Virus record (IMG/VR): IMGVR_UViG_3300043786_001231
Span: 1 to 40,889 of that record
Source of the DNA: a virus
Direction: 5' to 3' (one strand)
DNA length: 40,889 nt
The notes under the pieces were generated by a model that was not told the DNA's origin, made no database searches, and saw only the letters and a list, made by a program, of their open reading frames with translations. Each line of letters opens with the position of its first letter. The first letter of the stretch is position 1. Shown here piece by piece: positions 1 through 40,889 of the stretch. Both the position numbers and the translations under genes were made by a program.

Positions 1-127
1 CAACGCCGCTTGTCGTTCTCGCTCGCTCACGACCGCCCCCCCAGCTTCGCGGCCAGTTGTGCAGCCGCGTCGTTCACCTTGCCCGCCCGCATCCGCTTGA
101 GACGCGCCCGGCCCCTGTCCTCGTCGG
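1..127. repeat. Terminal direct repeat, left copy (circular assembly overlap)
   Basis: These 127 bases are identical to 40763-40889. An exact 127-base repeat at the two ends of a contig is the usual sign of a circular or circularly permuted genome assembled with a k-mer of that size. The cut lies inside the C-terminal part of the replication-initiation gene. It is therefore more likely an assembly overlap than a biological terminal repeat. True unit length would be 40,762 bp. Confidence 0.93.
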
Positions 128-839
128 CGTCGGTCAGCCGATCCGGCAGCCCCTTGCGGACGTTCGCGACGAACATCACCGCCGCGTTGCGCACACCTTT
201 GGCCGACAACACGCGCTCGGCCTCGGCGACAAATCGCAGTCGCATGGCTTCGGAGTCTGGAATCACCCCTGCGGCGACGGCTTCGCGGAAACGCTCGATC
301 AGCTTGGCGTCGTCCGTCAGGTCGGATTTCTTCCAGTCCGTTAGGACACCCATTCCACCCTTGCGCGCGCCGTTAGGGTGGGTATGGGTGTTTGTATTCT
401 GTATCTGATTCTGATTCTGATTCTGACGTACGTCAGGCGCGGGATAACCGGGGGGGTTAAGGGGGGGGTTAACCCCTTCGAGGAGCTTTGGATTGCCGCC
501 CCTCGCCCCATTTACTTCCGCCTCTCGCCGTAACTCCTCATCCCGCAACATCCTACGACTGACCACGCAACCGTCGTCGGTCAGCGACAGCACTCCGGCG
601 TCATGTAATTCCGTGAACAATTTGTGATACCGATTGAGGCGCAAACCGAGCGCTTTTGCGATCACGTTTGGTTCCGGATTGCGCCCAGAAATGAACCGAA
701 ACGCGCCGCGTTCTGGCGAAATCCACATCAGACAGAGCATGTCGATCCACATCCCTTTTGCCGCATGCGACACCACCCGCAGGGCTGGATCGTTGAGCCA
801 GTCCGACGGGTAGAACTTCATGTACGGCAGCTTGGCCAT
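27..839 (-). CDS. Phage replication-initiation / replisome organiser protein
   Basis: A 270-aa protein whose N-terminus (MKFYPSDWLNDPALR, followed by a helical segment with GMWIDMLCLM) matches the front domain common in phage replication proteins encoded just before a DnaB-type helicase. Residues about 20-100 look like a winged-helix DNA-binding domain. The middle (about 125-155) is a low-complexity Asn/Gln/Pro linker. The C-terminal third is helical and may contact the helicase. Its stop overlaps a GTG start of a 48-aa gene, which in turn overlaps dnaB, so the three are translationally coupled across the circle junction. The role as origin binder and helicase recruiter is inferred from family and position. 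Confidence 0.7.
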   Translation of the reverse strand: MAKLPYMKFYPSDWLNDPALRVVSHAAKGMWIDMLCLMWISPERGAFRFISGRNPEPNVIAKALGLRLNRYHKLFTELHDAGVLSLTDDGCVVSRRMLRDEELRREAEVNGARGGNPKLLEGVNPPLNPPGYPAPDVRQNQNQNQIQNTNTHTHPNGARKGGMGVLTDWKKSDLTDDAKLIERFREAVAAGVIPDSEAMRLRFVAEAERVLSAKGVRNAAVMFVANVRKGLPDRLTDADEDRGRARLKRMRAGKVNDAAAQLAAKLGGRS

Positions 840-859
840 CGGTCCCTCGTTGAAGAAAA

Positions 860-912
860 CTCAGAGGCCCGCCGGGGAGTCGAACCCCGCAGTCGGCGGC
901 ATGACTGCCGAC
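860..912 (-). other. Two adjacent hairpins with a tRNA T-arm-like sequence
   Basis: The gap between recT and the replication gene (840-1129) carries, read on the minus strand, a hairpin at 892-912 (stem GTCGGC/GCCGAC, 9-base loop containing CAT). A second hairpin at 873-889 has a 5-bp stem and a TTCGACT loop, exactly like a tRNA T-arm. No matching 5' acceptor strand or D-arm is visible, so this is not a complete tRNA. It could be a decayed tRNA remnant or a structured leader for the replication gene. I see no convincing gene in this 290-base gap; a possible 43- to 68-aa frame ending at 861 runs through the hairpins and is not trusted. Confidence 0.35.
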
Positions 913-1129
913 CAGCACCTGCACGAGCCGTTGGCCGTCCGTGGCCGTGGCATCCCTACCCGCGATCCGTCTTCCCTCCACTCGTTTCTCATCCGGGCGC
1001 GGATGTTTTGTCCGGGGGCTGCTACGTCCCCTGTGCGGCACGAGTGATGCACCGGCGGATTCCGCAACCGAGCGACGAACAGACGAATCGCTCGGCGGCG
1101 TCGGAACCGCGTCCGTAGCCCAACGCGGG

Positions 1130-2029
1130 CTATTTCTTGCCTGTCAAAGCCTGCTGGCGTTCCATGCCGAGCTTCGCCAGGTGCGACTTTTGGCCGTCGC
1201 TCAACTCCGGGTCCGAGTCGAAATCCGCCGCCACATCGGCCAGCGTGTCGAGCGTCGCCGCCGCGATCCGGGCTTCGTAGCGGGCGACGGCGGACGGGGT
1301 TTGCGCCTCGGTTTCGATGAACGTCTCGCCCGCTGGCGTGGTCGGCGCGGACATTTCCAGTGCGATCCGCTCCGACTTCGTGGCAGCGTCCGACACCGGC
1401 ATCGTCGTGTGTGGCGTGCGGTTCTCAGCCATCCGCTCAAGGTCATCGTCGGTCAGCACGCCGAGCACAACATCCGACGCGAATCGGCGCGCCCACTTGA
1501 TGCACCCGTTGTAGACCAGCTTTTGATCCGGGTCGGTCTTCCAAAGTTGGTTTGCCGTCTTGACGTTCTTGAGGACGACCTCGACGCTTCGGCGTTCGGT
1601 CTCCCCATCGAACGTGCCGGTCACAGTCACCTTGCGGTCCTCCCCGGCGCCGCTGAAGTCGTAGGACAGCCGCGTTTTGAGGCCCGCCCGCTTGTTGACG
1701 AGTGCCTGGATCACTTTTCCCTGAAACGCGAGTTTCCCGCCGACGACGTAGGATTCCGCCGCCAACGCGAAGGGGTCCATCATCCATCGCACAGCTTGAT
1801 TCACCACGAGGAACGCATTGGCGACAATCTTGTTCTGTTCGTAGGGAGTAAACACATCGCCACGCTTCGCGCCCCGCAGGTGGTCGGGCAGCAGCGGGCT
1901 TGCCGCCAACACCGTCGCCACCCGTTGCATGTGCTCGAACATGCCCGTGTCGAGCATCGGCACCGCGTCCGTCACCACGATCTTTTGAGAGACGACCGCA
2001 GCCGGTCGCTCGGTGATTTCCGTGCTCAT
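1130..2029 (-). CDS. recT: RecT-family single-strand DNA annealing protein
   Basis: A 299-aa protein carrying the RecT core: LAFQGKVIQALVNKRA in the middle, and near residues 170-215 the family block W-x-TDP-x-QKL-x-Y-x-G-x-x-x-WARRF followed by a VLGVLTDDDLE segment. RecT binds ssDNA and anneals complementary strands in phage recombination and replication repair. The start is the ATG at 2029, which overlaps the stop of the YqaJ exonuclease (ATGA), so the two are made together as an exonuclease/annealase pair, as in RecE/RecT and lambda Exo/Beta. The last about 70 residues are acidic and variable. A weak inverted repeat (AGCCC/GGGCT) follows the stop. Confidence 0.85.
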   Translation of the reverse strand: MSTEITERPAAVVSQKIVVTDAVPMLDTGMFEHMQRVATVLAASPLLPDHLRGAKRGDVFTPYEQNKIVANAFLVVNQAVRWMMDPFALAAESYVVGGKLAFQGKVIQALVNKRAGLKTRLSYDFSGAGEDRKVTVTGTFDGETERRSVEVVLKNVKTANQLWKTDPDQKLVYNGCIKWARRFASDVVLGVLTDDDLERMAENRTPHTTMPVSDAATKSERIALEMSAPTTPAGETFIETEAQTPSAVARYEARIAAATLDTLADVAADFDSDPELSDGQKSHLAKLGMERQQALTGKK

Positions 2030-2919
2030 TTCTTGCTGACCTCCCGCAACGTCGCGTAGGGCTTCCGCTCGTAGGAGACCGGACCACCCGCGACGACCCG
2101 CCGAACCAGTTCCAGACCATCGGGCGCACACCCGACAGCCGCGTCCCCCATCGCGAACAGCACCCGCGACCGCAGGGCCTCGCGTTCCTCTTCCAGCGTT
2201 TTGATCGACGCGGCCAGTTCCTTTTGCCGCCGCCACGCCGCCGCGATGTCTTCCGCGAGGTCGACCACCTTGCCCGCCTCGACGCCCGCATGGATCGACC
2301 GCACGAGTTCCTGGGTCGCTCCGTGCTCCCAGTCCGGTTCTGGTGGGTTGCGGTCCTTGACCCGGCCCCACAGATCCGCCTCGATGTCCGTCATGCGGGC
2401 GATCAACTTGTCGTTGCGCTCGACGCGACCCGTCCACAGGTTGCGGCCGTCAATCAGCACCGCGACATGGACCAGTTCGGCCCCGAGCACCGCCATCTGC
2501 TGCTGGCACTGCATCAGCCACTCGTCGGGGATCGCGTCGCTCCCCTCAGTCCCGATTTCCTTTGCCCGCCGCCAGTTCGTGGTTTTGATCTCGACCAGCG
2601 TCCCATCGGCGAGAATCGCGTCAGGGGTCGCCAGTTGGAACGACAACTCGTCACGGCGGAACATCGGGCAGGGAGCGTCCTCGATCACCAGCCCGGACTG
2701 CTCGACGAACCGCGTCAGGACCAGCGGTTCCAGCACCCGGCCCCAGTACATCGCCTCGTTGTCCCGCGTCTCGGCCAGTTCGCCGACCTTGCGGGCGTAG
2801 ACGTGGAGCGGAGTTTCGTACTGGGAGCGACCGCACGCCGCGGCCGCCTCGCTGGCCCCGATTCCGGTCGATCGCGCGGCGTACCATTCGTCCGTGCCGG
2901 TTTGTGCGACTGCGATCAC
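2026..2919 (-). CDS. YqaJ / lambda-exonuclease-like viral recombinase nuclease
   Basis: A 297-aa PD-(D/E)xK nuclease. Visible motifs: GIGASEAAAACG near the N-terminus, WGRVLEPL, the catalytic pair in TPDAILADGT and VEIKTT (E-x-K), and QCQQQMAVLG. These are the YqaJ/lambda Exo motifs in the usual order. The enzyme resects double-stranded ends to give 3' overhangs for RecT, the next gene. The C-terminal about 90 residues are helical and may hold the partner. The chosen start is the GTG at 2919, which overlaps the previous stop as GTGA; an upstream ATG frame would read into another gene. Confidence 0.87.
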   Translation of the reverse strand: MIAVAQTGTDEWYAARSTGIGASEAAAACGRSQYETPLHVYARKVGELAETRDNEAMYWGRVLEPLVLTRFVEQSGLVIEDAPCPMFRRDELSFQLATPDAILADGTLVEIKTTNWRRAKEIGTEGSDAIPDEWLMQCQQQMAVLGAELVHVAVLIDGRNLWTGRVERNDKLIARMTDIEADLWGRVKDRNPPEPDWEHGATQELVRSIHAGVEAGKVVDLAEDIAAAWRRQKELAASIKTLEEEREALRSRVLFAMGDAAVGCAPDGLELVRRVVAGGPVSYERKPYATLREVSKK

Positions 2920-3107
2920 GAGGCACCCCCTTCCATCCGATAGGGAATCCCACGCCACCCCAGCAGGCGGATTTGCTGGCGGGTCCAACCACCCCACATG
3001 CCAAACGACCACAGCCCGTCAGGCCCGAGCGTAAATCGGTTAGCGGTGTCGAACTCGCTCCGCAGCCAGTACACCCCCGGTTGCTTGGGCCAGCACCACG
3101 CGATCAC
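2916..3107 (-). CDS. Small Trp-rich protein of unknown function
   Basis: A 63-aa protein not recognised as any family. It starts at the GTG at 3107, overlapping the previous stop (GTGA), and ends overlapping the GTG of the exonuclease gene. The sequence is unusually rich in Trp and Gly (six Trp in 63 residues), with WSFGMWGGW in the centre. Its place between the SMC-like ATPase and the exonuclease suggests a recombination accessory role, which is only inferred from position. Coding is supported by the coupled overlaps at both ends. Confidence 0.6.
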   Translation of the reverse strand: MIAWCWPKQPGVYWLRSEFDTANRFTLGPDGLWSFGMWGGWTRQQIRLLGWRGIPYRMEGGAS

Positions 3108-3340
3108 GACGCACCCCCTTCGGTCTTGTTGAGTTCGGCGATCAGGGCGTCGGCGGCTTCGACGGCCACGCCAGCGAGATGCGTGACGTTCGGCTCCGGG
3201 TTCCCCACCAAAAATGCAGCCATGTTGTCCTTCGCCATCGCTTCCCGCACGGTGAGTCCCATCCCTTCGCAGCGGATTGGGTCGCCGTATCGGTCTTTTG
3301 GCCCCTGCGGATACGCCGGTGCGTTCGGGTCGAGACTCAC
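3104..3340 (-). CDS. Small conserved-looking phage protein, unknown function
   Basis: A 78-aa protein beginning at a GTG (3340) that overlaps the stop of the ATPase gene as GTGA. It contains a hydrophilic N-terminus with several Pro, then a helical C-terminal half (VTHLAGVAVEAADALIAELNK). I do not recognise a family. The longer reading upstream to 3541 lies in the ATPase gene and looks like a shadow, so it is not used. Probably made in fixed ratio with its neighbours through translational coupling. Confidence 0.6.
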   Translation of the reverse strand: MSLDPNAPAYPQGPKDRYGDPIRCEGMGLTVREAMAKDNMAAFLVGNPEPNVTHLAGVAVEAADALIAELNKTEGGAS

Positions 3341-4824
3341 GCCGCACCCCCTTCCACGACCGGCACAATCTCTTCCCCGCCAGCCGCCGCCGCCGTGATG
3401 ACCCAGACGCCGCGTTTCTTGCAGTGCTCGGCGATGGCCGCACGGTTGATCGGGTCGAGACCTTCCCACGCCTCTTGCTTCACCGGCAGCAGGCCGCGCG
3501 CCCCCACCGCGTCGACCGCGATGTCCAGAGCCATCCGCCACCGCTCGCCGGCAGACAGGTCCGCGAACGGCACCTCGCCGCGCTCCGTCGTCGTGACCAG
3601 CCGCGTCCGCGCGTCGAGCACCTTCACCTTCAAGGGGACGCCGAGTCGTGAGACCATGTCGGACAGCACGTCGTCGACCGCCGCGGCCCCCTCGCGAGTC
3701 TTCTTGGCGACCGCTCGGGCCTTCGCCGCCGCTTCCCGCGCCGCGTCCAGTTCGGACCGCTTCGCCAGCTTCTCCCGCAGCAGGGCCGCTTCCTCGATCC
3801 GCTTCGATGCCGCGTCGATCTTTGCTCGGGCCTGGGCGATGGCGTCCTCGGTTGGCGGGGTTGCATAGGTGCCAGACAGCACGGATTCGAGGTCGGCGAT
3901 TGCCTTCGCGCGATCAGCAGCAAACGTCTGCCGCTTGCACCAGTCCTTGTGGTCTCTCATAGCAGCGGAGAGATGCCCCTTGGCTTGGTCGAGTTGCTTT
4001 GCCAGCTTTTCCACTTCGGCGGATCGCTGTTCCACCAGCCATTTGGTTTCGTTGACGTGGCCCTCGCACTCCTCGACCGTGTCCCCCGGCTTGGCCCGCA
4101 GTTCCGTCAATTTCGCCCGAGCCGCCTCGCTCCGTTCGGCTTCCGCCAGCCCGCTCCTCCGCTCCTCTTGCAGCCGCATGTGCGCCAGCACCGCGTCGCC
4201 GTGTTCCCGCCGCAACGCCGCCGCGTCGGGCACGTCCGACAGTTCGGCGTCCCCCACCTGCGCCGCAAGCGTCGCCGCCTTGCCGTCGTGGTTGTCCGCG
4301 ACGGTCTCCTGGTCGCGAGCCGCCTTTTCGAGCGCCCGTTTGACGTGCCCCGCAATCTCCAACGGGTCGCCGCTCGCCAGCACCTTGCCGGGAATCTGCG
4401 CCTCGATGGCGTCCGGACCACCGGGGAACAACTCCCCGAACGTCTCGGAATTCGCCGTCCGCCCGGACAGGGCGATCAGGGCCTTGATCCGTCGAGCGTC
4501 CGCAGCTTCGGGCGACGTAATGCCCGGATCGACCAAGTCCGACACGTCGAGCTTGCCGTCGAGACTCAGCACCTCCAGCGAACCCGACCGCCGCGTCGAT
4601 CCGCCGACATGCACCCGCACGCCAAGCCCCTCGATGCGACCCTTCTTCTCGCCGTCCTTGAGGCCCGGAGCCTTGGCCCCGTTCGCCAACGCCTCGACCG
4701 ATTGCAACGCCGTCGTTTTGCCCGAGCCGTTCGGCCCTTGCAGCACGACCACCCCGCCACCCTCGGGCAGCGGAATCTCCAACTTGGAAATCGGTCCCAC
4801 GTTTTCGATCAACACCGTCGACAT
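3337..4824 (-). CDS. SMC/Rad50/RecF-like ATPase
   Basis: A 495-aa P-loop protein. Seen: Walker A LQGPNGSGKTT near residue 27-37; a long Ala/Glu/Lys-rich region from about 150 to 380 that reads as coiled coil; the ABC signature LSAGERWRMAL near 430. This is the head-coil-head plan of Rad50/SbcC and T4 gp46-type proteins. The Walker B region lacks the usual hydrophobic-DE motif and instead reads PVKQEAWEGLDP, so the catalytic Glu is uncertain. It probably works with the neighbouring exonuclease and RecT in DNA end processing (inferred). The start is the ATG at 4824; the in-frame extension to 4914 is low-quality sequence. Confidence 0.75.
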   Translation of the reverse strand: MSTVLIENVGPISKLEIPLPEGGGVVVLQGPNGSGKTTALQSVEALANGAKAPGLKDGEKKGRIEGLGVRVHVGGSTRRSGSLEVLSLDGKLDVSDLVDPGITSPEAADARRIKALIALSGRTANSETFGELFPGGPDAIEAQIPGKVLASGDPLEIAGHVKRALEKAARDQETVADNHDGKAATLAAQVGDAELSDVPDAAALRREHGDAVLAHMRLQEERRSGLAEAERSEAARAKLTELRAKPGDTVEECEGHVNETKWLVEQRSAEVEKLAKQLDQAKGHLSAAMRDHKDWCKRQTFAADRAKAIADLESVLSGTYATPPTEDAIAQARAKIDAASKRIEEAALLREKLAKRSELDAAREAAAKARAVAKKTREGAAAVDDVLSDMVSRLGVPLKVKVLDARTRLVTTTERGEVPFADLSAGERWRMALDIAVDAVGARGLLPVKQEAWEGLDPINRAAIAEHCKKRGVWVITAAAAGGEEIVPVVEGGAA

Positions 4825-4910
4825 GCTTGTTCCCCATGTATAAGAGCCGCAACACAACGCCCCGGCGGGCGCTCTCGGTTCCACCGCCGCCGGGACGCAC
4901 CATCCTTGAT

Positions 4911-5105
4911 TCACTCTTCACGCCCACGCTTCGCCGCCGCCCGTTCCCGTAGGATGTCGTCACGCACTTCGCTGCGATCCACCCGCATGTCCTTGGGGGC
5001 CTCGATGCCCAGCCGCACGGAGTTTTCGCGGATGTCGACGACCACGATCCGGATGTCGTCGCCGATCAGGATCGATTCATCATTCCGCCGAGATAGAACC
5101 AGCAT
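4911..5105 (-). CDS. csrA: CsrA-family RNA-binding translational regulator
   Basis: A 64-aa protein with the full CsrA pattern: MLVLSRR start, ESILIGDDIRI, VRLGIEAPKDMRV and the R-x-E segment VDRSEV that includes the key RNA-contact Arg. CsrA dimers bind GGA motifs in mRNA leaders and block or stabilise translation. The start at 5105 has a strong GGAGG ribosome site five bases upstream. The gene sits in the early operon, just before the ATPase. A phage copy could retune host translation or lysogeny, or control the phage's own messages; this is inference. Confidence 0.93.
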   Translation of the reverse strand: MLVLSRRNDESILIGDDIRIVVVDIRENSVRLGIEAPKDMRVDRSEVRDDILRERAAAKRGREE

Positions 5106-5301
5106 CCTTGCCTCCATTTTGTTGGTTGTTGTGAAACTCGACCACCGTTCGTATGTGGCCGATGAACTCTTCGGCCCGGTCAAGCGGGATTTGAACCATC
5201 GTGTCTTCATCCTCGTTATCACAGATGGTCAACAAATCGGCGATGGTCTCGATGGTTGTGTTGTTAGTGTTGTCCATCTGAATTCGCATTGTGTTCGCCA
5301 T
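5080..5301 (-). CDS. Small acidic protein of unknown function
   Basis: A 73-aa acidic protein rich in Asn, Thr and Asp, with a central stretch (DTMVQIPLDRAEEFIGHI) that reads as a genuine folded core. The 3' end overlaps the first 26 bases of csrA in another frame, so csrA translation is probably coupled to it. No family recognised. The base use fits the neighbouring genes less well than most, since its codons are AT-richer, which may mark a recent acquisition or just its Asn-rich content. Confidence 0.6.
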   Translation of the reverse strand: MANTMRIQMDNTNNTTIETIADLLTICDNEDEDTMVQIPLDRAEEFIGHIRTVVEFHNNQQNGGKDAGSISAE

Positions 5302-5316
5302 GCTCCCCGTCCGTTC

Positions 5317-5673
5317 TTAGTTGTTGAGCCGATACACAGCGGTCGAACCAATCAACCGCGACAACAGAACCCGAATCCGCTCCGGGTCCATGTCCAACGC
5401 CTCGCAGCAGAACACGAACGTCAGCCGCCCCGGTTCGTTCTTCGCGTCCGACTTCACCCAGTTCCAGCCCGACACGGCGTGCTTGCGACACTCCCGCAGA
5501 TACCAATCGCTGCCAATGCGGTCGCCGTTGACTAACTCCGCATAAGAGCGAATGTCGCTCATCGCCTTGTCGACGACGGCAGTGATGAGGCCGAGGCACG
5601 GGTTCCCCTCGAACGGGGTCCGATAGGGTCGGCTGATAATTCGATGGTCGGCGACTCCGTTTCGTGATCTCAT
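5317..5673 (-). CDS. Conserved-type phage protein, unknown function
   Basis: A 118-aa protein. The last half carries an aromatic segment, SGWNWVKSDAKNEPG, then a FVFCCEALDMDPERIRVLL segment. This resembles a small helical domain seen in other phage early regions, where a sentence-like block of phenylalanine, cysteine, LDMDP and an Arg-containing helix recurs; the function is unknown. The ATG at 5673 overlaps the stop of the upstream small membrane protein (ATGA), which fixes the start. May be DNA- or protein-binding, but nothing proves it. Confidence 0.6.
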   Translation of the reverse strand: MRSRNGVADHRIISRPYRTPFEGNPCLGLITAVVDKAMSDIRSYAELVNGDRIGSDWYLRECRKHAVSGWNWVKSDAKNEPGRLTFVFCCEALDMDPERIRVLLSRLIGSTAVYRLNN

Positions 5674-5774
5674 TCGTTCATGTCCCGTCTGCACTCGCCC
5701 ACGATCCAGCACACGACGCACACCGCCAGCACAGGCCCGAGCGTCTTGGCCAACATCACCACCGCGTCATCCAT
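5670..5774 (-). CDS. Small single-pass membrane protein (34 aa)
   Basis: A 34-aa peptide starting at ATG 5774. Residues 6-26 form one hydrophobic segment (LAKTLGPVLAVCVVCWIV), followed by a charged tail with Cys, Arg and Asp/Glu. The stop overlaps the next ATG (ATGA), which argues for real translation. Similar tiny membrane proteins occur in phage early operons, but no function can be assigned. The longer frame upstream to 5867 is low-complexity and overlaps the previous gene. Confidence 0.45.
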   Translation of the reverse strand: MDDAVVMLAKTLGPVLAVCVVCWIVGECRRDMNE

Positions 5775-5788
5775 GACGGTCGCCCCCC

Positions 5789-6199
5789 TCAGTCCGGCAT
5801 CCGAGCCACAACCGCTTCCGCTTCCCGCGTCGCGTTCGCGTCCTTGTTCATCACGTCCGCGACCCACTTCGCAAAGGCGTGCGTCTCGTGGTCCGGCATC
5901 GACCCGTACTCAAAATCCGCCAGCGGCATCCCGTGCGCGTCGACCAGAGCGAACTCGCCGGGGATGTACCGCAGTGGGAACACGCACGACGGCAGGCCGC
6001 GCACCGAGAAGTAGGGGCACGGGGCCGCCTCGCTATCCGCCATCTGTTCCGCTGCGGCAACCGGGTCGTCGGTGTACCCGTCGCGATTGACAACCACTCG
6101 TTCCACGTCCTCACCCCATGCGCGCACCGGGTGCGCAGTTCGTTCGTTGCCCGACCCCCGCCGGTCGGAAAAAGCACGCGGCACACGCCGCTCGTTCAA
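5789..6199 (-). CDS. Hypothetical early protein
   Basis: Up to 136 aa if the TTG at 6199 is used; an internal GTG at 6106 would give 105 aa and begins where the sequence starts to look like a folded protein (VERVVVNRDGY). The first 30 residues are Arg-rich and may be non-coding. The middle has PCPYFSVRGLPSCVFPL, with two Cys; the C-terminal part is helical (HAFAKWVADVMNKDAN). No family recognised. Second gene of the early operon, 10 bases after the HTH gene. Confidence 0.5.
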   Translation of the reverse strand: MNERRVPRAFSDRRGSGNERTAHPVRAWGEDVERVVVNRDGYTDDPVAAAEQMADSEAAPCPYFSVRGLPSCVFPLRYIPGEFALVDAHGMPLADFEYGSMPDHETHAFAKWVADVMNKDANATREAEAVVARMPD

Positions 6200-6209
6200 C
6201 CCCGCCGCG

Positions 6210-6452
6210 TCACCGCTCGGTCGACCGGATGTAGTCCATCAGCGACCGCCGACAGATTTTGATGCGACCACGCTGCTTTCCAGCGCGGCCGATCTCACAC
6301 CGTCGCAGCAACCCGTCCTTGGCCATCCGCTCCACCGTCCGCCGATGCACACCGCCGAGGAGCTTCGCCGCTTCGGCGATGTCGACCAGCCCGTCGACCC
6401 CGACCCGGTATCCCCATTTGGTGTCCGTTGGGTTCGCCGTCCCAGTCGCCAT
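6210..6452 (-). CDS. Small helix-turn-helix DNA-binding protein
   Basis: An 80-aa protein with a MerR/excisionase-type helix-turn-helix: LVDIAEAAKLLGGVHRRTV, then a recognition helix and a basic wing (CEIGRAGKQRGRIKI) ending in SLMDYI. It is the first gene of the leftward early operon, preceded by GAGGGG as ribosome site. Upstream lies a 350-base region with phased TGCGGCAT repeats and palindromes, which are natural candidates for its operators or for other regulators. It could be an early-gene regulator or a second excisionase; the sequence alone does not decide. Confidence 0.75.
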   Translation of the reverse strand: MATGTANPTDTKWGYRVGVDGLVDIAEAAKLLGGVHRRTVERMAKDGLLRRCEIGRAGKQRGRIKICRRSLMDYIRSTER

Positions 6453-6676
6453 CGTTTGTCCCCTCGCGTTCAGTTGCGTTCGCTGCTGTCAACACGAGGA
6501 ACAATACCCGCGAAAAACGCGGCGGAAAGCGGGGTTTGTTCGATTGGCACTCATGCGGAAAACTGCATGTGCAGTGGTTGCGGCATGGTCTGGACGCAGA
6601 TGCGGCATGGATGCGGCACAGAAAAACTTTCGAGAAAATCTTGCGGGTGGCGATCCGGACCCCTACGCTGGCCTTG
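6453..6676. promoter_or_regulatory. Early control region with phased short repeats and palindromes
   Basis: No gene is seen here. Three copies of TGCGGCA(T/C) start at 6579, 6601 and 6612, so they are 22 and 11 bases apart, which puts them on the same face of the helix. Partial copies lie at 6554 and 6642. A 12-base palindrome CTGCATGTGCAG is at 6563-6574, and a CCGCG/CGCGG hairpin is near 6508-6522. On the minus strand a TATTGT that could be a -10 box lies near 6503. The region must hold the start of the early leftward operon, and the repeats look like regulator or initiator sites. Confidence 0.5.
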
Positions 6677-6770
6677 GGTGGCAGTTCAGGTGGCAATTGC
6701 GAGTCCTCTCGGGTCCGCTCCTGTCACACGCCCCCACGGCGACGGTTGATCGGTACCGTTGCCCAGAAAC

Positions 6771-6795
6771 GAAAAAACCCCGCAAAAACGCGGGG
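6771..6795 (-). terminator. Rho-independent terminator after the integrase operon
   Basis: Read on the minus strand: stem CCCCGC/GCGGGG (6778-6783 with 6790-6795), six-base loop, then six T (6772-6777). This is a textbook intrinsic terminator and would end the excisionase-integrase transcript after it has crossed the tRNA half. It also shields the early control region from that transcript. Confidence 0.88.
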
Positions 6796-6807
6796 CAAAT
6801 TGATTCG

Positions 6808-6850
6808 CGGGATGTAGCTCAGCTTGGCTAGAGCGCCTGGTTTGGGACCA
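6808..6850 (+). other. 5' half of a tRNA-Pro(TGG) gene, attP core
   Basis: The sequence reproduces a bacterial tRNA-Pro from its first base through the anticodon loop: acceptor 5' strand CGGGATG (6808-6814), D-arm GCTC..GAGC (6817-6834), anticodon stem CCTGG (6836-6840), loop TTTGGGA (6841-6847) with anticodon TGG, then CCA before it departs from tRNA sequence. There is no T-arm and no matching acceptor 3' strand, so it cannot be a working tRNA. This fits an attP whose crossover lies in the anticodon loop, with the phage carrying the 5' half rather than the commoner 3' half. Confidence 0.75.
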
Positions 6851-6873
6851 CAACCACCAACAGGCGCAAAGCC

Positions 6874-8055
6874 CTACCCCGCATCAGTTTGGGATTGTTC
6901 CTGTTCGTTTCTGGTGTAGTTCTGGTGGCAATTGCCCGCCCCACGCATGATGGCATCGATTGCCGAGACGGCTCGCGACTGGTCGTCCGGGACGTAATGC
7001 GCGTACGCCGACAGCGTGACGCCGGGACTGCTGTGCCCCAACATGCGGGAAACGACGTGCAACGCCACGCCGTGACGCAGGGTCATCGTGGCAAACGTGT
7101 GCCGGGCGTGATGGACGCCGCGGGCCTCGATGCCGCATCGCTTCAACAGCGGCTTCCAAAACGAGTGCGAGAACACGGCCCGGTTGATCGTCTTGCCGTC
7201 CTTCGTGGGAAACAGGATGTCGCGGTCTCGCCGCCCTTCGCGGAGCATGATCGCTTCGTGTTCGAACAGGGCTTTGACGGCTTCCTCGGGCAGGGACAAC
7301 GTCCGTTTCGAATGCTTGGTCTTGAGCCGCTTCCGGGTGAGTACTCCCCAAACGAGCGTGATTTGCTCCTCGATTCGAACCGTGCGCGCCGCCATGCTGA
7401 CGTGATCCTTTCGAAGCCCGGCCACTTCGCCGATTCGCAGGCCCAGGGTCAGCATCATGGCGACCGCCGCGTGATACCGATGCCCGCTCGACTTGGCGAG
7501 AAGTGCCCGCGCCTCGGGTTCGGTGAAGGGGCGGATTTCGGGATCCGCATCGCCACGAGGGACAGGGATTCCCTCGACGGGGTTCGAAATGATCATCCCG
7601 TCACGCTTCGCCATGTTGAAGGCCGACAGCAGGGCCTCGCGAATCACCTGTTGAGTTCGAACGCCAGCCCCGTCCGCCGCCGCTTCGGACAGCAGCGCGC
7701 GGACGTGACCGGCGGAGAAATCGGGCACGCGGACAGGTCCGGTGCGACCGACGATCCACTTTGCGACGATCTGCCGATAGTTGGTGAACGTCGACGAGGC
7801 CCACGAGGGGCGACCGGCTTCCAGCCATTGAGCCAACCACTCGGGGACAGTGGGAAACGCAGCAGCCGGCAACGACGGGGCCGACTTGGAATCGGCCAGC
7901 AGTTGCTCGCGGAGCGTGACGAGTTCGGATTGTCGCTTCCGATCGCGCGTGACACGCTTCATCGAACCGTCAGGCTGGCGGATCCGCAATTCGAGTCGCC
8001 AGCCGCCCCGGTGTCGAAAGATCGACCCGGCCCCGTTCGGTTGCCGCTTGCCCAT
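6874..8055 (-). CDS. int: Tyrosine recombinase (integrase)
   Basis: A 393-aa site-specific recombinase. Residues 1-60 form an arm-binding domain (NGAGSIFRHRGGWR), about 65-165 the core-binding SAM-like domain, and 170-365 the catalytic domain. Catalytic residues seen: R207 in LGLRIGEV, Lys in the KRLKTKHSKRTL hairpin, H315-x-x-R318 in HHARHTF, H341 in LGHSS, and the nucleophile Tyr351 in SAYAHY. It catalyses phage integration at attP, here a tRNA-Pro half lying directly after the stop. The last about 20 codons contain one arm-type-like repeat. Expressed with the excisionase just upstream. Confidence 0.95.
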   Translation of the reverse strand: MGKRQPNGAGSIFRHRGGWRLELRIRQPDGSMKRVTRDRKRQSELVTLREQLLADSKSAPSLPAAAFPTVPEWLAQWLEAGRPSWASSTFTNYRQIVAKWIVGRTGPVRVPDFSAGHVRALLSEAAADGAGVRTQQVIREALLSAFNMAKRDGMIISNPVEGIPVPRGDADPEIRPFTEPEARALLAKSSGHRYHAAVAMMLTLGLRIGEVAGLRKDHVSMAARTVRIEEQITLVWGVLTRKRLKTKHSKRTLSLPEEAVKALFEHEAIMLREGRRDRDILFPTKDGKTINRAVFSHSFWKPLLKRCGIEARGVHHARHTFATMTLRHGVALHVVSRMLGHSSPGVTLSAYAHYVPDDQSRAVSAIDAIMRGAGNCHQNYTRNEQEQSQTDAG

Positions 8056-8058
8056 GCT

Positions 8059-8277
8059 TCAGTCCTCGACGTACTTGAAAGCCGACCACAAGTCGGACGC
8101 GCGAACGTACAGCCGCGCTCCGATCTTTCTCCGGGGGACGTTGTGCTCGCGCAGCAGGTCGCGCACGCGCTTTTCGTCCACCCCCAACACCACTGCCCAA
8201 TGCTCCACGGCCATCGGGCCGCGAGTGTCATCGGGAAACATTCCTTGCCATACGGGCGCACCGTGGGTATCGTCCAT
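8059..8277 (-). CDS. Excisionase-like winged-helix protein
   Basis: A 72-aa protein with a helix-turn-helix (VEHWAVVLGVDEKRVRDLLREH) followed by a short basic wing (PRRKIGARLYVRASDLW), the plan of excisionases and MerR-like small regulators. It lies three bases upstream of the integrase in the same transcript, the usual position for a recombination directionality factor. The ATG at 8277 is chosen because AAGGCGAG precedes it; the frame is open further upstream to 8304. It may direct excision and also repress int, which is inferred. Confidence 0.7.
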   Translation of the reverse strand: MDDTHGAPVWQGMFPDDTRGPMAVEHWAVVLGVDEKRVRDLLREHNVPRRKIGARLYVRASDLWSAFKYVED

Positions 8278-8321
8278 TTGTCTCGCCTTTGCGTGGGGGG
8301 ACATGGATTGATGCCAAACGG

Positions 8322-8360
8322 GCCGAGAGGGGTTGCCGCCCCTCTCGGCTTTTGGCTTTT
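8322..8360 (+). terminator. Strong rho-independent terminator, plus strand
   Basis: Perfect 11-bp stem GCCGAGAGGGG/CCCCTCTCGGC (8322-8332 with 8339-8349), six-base loop, then TTTTGGCTTTT. No plus-strand gene precedes it in the phage. After integration in the tRNA-Pro gene it would stop host transcription entering from the tRNA promoter through antisense int, a plausible role. Confidence 0.88.
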
Positions 8361-8546
8361 CAGGGCATCCGCCGGACCACCCAACGGACGCGAAGCAAGC
8401 GTCATCGCGGGGTCAACGGGGGCGGGCGCGAGAGAAGCGGGAACCATTGCCTTGGTTCAACCGCGCGCAGCAGTGCAAAGCGCCCTCGGAGGCGCATAGA
8501 ATCCACGAGCATAGCCACTTCCGTGTGATTGACGGACAGTTGGTTA

Positions 8547-8589
8547 GAGCCACGGGCGGGACGCCAATCCCCCCGTGGCTCGCTTTTTT
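8547..8589 (+). terminator. Second strong rho-independent terminator, plus strand
   Basis: A 10-bp stem GAGCCACGGG/CCCGTGGCTC (8547-8556 with 8572-8581), followed by GC and six T (8584-8589). It lies about 185 bases after the first terminator with no gene between, which suggests either a short untranslated RNA or a double block against incoming transcription. It also insulates the Pmp3-like gene that begins at 8676. Confidence 0.88.
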
Positions 8590-8675
8590 GGTGGGCCAAA
8601 CGGTAGCCTGTCTGTCGTGGTTTGTCCACTGTAGTCCACCGTGATTCACTTGTGACGCTTGATGGGGTTGTCGCC

Positions 8676-8948
8676 ATGCTGTATCTCCTCGCGATCTTCC
8701 TGCCGCCGGTTGCGTTGCTGTTCAACGGGCAATTGGGGTCGTCGATCCTCAATTTCGTGATGTGCGCGTTCTTCATCGCGTTGGCGATTCCGACGGGTGG
8801 GCTTGGCTTGGTCGGGTTCTTTCTCCCGATCGCGCACGCATGGGTCGCGATGTCGCGGAAAGAGGCTGACCGGCGCGACGAGCGATTGGTTAAGGCGATG
8901 GCAGCCGGGCAGGCCGCAGGCCAAGCGGTGGCCGGCAAGCGGAAGTAG
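8676..8948 (+). CDS. Pmp3/YqaE-like small membrane protein
   Basis: A 90-aa protein with the Pmp3 (UPF0057) signature at its start: LAIFLPPVALLFNGQLGSSILNFVM, then a second hydrophobic segment (about 29-50) and LPIAHAWV, matching the two-helix proteolipid family. The last 30 residues are charged and Ala/Gln-rich, an extension beyond the usual about 52 aa. Pmp3-type proteins tune membrane potential in stress. One of very few plus-strand genes, and outside the main operons, so it may be expressed from the prophage. A lysogen-fitness or superinfection role is inferred. Confidence 0.65.
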   Translation: MLYLLAIFLPPVALLFNGQLGSSILNFVMCAFFIALAIPTGGLGLVGFFLPIAHAWVAMSRKEADRRDERLVKAMAAGQAAGQAVAGKRK

Positions 8949-9262
8949 TCGACCGCGGCCCCGTCACCAGACGCAGGCGTGTTGCGCGGGGGGCGATCCA
9001 GGGGGCGCAGTCGGCCCCGTGTCGATCCAGCAGAGCGCCCAGCAGCAGCGAACAAACACGAGCCGTGCCCACGGCTCCAAAGCGATCATGCCCATCATCG
9101 GCCCCCAAGCGTGGAGGCTGCCGCGTGCCCTTGCGGGGCTTGCTGATTCCGGCGCGGCCATCGGTCCCCGTCTTGGGGATGCGTGTACATTCGCGCAGGT
9201 ACAAACGGCTGTCAAGCCATTTTTCGCGGCGCGTGGCGGTTGGCGCGAACGCCCGGAAATTG
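8949..9262. other. Gene-free segment with an 18-base palindrome
   Basis: No reliable gene is seen. A near-perfect palindrome, GAGCCGTG-CC-CACGGCTC, occupies 9060-9077; it could be an operator or a hairpin, and lacks the T-run of a terminator on the plus strand. A minus-strand frame (to 8964) is open but Pro/Ala/Trp-rich with no start context, so it is not called. Confidence 0.45.
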
Positions 9263-9301
9263 TATGCGTGATTACCTTGACGCCAGCCGATATCACGCAT
9301 A
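9263..9301. promoter_or_regulatory. 10-bp inverted repeat operator overlapping the promoter
   Basis: TATGCGTGAT (9263-9272) and ATCACGCATA (9292-9301) are perfect inverted repeats, 29 bases apart start to start. They bracket the -35 box, and the right arm runs into the -10 box of the plus-strand promoter. This is the classic layout for a dimeric repressor acting on its own promoter; the first gene downstream is a likely DNA-binding protein. Confidence 0.75.
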
Positions 9302-9305
9302 TGGT
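9277..9305 (+). promoter_or_regulatory. Sigma70-type promoter, probably leaderless
   Basis: -35 TTGACG (9277-9282), 17-base spacer, -10 TATGGT (9300-9305). Only six bases separate the -10 box from the ATG at 9312, so transcription should start at or next to the A of the start codon. The message would lack a leader and ribosome site, as in lambda cI from PRM. Confidence 0.7.
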
Positions 9306-9311
9306 TTCAGC

Positions 9312-9530
9312 ATGAACCGCGACAACGCATCCCGCCGCAAGATCGTGATCCTGTCCGAGGCGCAAGCCGACGCGGTCGCGGAATACATCGCCGCGCGGCA
9401 AAAGGAGCTTGGCCCTTCGTACAACTTCTCGCACGACCACCGGGCGATTTTGATGCGCGGCATCGGTCGGAAAGACCTTGCGAAGAGGAAAGTTCAACCG
9501 GGCAGGCCGAAGACGGAGGGCGGGGAATAA
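9312..9530 (+). CDS. Small regulator, ribbon-helix-helix-like (candidate repressor)
   Basis: A 72-aa basic protein. After RRKIVILSEAQAD, which reads as a short beta strand and turn, come two helices (VAEYIAARQKEL and SHDHRAILMRGI), the pattern of ribbon-helix-helix regulators; the tail is Lys/Arg/Pro-rich. It is first in a plus-strand operon behind a leaderless promoter inside a 10-bp inverted repeat, so it probably controls itself. As the genome shows no CI-type repressor, it is the best candidate for lysogeny control, by position and family resemblance only. Confidence 0.55.
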   Translation: MNRDNASRRKIVILSEAQADAVAEYIAARQKELGPSYNFSHDHRAILMRGIGRKDLAKRKVQPGRPKTEGGE

Positions 9531-9820
9531 TGTGGACGTTCGTCAAAAACGTGCAGATCGGCGCGGGGATGCTGGTCTGCATCGACCGCTGCGACAGGAC
9601 CGTCAGCATCAAGGACGAGCATGTGTCCACGGTCGAGTATCGGTTCCAACTGCGTCCGGTGTACTTTGGGTTTGCGAAGTCCGATTGGCTCTGTGTCGAG
9701 CGGACCGTAATGGCGAGCGACGACAAATCAGCCGACGATCTCTTGCCCGGAGCGATGTCGGAGATGCGTGACAAGCTGCGGGAAGTCGCCCAAGCCCTCG
9801 ACAAGGCCCCCACACCATGA
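9530..9820 (+). CDS. Unknown protein, second gene of the plus-strand operon
   Basis: A 96-aa protein starting at the ATG at 9530 that shares a base with the previous stop (TAATG). The first 60 residues look like beta strands (TVSIKDEHVSTVEYRFQL, then VYFGFAKSDWLCVERTV); the last 30 are helical (AMSEMRDKLREVAQALDK). No family recognised. It is co-translated with the putative regulator and may be a partner or co-regulator, by position. Confidence 0.65.
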   Translation: MWTFVKNVQIGAGMLVCIDRCDRTVSIKDEHVSTVEYRFQLRPVYFGFAKSDWLCVERTVMASDDKSADDLLPGAMSEMRDKLREVAQALDKAPTP

Positions 9821-9942
9821 GCACCGCCCAACGATTCCCAACCCTCGCCGCCGCCCGCGCGGAGTTTGACCGGTTGCGCGCTCAGGGCGTGCGAGTGGCG
9901 ATTGATCCGCGTACGCTTGCGGTGATTGTCATCGCCTCGTGA
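9817..9942 (+). CDS. Small protein, third gene of the plus-strand operon (41 aa)
   Basis: A 41-aa frame starting at ATG 9817, overlapping the previous stop (ATGA). It has an Ala/Arg-rich helix (LAAARAEFDRLRAQG) and a hydrophobic end (VAIDPRTLAVIVIAS). The last 14 bases overlap the 3' end of the convergent methyltransferase gene. Small, but the coupled start supports it. No function can be assigned. Confidence 0.5.
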   Translation: MSTAQRFPTLAAARAEFDRLRAQGVRVAIDPRTLAVIVIAS

Positions 9943-10573
9943 CCGACACGAACAGCGACCCGAAACCGCGGGGAATCGGCAGATAGGCCCCCGCGTCATC
10001 GCGCTCGAAATGCTCGGCAAGGAACGCGAGGCAGCCCGGCGCGATCGGGCGGAAACAGCCGGTCGGATCGGCCATCACGCCCGGATGCCCCGGCCACGGT
10101 CGCGCGTAGTGCAGCATGAGCCGTCCGCCCGGCTTGAGGATGCGGGCGATCTCCGCGAGGTAGCCGGCCAACAGCCCCTCGTCGAAATGCACGAACACGT
10201 CGAACGAGAACACGAGGTCGACCGACTTGGCGGGCACGTCCTGCAGCTTCCCGTCCGGGGACACGATCAGGTCGAACGGTCGGCGGACCTGTCGGGCGAG
10301 GGTGTCGCGGGCAGCATCGGTGCCGTCGACCAGGATCAGCCGGGACGCCTCGGGGATCCGCGGTGCGATCTCGCGGGACCAGCGACCGCCACCGGGTCCG
10401 ATTTCGACCACGCATCCGGGGGACAGGGCGAGGCAGTCGCAGAGATGCGCGAACACCCCGGCCATCGCGCCATCGGTCACCTTGCCCCATTGCTCGCCGT
10501 AGACGAGGCCCGCGTCGGGATGCTCCGCCAGCCAACCGGTCAGCCACGCGACTTGTTTTTCGGCCTCGGTCAT
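9929..10573 (-). CDS. Class I SAM-dependent methyltransferase
   Basis: A 214-aa methyltransferase of the Methyltransf_11/25 type. The SAM-binding motif I is VVEIGPGGGRWS, followed by an acidic loop end in LILVDGTDAA (motif II), SVDLVFSFDVFVHF (motif IV) and ILKPGGRLMLHY (motif V). The target is unknown. Its ATG at 10573 overlaps the stop of the glycosyltransferase, so it probably acts on the same sugar or glycoprotein. Last gene of the leftward late path; its 3' end meets the plus-strand operon. Confidence 0.85.
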   Translation of the reverse strand: MTEAEKQVAWLTGWLAEHPDAGLVYGEQWGKVTDGAMAGVFAHLCDCLALSPGCVVEIGPGGGRWSREIAPRIPEASRLILVDGTDAARDTLARQVRRPFDLIVSPDGKLQDVPAKSVDLVFSFDVFVHFDEGLLAGYLAEIARILKPGGRLMLHYARPWPGHPGVMADPTGCFRPIAPGCLAFLAEHFERDDAGAYLPIPRGFGSLFVSVTRR

Positions 10574-12138
10574 CCGACCACCCCTTGCAGATACCGGCCC
10601 CACTCCTCGCCCATCCGAGCGGCGGAAAACATCTCCCACGCGACTTGCCGACCGCTGCGAACCCGCGCGACATGATCGTCCGCCAGCGCGGCCAAACAGG
10701 CGTCGCCGAGTTGCTTTTCGGTCGCGCGGTGAGGCACGACGGTGAGGATGCCCGGCCAGCGTTGTTCGATCTCGGGGACGATCCCCGTTGCCGTCACGAC
10801 CTGCGGCACGCCCACGAGCATCGCCTCGGTCACGACCAACCCGAACCCTTCCTCGGGCGAGCACAACAGATGGATGTCCAACGCAGCGTAGGCGTCACCG
10901 ATACAGCGCGGCGGGTCAATGACCTGCACCGCGTCCCCGGCAACGTCCCGAGCATCGGCGAGAACATCCTCGACCGGGCCGGGCAGTCCCGATCCGATCA
11001 GCACGCCCCGCACGCGGCGATCCGGCAATCGGCGTTGCACTTCGGCCACGGCGAGCGCGAGGGCCTTCGGATTCTTCTCGGGACTGATGCGACCGACTTG
11101 GCCGATGACGAGGTCTGTCGATTCGAGGCCCCACTCGGCGCGAACGGCGTCTCGATCGCGCACCGGACGCAGCCTCTCGGCAGACGAGCCGTTCCAGATG
11201 ACCCTTGGCGCTGGACCGTCGCCAAACGATCCGGCGGCCACTCGGGACACCCCGACGCGGCACGGTGTCGCGGTCGTCGCCAAATGCCGCCGTGACCACT
11301 CGCTCGCCCCGTGACTGACGGCGACGTGCGGGCCGGTCCAACCAGCGGCGGCGAGCATTTCATCCGGCGAGGTGATCCCCCAGCTTACGACCACGTCAAC
11401 GCTTTCCAGCGATCGGCGCAACACCTCGGCGTCCGTGTCGCACCAGGTGACGGGGCAGTCCGAGCCGGGCTTGTGCCCCCACTTCACGCCGCGGGTTCCG
11501 TACAGGGTCGCTCCCGTCCGGGCGATCTCGTGGCAAATCGGATCCCACTTTTGGCCGTCGCGGACGATCGCCACGGAGACGACGCGGGCGAGGTCGACCG
11601 GCAGGGATGCGGACAGGTCGGCAATCCACCGCTCGACACCACCGGCGCCACAGTCGGGCGTCAGGATGCACACGCGGACGGGACCGGTTTGCTTCGATAC
11701 TGGGAGCCGTGCGTCGAGTTGCACAAGGCCCGGATTCGCCACCGGAATCGAGGTCCGGTCGCGGCAGTGGTAGCAGTCCCGCAGGCGTCCGCTTTTCTTC
11801 CGGCGGATGATCGAGCACTCGCCGTGCTTGTCGCACGCTCGCACCTCGAACGGTTGTCCGCGATCAATGCAGGTGTCGCATTCGTCGATGCGCAGCACGT
11901 CCCCGCGATGCTCGCACGGCAGGTCTTCCCACGTCGTCTGACTCGGAATCAGTGGTTCGCCGTCCTCGTCGCGCGGCACCCACGAGGCCACGGGCTGACG
12001 CGAGGGGATCGCCGCCGGCACGCAGTTGCGTTTCGGCCATCGTTCCGGCGTGGCGTTCGTCCGCAGCCCACGGCGGCACGCTCGGCAAATGATGTGACCG
12101 GGTCGCGCGGCATCAACCTCGAAAACGCAGTTGCTCAC
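10570..12138 (-). CDS. Glycosyltransferase (GT4-like) with Cys-rich N-terminal domain
   Basis: A 522-aa protein. Residues about 1-145 hold several Cys pairs (CRAC, CDTC, CYHC, plus HGEC), likely zinc-binding. From about 150 on it is a GT-B enzyme: VCILTPDCGAGGVERW at the front, then the nucleotide-sugar half with VGRISPEKNPKALALA and LLCSPEEGFGLVVTEAM, the E-x7-E-type motif of retaining GT4 enzymes. It would transfer a sugar to an acceptor in the cytoplasm. Coupled to the Cys-rich virion protein before it and the methyltransferase after it, so it may decorate that virion protein or modify host glycans; inferred. Confidence 0.82.
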   Translation of the reverse strand: MSNCVFEVDAARPGHIICRACRRGLRTNATPERWPKRNCVPAAIPSRQPVASWVPRDEDGEPLIPSQTTWEDLPCEHRGDVLRIDECDTCIDRGQPFEVRACDKHGECSIIRRKKSGRLRDCYHCRDRTSIPVANPGLVQLDARLPVSKQTGPVRVCILTPDCGAGGVERWIADLSASLPVDLARVVSVAIVRDGQKWDPICHEIARTGATLYGTRGVKWGHKPGSDCPVTWCDTDAEVLRRSLESVDVVVSWGITSPDEMLAAAGWTGPHVAVSHGASEWSRRHLATTATPCRVGVSRVAAGSFGDGPAPRVIWNGSSAERLRPVRDRDAVRAEWGLESTDLVIGQVGRISPEKNPKALALAVAEVQRRLPDRRVRGVLIGSGLPGPVEDVLADARDVAGDAVQVIDPPRCIGDAYAALDIHLLCSPEEGFGLVVTEAMLVGVPQVVTATGIVPEIEQRWPGILTVVPHRATEKQLGDACLAALADDHVARVRSGRQVAWEMFSAARMGEEWGRYLQGVVG

Positions 12139-14357
12139 TCGACAGGCTCCACGGTGAGAGTCGCCTCCGGGTCAACCCACGCGGGGACAACTCGCGGCGT
12201 ATCCAGCAGCGTCAGGGTGTAGTTCGCGCAATCAAGCGACTCGAAAGCATCGTCGCCATACACCAACAGAACGCGAAACGGGTCGTCTGCGGATGTCCAG
12301 GTGAACGACGACAACTCGTACAGGCCGTTGTATCGATAGCGACCGGCGTCGCATGTGCCGCTCGTGATCTCGTTGTTCAGCACCCCGACGTACAGCTTTC
12401 CCGTGGCCGGATAGAACGAGATCAGCAGGTAATAACACTGCGTTGGCCCCTCGTCGTGATCGAGCAGTTCCGAGTAATGCAGCACGCATTGTTGTTCGGG
12501 AAGCAATTCGCTGCGATCCGGATCGGCCGGAATCGGCGTCAGGATGTACGTGCCGCCAATCGCGTTGGCCCAGTGTTCTGGGGCCGCCCCATCCGGAGCG
12601 CCAATGCCCGCGAGCGTTACCGCCGCTTGGCTTCCAAAACAGAGGGAGTCCGCGGCGTCACACGTCGGCATGTCCGGGATGACGCACACCTGCCCCAGCG
12701 GCTTGCATCCGACCCACCACGGGCCGCAGGTCGTCAGCGTGAGGGGATTCGTACAGAGACAGCACCACGTTCGCCCGTCGAGGATTTTGTACGTGAGGTA
12801 GATTTCGCCGTTGCCGTCCAACAACTCCAGCTTGGTTTCGGACGTTGTGCCGATGGTCAGCTTCCAACGGAACTGCGGTGCGTAGCCGTCGGGGGCGCCG
12901 CCTTGCAGGCAGTCGGTCGTGCGCCGCTCGCCCTCATAGGTCCCCGGCGTCGAAGGTTCGGAGGTCGTCCCGCAGCGGCAATCGCTCACGCTCACCCAGG
13001 ATGCCGCCTCGGGGTCATCCACGGTGATCGTGCAGGTGTTCGTGACCGATTCGCCCGGCGTCGTCCCGTTGTAACCGGGAGGCGTAATGGTGATGCCGCC
13101 GTTCTCCGCGCATCCCGATTGGCTGGCGCAGTCACCGCAGGCCTCGTCTCGCGAAGCGTTCGAGCATTGCCAACTGTACGGCACGACCGGGGTGCAGTTC
13201 GTAAATTGCGTCGTTCCGCCAAGCTCAAACGGCGTCCCCGCCGGGGGCGACGGAGACGAAACTCCCCCGACGCAATCTCCGATTTGAGCCTGATACTGCC
13301 AGCCGTAGTCGCCGCCCCCGTAGCCGAGGCCCGGCCCCATGTACACCCAGTGCCATTCGTGCTTGCACAGGTCCAGGTCCGAAGCGCACGGATTGGCGCT
13401 CCAGACCCACGTCACCGAGCAATCCACCTCGCGAGTCCCGACGGCCCACTCCCACAGCGCCGATCCGCACGTTCGAGGCAGCAACATTTCCGGGCACTCG
13501 AACCAGTCCGAGTAATAGACGCAACTGCTGCCGCTGCGGACAACGCGCCGCGGTCGCTCGGCATAGCCCGCGAAGTAAGCCTCGCCGGTGAGGTCGTTGA
13601 CGCCGTAGACCTCGTATTGTTCGCGGTATAGGTTCCGCTCGCAGCACGCCGGGATTCCATTCGAGAACGCGGCGTCGAGCGAGTAAGAATCGGGCGTCAC
13701 CTCGCACGGACCGCACGCCACGTCCGACACGACGCTGGCCCCCTCGGGGACGCAGTGGTCGACGTTGCACCCGGCGACGATGGTTCCTGTGGTTGTGTCC
13801 TTGGTGGCCGTTTCCGAGACGCCAACGCCGATCAGCACCAACGCGAGTTTTTCCGTCCCGACCGATTCGACGTGGAGGATCTGTGCGACACCGGACTCGG
13901 CCGAAATCAGGATCGGCAGACTCGGGTCCGGCGCGGCGTATTTGTGTGCCATCGACAGGACGGTCATGCGCGCCACGGTCACACCGCACAGCACGGCCCG
14001 CCCAATCTCGCCGATGGGAATCGCCTCTTGCAGGATTGCGAACCGCGTTTCAAGGCTCGACGTGTGCTGCGTTGCCGACAGGACGTGACGCTCGACGAAC
14101 TCGGTTTCGTTCTCCGATGGCTCGACGGTGACGGCGCCGATCGCGACGCAGGCGTATTGGTCGAGGTCGACGGCACTGGCGTTGCGCACCTCGATCAGGC
14201 AGTCGCGCGACAGCGTCGTCGGGGTGCCGATGTTCGCCGCCGGTTGCGATCGCGCGAACCGATCGCGGAGGTCGATCAGCGAGTTCCACGCCTGCGCCGT
14301 CACGACATCGCGCACGCGGTCGCCGGGCTTCGCTCGTTGTCCGGGGGGCGTGCTCAT
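12135..14357 (-). CDS. Large Cys-rich putative tail or receptor-binding protein
   Basis: A 740-aa protein. The first 200 residues read as a helical/beta attachment region (AQAWNSLIDLRDRFA). From about 200 to 700 it has about 35 Cys, many Trp, Tyr and Gly, and short beta-like repeats. It lies after the tape measure and one more tail gene, where tail-tip and receptor-binding proteins sit. Cys-rich phage proteins are unusual, because assembly happens in the reducing cytoplasm; metal binding or later oxidation is possible. Its stop overlaps the glycosyltransferase start (ATGA). Function is inferred from position. Confidence 0.55.
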   Translation of the reverse strand: MSTPPGQRAKPGDRVRDVVTAQAWNSLIDLRDRFARSQPAANIGTPTTLSRDCLIEVRNASAVDLDQYACVAIGAVTVEPSENETEFVERHVLSATQHTSSLETRFAILQEAIPIGEIGRAVLCGVTVARMTVLSMAHKYAAPDPSLPILISAESGVAQILHVESVGTEKLALVLIGVGVSETATKDTTTGTIVAGCNVDHCVPEGASVVSDVACGPCEVTPDSYSLDAAFSNGIPACCERNLYREQYEVYGVNDLTGEAYFAGYAERPRRVVRSGSSCVYYSDWFECPEMLLPRTCGSALWEWAVGTREVDCSVTWVWSANPCASDLDLCKHEWHWVYMGPGLGYGGGDYGWQYQAQIGDCVGGVSSPSPPAGTPFELGGTTQFTNCTPVVPYSWQCSNASRDEACGDCASQSGCAENGGITITPPGYNGTTPGESVTNTCTITVDDPEAASWVSVSDCRCGTTSEPSTPGTYEGERRTTDCLQGGAPDGYAPQFRWKLTIGTTSETKLELLDGNGEIYLTYKILDGRTWCCLCTNPLTLTTCGPWWVGCKPLGQVCVIPDMPTCDAADSLCFGSQAAVTLAGIGAPDGAAPEHWANAIGGTYILTPIPADPDRSELLPEQQCVLHYSELLDHDEGPTQCYYLLISFYPATGKLYVGVLNNEITSGTCDAGRYRYNGLYELSSFTWTSADDPFRVLLVYGDDAFESLDCANYTLTLLDTPRVVPAWVDPEATLTVEPVE

Positions 14358-15214
14358 GTGGTCGAAATCCCAAGATCGGCGAAGTCTCCGGCCTCGTAGA
14401 CCGTGTGCAGCAGCACCTTGTCAGGCGTCTTTTCCGTGCGATTTGTGGTCGTGTTCTTCTCGTCCTTGTACCGCATGTCGACGAGTTCCCAGCCCTTCAC
14501 GTCGAGCACGATTCCGCCGATGTCCTGCGCGGTCGTGTTGGCTCGCCGACGGAACTGGAACGTCACAGGGACCACGCCGTCGGGCGACCCCTTGATCGTG
14601 ACCGACACGCCCTCGAACAGCACCTCGCCGATGGCGTAGCCCCGGAACAGAGCGTTGTTCGTGCGGGCGAACATCGCCTCCCACTTCGACCGAACCGACC
14701 GCGTCAGGTCCTTCCGCAGGAAGTAGTGGGTTTCGGAAAACGTCACGACGGGAACGAGGATGTCAGCGCCGACGACCGAATCCTTTTGCACGCCGATGAC
14801 GCCCGAGTCGGTCACCGTGCCCGACCCGCCGTTGACCAGCAGGCCCGCGGCGGTCTTCCCCCTGGTCGACAGCGACTGCGTGATGTGCTTGGTTTCGCCC
14901 CCCAACTGGTACGTGATCTCCGGATCCTCGACGTTCGCTTGCACGCTCGAAACCGGCTTGGACCGCGTCGACGAATACGACACGTCGAACTTCCAGCAGT
15001 GAACGCCCTCGCGGCCAGAGATGGCCACGCTTGCCAGCGGCAGGGACCGGTACAGCGGCGGGACGGTCGACAGCAGCGCAGCCGACGCGGCGATCTCGTC
15101 ATCGGCCCATGTAACGACCCACACTTGCCGGACCTCGATAGATTCCGCGAACGAAATCTCCATGGAGTCGAACGCCATGGCGACGACCGGCGCACCGGGG
15201 ATTGGCTCGGCCAT
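14354..15214 (-). CDS. Putative distal tail / baseplate protein
   Basis: A 286-aa mostly beta protein (VVAMAFDSMEISF; KFDVSYSSTRS; FQFRRRANTT) immediately after the tape measure. In siphophages this slot encodes distal tail or tail-hub proteins. No motif allows a firm family call. Starts three bases after the tape measure stop region and overlaps the next gene at the ATGA. The compact beta sheet pattern and absence of signal sequence fit a virion protein. Confidence 0.5.
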   Translation of the reverse strand: MAEPIPGAPVVAMAFDSMEISFAESIEVRQVWVVTWADDEIAASAALLSTVPPLYRSLPLASVAISGREGVHCWKFDVSYSSTRSKPVSSVQANVEDPEITYQLGGETKHITQSLSTRGKTAAGLLVNGGSGTVTDSGVIGVQKDSVVGADILVPVVTFSETHYFLRKDLTRSVRSKWEAMFARTNNALFRGYAIGEVLFEGVSVTIKGSPDGVVPVTFQFRRRANTTAQDIGGIVLDVKGWELVDMRYKDEKNTTTNRTEKTPDKVLLHTVYEAGDFADLGISTT

Positions 15215-15217
15215 CGG

Positions 15218-17011
15218 TCACCCCACCCTTTCGGCGTCGAGCTTCGACAACATCTTCTTTGTGTTCTCGGCGGTCTCTTCCGACGAGGTCACCAGTTTGT
15301 TGATCGGCCCTTGGTTCGCGGCCATCCCCGCAGCGGCCCCCCCGAACGAGATGGCACCAGCACTCGACGCGAACATCGCGGAAGTCCCCGCGCGGGCCGT
15401 GGCTCGCATGGACTCGGCAGGATCGACCGGCTTGGCAGCTTCGGCAGCGGCACGTTTGTCGCCAGCGGCCTTCCGTGTCGCGTCCAACTGGGCCCGCGCG
15501 TCCGCCAGTTGCTTGGCCGCGCTGTTCTCTTCTGCCCCCTTGCGAATCTCGGCCGTCCGGGCGTCGCGTTGCTGTTGGACCGCGTTCCGCTGGGCTTGCT
15601 GTTCGTCGCGAATCTTCCGGTTCGCGTCCTCGTTCTTGGCGTTCCGGTTCCCGATCTTCGAGTCGGTCGCCTCGGCGATCATGCGTTGCTGTTCGGCGGC
15701 CACCTCTTCCGACACAGCGCCGACCAGCTTCTTGATCCACACGAACGACGATTGCAGCCAGCCCGTAAACCGGTCCCAAATGTCGCGGACGGTCGCGACG
15801 AGGTCGTTCCAGAACCCGGCGAGCGACGATGTCCAGTCGATCCACCCGACTGCGATGTTGCCGGACGCTTGGTTGAACGTGTCCTGAATCGTGGCCCAGA
15901 TTTCGACCCAGTCGATTTCGAGCGACGCGAGACCTTGCTGCCACGCGACGTTGAGGCCAGCGACCATCACGTCGAACGCGGCAGAGATGTCCCCCGCCAT
16001 GAGCGCGTCGACGATGCCCTGAAACGATTCCGACGCGATGCCGAACATCTCCGAGAACCCGGCCCCCGCGTCACCAAGGACGGTCCGGATGGTGTCCCCC
16101 CACGGCCCCATCGCGGTCAGCACCGAGTCGAACATCCCGCCGAGCGACGACAGGCCCGAGGACAGCACCGTCAACGGGGGATTGGCCGCGAGCACCGCCG
16201 AGACCATCTTGCCGACCGAGGACGCAGCCCCCGCGAGCGTGTTCACCACAGGAACCAGCACCTGCCCGAGGTCGTTCAGCACCGGCGCGAACGACGCCGC
16301 GATGGCGACGCCCGCATTCGTGATCCCTGCCTGCACATTCGCGAACGTGTCCCCCAACTCATCCACCGCGCGGGCGTCTTCTTCCGTGATCCGCCCAAGG
16401 CCCTTCGCTTCCTCGCGGAAATCGCGGATACCCTTCGCCCCATCTTTCATCATCGGCAGCAGGCCGGCCCCGCTCTTGCCGAAGATGTCCATCGCGGCAG
16501 CGGCCCGCGCCCCTGGGTCGGAGATACCCGCCAGACCATCGGCGATCCGCTCGAATTGCTGGTCGGGTGACAGTCCGGACAGTTCCGCCACCGAGACACC
16601 AATCGCGTCGAACGCAGCGACCGCCGTCTTTGATCCGCCAGCCGCATCCGCCAGCTTGACGCCCATCTTCGTCAGGCCGCCTTCGAGCGCATCGAGGGAC
16701 GTTCCCCCCATCGTCGCCGCGTGTTCGAGTTCGGCCAACGCCTCGACGCCGACGCCAGTGCGGTCGCTCATGTCGACCAGTCGGCCCCCGACCTCCCCGA
16801 GGTTGCTGGCGAACGAGGTGACCGCCGAGAACGCCGAGGTGATACCGTTCGCGATCAGCCCGCCAATCGTCCCACCGATCGCGCCGAGGCCCGCAGACGC
16901 AGCGAGGATGCCCTTGGGCAGGCCCTTCATCGCCGACATCAACGGAGTCTGGTCCCCGTAGATTTCGACGTAGGCGCGGCCCGCCTTGATCGCCCCGCTG
17001 TTACCCGCCAT
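15218..17011 (-). CDS. Tail tape measure protein
   Basis: A 597-aa protein with the usual tape-measure features: Gly/Ala-rich hydrophobic helix early (about 30-65, GLGAIGGTIGGLIANGITSAF), long amphipathic helices, repeated GVALA/LAALEHAATMG-type segments, Trp-rich hydrophobic stretch near 380-430, and a charged coiled coil at about 440-540. Tape measure length sets tail length; at the usual about 0.15 nm per residue this gives a tail near 90 nm. It follows the frameshifted chaperone genes, as expected, and its start overlaps their stop by 11 bases. Confidence 0.9.
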   Translation of the reverse strand: MAGNSGAIKAGRAYVEIYGDQTPLMSAMKGLPKGILAASAGLGAIGGTIGGLIANGITSAFSAVTSFASNLGEVGGRLVDMSDRTGVGVEALAELEHAATMGGTSLDALEGGLTKMGVKLADAAGGSKTAVAAFDAIGVSVAELSGLSPDQQFERIADGLAGISDPGARAAAAMDIFGKSGAGLLPMMKDGAKGIRDFREEAKGLGRITEEDARAVDELGDTFANVQAGITNAGVAIAASFAPVLNDLGQVLVPVVNTLAGAASSVGKMVSAVLAANPPLTVLSSGLSSLGGMFDSVLTAMGPWGDTIRTVLGDAGAGFSEMFGIASESFQGIVDALMAGDISAAFDVMVAGLNVAWQQGLASLEIDWVEIWATIQDTFNQASGNIAVGWIDWTSSLAGFWNDLVATVRDIWDRFTGWLQSSFVWIKKLVGAVSEEVAAEQQRMIAEATDSKIGNRNAKNEDANRKIRDEQQAQRNAVQQQRDARTAEIRKGAEENSAAKQLADARAQLDATRKAAGDKRAAAEAAKPVDPAESMRATARAGTSAMFASSAGAISFGGAAAGMAANQGPINKLVTSSEETAENTKKMLSKLDAERVG

Positions 17012-17396
17012 TTTTCCACACCTTTCCGAACCACTCCGAGGGCTTCATCTTCGGTGCCGGTGGCAACAACGCTCGCGGCATGAAGTCTGTCGCCCGGAAC
17101 GGCGGTCGATTCTTCCCTCGCATGGTGTTCGCTTGCGTCGCTTGAATCGCTCCGGCCATCGCCCATTCGTGACGCTGGCGACCCTTCGCCATCCAGTTTA
17201 ATTCGCGGAGAGTGAAGGCGTCGGGGTCGACTCCGAGGACCCCGGCGAGTTCGTAGGCGATTTCGAGAACAGACGGTCCGCCGACAGGGCTTCCCTGAGT
17301 TGCGGTGCCGTCTGGTTCATCCGTTCCCGCACTTCCGCGATCATCACGAGCGCTTGATCGAGGAACGTCGCGGCCACCTCGTTCCTCCGCTGGCGG
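17001..17396 (-). CDS. Tail assembly chaperone, -1 frame extension (gpT-like)
   Basis: A frame that overlaps the 3' end of the upstream gene and continues to 17003 without a good start of its own. Its folded core is VLEIAYELAGVLGVDPDAFTLRELNWMAKG, the typical gpT-like domain before a tape measure, starting near 17283. It lies -1 relative to the first frame. A T TTT TTC heptamer in the correct phase is at 17396-17402; slipping there would give a fusion of about 233 aa. A slip closer to 17283 is also possible, because the first frame looks genuine up to about there. Confidence 0.7.
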   Translation of the reverse strand, partial: PPAEERGGRDVPRSSARDDRGSAGTDEPDGTATQGSPVGGPSVLEIAYELAGVLGVDPDAFTLRELNWMAKGRQRHEWAMAGAIQATQANTMRGKNRPPFRATDFMPRALLPPAPKMKPSEWFGKVWKNGG

Positions 17397-17701
17397 AAAA
17401 AATCGGCCCACTCCCCGACGAGCGCGACGAGCGCGTCGTCAATCGCTTCGCCCCCCAACGCTTCGGCGAATGCGTCGTCGGAAATGTTCCGCGTGTCCAA
17501 CTGCGGACGGCACACGGCACACAACGCATCGGCGAGCGTGACTGGGTCAGTCGACAACCGCTCGAACACGTCCGACCGCTGTTTCGACGCGACGTTGAGG
17601 TCGAGCATGTCCAGACCGGTTGCCGCCTTGATCCGCTTGAGCGAACCCAGGTTGAGCACCAAGTCCCACGCCCGGCCCTCGCGATCCTTGAACGACTTCA
17701 C
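17198..17701 (-). CDS. Tail assembly chaperone (gpG-like)
   Basis: A 167-aa protein upstream of the tape measure and followed by an overlapping -1 frame, the gpG/gpGT arrangement of lambda-like tails. Its body (SFKDREGRAWDLVLNLGSLKRIKAATGLDML, then helices to about residue 137) looks genuine. Its last about 28 residues (SPGSSESTPTPS) look like a shadow of the gpT-like frame. Such proteins bind the tape measure and help the tube polymerise. Its ATG overlaps the previous stop (ATGA). Confidence 0.75.
   Translation of the reverse strand: MKSFKDREGRAWDLVLNLGSLKRIKAATGLDMLDLNVASKQRSDVFERLSTDPVTLADALCAVCRPQLDTRNISDDAFAEALGGEAIDDALVALVGEWADFFRQRRNEVAATFLDQALVMIAEVRERMNQTAPQLREALSADRLFSKSPTNSPGSSESTPTPSLSAN
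17396..17402 (-). other. Candidate -1 ribosomal slippery heptamer
   Basis: TTTTTTC, in the phase T TTT TTC relative to the gpG-like frame. Both tRNAs could re-pair after a -1 slip, and the -1 frame is open from here to 17003. This is a strong heptamer, but it lies earlier than expected from the folded parts of the two frames. Confidence 0.5.
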
Positions 17702-18192
17702 GACGCCCCCTCTCGCACGATGGCTTGGCAGAACGCGCCCGTACCGAGGGTCCCGCCGCCAGCCGTTGCCGTGATGACGACTTCGAGCACGTCACCAGCG
17801 GCCACCGTGGGGGAACCCGAGAGAGTCCCCGCCTCGATAACCCGAGCCGTGTTCGCGTTGTCCAATGTGATGACGGACGACAACACCGTCGTGCCGTTCT
17901 TCCGCAAATCGAACGTGATCGTCGCCGCGCCCGAGCACGCGGCAATCGACCCAACGCGGAACCCCTCGATGGTCCCCGCCGCGCGGGCGACGTGAATCAC
18001 CCGCGTCTCGGTCGTCGCCGTGGTGTTCGGCTGCGAGTAAGTCGGCAGGTACTGGTGCTTGAGCTTGTCGGCCACGATCGGGTTCGCGACATCAATCTGG
18101 TCGCTCCCGATGGATGCCGTCGGCGGGGTGAACGAGTCCGCGAGAAGCGTCCCACGAACCCGCAAGTCGCCTTCGATTGTTGACAGAGCCAC
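17698..18192 (-). CDS. Putative virion structural protein, function unknown
   Basis: A 164-aa protein with a beta-rich second half (TITFDLRKNGTTVLSSVITL; DVLEVVITATAGGG). It is Thr/Ala/Gly-rich with no signal peptide, which fits a decoration, tail or fibre-like domain. It sits between the tail tube and the chaperones and overlaps the chaperone start. The start is a GTG at 18192, nine bases or so after GGAG. The slightly lectin-like beta pattern suggests an exposed domain on the tail; inferred. Confidence 0.5.
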   Translation of the reverse strand: MALSTIEGDLRVRGTLLADSFTPPTASIGSDQIDVANPIVADKLKHQYLPTYSQPNTTATTETRVIHVARAAGTIEGFRVGSIAACSGAATITFDLRKNGTTVLSSVITLDNANTARVIEAGTLSGSPTVAAGDVLEVVITATAGGGTLGTGAFCQAIVREGAS

Positions 18193-18254
18193 GGGACCAC
18201 TCCGAGGAAAAGGACGTTACCCAAGCACCAGCACGCCGACGGAACCGCACACGA

Positions 18255-18701
18255 TCAGGCCGGGGCGGTGTAGTTCTCGATTTCCTTGCCAGCGTCGGTC
18301 GTGCCGGACAGCACAATCGAGACGGTCTTCACGTCGTTCATCGGCTCGTTCTTCGTCATCGACGTGACGTAGGTGTCGAGACGGAATCCCTCGACACCAG
18401 CCGTCGCACGGGGCCCGTCGGTCACCAACACGCCGAGCACGGTCCGCGCGTCGTAGGCGGTCTTGATCGCCTCGTAGGCCGCCGCGTCGTTGTCGTACCG
18501 CATGTCGAAGGTGATCTGCACCGTCCGTTGACCGGGCGTCACGCTGCCCATCCCGTACCCGCGAACCGAGGAATCACCCTCCGACCGCGTGTCGTTGATC
18601 GTCACGTCCTTCGCGTCGACAACCTCGACCCACGTCGGCGAGGCGTAGGTGCCGGTGTTGACGTGCAACTCGCAATCGATGCCCACAAGAGAAGCGGCCA
18701 T
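18255..18701 (-). CDS. Major tail tube protein
   Basis: A 148-aa beta-rich protein in the standard tail-tube slot, after the neck genes and before the chaperones and tape measure. It shows the tail-tube pattern: an N-terminal strand (CELHVNTGTYASPTWVEV), a loop with RSEGDSSVRGYGM, a strand with RTVQITFDMRYD, and a C-terminal strand pair (VKTVSIVLSGTT). Such proteins stack as hexamers around the tape measure. Intergenic space of about 60 bases follows. Confidence 0.75.
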   Translation of the reverse strand: MAASLVGIDCELHVNTGTYASPTWVEVVDAKDVTINDTRSEGDSSVRGYGMGSVTPGQRTVQITFDMRYDNDAAAYEAIKTAYDARTVLGVLVTDGPRATAGVEGFRLDTYVTSMTKNEPMNDVKTVSIVLSGTTDAGKEIENYTAPA

Positions 18702-18704
18702 TTG

Positions 18705-19244
18705 TCATCGTCCTTTCACAGAGTTGGCCCACATCGCGGGCAGTTTGGGGGATTCCTTCGCGTAGGCCGGACCCATGAACGGACGTGCCTTGATCGATAC
18801 CGTCTGTCCCTGCGGCGTGCGTGTTTGCCCGCCCTCTTCCAACGCTTCCAGCGCCTGCGGACCGCCGACCACGCCATTGAGGCGAGCCGGGCCGACAACA
18901 ACCGAGTTGTTCGACCGGTCGTAGCCGAACAGGATGAATTTCTTCAGCAGCCCGAGACGCGACCGAGGTGGCTGTCCGGGCTTCGATGACTGGAGCGGTC
19001 GCCGCGGACGCGGTTGGCCCTTCGCCTTCGCGATGGCCGAACGCCGCTTGTAGGCCGCGAGTTGTTCGGCGTTTAGTTCGGACACCGGCGTTTGCCGAGC
19101 CTTGCGGATCGAGGTCCGGGCCGCTCGCATGACGAACGCCCCGAACTTCGACAACACGGACGCGGTCGCCTTGTCGACGGACCCAGCCACCGCCGCACGG
19201 TCGAAGAACATCTTCTTGATGTCACCGATCTTGAACTTGACCAT
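18705..19244 (-). CDS. HK97 gp10-like neck / tail-completion protein
   Basis: A 179-aa protein. The N-terminal half is basic and helical (KATASVLSKFGAFVMRAARTSIRKA); the end has ARPFMGPAYAKESPKLPAMW, close to the ARPF-x-RPA block of HK97 gp10-type proteins. These link the head-tail connector to the tail. The ATG at 19244 shares a base with the previous stop (TGATG). The basic Pro/Arg segment in the middle is a likely flexible linker. Confidence 0.68.
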   Translation of the reverse strand: MVKFKIGDIKKMFFDRAAVAGSVDKATASVLSKFGAFVMRAARTSIRKARQTPVSELNAEQLAAYKRRSAIAKAKGQPRPRRPLQSSKPGQPPRSRLGLLKKFILFGYDRSNNSVVVGPARLNGVVGGPQALEALEEGGQTRTPQGQTVSIKARPFMGPAYAKESPKLPAMWANSVKGR

Positions 19245-19696
19245 CACGTCCCCCTCGTCGGGATTTCCCGGCTGTTGACGAACGTGAGTGACACCAGCGA
19301 CATCCACAGGCGGTGCTCGGTCAGGTGCGTGACGGACCACGGCGTGACCTCGACCGCGCGGAAGCGGGCGCCGGAGTAGTCCGTGTCCCACCAGTAGTCT
19401 TGAACCTTCCGCGTCAGTTCGGCGAGGTCGTCCGCTTCGTCGTCGTAGTCCTGCGAGACACGCGCCCGGATGCCGACATCAACAACGATTTCGTCTTCCA
19501 AGAACCGACGTGCGGCGCGAGTTGTGGCCGTCGTGCGACCGATGACCGTGACGTGTGCGGCCGAGTCCGCAGCTTGCGGCAGGCCCTTCAGGTCGACATC
19601 CGGATCGAACGCGCGAGCGACCGTCAACGTCATCCCGAGGGACGCGGCGGCGAGGTCGGACGCAACCGAGGCGGCGATAGATTGGAGGTCAGGCAT
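19244..19696 (-). CDS. Putative tail terminator / minor neck protein
   Basis: A 150-aa protein in the tail-terminator slot, between a head-closure-like and a gp10-like protein. It mixes helices (QSIAASVASDLAAASLG; EADDLAELTRKVQDYWW) and strands (EIVVDVGIRARV; LWMSLVSLTFVNS), as tail terminators do. The assignment rests on order and fold pattern, not on a specific motif. Both ends overlap neighbouring genes by one base or so, so it is translationally coupled. Confidence 0.55.
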   Translation of the reverse strand: MPDLQSIAASVASDLAAASLGMTLTVARAFDPDVDLKGLPQAADSAAHVTVIGRTTATTRAARRFLEDEIVVDVGIRARVSQDYDDEADDLAELTRKVQDYWWDTDYSGARFRAVEVTPWSVTHLTEHRLWMSLVSLTFVNSREIPTRGT

Positions 19697-20052
19697 CAGG
19701 CGTCCACCTCCACCGTGTGAATCCGATAGGTCGACCGAGGGTGATCCGAGTAACGCCAGCAGTTCGACCCGGAGATGTCGCGGACGACGAACAACGCGGA
19801 CCCTTGGGTGATCCGGTCCCCGGCTTGCGGAGTGACCGCCGAGGCCCCGAGCAGCAGATCCTCCACGGCGATCATGAAGTCCCGAGACTGCACCGTGACC
19901 GGCATCCCGTCGTCGATGCTGTCGTGAGCCGATTCGCCGACGACCGCCGTCACCTCGACGGACTGCGCACCGCGCGCGTACGTGACCGTCTCCCCCGCGT
20001 GAGTGCGGAGGCGACCGAGTCCGGCGGCGAGTTGGTCGTGGAAGCGGGACAC
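19696..20052 (-). CDS. Putative head-closure / head-tail joining protein
   Basis: A 118-aa beta protein (GETVTYARGAQSVEVTAVVG; SRDFMIAVEDLLLGASAVTPQAGDRI; ALFVVRDISGSNCWRYSD) of the type found just before the gp10-like gene in siphophages. The block DxLxLGxxxVxPxxGDRI is the recurring feature of head-closure proteins (stopper family). It would seal the portal side and receive the tail. Inferred from motif and order. Confidence 0.6.
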   Translation of the reverse strand: MSRFHDQLAAGLGRLRTHAGETVTYARGAQSVEVTAVVGESAHDSIDDGMPVTVQSRDFMIAVEDLLLGASAVTPQAGDRITQGSALFVVRDISGSNCWRYSDHPRSTYRIHTVEVDA

Positions 20053-20053
20053 G

Positions 20054-20971
20054 TCAACACCAAACCTGTCCGTCGATGACGAATGACGAGAACGTCGTGG
20101 AGGAACCCGACGACTCCTCGACGACCTGCAAATAGTGGTAGCCGATGTTCGTCCCGGCGTTGTGAATCACGCCCGCAGACCCCGCCACACGCACGCCAAC
20201 CGACGTGAGACGCGGCGTCGTCGCTGGCATCGTCGAAGCGTCGAGCGACAGCCCCACGCTTCCGGTGATCGCCGCACCCGGCGTCATGTCGGCCCACAAC
20301 GAGACGAAGGGGCGATTGCACGGCAGGCAGGTCGCGTACTCGAACCGCGTCCCCGTCGCCGTGTTGTTCCAGTTCCGCGCCGTCGTCGTGTGACTGTGCG
20401 ACGTTGCGTCAGACACCAAGGCGCGTTTCAGCACCTGATTTGTGGCGTTGCACACGAACCGCTGGGAATTGCTGTCCGCCGTCGTGTTGGTCGCCGAGGC
20501 GTAGAACGATCCCAGGAGGCGTCGCGTTTTGTCCCCGCTCTTGGTGATGACCCCGTCGTTGATGGCGTAGGCGGTCGCTCGTGCCGTCGTGCTCGTCCAC
20601 ACCAGCGTTTCCAGCGTGAGCACCCCGCCGCTGATGTAGCCGAACACGTCGTACATGCTTCCGGACGTTGCCGTAATCGCCAGCGACGCCTCCGTAAACG
20701 TCACAGGCACCCACGTCGTCCCGTCCCACAGCGATATCACGTCGCTCGTGAAGGGCGTGTAGTACAGCGTCGATCCCGAGGCGACGGCAGGCGCCAGCGG
20801 ATCGCCCGAAGTCAGCGTGAGCCGCCCCCCGGCAATCGACGCCAGCCCCATCGCGTCGGAGATGGCTCCGATGGTCGCCCGCTTCGTGCTGTCCGCCGAG
20901 TCGTCAACGATTGGCAGATAGTCCGCGCGATCGACGGCAGTCAGCGCGGTCAGGTCAGTGATTGTCGGCAC
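20054..20971 (-). CDS. Fibre-like virion protein
   Basis: A 305-aa Thr/Ser/Ala-rich beta protein. The first 40 residues resemble the short N-terminal attachment segment of phage fibres (ITDLTALTAVDRADYLPIVDD). Next comes LYYTPFTSDVISLWDGTTWV, a block often seen in tail-fibre and virion-decoration proteins. The rest is beta-rich with many aromatic residues and no catalytic motif. Lies among structural genes between the lysis-like cassette and the neck. Probably exposed on the virion; the partner is unknown. Confidence 0.55.
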   Translation of the reverse strand: MPTITDLTALTAVDRADYLPIVDDSADSTKRATIGAISDAMGLASIAGGRLTLTSGDPLAPAVASGSTLYYTPFTSDVISLWDGTTWVPVTFTEASLAITATSGSMYDVFGYISGGVLTLETLVWTSTTARATAYAINDGVITKSGDKTRRLLGSFYASATNTTADSNSQRFVCNATNQVLKRALVSDATSHSHTTTARNWNNTATGTRFEYATCLPCNRPFVSLWADMTPGAAITGSVGLSLDASTMPATTPRLTSVGVRVAGSAGVIHNAGTNIGYHYLQVVEESSGSSTTFSSFVIDGQVWC

Positions 20972-20973
20972 GA

Positions 20974-21291
20974 TCAGCGCTCCACATGGCCGGGATTCTT
21001 CGGACCAACAAACTCGGCGTTGATCTTCGCCGAGGCCGATACCTCGATGGCGTAGATCGCCGCAGGAGCGAACGGGAAGAACGTCGGCGGATCGCCCGCG
21101 TATAGCAGCGCCCCCACGCTCGCGGTCGGCGCGACGCCATCGCAGCGAACGCGCACGTTTTGCGATTCGGCTTGCAGCCAGACGCCTTCAACGGCCCCTG
21201 TATAAGTCAGGGGCGCGATGTTGGTGCTAGTGTTCAGCGAGGAAAATTGGCGATGCTCACCGATCGTGTACCGGTCTCGGATGACTGGCAT
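20974..21291 (-). CDS. Small virion-type beta protein, unknown function
   Basis: A 105-aa beta-rich protein (GVWLQAESQNVRVRCDGVAP; AIYAIEVSASAKINAEFVG). It resembles small decoration or adaptor proteins in size and composition. The ATG at 21291 overlaps the end of the IPT/TIG protein gene at 21293 only through the in-frame extension, so 21291 is chosen. No family recognised; the role is inferred from its place among structural genes. Confidence 0.5.
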   Translation of the reverse strand: MPVIRDRYTIGEHRQFSSLNTSTNIAPLTYTGAVEGVWLQAESQNVRVRCDGVAPTASVGALLYAGDPPTFFPFAPAAIYAIEVSASAKINAEFVGPKNPGHVER

Positions 21292-21292
21292 T

Positions 21293-22195
21293 TCAGAACC
21301 CTTCCACAAAAGCGCGGTGGAGTCGTTTCACCCCAGCCCCTGAACCCGATCCTTCAATCATCAGCCGCCCGCCTTGCTCGGCAAACAGCGGCAAGCCCGA
21401 CTCCGTCAACAGCGTGCGGGATGATTGAACCGCAGGTGAATACGTAAACCCGTTCGATAGCGTTCCCGACCCCGCCGCCGTGGTCACGACAACGTCTTTC
21501 GCTCCGGCGGTTCCCGCCGGTGTCACACAGGTGATCGTGGTCGAGTTGACGACCGACACTGACGTTGCCGAAGCCCCGCCAATCGTCACGCCGGTCGCGC
21601 CCGTGAAGTCGGTCCCGGTGATCGTGATCGCGGTCCCGCCAGTGGTTGAACCGGACGATGGGTCGACGCCTGAAACGGTTGGGGCAGATGCCGACGATGT
21701 GTAATACACCCGCATCCGGTACGCATCGAGTTGGAAATTCGGGTTGTATTTGAAGTCGTAGTTTTGGTGTCGGACCTCAACCCCGAACGTAGACGCCTTG
21801 ACCTCGGAATCGGTCCAGGTTGTCCCGAATTTGTTTGTCGCACCTCCGAATGTTTGCCAAGCAAAGGAACCAGGAACAAGAAACGAAGCGGTCGCCCCGC
21901 CCTGATTTGTTCCGACAAGTCCTGAACCATCTTTTGTCAATTGGATCAGGTCGGCGTAAACAACACCTCCGCCGATGTTTCTGGCGTAGGTCCCGACCTC
22001 GAAACCATCAATTGTGGCTCCGCTCGGGAGGTCAGAAAATCCGAAATTGAGAAGCCGAACCTGCGGGTAGGCAAATCCGCCGCCCCATGTCATGTAGCTG
22101 CCGTCTTGCGCGAGGACGTTCGCTACTCCGGAAACAAATCCGGACCCGAGGATCAGCGTTGACGATGCAGGAAACGCCCAATCTGTCACAGCCAT
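21293..22195 (-). CDS. IPT/TIG (Ig-like) domain virion protein
   Basis: A 300-aa protein. Residues about 1-170 form a beta region (an exposed jelly-roll-like part). Residues about 173-255 form an IPT/TIG Ig-like domain: PTVSGVDPSSGSTTGG, ITGTDFTGATGVTIGG, TTITCVTPAG. The C-terminal 45 residues are distinct. Ig-like domains on phage particles help weak binding to cell surfaces or mucus. Stop and start overlap neighbouring genes (22195 shared with the sulfotransferase stop). Codon use matches the structural genes. Confidence 0.75.
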   Translation of the reverse strand: MAVTDWAFPASSTLILGSGFVSGVANVLAQDGSYMTWGGGFAYPQVRLLNFGFSDLPSGATIDGFEVGTYARNIGGGVVYADLIQLTKDGSGLVGTNQGGATASFLVPGSFAWQTFGGATNKFGTTWTDSEVKASTFGVEVRHQNYDFKYNPNFQLDAYRMRVYYTSSASAPTVSGVDPSSGSTTGGTAITITGTDFTGATGVTIGGASATSVSVVNSTTITCVTPAGTAGAKDVVVTTAAGSGTLSNGFTYSPAVQSSRTLLTESGLPLFAEQGGRLMIEGSGSGAGVKRLHRAFVEGF

Positions 22196-22824
22196 TACCC
22201 AAACCTCCGCCCGTTCGGGTCGATGATTCCTCGGGCTTCGTCATTCAGCGGCAGGCCCACAAAATCGGCGAGCGATTGCAAGGTGGCCTCAGTCGCGTCG
22301 AACAGGTCCGCGTACACCACGCGATGCTTTGGACCTTGCCACGAATCCCACAGCGATTCAACGGCGATCTTGGTGTCAGCGACGAAAGACGGGGCGCCTG
22401 CCTTGAAGTGATCCCATGTGCGCTCGACCGCACTGGCTTGCGACTGCTCGACGGGTCTATCGCAAACGATCAATCGAACATCCAAGCCCATTGCTGAAAG
22501 CACGCGAGCGGCGACCCACGAGTGAAGCCCCTTGATGCCCCACCGTGGATACGAAGCTCGCGATTGAATCATTGCGGTGATCAGTGCCGCCCCTTCGTCG
22601 TCAGGTTGCCAATCGTCGCGTGGGCGATCCAGACCCTGGAGATATCGGGTTGTGAATGCGTGAAATTCCTTGTCTGCGAAGTGCCCTTTGAGGTTCCAAT
22701 CGTCGGGTGTGTTGTCGTTCACGAAACCACCCACGCCCATGTTGACGCCGAGTGCGTGCAGAATCCCAGCGGTAACGCTCGTTCCCGAGCGAGGCGGACC
22801 GGCGACAACGTAGAGTTCCGACAC
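22195..22824 (-). CDS. Sulfotransferase-family P-loop protein
   Basis: A 209-aa protein with a PAPS-binding P-loop at the N-terminus (VAGPPRSGTSVTAGIL) and a second PAPS-contact-like segment, CDRPVEQSQASAVER. It ends in YADLFDATEATLQSLADFVGLPL, the normal sulfotransferase tail. It would move sulfate from PAPS to a sugar, lipid or protein. A phage copy amid virion genes suggests modification of host or virion surface. Two palindromic GGCATNATGCC sites lie upstream, so it may have its own control. Confidence 0.72.
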   Translation of the reverse strand: MSELYVVAGPPRSGTSVTAGILHALGVNMGVGGFVNDNTPDDWNLKGHFADKEFHAFTTRYLQGLDRPRDDWQPDDEGAALITAMIQSRASYPRWGIKGLHSWVAARVLSAMGLDVRLIVCDRPVEQSQASAVERTWDHFKAGAPSFVADTKIAVESLWDSWQGPKHRVVYADLFDATEATLQSLADFVGLPLNDEARGIIDPNGRRFG

Positions 22825-23055
22825 GCTTCACCCCACAAAAACTCGCTGGCATCATGCCCCCACGGCGATGGCATCATGCCGCCGAGATTGACCACCCCCT
22901 CTCCAACAGAGAACGGGCTTCGGTTCACTCCTTCATTGGGACCAACAGGCTGCGAGCCTCGTCCTGTTCCGTTTCTCTGCGTCGCGACCACACGGGCAAA
23001 TCCCCGAGGCACAGGTACTCCGAACTGGCAGCGTGTCACACACGCGCTGTCCCGT
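22825..23055. other. Gap with paired palindromes and a hairpin
   Basis: No gene is seen. GGCAT-C-ATGCC palindromes occur at 22848-22858 and 22870-22880, 22 bases apart, on the same helical face just upstream of the sulfotransferase start. A GCGTGT/ACACGC hairpin is at 23031-23045, just after the stop of the 94-aa gene. Together they suggest a control point between those genes. Confidence 0.55.
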
Positions 23056-23340
23056 TCACTCTTTCACCAACTCACCCAGCCTTTCCCGCAGGTCTTCCAA
23101 CGCTTCCAGCTTTGTTGTTCCAACGCCGTGCGCGATGGCTTTGTGGCTGTGTCCGATCCATCCCTCGTGCGCCGTCGCAACGGTCGCGTCCCCGGCCTTG
23201 GCGTAGTCGATAGGCCAGCCAAGTCGCGGAATCGAGTCATCGGCCCGGATGATCTGGAACAACAGCCGCAGGCAATCCCGCTCGGCGGTAGCGACTTCCG
23301 GTCCGGACTGTTCGGCGTTGCGATTGAAGAGGTTGAACAT
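23056..23340 (-). CDS. Small protein of unknown function
   Basis: A 94-aa protein starting at the ATG at 23340 with AGGTGA as ribosome site. The N-terminus (MFNLFNRNAEQSG) is short and polar; a helix-strand-helix follows (CLRLLFQIIRADDSIPRLGWP; TAHEGWIGHSHKAIAHGVGTTKLEALEDLRERL). Not recognised. It lies in a local segment bounded by a 13-base direct repeat and separate from the neighbouring overlaps, so it may be a later insertion. Confidence 0.55.
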   Translation of the reverse strand: MFNLFNRNAEQSGPEVATAERDCLRLLFQIIRADDSIPRLGWPIDYAKAGDATVATAHEGWIGHSHKAIAHGVGTTKLEALEDLRERLGELVKE

Positions 23341-23342
23341 GC

Positions 23343-23573
23343 TCACCTGCACACCATTCCGTTGAGAGCGACGTTGCCGATGCGTCACTCTCAGGCCGAC
23401 GACCGATTCGCCGGTGTTTACTGCGGGCGCTATTCAAGCTCGCGGGCCTTCTCGGTGATTCCCGCCACTGCACTCAGCGCCCATCGGTTCACAAAACGGA
23501 TATTGAAACCGGCCCCTTATGAACGTCACCGCAAGCGGGAGCGGTTCGACCGGTATGTTGTCACCTGCACACC
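23343..23573. repeat. 13-bp direct repeat flanking an intergenic segment
   Basis: TCACCTGCACACC occurs at 23343-23355, just upstream of the 94-aa gene start, and again at 23561-23573, across the stop of the secreted protein gene. The about 205 bases between hold no gene. The pattern would fit an insertion or a recombination between copies, but the repeats are short and this is not certain. Confidence 0.4.
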
Positions 23574-24205
23574 CTCACCCACTGGCGACCGTTCCAAAAC
23601 ACCGTGCAGTTCGGTTGCGTCGATTGCTGCACCGTCGCGACCGGCGGCGCGGGGACGACCGGCTTCGTCTTGATCGCCGCCAACGGAGCACGCTTGATCC
23701 GCGTCTCGTCAACGCAGCCGTCATGATGATCGGAGTGCAGCGATTGCAGTTCCTCGAGGCTAAGCGTCGAGAGCCAAGCCGCGTCGAACAGCCCAGCGTG
23801 GTCCCCCGATGACAGGTGCGCGATCGCCGAGAACCGATCGCTCGGGCATCCGCTCCACCAGGTCGCCTTGTCGCGGATCGGATAGCGGACAGTGTCGGCG
23901 GGGATCGGCTTCAGCGCCGCGGGCTTGCTCGGCATCGCGAACACGTCGACCGAAATCGCCACCGGCCCCGCCTCGCGCGGTTGGATCGGATAGCAGGTGT
24001 CGGCGGTTCCGGACCCGAAAACGTCGCAGGTGATCGGCTCGGCGACCTCAACCACGGCAGCGGGCGCGGCGTCGGGCAACTTGTAAGCATCACTTACAGG
24101 TTGCGACGGACCGAACACGTCGACGGTCATCTCCTGCGCGTCGGCGGACGCGGCGGTCAGCAGCACGCGCAGGGCGAACAGGACGGCGAGAATCAGGCGG
24201 GTCAC
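23561..24205 (-). CDS. Secreted protein with repeated DVFG motifs, unknown function
   Basis: A 214-aa protein with a clear signal peptide (about 1-23, LILAVLFALRVLLTAASADAQ). The motif (V/C)DVF(G/A) recurs near residues 28, 61 and 88. A later block (WWSGCPSDRFSAIAHLSSGDHAGLF, then SLEELQSLHSDHHDGC) seems a compact domain, and the last 18 residues carry Cys, Trp and Arg. It follows the papain-like peptidase gene, 12 bases away, and may be an exported partner in the same envelope or lysis function. No enzyme motif seen. Confidence 0.6.
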   Translation of the reverse strand: MTRLILAVLFALRVLLTAASADAQEMTVDVFGPSQPVSDAYKLPDAAPAAVVEVAEPITCDVFGSGTADTCYPIQPREAGPVAISVDVFAMPSKPAALKPIPADTVRYPIRDKATWWSGCPSDRFSAIAHLSSGDHAGLFDAAWLSTLSLEELQSLHSDHHDGCVDETRIKRAPLAAIKTKPVVPAPPVATVQQSTQPNCTVFWNGRQWVRVCR

Positions 24206-24217
24206 GTCGGCACCTCG

Positions 24218-25276
24218 TCAGAATGAAAGGGTCGTCTTTCGCGCATCGGCCACAGCACGCGCGGGCCGTTCGTTCGCGCCGAACACGTTGATGTCGATCT
24301 GGTTTTCGACGAAGCCATCGAGGTCCGTCACAGACCAGCAGTCGCCCGGCTGGCAGATTTCCACATCCATATCGCGGAACGTCACCCAGAAACTCCCACG
24401 CGGTTCGCCTTGCAGCGGCGCGGGATGCGCCGACTCGCCCCATGAGTTCAGGAGGCAGAAATAATCCGTCGCCCCCGTCCCGTCGTAGCCGATGCAGCAC
24501 ATCGCATGCGCCCACTCGGCGTTCTTGCGTGCGACCATCCGGCCATCGCGTTCGCGGATGTCCGTGCTGCCGAACCGCGAGCCAATGAGGACCGGGTAGC
24601 CGTTGCAAATCGCGTCCCGTGCTTGCGCTGCGGTCCGAACTGGCGCGATCGTCTTGACGCGGCGAGTGCTGGCGATGTCCAAGAACCGTTGCGGCGGCCC
24701 CTTCAATCCCCACTCCCGAGCCTTCTCGCCGGAATAGGGCGGCACACCATCGTCATCGGCGAACAGAATCCCGTGGTCGCGCATCCCTTGCACGATCCAC
24801 GCGACAACCGCACCGTCCCCTCGCACCTTGCCTTTGCCGACCTGAACGCGACCGACGCCGTACAGGAACGGCGGATAGACTTGCCGGAACCGGATGGCCT
24901 TGCCTTCGCCGATCTCGATCCCCTGTCGGTTCTCGACGGCGTTCTTGCCCGAGAACGATGTGCAGTCCCCCACCTGCTGCGGGTAGTTTGGCGGGACGTT
25001 CAACCCGGCCTTGGCCCACACTTCCCAGAACCGCACGTTGGCGTTCGCGTTGTCCTGGACGATCGCGCGGCCTTCCGCGTCCACAAGCTGGAACGGCGGA
25101 TGCGCGGCGATGATCGGCGCGGCTTCTTCCTCGAAATTCTCGACCAACCCGTAACGGACCGCTTCCGGCGTGACGGCAGGCGCGGACAGCCACATCGTCA
25201 GCGCGGCCCCGAGGGTCACGCCAACGACGAGAACCAGCCCCGTCCAAATCGCGATGTGTCGCGTCCGTCGCGTCAT
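24218..25276 (-). CDS. Membrane-anchored papain-like cysteine peptidase
   Basis: A 352-aa protein. Residues 8-31 form one transmembrane segment; the rest faces outward. The C1-family active site is visible: Cys105 in QQVGDCTSF, His257 in WAHAMCCIGYDG, Asn277 in LLNSWGE, with Gln100/101 close to the usual oxyanion Gln position. Trp after NSWG and a Trp/Phe-rich end fit the fold. No conventional endolysin was seen in this genome, so this may open the cell envelope or process surface proteins. ATG 25276 overlaps the stop of the PKD protein. Enzyme fold certain, role inferred. Confidence 0.83.
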   Translation of the reverse strand: MTRRTRHIAIWTGLVLVVGVTLGAALTMWLSAPAVTPEAVRYGLVENFEEEAAPIIAAHPPFQLVDAEGRAIVQDNANANVRFWEVWAKAGLNVPPNYPQQVGDCTSFSGKNAVENRQGIEIGEGKAIRFRQVYPPFLYGVGRVQVGKGKVRGDGAVVAWIVQGMRDHGILFADDDGVPPYSGEKAREWGLKGPPQRFLDIASTRRVKTIAPVRTAAQARDAICNGYPVLIGSRFGSTDIRERDGRMVARKNAEWAHAMCCIGYDGTGATDYFCLLNSWGESAHPAPLQGEPRGSFWVTFRDMDVEICQPGDCWSVTDLDGFVENQIDINVFGANERPARAVADARKTTLSF

Positions 25277-26529
25277 TTCGCCCCCCGCAGACCCACAGCC
25301 ACCTCGCGCAGCACGACCGCCCATTGCTCAGCGGTTGCAACGTCGCGGTTTGATAGCTGCCGCGCCTTGACCCACACGGACAGCTTGCCGAGCACTTCCA
25401 ACAGCTTGAGCGACGGCGTGATCCGTGCGTCGAATATCGCCTTCTTGATCGCGTCGGAAACCTTCGTCGCGACCTCGTTCGGGTTGCCGATGAAGTTGGC
25501 TGGGGTCGCGACGATGACAGCCGACACACCCTCGCACACGCCCGCGTAGGCCAGCCGATCCGCCTCGGGGATGCCCGCAGCCCATTGGGTCACGAGGGCG
25601 TCAAGGCCGTATTTCGACGGAGACGGAGCGGGTGGCGTCGGCGTAGGGGCAGGCCCCGGTCCCGGCGGAATCGGCATCGGCGGCGAGGGCGATGGCGGGA
25701 CCGGCGTCGGGACCGGGGGCACTGGGGGGCTTGGTGGCAGGGGGGACGGTGTTGGTTGCGGCGTGCCGGGAATCGTCACGACCCACGTCAGCAGATCGGC
25801 CCCCTCGGCGTTGGACACCACGAGCGTGTACGACCAGACGCCGGGCAGGCTCGCAATTGACACCCGCGACGGGTCCTTGTCGCAGACCTTGAACAGGCGG
25901 CGTCCGGCGATATCCGGCTGAACACGCCACAGGAACTTGATGCCCTCGCCTTCGCTTTGCGAGGCATCCAGCGTCAGCAGTTCGCCGGCGGTGCCGGTCG
26001 TTGGGCCGTTAATCACGGCCTTCGGCGGGGCGGCGATGACCGTTCCGCAGAGCGACAGCAACACGAGGACGCAGCCCATCGTGCCAATAACCTTGGCCCC
26101 GCTCGGCGTCTGCGTCGCGTACATCCCGCCGCCCAACGCCTCGGGCACACCCACGCCACCGGCAGGCGGTTCCATCTCGGTCGAGACGTGAAACACATCG
26201 GGCAGCGGCTTGGGCTTCACCGCGTCGTTGAACGCATCCCGGACAATCTGCGCGATCATCACGTAGACTTCCGCGCCGACCGCCGCTTTCAGCTTCTCCA
26301 ACGCATGCTTGAGGCCCGCCACAGCGAGCGACGACCCGAGGCCCAGGATCATCAACCACAGTTCCGACGACGGCCACACGGACGACTCGCCATCCATCAC
26401 GACTCGCGGGCAAGAGGCGTAGTAGCCGACGGCACCCGCAGCGATCAGCCCGGCCCCCGTGTACGACTTCCAGCCGTCGATCAGCTTCCAAGCGGCCAGA
26501 GCCAGCCGCAGAATCGTGAGCCATCCCAT
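25273..26529 (-). CDS. Holin-like N-terminus fused to a PKD domain and Pro-rich stalk
   Basis: A 418-aa protein in three parts. Residues 1-75 hold two or three short hydrophobic helices (WLTILRLALAAWKLIDGW; LWLMILGLGSSLAVAGL), like a small holin or membrane-adaptor. Residues about 147-167 are another hydrophobic segment that would work as a signal peptide (CVLVLLSLCGTVIAA). Residues about 170-255 are a PKD domain (LTLDASQSEGEG, FLWRVQPD), then a Pro-rich stalk to about 305 and a helical end. The fusion suggests two original genes. It directly precedes the papain-like peptidase. Membrane and PKD parts are clear; holin function is inferred. Confidence 0.68.
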   Translation of the reverse strand: MGWLTILRLALAAWKLIDGWKSYTGAGLIAAGAVGYYASCPRVVMDGESSVWPSSELWLMILGLGSSLAVAGLKHALEKLKAAVGAEVYVMIAQIVRDAFNDAVKPKPLPDVFHVSTEMEPPAGGVGVPEALGGGMYATQTPSGAKVIGTMGCVLVLLSLCGTVIAAPPKAVINGPTTGTAGELLTLDASQSEGEGIKFLWRVQPDIAGRRLFKVCDKDPSRVSIASLPGVWSYTLVVSNAEGADLLTWVVTIPGTPQPTPSPLPPSPPVPPVPTPVPPSPSPPMPIPPGPGPAPTPTPPAPSPSKYGLDALVTQWAAGIPEADRLAYAGVCEGVSAVIVATPANFIGNPNEVATKVSDAIKKAIFDARITPSLKLLEVLGKLSVWVKARQLSNRDVATAEQWAVVLREVAVGLRGAK

Positions 26530-26628
26530 TGCAACACCCCCCGCCAAGGTGGAACACAGCAGCAACCCCCGGAGTCGGACCGGGCACAAGGGCATGGGGT
26601 CCCTCGCGGCAAACCTGCGGCGCCATCC

Positions 26629-26648
26629 GCCGGGGATTCCGCCCCGGC
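26629..26648. other. Stem-loop after the decoration gene
   Basis: Perfect 7-bp stem GCCGGGG/CCCCGGC with a six-base loop, 16 bases after the stop of the decoration gene and before the PKD gene. No T-run follows on the minus strand, so it is a pause, stability or processing hairpin rather than a proven terminator. Confidence 0.5.
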
Positions 26649-26664
26649 TCGGTTGTCACGTCGA

Positions 26665-27642
26665 TCAGGCCGCAACAGCCTCGGTCGTCCGCGCCACCAA
26701 ACGCTGGACCTTGACCGGCCCAGCGGTCGCTGCACTGCTCGACTTTTCGAGGTGCGCGAGCAGCTTGAACGGCCCCGTTGCGGCGGTCAGCACGAACGTC
26801 GTCGCCGACAGAACGCGCTGCCCGTTGATGTAGAACTTCACGCTCGTCAGGTCGCGCGTGTCGATCCACACGTCGAACGATGTGCCGACCACAAACGCCT
26901 TTGTGGTGTCGGTCGCGGCGACTTCGGTCGTCCCGTCGTCCGACTCCGCGAGGAGCGTCAGCGCCCCGCCGTCGATGTGAACGAACGCCGACTCCGCGAT
27001 GGCATCCGCATCCGTCGTGCTCGTCGCGTTGGCCACGCCGACATTGATGTCGACCGCGTTGGTTGAACCGTTGGCCGCGATCAGCACGCGAGCCTCGGCG
27101 ATACCCTTGGCCCCCTTCGCAAACGATGCGGTCGACAAAACATCGACGCACTGTGCCTCGTTGGTGGAGGTAAGCACCATCTCGGCACAGGAACGACCCT
27201 GCATCCGCGCTTCCTGGAAACCGGTAAACGCAGCCGTTCCCGTCGCCACCGAATCGAACTCTTCGAGGGCGTCGACCGAATAGACTGTGCGGACGTTGAG
27301 GTCGACCAGCACGGCTGTCCCGGTCTCGGTCGTGTGGTCACCCACCACGGCCCCGAGGTAGAAGTCCCGGTCGTCGCCGCGACGGATGAACGCGACGTTT
27401 GCCGAGTGGTCCCACCACGCTTCGCCGCCGTCGAGGAAGGCGTGCGTCCCGGCCTTCGGCACGGAGTATTGACCGCGAACCGCCACCGCTGCCGGGTCCG
27501 CGGTCGTCGTCGCCGCCTTGTCCCGCAGCACCACACCGGCACGTCCGTCCGGCAGTTGAATCACTTGACCACCCGTGAGGGCGGCCGTCGTCCGCATTTC
27601 GACGACGCTCGGGTCGTCCAATACCGAATCCGCTTCGGGCAT
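26665..27642 (-). CDS. DUF2190-like capsid decoration protein with lectin-like extension
   Basis: A 325-aa protein. Residues about 15-115 match the DUF2190 head-decoration domain (GGQVIQLPDGRAGVVL, then ATTTADPAAVAVRGQYSVPK and FYLGAVVGDHTTE). Residues about 120-315 form a beta-sandwich resembling concanavalin/LamG folds: GFQEARMQG, DINVGVANATS, FDVWIDTRDLTSVKFYINGQRVL. The combination places a possible sugar-binding lobe on each decoration subunit. Start at 27642, with GGGGAGAAAC as ribosome site. Directly follows the capsid gene, as decoration genes do. Confidence 0.7.
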   Translation of the reverse strand: MPEADSVLDDPSVVEMRTTAALTGGQVIQLPDGRAGVVLRDKAATTTADPAAVAVRGQYSVPKAGTHAFLDGGEAWWDHSANVAFIRRGDDRDFYLGAVVGDHTTETGTAVLVDLNVRTVYSVDALEEFDSVATGTAAFTGFQEARMQGRSCAEMVLTSTNEAQCVDVLSTASFAKGAKGIAEARVLIAANGSTNAVDINVGVANATSTTDADAIAESAFVHIDGGALTLLAESDDGTTEVAATDTTKAFVVGTSFDVWIDTRDLTSVKFYINGQRVLSATTFVLTAATGPFKLLAHLEKSSSAATAGPVKVQRLVARTTEAVAA

Positions 27643-27680
27643 GTTTGTTTCTCCCCGTGGGGTTGTTTCTGGCTTGGAAG

Positions 27681-27707
27681 GCCCGGCGATCCCATCGACC
27701 GCCGGGC
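27681..27707. other. Stem-loop after the capsid ORF
   Basis: 8-bp stem GCCCGGCG/CGCCGGGC with an 11-base loop, between the capsid stop (27744) and the decoration start (27642). No T-run follows, so it may protect the 3' end of the capsid message or slow transcription rather than end it. Confidence 0.55.
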
Positions 27708-27743
27708 GTGTCAATCACAATCCGCGCGACTCACGGGCGACTG

Positions 27744-30700
27744 TCAGGCAGCACCCTTCGACTTCACCCCGGCGAGGTATTCCGCTTGGTCGACCCCGAA
27801 GTCGTGGTAGCCCCGGAACACGATCCCGAGCGTGTCGAATTCGGCGTCACTCGACTCGACGGTCGGCGTCTGCTGACCGTTGAGGAACGAGACCACCATC
27901 GCGGCCATCCGTTGCGGCGCCCGCATGAGATACCAAGCGGTCGTCGAGAAGCCGGTGAAGGCCGAATCGGACAGCCACGGCACGACCACCGGTCGATACT
28001 TGCGGTAGTACGTGTTCGTCCCGCTCACCGCCGTGGCGACAGCCGGGTCGGTCAGGTAAATCCGGTTCGCGGTGTCTTCCAGTTCGGGAGGCACCACGAG
28101 GATTTCCGGGTTCCCGCCGATGCGATATCGCTGGCTGTCGCTGTCGCTCGACTTGACCTTGGGCGACTTCATGTCGCGGAACGCCTTCAACCCGAGACCG
28201 AGGCCCACGCCGTCGGTCCCCAGGTTCGTCGTCGCTCCGCTGATGTAGTTGCCACGCGCGCTCGTGAAGAACGAGGCGTTGTCGAGGAACTTGGTCCAGT
28301 AGACGTTATTCAGCTTCTTCGCGGCCCCGCTCCCCAGACGGTTGCGGATGTCGTCGAAGGCGCCCAAGTCGTCGTTGAGGATGTCCGCTCGGTCAAACTG
28401 GAACATTTTCGCGTAGGTCTTCGCCTGCCGCGTGTACGACTCTTCCCCGAGCTTGCCTTCCTTGATCTTCCCGCCGGGGGGCAGTTCCTCGTACTGCATG
28501 TCGTCGAGCATGCGATAGCTCGTGACCTGCTTGAAGTCGCGGACGGTCTTGACGGTCGCCAATTCCCGCCACGTCTGATCCTCTTCCATGTAGCCCCTGA
28601 GAATCTCTTTGTTGGCCACGTTGGACAGGATGCCCGGCAGGGACAGCGTCGACGCATTGGTCGCGGCGAGACTCCCGGAGTAGCGACCGAAGGCCGCTTC
28701 GAGCACCGCACGGAGGTTGCCGGAATGCACGCCCTCGTGCGGGCCGGACACGTAGCCCCGCGCACACGCTTCGATCATGAGCAACCGTTGAAGGCCCAGG
28801 TTCCGAAACTGCCGTTGCGCTTTGTCGAGCGTTTCGGCGCTGTAGTGCTTTTCCGGGGACGCCAGACCGGCCGACAGGGCCAGCGCGGCTTCCAGCACCT
28901 GCGGCGATGAATCGTGGTTGTGGACGATCCCGCTCGGGGCCTTCGGACGCACTTCCTTGAGCGCGGCCAGTTCGGTCTTTTCGCGGGTCCACCCTTCGCC
29001 GATGGCCGTGGCTTCGATGCGACCGCGGGCCTTCACGTCGGGAATCTCGGCGACGATCTCGCGAATCGCACCGATGCGGGCGGCTTCCTCGGCGGCTTGC
29101 TTCCGCATCAGACCGAGCATCGTCACGGACGCGGCGGTCAGGTCCAGATTCGCACCGGCGGCCACAGCAGGCGCGGGCGTCGGGGTGGCGGTCGCGGTCG
29201 CAACCGGAGCGGCGGCCTTGGCTTTCGCCTCCGCTTCACTCGCCTGCTGCGAGTCGTAGACCTTCTGCAGCGCGGCCAAAGCCTCGGGCGTTTGCGTTGC
29301 CGGGTCCATTCCCAGCGACTTCAACCAGTCCTCAAAAGTCATGGCGTTTGCCTTTCCTGAAAGCGCGGCAGCCGCCGCAAGATTCACCGTGGTGCGGCTG
29401 TCCGCCCCCATCGGGAGAACACTGGTTTCGCGCAACTCAGCCGATCGCGCGAGAATGAACGGCCCCTCGATCTGCTGACCGTTGACGGCGACGACCTGCC
29501 CGGCGGGAATCTCGATCCCCTCGTAGTTGCAGCCGATTGACGCCTGCCACTTGTGGCCCTTGTCCGCCTGCGCCAGCACTTGCAGGCACTTCGGCGAGGC
29601 CCCCGTCACGGACCCGCGAAGCCGGAGCGTCGTCCCGTCGTTCTCAACGGCCTCGACTTGCCCAAGCGTGCTTTCGACCGACTTCGTGTGATCGATCAGG
29701 ATCGGCACGTTCTGCGCGACCGTGAGCGCGGACAGGTCAACGACGACCGGCAGGGGGGCGCCCGAGACGTTCAGCTTTCCGCCGGTGTAGGCCAAGATGT
29801 CGAACCGCCGAGCCTTGCCAGATTCCGCAGCCGACAACGCAACCACAGCCGGACCGTTCAGCGTCGTGACGGTCGCCGCCGCTTCGAGGGACAGCACCCC
29901 GCACGCTTGGGCGACCTCGGTGTCGTCAACACGACCGTCGGACAACGCATCATCGAGCAACGCGGCAGCACGCTCCGGCGCGAGGCCCAGGGTCTCCAGT
30001 AACGCAGCAGAGGCAGCACGCGACGACCGACCGGCAATGGCCTCGTTCAGAACATCCCGAACGGCCTTGACGTTGTTCTGCCACTGTCGACGACCGAGAC
30101 CGCCGAACTCGCCACCGGGGGCCGCGCTCGCGACACCGGCAGCCGGATCGGCAGGCACACCCGCAGACGCCGACGGAAACTTGAGCGACAGCCGGAGCAT
30201 CCGCAATTGACCGGGCGTCACCCCATAGTCTTGAGCGGCGCGGCGTTCCTCGCTGGTGAAATCGCGACCGAGCAACATCGCTTCCGTCGAGGGGGCCGAC
30301 AGACCGGCATCGACGCGAGCGACAGCCGCCTTGATCCGGTCCAATTCGTCCCCGGTCGGTGGCGGGTCCCACTGCCACGCATGCGGAATGCGTTCGATCT
30401 CCGGCAGGCCGTCGAGCAAGCCCGGAACGAACACCGCCTCGTCGAGGAACCAGCGGAACAGCTTCTCGACGAACTGTCGCTCGAATCGCCGTTGCTCGCT
30501 CGTGACCTCGGCCACCCACGCAATCGACTGGTCGAGCACCGCCGACGAGTAATTCGACTCGCGCGACGATCCGACCGCGATGTGATACGGCATGCAATAC
30601 GGACGGCACCACTTCGTGATTTGCTGCCGCGTGAACATCTCGTAAGTCGTCGCCGGATGCTCGGGCTTGAACGAGTTTCGGTGCCACCCCTGCGGCAGGA

Positions 30701-31571
30701 ACGTCGCCCCGCCGTCCGGCAAGTTGATCTGGAAGAAATCCGACTGGCTCGACGACGGAGTCCCCGCGGCGCCAGCGGTCTCGATGGTCTCGGGTGACCG
30801 GGCCGCGTTCTCGGCGGCGATCAGCGTCGCACGCTCGAATCGACGCAATGTCGCAAGATCGACCAGCCCGGACGCCCCGCGAGACACGCCCCGCAACTGG
30901 CCGGGACGATCCGCGCGGTACGTGTGAATCACGTCACTCGCGTCGTACCAATCGCCTTCCAGCGACCCACCCCAAGCGTAGTTTGCGCCCGGATGTTGCC
31001 GCAGAATGTGATACCGCACCGGCAGGCCCGACTCGGAATCGACTTCGACCCCGTCGTCAATGTTCGGATCGGTCACCGCTTGCCACGGCAACCCGAGTTG
31101 TTCGGCTTCGTACAGCCGCGGCACAACACGAAATTCCGGGTGAACATCCGCGCGACGACGCAGGCCGACGCATTCGCCGTCCCGCCAGTCCGTTCGCACC
31201 GCCGTTTTGAGCACTGAGACGAGGCCGATGGCATTCGCGAACTCGGCCCACGCCGCTTCGAGACGGTCACCGGCGACACGGTCCTCGACCAGCACCTGGA
31301 GCCGCGGGCCGTTCCCGACGATGTGATTCGCCGCCGTCGTCAACAGCCCGTTCAGCCAGCAGCAGTTTTCGTCCTCGTACCGCATCCGCTTCCGCAGCAC
31401 GGACCGCACCTGCGGCGACAACGACGCCCGAGCGTCCATCGAGTCCGCGTAGGCGAAGTGATTGGACAGCGTCCCCGTCGTCTGCGCACCCTCGAAGCGC
31501 GCCTGCACTCGCCCGAACACCGGAGCGAACGAACGCGACACCGTGGCGATGACACGAGAAAACCAACTCAC
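27744..31571 (-). CDS. Portal - prohead protease - scaffold - major capsid single ORF
   Basis: One frame of 1275 aa with four parts. Residues 1-480: lambda-type portal (RKRMRYEDENCCWLNGLL; HIVGNGPRLQVLV; RPYCMPYHIAVG). Residues about 495-560: helical linker. Residues about 590-735: prohead protease, with His628 in PILIDHT and Ser678 in WQASIGC, the S78 type Ser-His pattern. Residues 744-930: scaffold-like, Ala/Glu-rich. Residues 943-1275: Mu gpT-like major capsid (FQFDRADILNDDLGAFDD). An internal ATG at 29342 with AGGAAAGG eight bases upstream would make scaffold-capsid alone. Portal and capsid are needed in very different amounts, so this start is probably essential. Confidence 0.9.
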   Translation of the reverse strand: MSWFSRVIATVSRSFAPVFGRVQARFEGAQTTGTLSNHFAYADSMDARASLSPQVRSVLRKRMRYEDENCCWLNGLLTTAANHIVGNGPRLQVLVEDRVAGDRLEAAWAEFANAIGLVSVLKTAVRTDWRDGECVGLRRRADVHPEFRVVPRLYEAEQLGLPWQAVTDPNIDDGVEVDSESGLPVRYHILRQHPGANYAWGGSLEGDWYDASDVIHTYRADRPGQLRGVSRGASGLVDLATLRRFERATLIAAENAARSPETIETAGAAGTPSSSQSDFFQINLPDGGATFLPQGWHRNSFKPEHPATTYEMFTRQQITKWCRPYCMPYHIAVGSSRESNYSSAVLDQSIAWVAEVTSEQRRFERQFVEKLFRWFLDEAVFVPGLLDGLPEIERIPHAWQWDPPPTGDELDRIKAAVARVDAGLSAPSTEAMLLGRDFTSEERRAAQDYGVTPGQLRMLRLSLKFPSASAGVPADPAAGVASAAPGGEFGGLGRRQWQNNVKAVRDVLNEAIAGRSSRAASAALLETLGLAPERAAALLDDALSDGRVDDTEVAQACGVLSLEAAATVTTLNGPAVVALSAAESGKARRFDILAYTGGKLNVSGAPLPVVVDLSALTVAQNVPILIDHTKSVESTLGQVEAVENDGTTLRLRGSVTGASPKCLQVLAQADKGHKWQASIGCNYEGIEIPAGQVVAVNGQQIEGPFILARSAELRETSVLPMGADSRTTVNLAAAAALSGKANAMTFEDWLKSLGMDPATQTPEALAALQKVYDSQQASEAEAKAKAAAPVATATATPTPAPAVAAGANLDLTAASVTMLGLMRKQAAEEAARIGAIREIVAEIPDVKARGRIEATAIGEGWTREKTELAALKEVRPKAPSGIVHNHDSSPQVLEAALALSAGLASPEKHYSAETLDKAQRQFRNLGLQRLLMIEACARGYVSGPHEGVHSGNLRAVLEAAFGRYSGSLAATNASTLSLPGILSNVANKEILRGYMEEDQTWRELATVKTVRDFKQVTSYRMLDDMQYEELPPGGKIKEGKLGEESYTRQAKTYAKMFQFDRADILNDDLGAFDDIRNRLGSGAAKKLNNVYWTKFLDNASFFTSARGNYISGATTNLGTDGVGLGLGLKAFRDMKSPKVKSSDSDSQRYRIGGNPEILVVPPELEDTANRIYLTDPAVATAVSGTNTYYRKYRPVVVPWLSDSAFTGFSTTAWYLMRAPQRMAAMVVSFLNGQQTPTVESSDAEFDTLGIVFRGYHDFGVDQAEYLAGVKSKGAA
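29340..29358 (-). promoter_or_regulatory. Internal ribosome site and start for scaffold-capsid
   Basis: AGGAAAGG at 29351-29358, eight bases from an in-frame ATG at 29342 in the capsid super-ORF. The protein begins MTFEDWLKSLGMDPATQT, the usual look of a capsid precursor N-terminus. It would yield a 532-aa scaffold-capsid product independently of the portal-protease part. Confidence 0.75.
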
Positions 31572-31783
31572 GTTTGGTGCCCCCCAAGAGGACCGGGGGG
31601 CGTGTATTGGCCGAACCGCAGACCGCCAGCGCGATCGCCCGCCATCGCATTGCGCGACGCGAGGTAGCGATCCGCCTCGATCAGTTCGGTAAGCGATCTC
31701 TCGGTGACCGTCTGCCCGTCAACCGACACGGAGACCGCACCCGCCGCTCGCGTCTCGATCTGGCTCGCCAGAGAGTCCGACAT
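31568..31783 (-). CDS. gpW-like head-tail joining protein
   Basis: A 71-aa protein, MSDSLASQIETRAAGAVSVS then VDGQTVTERSLTELIEADRYLAS, which fits the gpW pattern of a small helix-hairpin-helix protein between terminase and portal. gpW fits into the portal pore after packaging and lets the tail attach. The ATG at 31783 is chosen over an upstream ATG at 31825, because the extension is a poor sequence. Stop overlaps the portal start (ATGA). Confidence 0.65.
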   Translation of the reverse strand: MSDSLASQIETRAAGAVSVSVDGQTVTERSLTELIEADRYLASRNAMAGDRAGGLRFGQYTPPGPLGGHQT

Positions 31784-31950
31784 AAAAGAATGCCCGCGCA
31801 GAGGGTGCAGCCCCTGCACGGGCATTCAAGCGACCGGGGATCAGCCGGATCGACGGCAATCATCCCCATAGTGCGAGCTAAGACAATCTTGCCTTGCGCG
31901 AGTAAATCGACTTCTCACAATGTTCCGTTACCCGTATCCGTCCACGCGAC

Positions 31951-32160
31951 TTATCTCGCGACCCCGCCGGTTCTAGGTCCCGGTCCAAGTTGCTCCGTCG
32001 TCAGCAGCAAGCGACGACACTCCGGGTTGAGGCAGCGACGTTCGCGGCGAATGGTGCCAGCACGTTTCACGGTGCGAGTTACTTCGCTTTCGGTACTGCC
32101 ACAGTCCGGGCATCTAATACCGAGCGGCGGCAGTTGTAGCGGCAAGGCCTGTTGTTTCAT
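31951..32160 (-). CDS. Zinc-ribbon protein (Ogr/NrdR-like)
   Basis: A 69-aa protein with one four-Cys ribbon: CPDCGSTESEV, a basic strand pair (RTVKRAGTIRRERRC) and CLNPEC, followed by LLLTTEQL. This pattern is close to phage Ogr/Delta activators and NrdR-type ribbons, which bind DNA. The ATG at 32160 overlaps the terminase stop (ATGA). As the only gene between terminase and gpW it may help packaging or late transcription; inferred. Confidence 0.65.
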   Translation of the reverse strand: MKQQALPLQLPPLGIRCPDCGSTESEVTRTVKRAGTIRRERRCLNPECRRLLLTTEQLGPGPRTGGVAR

Positions 32161-34253
32161 ACCACGCGCCCCACGAGGAGATGGGGAGGAATGACGAACG
32201 GCTTCGGACCGTCCCCGACTGCGGACCCACTCGCCTCGAACTGGCGAATGCCGCACATCGAGGCCCCGACGTGACACCCGACCAATCCGTCGAACCAGTG
32301 GTTATCCCTTCCCGGCAGCAGCGACCATTCGGTGAGTTCACGCCCCCGCCCCGATGTTTCGATGGCAACCTCGGCCGTCAAATGGTCCTTGAGCATCCGG
32401 TGCGCCTCGGGTTTGTGGCCCCACACGGACAAGCACCCCTTGTCCCCCATCGGCGTCGCGAATCGCTGCGCGGCGAACGTCTTCCAAGTGTTCGTGTCGA
32501 TGTTGACGTGGCGGACCGATCTACCCTCTCGCACCGACGACACGATCCAGCCTTGCCCGTGCTCCTCGCCGGGCCGCTTCTGCCACGACTCCATCGGCGA
32601 CGACTTCGCCGAAATGCCCCGACCGTGCGACGGGATGACCAGCGCGGCGAAGGGCGTCTGTTGGGCGAACCGGTAGACCGTGCCCGTCGACTTGCCCCAG
32701 TTCGCATCGATCAAGATTCGCGAGGCCCGCATCGCGATCCCGTCCGCGCGGGTCCACTGTTTCCCCGCGATCCCGTTCACCAACGCTTCGAGGCCCGCGT
32801 ACAGGGTTCCTTCGAGACCGCGACCGGGGTACGCATCCTGCAACGTCCGCCGAGCGTCGGCCAAGGTGAAGTAGGCGCGCCCCTGGTCGGGGAACGTCCC
32901 GTAGTCGATGACGTACCCGGTGAAAAATGGCTCCCACGCGCAGACCACGTACCAAAGCGTCGTTTGCTGCACGTCGACGTAGGCCGTGATGTGCGTACAG
33001 GCCGACGGCACCGCGTGACGCTCTAACCCGTTGCACTTGGCCGCCAGCAACGCATCCGAGACCGCCGACACCGCCGTCGCCTTCGGGCGAATCGGATCGT
33101 TCTGGAACTCACTCGCGAACCCAACCTCTCCATATCTGAGACGCAGGTGGATTACGTGCTGCTGTGCGGAAATGTCCGATTTCGATTTGCGTTCCGGCCA
33201 CGAGACGACGAATCCCTTATCCATCGCCTCGCGGTTCTGCACGTAGAACTCGACGGCCTCAGAAATTCCCCGATCCTTTCGCAGGCCCTCCGACATCATG
33301 TCGATGTATCGAGACCACAGGGCCTCGCCAACTTCATCGGGCCACGACTGCACCATCCGACAGCGGATCCCCCGCCACTGCGGATTCCGCTGCCGATCCA
33401 CGAGCCTGTCGGCAAGATCGTTTGGCTTGATGACCGTGAGCGGAGCCAGAACCGAGAATTCCTCGCCGGGACCTGCAAGCCCTTGAACCGCCGAATTGAT
33501 GATCGACTCGCGGTCGTCGCACTGGCTCGGGGAGGCTGCGGATTCTTCCGTCTGCGCGTCATCAACGATTGCGAGCGTCGGACGATGAATCTGGCCATCC
33601 TCGAACACGCGAAAGCGACCGCGGATTTCGCCCGTCAACCCGACCGCGTCAATCGTGGCGCCCGACGCCACCGATCCGTCGATGGTCGGCAGGATGACTT
33701 GATCCGCGCCTAACTTCATTTCGATCGGATTGCCCTTGTGCAGGAGCCGCCGTTGCTTGACCCCGGCCAGCTTTCGGATCGGCACACACACCTCGGGGAA
33801 GTCCTGCGCGAGCAATTCCTTGGTTCGCAAATGGTTGACGATGGAGACCAGCAACCGCGACGCGGCGTCGGCAGTGGCTCCCACGAGGATGACGTAGCGA
33901 TGCCGACCCTTGAGGATTGCCCAGATAGCCGCGACGACGCACATGGCCGTCTTGCCGCTTCCCCGAGGCATCGCCACTGCTGTTGCCCCGCCGTGCTCGA
34001 CAACGTCCTCAACGAGGTTTGACACGAGCACATGGTCGGGCGAATCCGGCAGGTAGAAATTCTCCGCGAAGTACGTCTGGCGAAACGCGGTGTACGACTC
34101 CAGGCAGATTGCTCGCCGTTCTGGATTTCGCACCGGCGGCAAATCCCCGATGTCGCGGGCGCTCGTTGACTGCTCGCGAAACTCCTGCGCTTTCCGCTCG
34201 CGAAACTCCTCGTAGGCAACTTGGCTTTTCGCGGTTTTCGCCATCTTGCCCAT
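32157..34253 (-). CDS. terL: Terminase large subunit
   Basis: A 698-aa packaging motor. Walker A is AMPRGSGKTAM (about residue 100), Walker B PTLAIVDDAQTEES (about 225), with coupling motif region near 270. The C-terminal half contains acidic residues of the RNaseH-like nuclease: TAYVDVQQTT (about 430), ILIDANWGKS and the terminal DNHWFDGLVG (about 660). This is a GpA/Terminase_GpA-like arrangement, matching the lambda-like order that follows. The ATG at 34253 is used; one at 34244 would also work. The promoter is not clear. Confidence 0.9.
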   Translation of the reverse strand: MGKMAKTAKSQVAYEEFRERKAQEFREQSTSARDIGDLPPVRNPERRAICLESYTAFRQTYFAENFYLPDSPDHVLVSNLVEDVVEHGGATAVAMPRGSGKTAMCVVAAIWAILKGRHRYVILVGATADAASRLLVSIVNHLRTKELLAQDFPEVCVPIRKLAGVKQRRLLHKGNPIEMKLGADQVILPTIDGSVASGATIDAVGLTGEIRGRFRVFEDGQIHRPTLAIVDDAQTEESAASPSQCDDRESIINSAVQGLAGPGEEFSVLAPLTVIKPNDLADRLVDRQRNPQWRGIRCRMVQSWPDEVGEALWSRYIDMMSEGLRKDRGISEAVEFYVQNREAMDKGFVVSWPERKSKSDISAQQHVIHLRLRYGEVGFASEFQNDPIRPKATAVSAVSDALLAAKCNGLERHAVPSACTHITAYVDVQQTTLWYVVCAWEPFFTGYVIDYGTFPDQGRAYFTLADARRTLQDAYPGRGLEGTLYAGLEALVNGIAGKQWTRADGIAMRASRILIDANWGKSTGTVYRFAQQTPFAALVIPSHGRGISAKSSPMESWQKRPGEEHGQGWIVSSVREGRSVRHVNIDTNTWKTFAAQRFATPMGDKGCLSVWGHKPEAHRMLKDHLTAEVAIETSGRGRELTEWSLLPGRDNHWFDGLVGCHVGASMCGIRQFEASGSAVGDGPKPFVIPPHLLVGRVV

Positions 34254-34391
34254 CTTGAAAGTAAGTGAGTGGTGTTGTTTGACAGTTCCCGTAGGTATCA
34301 CGAGCCGAAAAAGCCCCGGAAGGACCCATCGACCTTACTTTTACGTTGGATTGCTTGACCCAACCGGGGGCCTGCACGCCGGCACCGGTGC
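34254..34391. other. Short gap before the terminase with inverted repeat
   Basis: AAAGTAAG (34258-34265) and CTTACTTT (34334-34341) are perfect 8-base inverted repeats, 68 bases apart. They could form a long-loop hairpin at the terminase leader or bind a regulator. No gene is seen in this gap. Confidence 0.4.
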
Positions 34392-34868
34392 TTACGATGG
34401 GGCGTCGTTGCTCGCAGCCTCACCGAGCAGTGACAGCCGGTGCTTTGCCAGGAGCTTCACGATTTGTGACAGGCTGGTTTCTCCAAGCCCCGGAAAGCGC
34501 AATAGCTCTTCCGCCGACCGCACGAGCAGTTGTCCGATATTGCGAATACCGTGTTTTTCCAAGATGTTTTGGCACCGAAAAGGAATGGACGTTTGACTCA
34601 GCAAAAGGTCCATGATCGCGTCGTTTTTTCGCGGCTCAAACTCGCCGCACCAACCGTTTGCAGCAACTTGCGGATGCACCCAAAGCCAGCAATATTCTTC
34701 CGGTTTGTCTGGTTTTTCCGGATCGTCATGAGGCCAGCCAAGGAAATGTGTCGGAGGAAATCTCCTGCATGATTGGCGCAACATGCCGCCGCCAGGTGGT
34801 CCATAGAGGTGGTAGAACCGACAGTTGCGACAGCACTCGACCGGTTTCGATTCTTCGTTGTCATCCAT
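34392..34868 (-). CDS. Zn-binding domain fused to RNA polymerase alpha-CTD-like domain
   Basis: A 158-aa protein. Residues 10-80 carry Cys12, 13, 16, 34, 60 and 74 in CCRNC, SCRRFPP and WCGEF blocks, a likely zinc site. Residues about 88-150 line up without a gap with E. coli alpha-CTD: R98 = R265, N101 = N268, G129 = G296, S132 = S299; only K298 differs (Thr131). R265 and N268 contact DNA in UP elements. The gene is first in the late part, just before the terminase, so it is a candidate transcription factor for late genes. The ATG at 34868 has GGGGGA upstream. Confidence 0.83.
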   Translation of the reverse strand: MDDNEESKPVECCRNCRFYHLYGPPGGGMLRQSCRRFPPTHFLGWPHDDPEKPDKPEEYCWLWVHPQVAANGWCGEFEPRKNDAIMDLLLSQTSIPFRCQNILEKHGIRNIGQLLVRSAEELLRFPGLGETSLSQIVKLLAKHRLSLLGEAASNDAPS

Positions 34869-34888
34869 CGTCATCCCCCGCAAATTGC

Positions 34889-34934
34889 TAAAACCACACC
34901 CCGCGCCAAACGCACACAGTCGCGTTCTGCGGGG
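34889..34934 (-). terminator. Possible terminator between early and late genes
   Basis: Read on the minus strand: CCCCGC pairs with GCGGGG (34929-34934 with 34899-34904), with an inner ACGC/GCGT pairing, followed by TGTGGTTTTA. The T-run is short. It lies between the zinc-ribbon gene stop (34994) and the alpha-CTD-like gene start (34868), where a change from early to late transcription would be useful. A 29-aa frame from 34977 to 34888 covers it and is not trusted. Confidence 0.4.
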
Positions 34935-34993
34935 CTTCGGCTATCCGGACGGCCAATCGGTCGTCCTCGTGCCTCATCGCCACGCAGGCGCAA

Positions 34994-35296
34994 CTACGCT
35001 TTGCGACGCGACCGTTCCCGATTCTCCATCCGCTCCGCGTTGCGATCCGGCCTCGAATCAAGGAATCCGAATTCGACCGGCGCGAACTCGGCCCCGCAGC
35101 GTCGGCAGTGGTACGACCCGCGGTCGAGCCGATAGGCGTCGGTCCTCGGTCCGCATTGGGGGCACTTGGGGGCGACCGGCTTCGGGTTGGCCGACATCCG
35201 CACTTGGTCGACATCGCCACCGCAGCCCGAGCACAGGCCTCCGACGTTGTCCCGCTTGCCGTTGCAGATGCCGCAGAAAAAGAACGTGGGTTTCAC
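34994..35296 (-). CDS. Double zinc-ribbon protein
   Basis: A 100-aa protein with two four-Cys ribbons: CGIC..CSGC in the first half and CPQC..CRRC in the second, then an Arg/Glu tail. Such ribbons in phage bind nucleic acid or protein. The start is a GTG at 35296, overlapping the previous stop (GTGA). Its exact target is unknown. It is the last gene of the coupled small-gene chain before the late part. Confidence 0.68.
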   Translation of the reverse strand: MKPTFFFCGICNGKRDNVGGLCSGCGGDVDQVRMSANPKPVAPKCPQCGPRTDAYRLDRGSYHCRRCGAEFAPVEFGFLDSRPDRNAERMENRERSRRKA

Positions 35297-35487
35297 TTCG
35301 TCACCTTCCCGGCGTTCGCCGCCCATTGATCCCATGTCACCCTCGACCACCACCACACAGCCCCGTCGTCAACCTTGACGTACAAGCCGCGCTCCCCGCC
35401 GACGCCCATCAACTCGACAGGCTCAACCTTCATGCCATCGGCGTCGACCCACGGAACCCCCACAACCGGCTTCGTGTCGTGCGTCAT
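35293..35487 (-). CDS. Small unknown protein
   Basis: A 64-aa protein with a beta pattern (VKVDDGAVWWWSRVTWDQW) and several Trp near the end. No family recognised. ATG at 35487 overlaps the previous stop (ATGA), and its stop overlaps the next GTG, so it is coupled on both sides. The longer reading to 35547 lies within the HTH gene and is discarded. Confidence 0.55.
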   Translation of the reverse strand: MTHDTKPVVGVPWVDADGMKVEPVELMGVGGERGLYVKVDDGAVWWWSRVTWDQWAANAGKVTK

Positions 35488-35684
35488 TTCCCATCCCTTC
35501 GGCGCACGCGCCCCTTGACGATGTTGCAAACATGCCCCCGCGAGCACTGGAACACGCGGGCTATCTCAGCGAGCGACTGACCCTCAGTGCTCATGCGGCG
35601 GATTGCTCGCACCTGCTGATTCGTGAGCCTCGCGCGTCGGCTGTCCTCGCCGCGAAGGTGTTCGAGGTAGATGGCTCGGGTCAT
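35484..35684 (-). CDS. Small resolvase-type helix-turn-helix protein
   Basis: A 66-aa protein. The front is basic (RGEDSRRARLTNQQVRAIRRM), the middle a helix-turn-helix (QSLAEIARVFQCSRGHVCNIVKG), and the end basic (RVRRRDGK). This is the HTH_7/resolvase C-terminal type seen in small phage regulators. It lies deep in the chain of coupled small genes, so probably an early or middle regulator; target unknown. Confidence 0.7.
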   Translation of the reverse strand: MTRAIYLEHLRGEDSRRARLTNQQVRAIRRMSTEGQSLAEIARVFQCSRGHVCNIVKGRVRRRDGK

Positions 35685-36076
35685 TCATCCACATCGCTTT
35701 CAACTCGACGACCCAACGGCCAGTCCCCCGACCTGTCGCGTATCTCCTGTTCGCGATCTTCCGAACGCTGCACCCTTGCCTGCCACTCGGCCACCAGGTC
35801 ACGCAGCGGCCTTGCCTGCGCTTCATCCATCGGCGAACGGTAACTTTCCAACTCGTCAATCGTGGGGGATGATTCCAACTCGCTGACCCGCTCCCGCAGC
35901 CGCTCGTTCTCGGCTTGCAGTTCCGCACGCTCGGCGATGGCGATCTCGGCACGCCGCATCCAGCCATCACACTGCGGATAAGCGAACCCACACACACGAG
36001 GAATCGCCACGCGATCCGGGTACGCTTCCAAAAACCGTTTGTATTCCGCTTTCCGTTGCTCAGGCGTCATGCTCAC
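35681..36076 (-). CDS. Coiled-coil protein, unknown function
   Basis: A 131-aa protein if the GTG at 36076 (coupled to the previous stop) is used; the ATG at 36070 gives 129 aa. Residues about 8-45 are a helical domain with two Cys; residues about 50-80 are an Ala/Glu/Arg coiled coil (AERAELQAENERLRERVSELE); the end is acidic and charged. No family recognised. It may form dimers; it overlaps the HTH gene at its end. Confidence 0.55.
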   Translation of the reverse strand: MSMTPEQRKAEYKRFLEAYPDRVAIPRVCGFAYPQCDGWMRRAEIAIAERAELQAENERLRERVSELESSPTIDELESYRSPMDEAQARPLRDLVAEWQARVQRSEDREQEIRDRSGDWPLGRRVESDVDE

Positions 36077-36612
36077 GTCGCACCCCCGATCATGTTGAAC
36101 CCCGGCCACCGCTCACCCGTCCACAGGTCCACCGGCCACGAGTCCCCCCGCAGGTACAGCGGGTGTTTCGGGCTGCCGTCCGCGTTCTTGCCGAGGCAGC
36201 AGAACTGCACTCCGCGTGCTTCGCTGACTCGCCACAGCATGGCCTGAAAATCCATCGTGTGTTCGGGGAACCGCTTTCGTCCGTGCGTGCCCCACGCGCA
36301 AACCACGAGGCGGGCATAGTTCCCGGTGACCGTGGCGACCATCTTGGCGTTCTCAGGCCCGACCGGATCGGCGACCGCGTACAGGGCCTTCGGGTCGGTC
36401 GACCGATACGCAAACAGGTTGAGCATCACGAACCGGCCCGCGCCCCACGCCTTCGCGAAGTTGATGCACCGCGTCACCGTGGGGTCGTTGTTCGTCTCGT
36501 CGGCGGTCGACGGGTTCAGGCCGATGAACGCGACGAGGGGCTTCGATGGTTCCCACTCGCGGTAGAGCGTGTAGCGGTACGTCCGGTCGTCGGAGAAGAT
36601 TGTTCCGATCAC
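36073..36612 (-). CDS. DUF1643-family protein
   Basis: A 179-aa protein with the DUF1643 pattern: LYREWEPSKPLVAFIGLNPSTAD, then NNDPTVTRCINFAKAWG, MLNLFAYRSTDP, and a C-terminal LGKNADGSPKHPLYL. The family is widespread in bacteria and phages; its biochemical role is unknown. It starts at a GTG at 36612, overlapping the previous stop. The conserved Asn, Arg and Asp residues suggest an enzyme, which is only inferred. Confidence 0.85.
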   Translation of the reverse strand: MIGTIFSDDRTYRYTLYREWEPSKPLVAFIGLNPSTADETNNDPTVTRCINFAKAWGAGRFVMLNLFAYRSTDPKALYAVADPVGPENAKMVATVTGNYARLVVCAWGTHGRKRFPEHTMDFQAMLWRVSEARGVQFCCLGKNADGSPKHPLYLRGDSWPVDLWTGERWPGFNMIGGAT

Positions 36613-36854
36613 GAGGCACCTCGCACGCCAAGTCGCTCGTTGGCCCACGCGACTACCTCAGCCAGCGGCTGCCAGCCAATGTTGATCGGGGACTGCCGGT
36701 CCCGATGGATGGTCACCCACCAAAGCGAATCCTGGGGCGAGCCACGTTCGAGCACAGCGAACACGCCGTCGTGCAGCCGCGTGAAACACGGGCCTTGTGG
36801 CGTCCAGCCATCGGGCGTTGCGATGTCGTCGTTCATCACCGAATCTCCGCTCAC
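36609..36854 (-). CDS. Small unknown protein
   Basis: An 81-aa protein with two short beta pairs (GPCFTRLHDGVFAVLERGS; DSLWWVTIHRDRQS) and a helical end (QPLAEVVAWANERLG). Start taken as the GTG at 36854, coupled to the previous stop; an ATG at 36836 is also possible. No family recognised. Overlaps the DUF1643 gene at its end. Confidence 0.55.
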   Translation of the reverse strand: MSGDSVMNDDIATPDGWTPQGPCFTRLHDGVFAVLERGSPQDSLWWVTIHRDRQSPINIGWQPLAEVVAWANERLGVRGAS

Positions 36855-37456
36855 GAGGCCACCGCCCTTCTCACAGTCACCACCCACACGAACGGGTCCG
36901 AGTCGAACAGTTTGCCGCCGATCTTCTCCCGCAGAGCGCACCTCGACTCATTCCGATCCTCTCTCCGACCACCAGACGAGAACGCCATGTGACTCGGGAT
37001 CGGAACCCCCATTGCCATCGCCATCGCTTCCGTCACCTTCGACACCCGCATCACGTCCACCGCTTCGACGGCGATCCGCTCGCGGGCGTATCGCTGCGGC
37101 ATCTGCGTAGCTGGTCGCCACTTGCGGTTCTCGCCGTCCGGCCCCTCTGGATCGTTCAGGTAGTCGTCGCGATACCAGCAATCCTTGTCGTCGATTGGCC
37201 AGTGCGGCTCGGCGAGCCACAGTTCACCCTCGGGCTGAAATGGCGACAGGATTCCGAACTCGCCGTCATCCGAAAACAACCCAAACACTTCCTCGTCAGG
37301 CTGTTCGATGCCGCCTTTGCCCACGACAGTTGGGTGATACCTCCCGACAGTCCAGCCGTCGTGTCGCGGCTGTAGAGCGAGCACCCGCACGAGCATCGTC
37401 GCGCCGTTCCGCAGCGCGAGGCGTTCCCATTCCTTCAGGATCAGGCGTCGGCCCAT
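36851..37456 (-). CDS. ASCH/PUA-like phage protein
   Basis: A 201-aa protein with a phage-typical ASCH-like plan: ELWLAEPHWPIDD, KWRPATQMPQRYARERIAVEAVDVMRV, then VTEAMAMAMGV, and a C-terminal FVWVVTVRRA strand. ASCH/PUA-like folds usually bind RNA or modified bases. The ATG at 37456 shares a base with the upstream stop. The function in the phage is unknown; it is part of the coupled middle-gene chain. Confidence 0.65.
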   Translation of the reverse strand: MGRRLILKEWERLALRNGATMLVRVLALQPRHDGWTVGRYHPTVVGKGGIEQPDEEVFGLFSDDGEFGILSPFQPEGELWLAEPHWPIDDKDCWYRDDYLNDPEGPDGENRKWRPATQMPQRYARERIAVEAVDVMRVSKVTEAMAMAMGVPIPSHMAFSSGGRREDRNESRCALREKIGGKLFDSDPFVWVVTVRRAVAS

Positions 37457-37647
37457 CACTGCACCTTTCGCAAATTGCCACACGGCACGGCGTAGACCGC
37501 GCCATCAACCTTGACCCCGTGGTTCCTCGGCTTCCCTCGCGACACCACGACGACCGTCCCCTCGCGCCCGTGCAACGGCATGAACGCCGCGCGGTCGCGC
37601 CGATACCACACCTGCACACGTTGACCGAGGCGCGGGTTAGCGAGCAT
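37456..37647 (-). CDS. Small SH3-like beta protein, unknown function
   Basis: A 63-aa basic protein with a beta-barrel-like pattern (VQVWYRRDRAAFMPLHGREGTVVVVS; NHGVKVDGAVYAVPCGNLRKV), resembling small KOW/SH3-like domains. ATG at 37647, overlapping the previous gene by 11 bases. No enzyme motif. May bind nucleic acid, by resemblance only. Confidence 0.55.
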   Translation of the reverse strand: MLANPRLGQRVQVWYRRDRAAFMPLHGREGTVVVVSRGKPRNHGVKVDGAVYAVPCGNLRKVQ

Positions 37648-37840
37648 CTTCGACGCGATCCTTTCTCTGCCTGTCCCAAGTCCAGATGTTCCATTTCCGG
37701 ACGCTTCCTCGCGGGTGCAGCTTCCAATGCACAGCCCCCGCCGAGAGCTTCACAACCTGAACCACACGCTCGTGGCTGCCATCGAACATGCCTCGCCAAA
37801 GCGACCCCACTTCAGGAAATGGCGGATACGGACTGGTCAC
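37637..37840 (-). CDS. Small Trp/His-rich protein, unknown function
   Basis: A 67-aa protein starting at the GTG at 37840, overlapping the RusA stop (GTGA). It reads PYPPFPEVGSLWRGMF, then beta strands (ERVVQVVKLSAGAVHWKL) and a basic end. Two strands and a turn suggest a small beta domain. No family recognised. The in-frame reading upstream lies inside rusA and is a shadow. Confidence 0.55.
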   Translation of the reverse strand: MTSPYPPFPEVGSLWRGMFDGSHERVVQVVKLSAGAVHWKLHPRGSVRKWNIWTWDRQRKDRVEDAR

Positions 37841-38262
37841 ACCAGCACCCCCTGTCGCTCCCCCACGCGCTCCCACCCGAGATGCCGCACGGCACCCTCG
37901 ACCAACTCGATTTCCACGTCGATCGCGCCACCGGGCACGATGTCGCTGAACACCAACGCAAGCCCCGTGATCTGGCTGTCGTCGGCCCACACGCGAGACT
38001 TCGTCAGCGCGTCTAGCACGGCCTTCGGCAGGTTGTCCAAGTCCCGCTTGCGTCGGTCCGGTGGATGAACGACCAGCGTTACCGCGACCTTCGCGCCGGT
38101 CGCACGCAGGCCGGGCCACCGCTCCCAGACGGCAGCCGCGACCTGCGCGCGAAACGCCTTGCCCTTCGCGCCGATGAACACGCACACCCGCTTTTTGACC
38201 ACGGTCGAAAACCAGTAGTCGTTGACCGAGGGCGGCCACGGCAGTCGGATCGATGCTTTCAC
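37837..38262 (-). CDS. rusA: RusA-family Holliday junction resolvase
   Basis: A 141-aa endonuclease. RusA marks are clear: LPWPPSVNDYW near the front, the DNA-binding/catalytic block HPPDRRKRDLDNLPKAVLDALTKS and VWADDSQITGL, with the key Asp residues of the family. It cuts four-way junctions made by recombination and replication, clearing DNA for packaging. Starts at the GTG at 38262, coupled to the previous stop. It fits well beside RecT, the exonuclease and the helicase. Confidence 0.92.
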   Translation of the reverse strand: MKASIRLPWPPSVNDYWFSTVVKKRVCVFIGAKGKAFRAQVAAAVWERWPGLRATGAKVAVTLVVHPPDRRKRDLDNLPKAVLDALTKSRVWADDSQITGLALVFSDIVPGGAIDVEIELVEGAVRHLGWERVGERQGVLV

Positions 38263-39203
38263 GATGCGGCCCCGTCGCCAGTTTGGTCGAACACCGTGCC
38301 CGCGTTGCTGTCGGCCTCGCCCGCTTCCCACCCGAGTTGCCACGCCTTCGCCCGACGGTCGCCTGCCGGGTACGGGTTGGCAACGACCACCGTGTCGTCA
38401 GCGGTCTTTGCGTCCCACGTTTCGCGCCCCTGGTGGAAGGCGTAGTCCACGTCGCTCCGGTCCTCGTCGGACACCATCGGGTGTTGCTGGCGGAACGCGA
38501 GGTGAGCGTCTTGCAAGGTCGTCAGCTTCTCCTTGCCGATACCCTTGATGTCCCGGTGCCAGAACTCGGGGTTGTTCGCCATGAACTTTTCGAGGTGGCC
38601 CACCGTGCCGCCGCCGACTGCGGCCTTGAGCGACTTCGTGATGCCCTTGGTCGTGCCGAACTGCTTCAGCGTAGAAAGCGGCATCGCGGCGCCGTCGTCG
38701 CGCTTCAGGTCGGCGAGACACGACGGTGAGGCGGCAGCGGCAGGGAACTTAATCGGCTTCGTGATCGGTCCCACGTCCTCGTGGTCGTCGTGCCCCTCGT
38801 CGTCTTCGCCATCGTCCTCGTCGGGCAAATCCTCGACATGCGACACGATCAGTCGACCCGCGCTGTTCGCGAGCTTCTGGCACTCGTTCGCGTCAACCGA
38901 TCCAGCGGAGAACGACAGAGAGAACGTGTACCCGTTCGCGTTCACCCCGTATCGCTTCACGTCGAACGCACCCTCGACCGAATGGGCCTCGCCTTCCATG
39001 CCCGGCAACAACGCTTGATTGGGGGCGGCAAAGCGACCCCCACGAACCAGCTTGCCGGTCAATCGCTTGCAGCACAGCCGCCGGTCCACCTCGTCCAAAT
39101 TCATTTCCGTCCGCGAGACCTTCATGCCGAAGGTGATGACCTGCGCTCGCAGACTGACAACCCCGAAGTCGCACCCGATATCGAAACCTTCACCGCCGTC
39201 CAT
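38259..39203 (-). CDS. Unknown protein with HhH-like and RMF-like motifs
   Basis: A 314-aa protein. Residues about 5-130 are a beta-rich domain (GFDIGCDFGVVSL; GAFDVKRYGVNANGYTFSLSFSAG) that recurs in phage early regions. Residues about 130-155 are very acidic (DEDDGEDDEGHDDHED). Residues about 210-250 contain a helix-hairpin-helix-like segment (IKGIGKEKLTTL). Residues about 275-300 carry NPYPAGDRRAKAWQLGWEAG, resembling ribosome modulation factor. The start at 39203 has GGAGG five bases upstream. Its role is unknown. Confidence 0.6.
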   Translation of the reverse strand: MDGGEGFDIGCDFGVVSLRAQVITFGMKVSRTEMNLDEVDRRLCCKRLTGKLVRGGRFAAPNQALLPGMEGEAHSVEGAFDVKRYGVNANGYTFSLSFSAGSVDANECQKLANSAGRLIVSHVEDLPDEDDGEDDEGHDDHEDVGPITKPIKFPAAAASPSCLADLKRDDGAAMPLSTLKQFGTTKGITKSLKAAVGGGTVGHLEKFMANNPEFWHRDIKGIGKEKLTTLQDAHLAFRQQHPMVSDEDRSDVDYAFHQGRETWDAKTADDTVVVANPYPAGDRRAKAWQLGWEAGEADSNAGTVFDQTGDGAAS

Positions 39204-39248
39204 GTTCGCCTCCGTCAGAATGAACCACGCTCGAACCAAACCACCTCG

Positions 39249-40649
39249 TCAAAACTCGATTTGTGTCTGCGACGGCACGCCGTAGCCGGGCGCGTCCGCC
39301 GCATTGCGAAACGTCATCAGCCGCGCGTCCCAGTGCAGGTCGATCGCGCCTGTCTTCCCGTTCCGATGCTTCGCCACGATCAGCACCGCGTCGCTTTCCG
39401 GTAGCTGCGGGTCGTAGTAATGCGGCCGATTCGGGAAGAGCACGATGTCCGCGTCCTGCTCGATGCTCCCCGACTCGCGGAGGTCCGACAGGCGGGGCCG
39501 CTTTTCGTCGCGCCCCTCGATCCCGCGATTGAGTTGCGCCAGCGCCACGACGGCGATCTTGAGTTGCCGCGCGAGTTGCTTGAGACCGCGCGTGATCTCG
39601 GCCACCTGCTGTTCCCGCGGGATGCGTCGGTCGTCCGGTTGGATCAATTGCAGGTAGTCCAGAAACACCACCCGCACGCCGTGCTTTCGCGCGGCCACCC
39701 GGCACAGCGAGGCGATGGCGGAGAACCGCACGGTGTTCTCGTCGATCTGGATCGGCAGATCCCCCAGTCCGCTCGCCGATTCAAGAATCCGCGCCATCTC
39801 GTCCGCGCTCTTGCGTTCGCCCGTCAGGATGCCGCCGATCCCCGTTTGGGTTTGCAGCAGCCGCGAGGAGAGTTCCAGCCGCGATTGCTCCATCGAGAAC
39901 ATCAGCACCGGCGACCCACGCTTGGCGAGGCCCAGCATCATGTTTGCCGCGAGCGCGGTTTTGCCCATCGAGGGACGCGCAGCCAGGATGACCAGTTGCC
40001 CAGCCTTGAGGCCGCCGCCGGTCAATGCGTCGAAGTCCGTGAACCCGGTTGGCCAGCCGACAATCGGCCCGTCGTGCAGCGCGTCGAGGAGTTGCAGCAT
40101 CGACTCGCGGATCGTCACGTCGACCCGCTGTCGCCCGGCCCGTTCCTCGATGATCGTGTGCAACGCCGATTCGCTGTCGGCCAGCGCCTCGTCAACGTCG
40201 ATGTTTTCGCGTCGCGCCATCGCCTTCATGTCAACCGCGGCGCGGAGCAACCGCCGGCGAACGTGACAGTCCGCTACCATCTCGGCATAGGCGACCGCGT
40301 GCCCGGCGATGGGCACGGTGTTCATACACTGGATCAAAAACTCTTGTTCGGCGTTGAAACCCTCGTCGCCCGGCTCCGCGTCTTTCAGCTTCCGCAACGC
40401 CTCGAACACGGTGACGGTGTCGACGTACTTCGACTTCTCGACCATCGACGACAGCACGCGAAACACGCGACCGGCGCGAGGCTGGTAGAACGAGGCCTCG
40501 GTGACGATCCCCGAGACGTTGTCGACCTCCGTCGAATCCAGGAGAAGCGAACCCAGCAGCGAGTTTTCGGCGTCAAAGTTGGTCGGCGGCATTTCGATAT
40601 GCGGGGCGTCCGCCTCGCGATCGCGCCGTGTTGCCGTGGCCGTGCTCAT
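39249..40649 (-). CDS. dnaB: DnaB-type replicative helicase
   Basis: A 466-aa protein. N-terminal DnaB domain (AENSLLGSLLLDSTEVDNVSG). RecA-like domain with H1/Walker A (AARPSMGKTALA), H2 (FSMEQSRLELSSRLL), H3/Walker B (VVFLDYLQLIQPD), and H4/Arg-finger block (QLNRGIEGRDEKRPRLSDLRESG). It unwinds DNA at the phage fork, loaded by the replication protein encoded two genes upstream across the circle junction. ATG at 40649 overlaps the stop of the 48-aa gene (ATGA). Length is normal for DnaB. Confidence 0.95.
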   Translation of the reverse strand: MSTATATRRDREADAPHIEMPPTNFDAENSLLGSLLLDSTEVDNVSGIVTEASFYQPRAGRVFRVLSSMVEKSKYVDTVTVFEALRKLKDAEPGDEGFNAEQEFLIQCMNTVPIAGHAVAYAEMVADCHVRRRLLRAAVDMKAMARRENIDVDEALADSESALHTIIEERAGRQRVDVTIRESMLQLLDALHDGPIVGWPTGFTDFDALTGGGLKAGQLVILAARPSMGKTALAANMMLGLAKRGSPVLMFSMEQSRLELSSRLLQTQTGIGGILTGERKSADEMARILESASGLGDLPIQIDENTVRFSAIASLCRVAARKHGVRVVFLDYLQLIQPDDRRIPREQQVAEITRGLKQLARQLKIAVVALAQLNRGIEGRDEKRPRLSDLRESGSIEQDADIVLFPNRPHYYDPQLPESDAVLIVAKHRNGKTGAIDLHWDARLMTFRNAADAPGYGVPSQTQIEF

Positions 40650-40792
40650 CGCGTCACCCGCTTTCCGTCCCGCATCGCCCGCAAGTGCGCGAGGCACACC
40701 TGCCGAAACCGTTCCACGTCCACCGGCGAGGCGTCCCGCGACCGAGGTCGCAACAACGCCCGCAACGCCGCTTGTCGTTCTCGCTCGCTCAC
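40646..40792 (-). CDS. Hidden 48-aa protein between replication protein and DnaB
   Basis: A 48-aa frame starting at a GTG (40792, equal to position 30 of the circle) that overlaps the replication gene stop (GTGA) and ending in an ATGA overlap with dnaB. It is Arg/Ala-rich and helical (REQAALRALLRP-like start; VERFRQVCLAHLRAM in the middle). The coupled overlaps on both sides make coding likely. It could be a helicase-loader-like helper, by position only. Confidence 0.6.
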   Translation of the reverse strand: MSERERQAALRALLRPRSRDASPVDVERFRQVCLAHLRAMRDGKRVTR

Positions 40793-40889
40793 GACCGCCC
40801 CCCCAGCTTCGCGGCCAGTTGTGCAGCCGCGTCGTTCACCTTGCCCGCCCGCATCCGCTTGAGACGCGCCCGGCCCCTGTCCTCGTCGG
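40763..40889. repeat. Terminal direct repeat, right copy
   Basis: Second copy of the 127-base overlap. It contains a truncated duplicate of the 3' end of the replication-initiation gene (40789-40889 equals 27-127) and the start of the 48-aa gene at 40646-40792. Read as a circle, position 40763 is position 1. Confidence 0.93.

Follow-up and report, generated by a model that had tools for sequence, protein, structure and literature searches.

A long-standing question of viral head assembly is how a single vertex comes to receive the 12-fold portal, when the remainder of the shell consists of hundreds of capsid subunits. In phage lambda (C/Nu3) and in herpesviruses (UL26/UL26.5), an in-frame nested start within the protease gene makes an excess of scaffold. 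Fusions of head genes are on record as well: in Pseudomonas phage MD8 (gp5) and MD8-like phages, protease, scaffold and major capsid protein are encoded in one gene, according to the available part of the description (PMC8508860), and protease-scaffold-capsid fusions are reported, in the accessible portions of two studies, for small actinophages, including Microbacterium cluster EE, Arthrobacter AN and others (PMC7302621, PMC5513430). The open-access literature searched, a coverage that leaves subscription papers outside, yielded no fusion of portal, protease and capsid.

Such a chain is encoded in the window, i.e., the whole stretch of 40,889 nucleotides analyzed here, which is probably a complete virus genome with planctomycete bacteria as hosts. 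An exact 127-bp direct terminal repeat (window positions 1-127 and 40763-40889) is most likely the assembly overlap of a circular genome, so that the contig is probably complete, the circle measuring about 40.8 kb (40,762 bp). Positions 27744-31571 form one unbroken frame of 1275 amino acids, starting with GTG at 31571 and ending with TGA at 27746-27744, without internal stop; the frame lies on the minus strand, which the first-pass annotation had left unspecified. Genes for terminase, head-tail joining, cement and tape-measure proteins and an integrase accompany it; neither strand of the window has a further gene for portal, protease or capsid. The features are as follows:

32157-34301, minus strand: terminase large subunit, as context (phrog_38 1e-36, PF20454 4e-18)
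31568-31825, minus strand: head-tail joining protein gene (phrog_2545 2e-5, NF047331 5e-5), its end overlapping the GTG start (GTGA)
31579-31601, minus strand: predicted GC hairpin burying the Shine-Dalgarno sequence (GGGGGG) of the full-length start (-21.6 kcal/mol, z -2.2)
27744-31571, minus strand: portal, protease, scaffold and major capsid in a single 1275-codon frame, also present in contigs L002 and L003
30234-31508, minus strand: portal domain of the lambda gpB type, aa 22-446 (PF05136 8.4e-45 over aa 44-344; phrog_21 1.8e-38)
29901-30233, minus strand: portal C-terminal extension (aa 447-557), matching split portals in phmmer at 1e-10 to 2e-17; its end aligns with that of the L018 portal
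29805-29900, minus strand: joint, aa 558-589, where split relatives have their protease start codon and the window has GTC
29367-29804, minus strand: protease domain, assemblin/S78-like, aa 590-735 (phrog_3244 1.9e-12, NF045541 5.8e-71; model pLDDT 88)
29351-29358, minus strand: Shine-Dalgarno-like AGGAAAGG, 8 nt before the internal ATG (family statistics)
27744-29342, minus strand: predicted 532-aa scaffold-capsid from Met744 (ATG in 114/128 dereplicated relatives)
28692-29342, minus strand: scaffold (delta-like), aa 744-960, predicted helical (AlphaFold model, helices 3-9, 19-43, 68-97 and 103-131)
27753-28667, minus strand: major capsid domain, HK97 fold, aa 969-1273 (PF25209 1.1e-41 over aa 972-1270)
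26665-27714, minus strand: cement/decoration protein, as context (PF09956 2.8e-5)

Matches to Pfam, PHROG and NCBIfam profiles confirm the central observation of the first-pass annotation, that one frame joins a lambda-type portal, a protease, a scaffold and a capsid. The portal domain belongs to the lambda-type family (PF05136, 153.9 bits against a gathering score of 32.9) and falls short of the TIGR01539 equivalog cut-off. Residues 447-557 are homologous to the C-terminus of stand-alone portals in the sister clade; the joint lies at or just past the end of this extension, and the window's frame runs past the end of the L018 portal and on into the protease. At the other end of the chain, the capsid domain is a member of Phage_capsid_4 (PF25209, 144 bits against a gathering score of 27), and its structural model matches HK97-fold capsids in Foldseek (1e-4 to 7e-7). 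The earlier description of this domain as Mu gpT-like has to be revised, since Mu gpT matches at only 8.5e-07 and PF25209 fits far better; Mu gpT was rejected as the closest capsid family.

The catalytic residues His628 (29688-29690) and Ser678 (29538-29540) were located where the first-pass annotation had placed them, and both are invariant among 42 relatives. The best PDB matches of the protease-domain model (pLDDT 88) are herpesvirus maturation proteases with modest TM-scores around 0.4 (top 0.42), and the model agrees with an S78/assemblin-like enzyme. A PHROG family annotated as 'major head and protease protein' covers aa 620-1273 (1.6e-59). The HK97 protease HMM TIGR01543 scores 16.5 bits (E 0.007), under its cut-off of 59; the protease is thus putatively S78-like by its catalytic His/Ser pair and assemblin-like predicted fold, but stands outside formal HMM membership. 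Like the prohead protease/major capsid fusions of NF045541, the window gene is one open frame; its score of 239.9 bits against a curated cut-off of 525 makes it a relative and not a formal member of that family. The intact catalytic pair and the assemblin-like fold make self-cutting plausible.

The family context was drawn from IMG/VR and GTDB genome scans and one cultured phage, which together gave 388 loci, a few duplicates included. Protease and capsid share one frame in 352 of them, so that the protease-capsid unit is ordinary for the family; in L358 and L344, where the two lie in different frames, the discrepancy looks like a single indel in the contig and was set aside. Of the dereplicated lineages, 138 have a stand-alone portal gene and only four a fused one (the window, L004/L005, L064/L179 and L180), counts that give no unbiased frequency since the searches were seeded partly with fused proteins. 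Where the two genes are split, the start of the protease gene overlaps the stop codon of the portal gene in 108 of 117 relatives. Two expectations of the first-pass annotation are thereby qualified. The full chain had been called unusual, and it is rare, but most of it is not: the protease-scaffold-capsid frame is the rule in this family and is published elsewhere (PMC8508860, PMC7302621). Relatives whose portal gene stands apart at this position had been named in advance as evidence against the reading, and the 138 lineages are of this kind, so that the fusion is not conserved, although the frame itself stands. By these comparisons, portal fusion appears to be a repeated, non-conserved event.

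Searches of bacterial genomes with the window protein alone recovered no relatives; a profile search recovered 80 loci, mostly in Planctomycetota MAGs and none of them fused. Many of these MAGs (PLA5, UBA5793, KLAP200, Bin_15R; GTDB contigs L099-L178) carry several head-module copies in different places, which suggests many prophages or gene-transfer-agent-like elements. In the Pseudomonas phage LPPA33 (L013, OR188720), the portal and protease-capsid genes are annotated merely as hypothetical proteins.

In the phylogeny, the four fused lineages require four changes, which are forced by well-supported branches, and a clade uniting the window with L004 is rejected by the AU test (p-AU 0.010); tree and test together rule out that all fused lineages go back to one ancestral portal fusion. 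L182, the sister of L064 at 76% DNA identity, is split. Portal fusion thus seems to have evolved independently at least four times. The lineages differ at the joint: L064 and L179, which are 92% identical, keep GGGAGGAG-ACTGCG-ATG inside the fused frame, exactly at the protease start of split relatives. Among all in-frame ATG, GTG and TTG codons between the window's portal and protease, none has a well-placed Shine-Dalgarno sequence; TTG538 was rejected as a retained start because its purine stretch lies too far upstream, and GTG559 because it sits 17 nt after GAGG. Read at the codon level, the window has lost the protease's own start, and its protease would accordingly be obtainable only from the long chain, a stricter form of fusion. 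In L069 (TGA at 6533-6535) and L181 (TAG at 3284-3286), one stop codon separates a portal and a protease-capsid unit in the same frame; these loci are candidates for read-through or for a pre-fusion step, and their arrangement indicates that fusion can arise easily.

The ATG at 29342 (Met744), with AGGAAAGG eight bases upstream and a predicted product of 532 amino acids, is exactly as previously noted. An ATG occurs within the scaffold-start window in 114 of 128 dereplicated relatives, and a strong Shine-Dalgarno sequence (anti-Shine-Dalgarno duplex energy <= -6) precedes 79% of these ATGs vs. 5% of matched same-frame windows (median -7.4 vs. -2.4; Mann-Whitney p 3e-51). Synonymous-codon shuffling still yields 46% strong sites, part of the signal being carried by the amino acids before the methionine (Lys-Gly, Lys-Glu); the observed values are higher (Wilcoxon p 8e-15). 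As a caveat, these p-values overstate independence, since the relatives share descent; the contrast is large nonetheless. In the window itself, the internal site is of moderate strength (-4.9) and does not exceed what synonymous coding of those residues would give. The arrangement corresponds to a nested-start scaffold of the lambda Nu3 type, a conserved in-frame start and ribosome-binding site inside the protease gene, and on this comparative evidence the internal ATG is a family-wide trait, not a peculiarity of the window phage. Such conservation supports the proposal that an internal start uncouples capsid from portal, and would explain how a one-to-one portal:capsid ratio is avoided.

The two starts differ in predicted accessibility. 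The joining-protein gene ends in overlap with the GTG start, which is therefore probably translationally coupled. Folding predictions rank the Shine-Dalgarno zone of the full-length start as more closed than 97% of in-frame positions; around the internal start, by contrast, local structure is predicted to be weaker than at 92% of them. The hairpin was evaluated in the window lineage alone, where L003 keeps it. These predictions would fit a long product that is translationally coupled and scarce, alongside a short one made in abundance; an excess of the nested product over the full-length chain is suggested by start accessibility alone.

In most relatives, portal and protease-capsid are separate genes that overlap briefly, and a single-base error there would merge the two frames. 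An assembly or sequencing artefact therefore has to be considered, the true genome then having a portal stop that overlaps the protease start. The same frame, however, recurs in contigs from two other metagenomes: L002 is completely identical to the window across 19.8 kb, and L003, with 95.7% identity over 11 kb, represents a distinct variant. Within the gene, L003 and the window differ in 31 codons, 29 synonymous and two non-synonymous, without indel. This appears as a strong purifying pattern; the central part that contains the joint is identical in all three contigs, and the comparison therefore shows that the gene is real and does not measure selection at the joint. Independently, both assemblies of the L004/L005 lineage keep the fused frame, as does the L064/L179 pair with an in-frame codon gap at its joint, and one indel would leave the window's missing protease start codon unexplained. 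With three-contig recurrence and independent fused pairs against it, the artefact was ruled out and is given next to no probability. A defective or decaying prophage remnant, to which the integrase and the many relatives in bacterial MAGs might point, is also improbable: the genome has its 127-bp terminal repeat and intact terminase, joining protein, cement, tape-measure and integrase genes, and the L003 comparison speaks for purifying selection. As a separate observation, gene codons 175-1161 form a fully identical block of ~3 kb between L003 and the window within the 95.7% identical region, which may reflect recent recombination or a mosaic.

The best explanation, and a fairly probable one, combines a scarce full chain, abundant scaffold-capsid translated from the internal ATG, and a protease that cuts the chain. 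A portal gene would have been joined in frame to a pre-existing protease-scaffold-capsid unit; initiation at GTG 31571, coupled to the joining-protein gene and with its ribosome-binding site buried in the hairpin, would yield little of the 1275-aa chain, and ATG 29342 would yield abundant 532-aa scaffold-capsid. The long chain would co-assemble with free scaffold-capsid through its own scaffold-capsid part, and the protease would then cut it, releasing the portal, of which 12 are used, and removing the scaffold. The portal C-terminus faces the head interior, and a chain that runs from portal through protease and scaffold to capsid would accordingly suit a prohead whose protease lies inside. 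The same orientation makes an attached tail sterically possible, and nested starts alone might suffice if the portal functioned with its tail attached and all free capsid came from internal starts, without self-cutting between portal and protease; from the perfect protease start retained in the fused frame of L064/L179, a separate protease-capsid could be translated even if nothing were cut. The window lacks a start of this kind, and its protease would exist only within the long chain; moreover, prohead proteases normally cut themselves free, and nested starts without cutting are considered unlikely. What endures of the first-pass interpretation is four functions in one frame, the uncoupling internal start and a rare full chain; most of the chain has turned out to be ordinary. 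More tentatively, and with somewhat less than an even chance, every portal subunit may arrive in the prohead with scaffold and capsid covalently attached, portal and protease existing only as the front end of a capsid precursor; this would fix portal and protease at 1:1 and might itself seed the one vertex that carries the portal, which cutting would then release. Portal-protease-capsid chains that arose at least four times would indicate that covalent linkage is tolerated, and they offer a direct test of portal delivery in cis with scaffold and capsid.

Several other genes of the window deserve mention. Among the virion genes are a sulfotransferase-like protein (22195-22824; PF13469 8e-6, slightly below cut-off) and a GT4 glycosyltransferase (10570-12138; PF13692 4e-15), for which modification of the virion or host surface is possible. 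A weak match to papain-family cysteine peptidases (PF00112 2e-4) lies at 24218-25324, in the part of the structural module that follows downstream of the capsid.

Compared to lambda C/Nu3 and herpesvirus UL26/UL26.5, where the nested product is scaffold alone, the predicted nested product of the window comprises scaffold and capsid. The HK97 protease has an assemblin-like fold, as predicted for the window. In HK97 gp4-gp5, the scaffold is likewise the N-terminal domain of the capsid protein, whereas portal, protease and capsid are separate genes (PMC10275583). The prohead protease-major capsid fusions of NF045541 / PHROG 4523 align with the window from aa 611 to the end; they are without portal, and the window reaches only 240 of the 525 bits required. 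The actinobacteriophages also fuse head genes that are normally separate, but in the accessible parts of these reports the portal is fused to MuF and not to protease and capsid (PMC7302621, PMC5513430). MD8 gp5 resembles the window in its one-gene protease-scaffold-capsid and in a capsid of Mu-like/HK97 fold; it differs in its ClpP-like protease, and the available part of the account describes the fused gene without portal and does not mention an internal start (PMC8508860). Protease-scaffold-capsid fusion and nested scaffold starts were already known; the portal joined to them is the new part.
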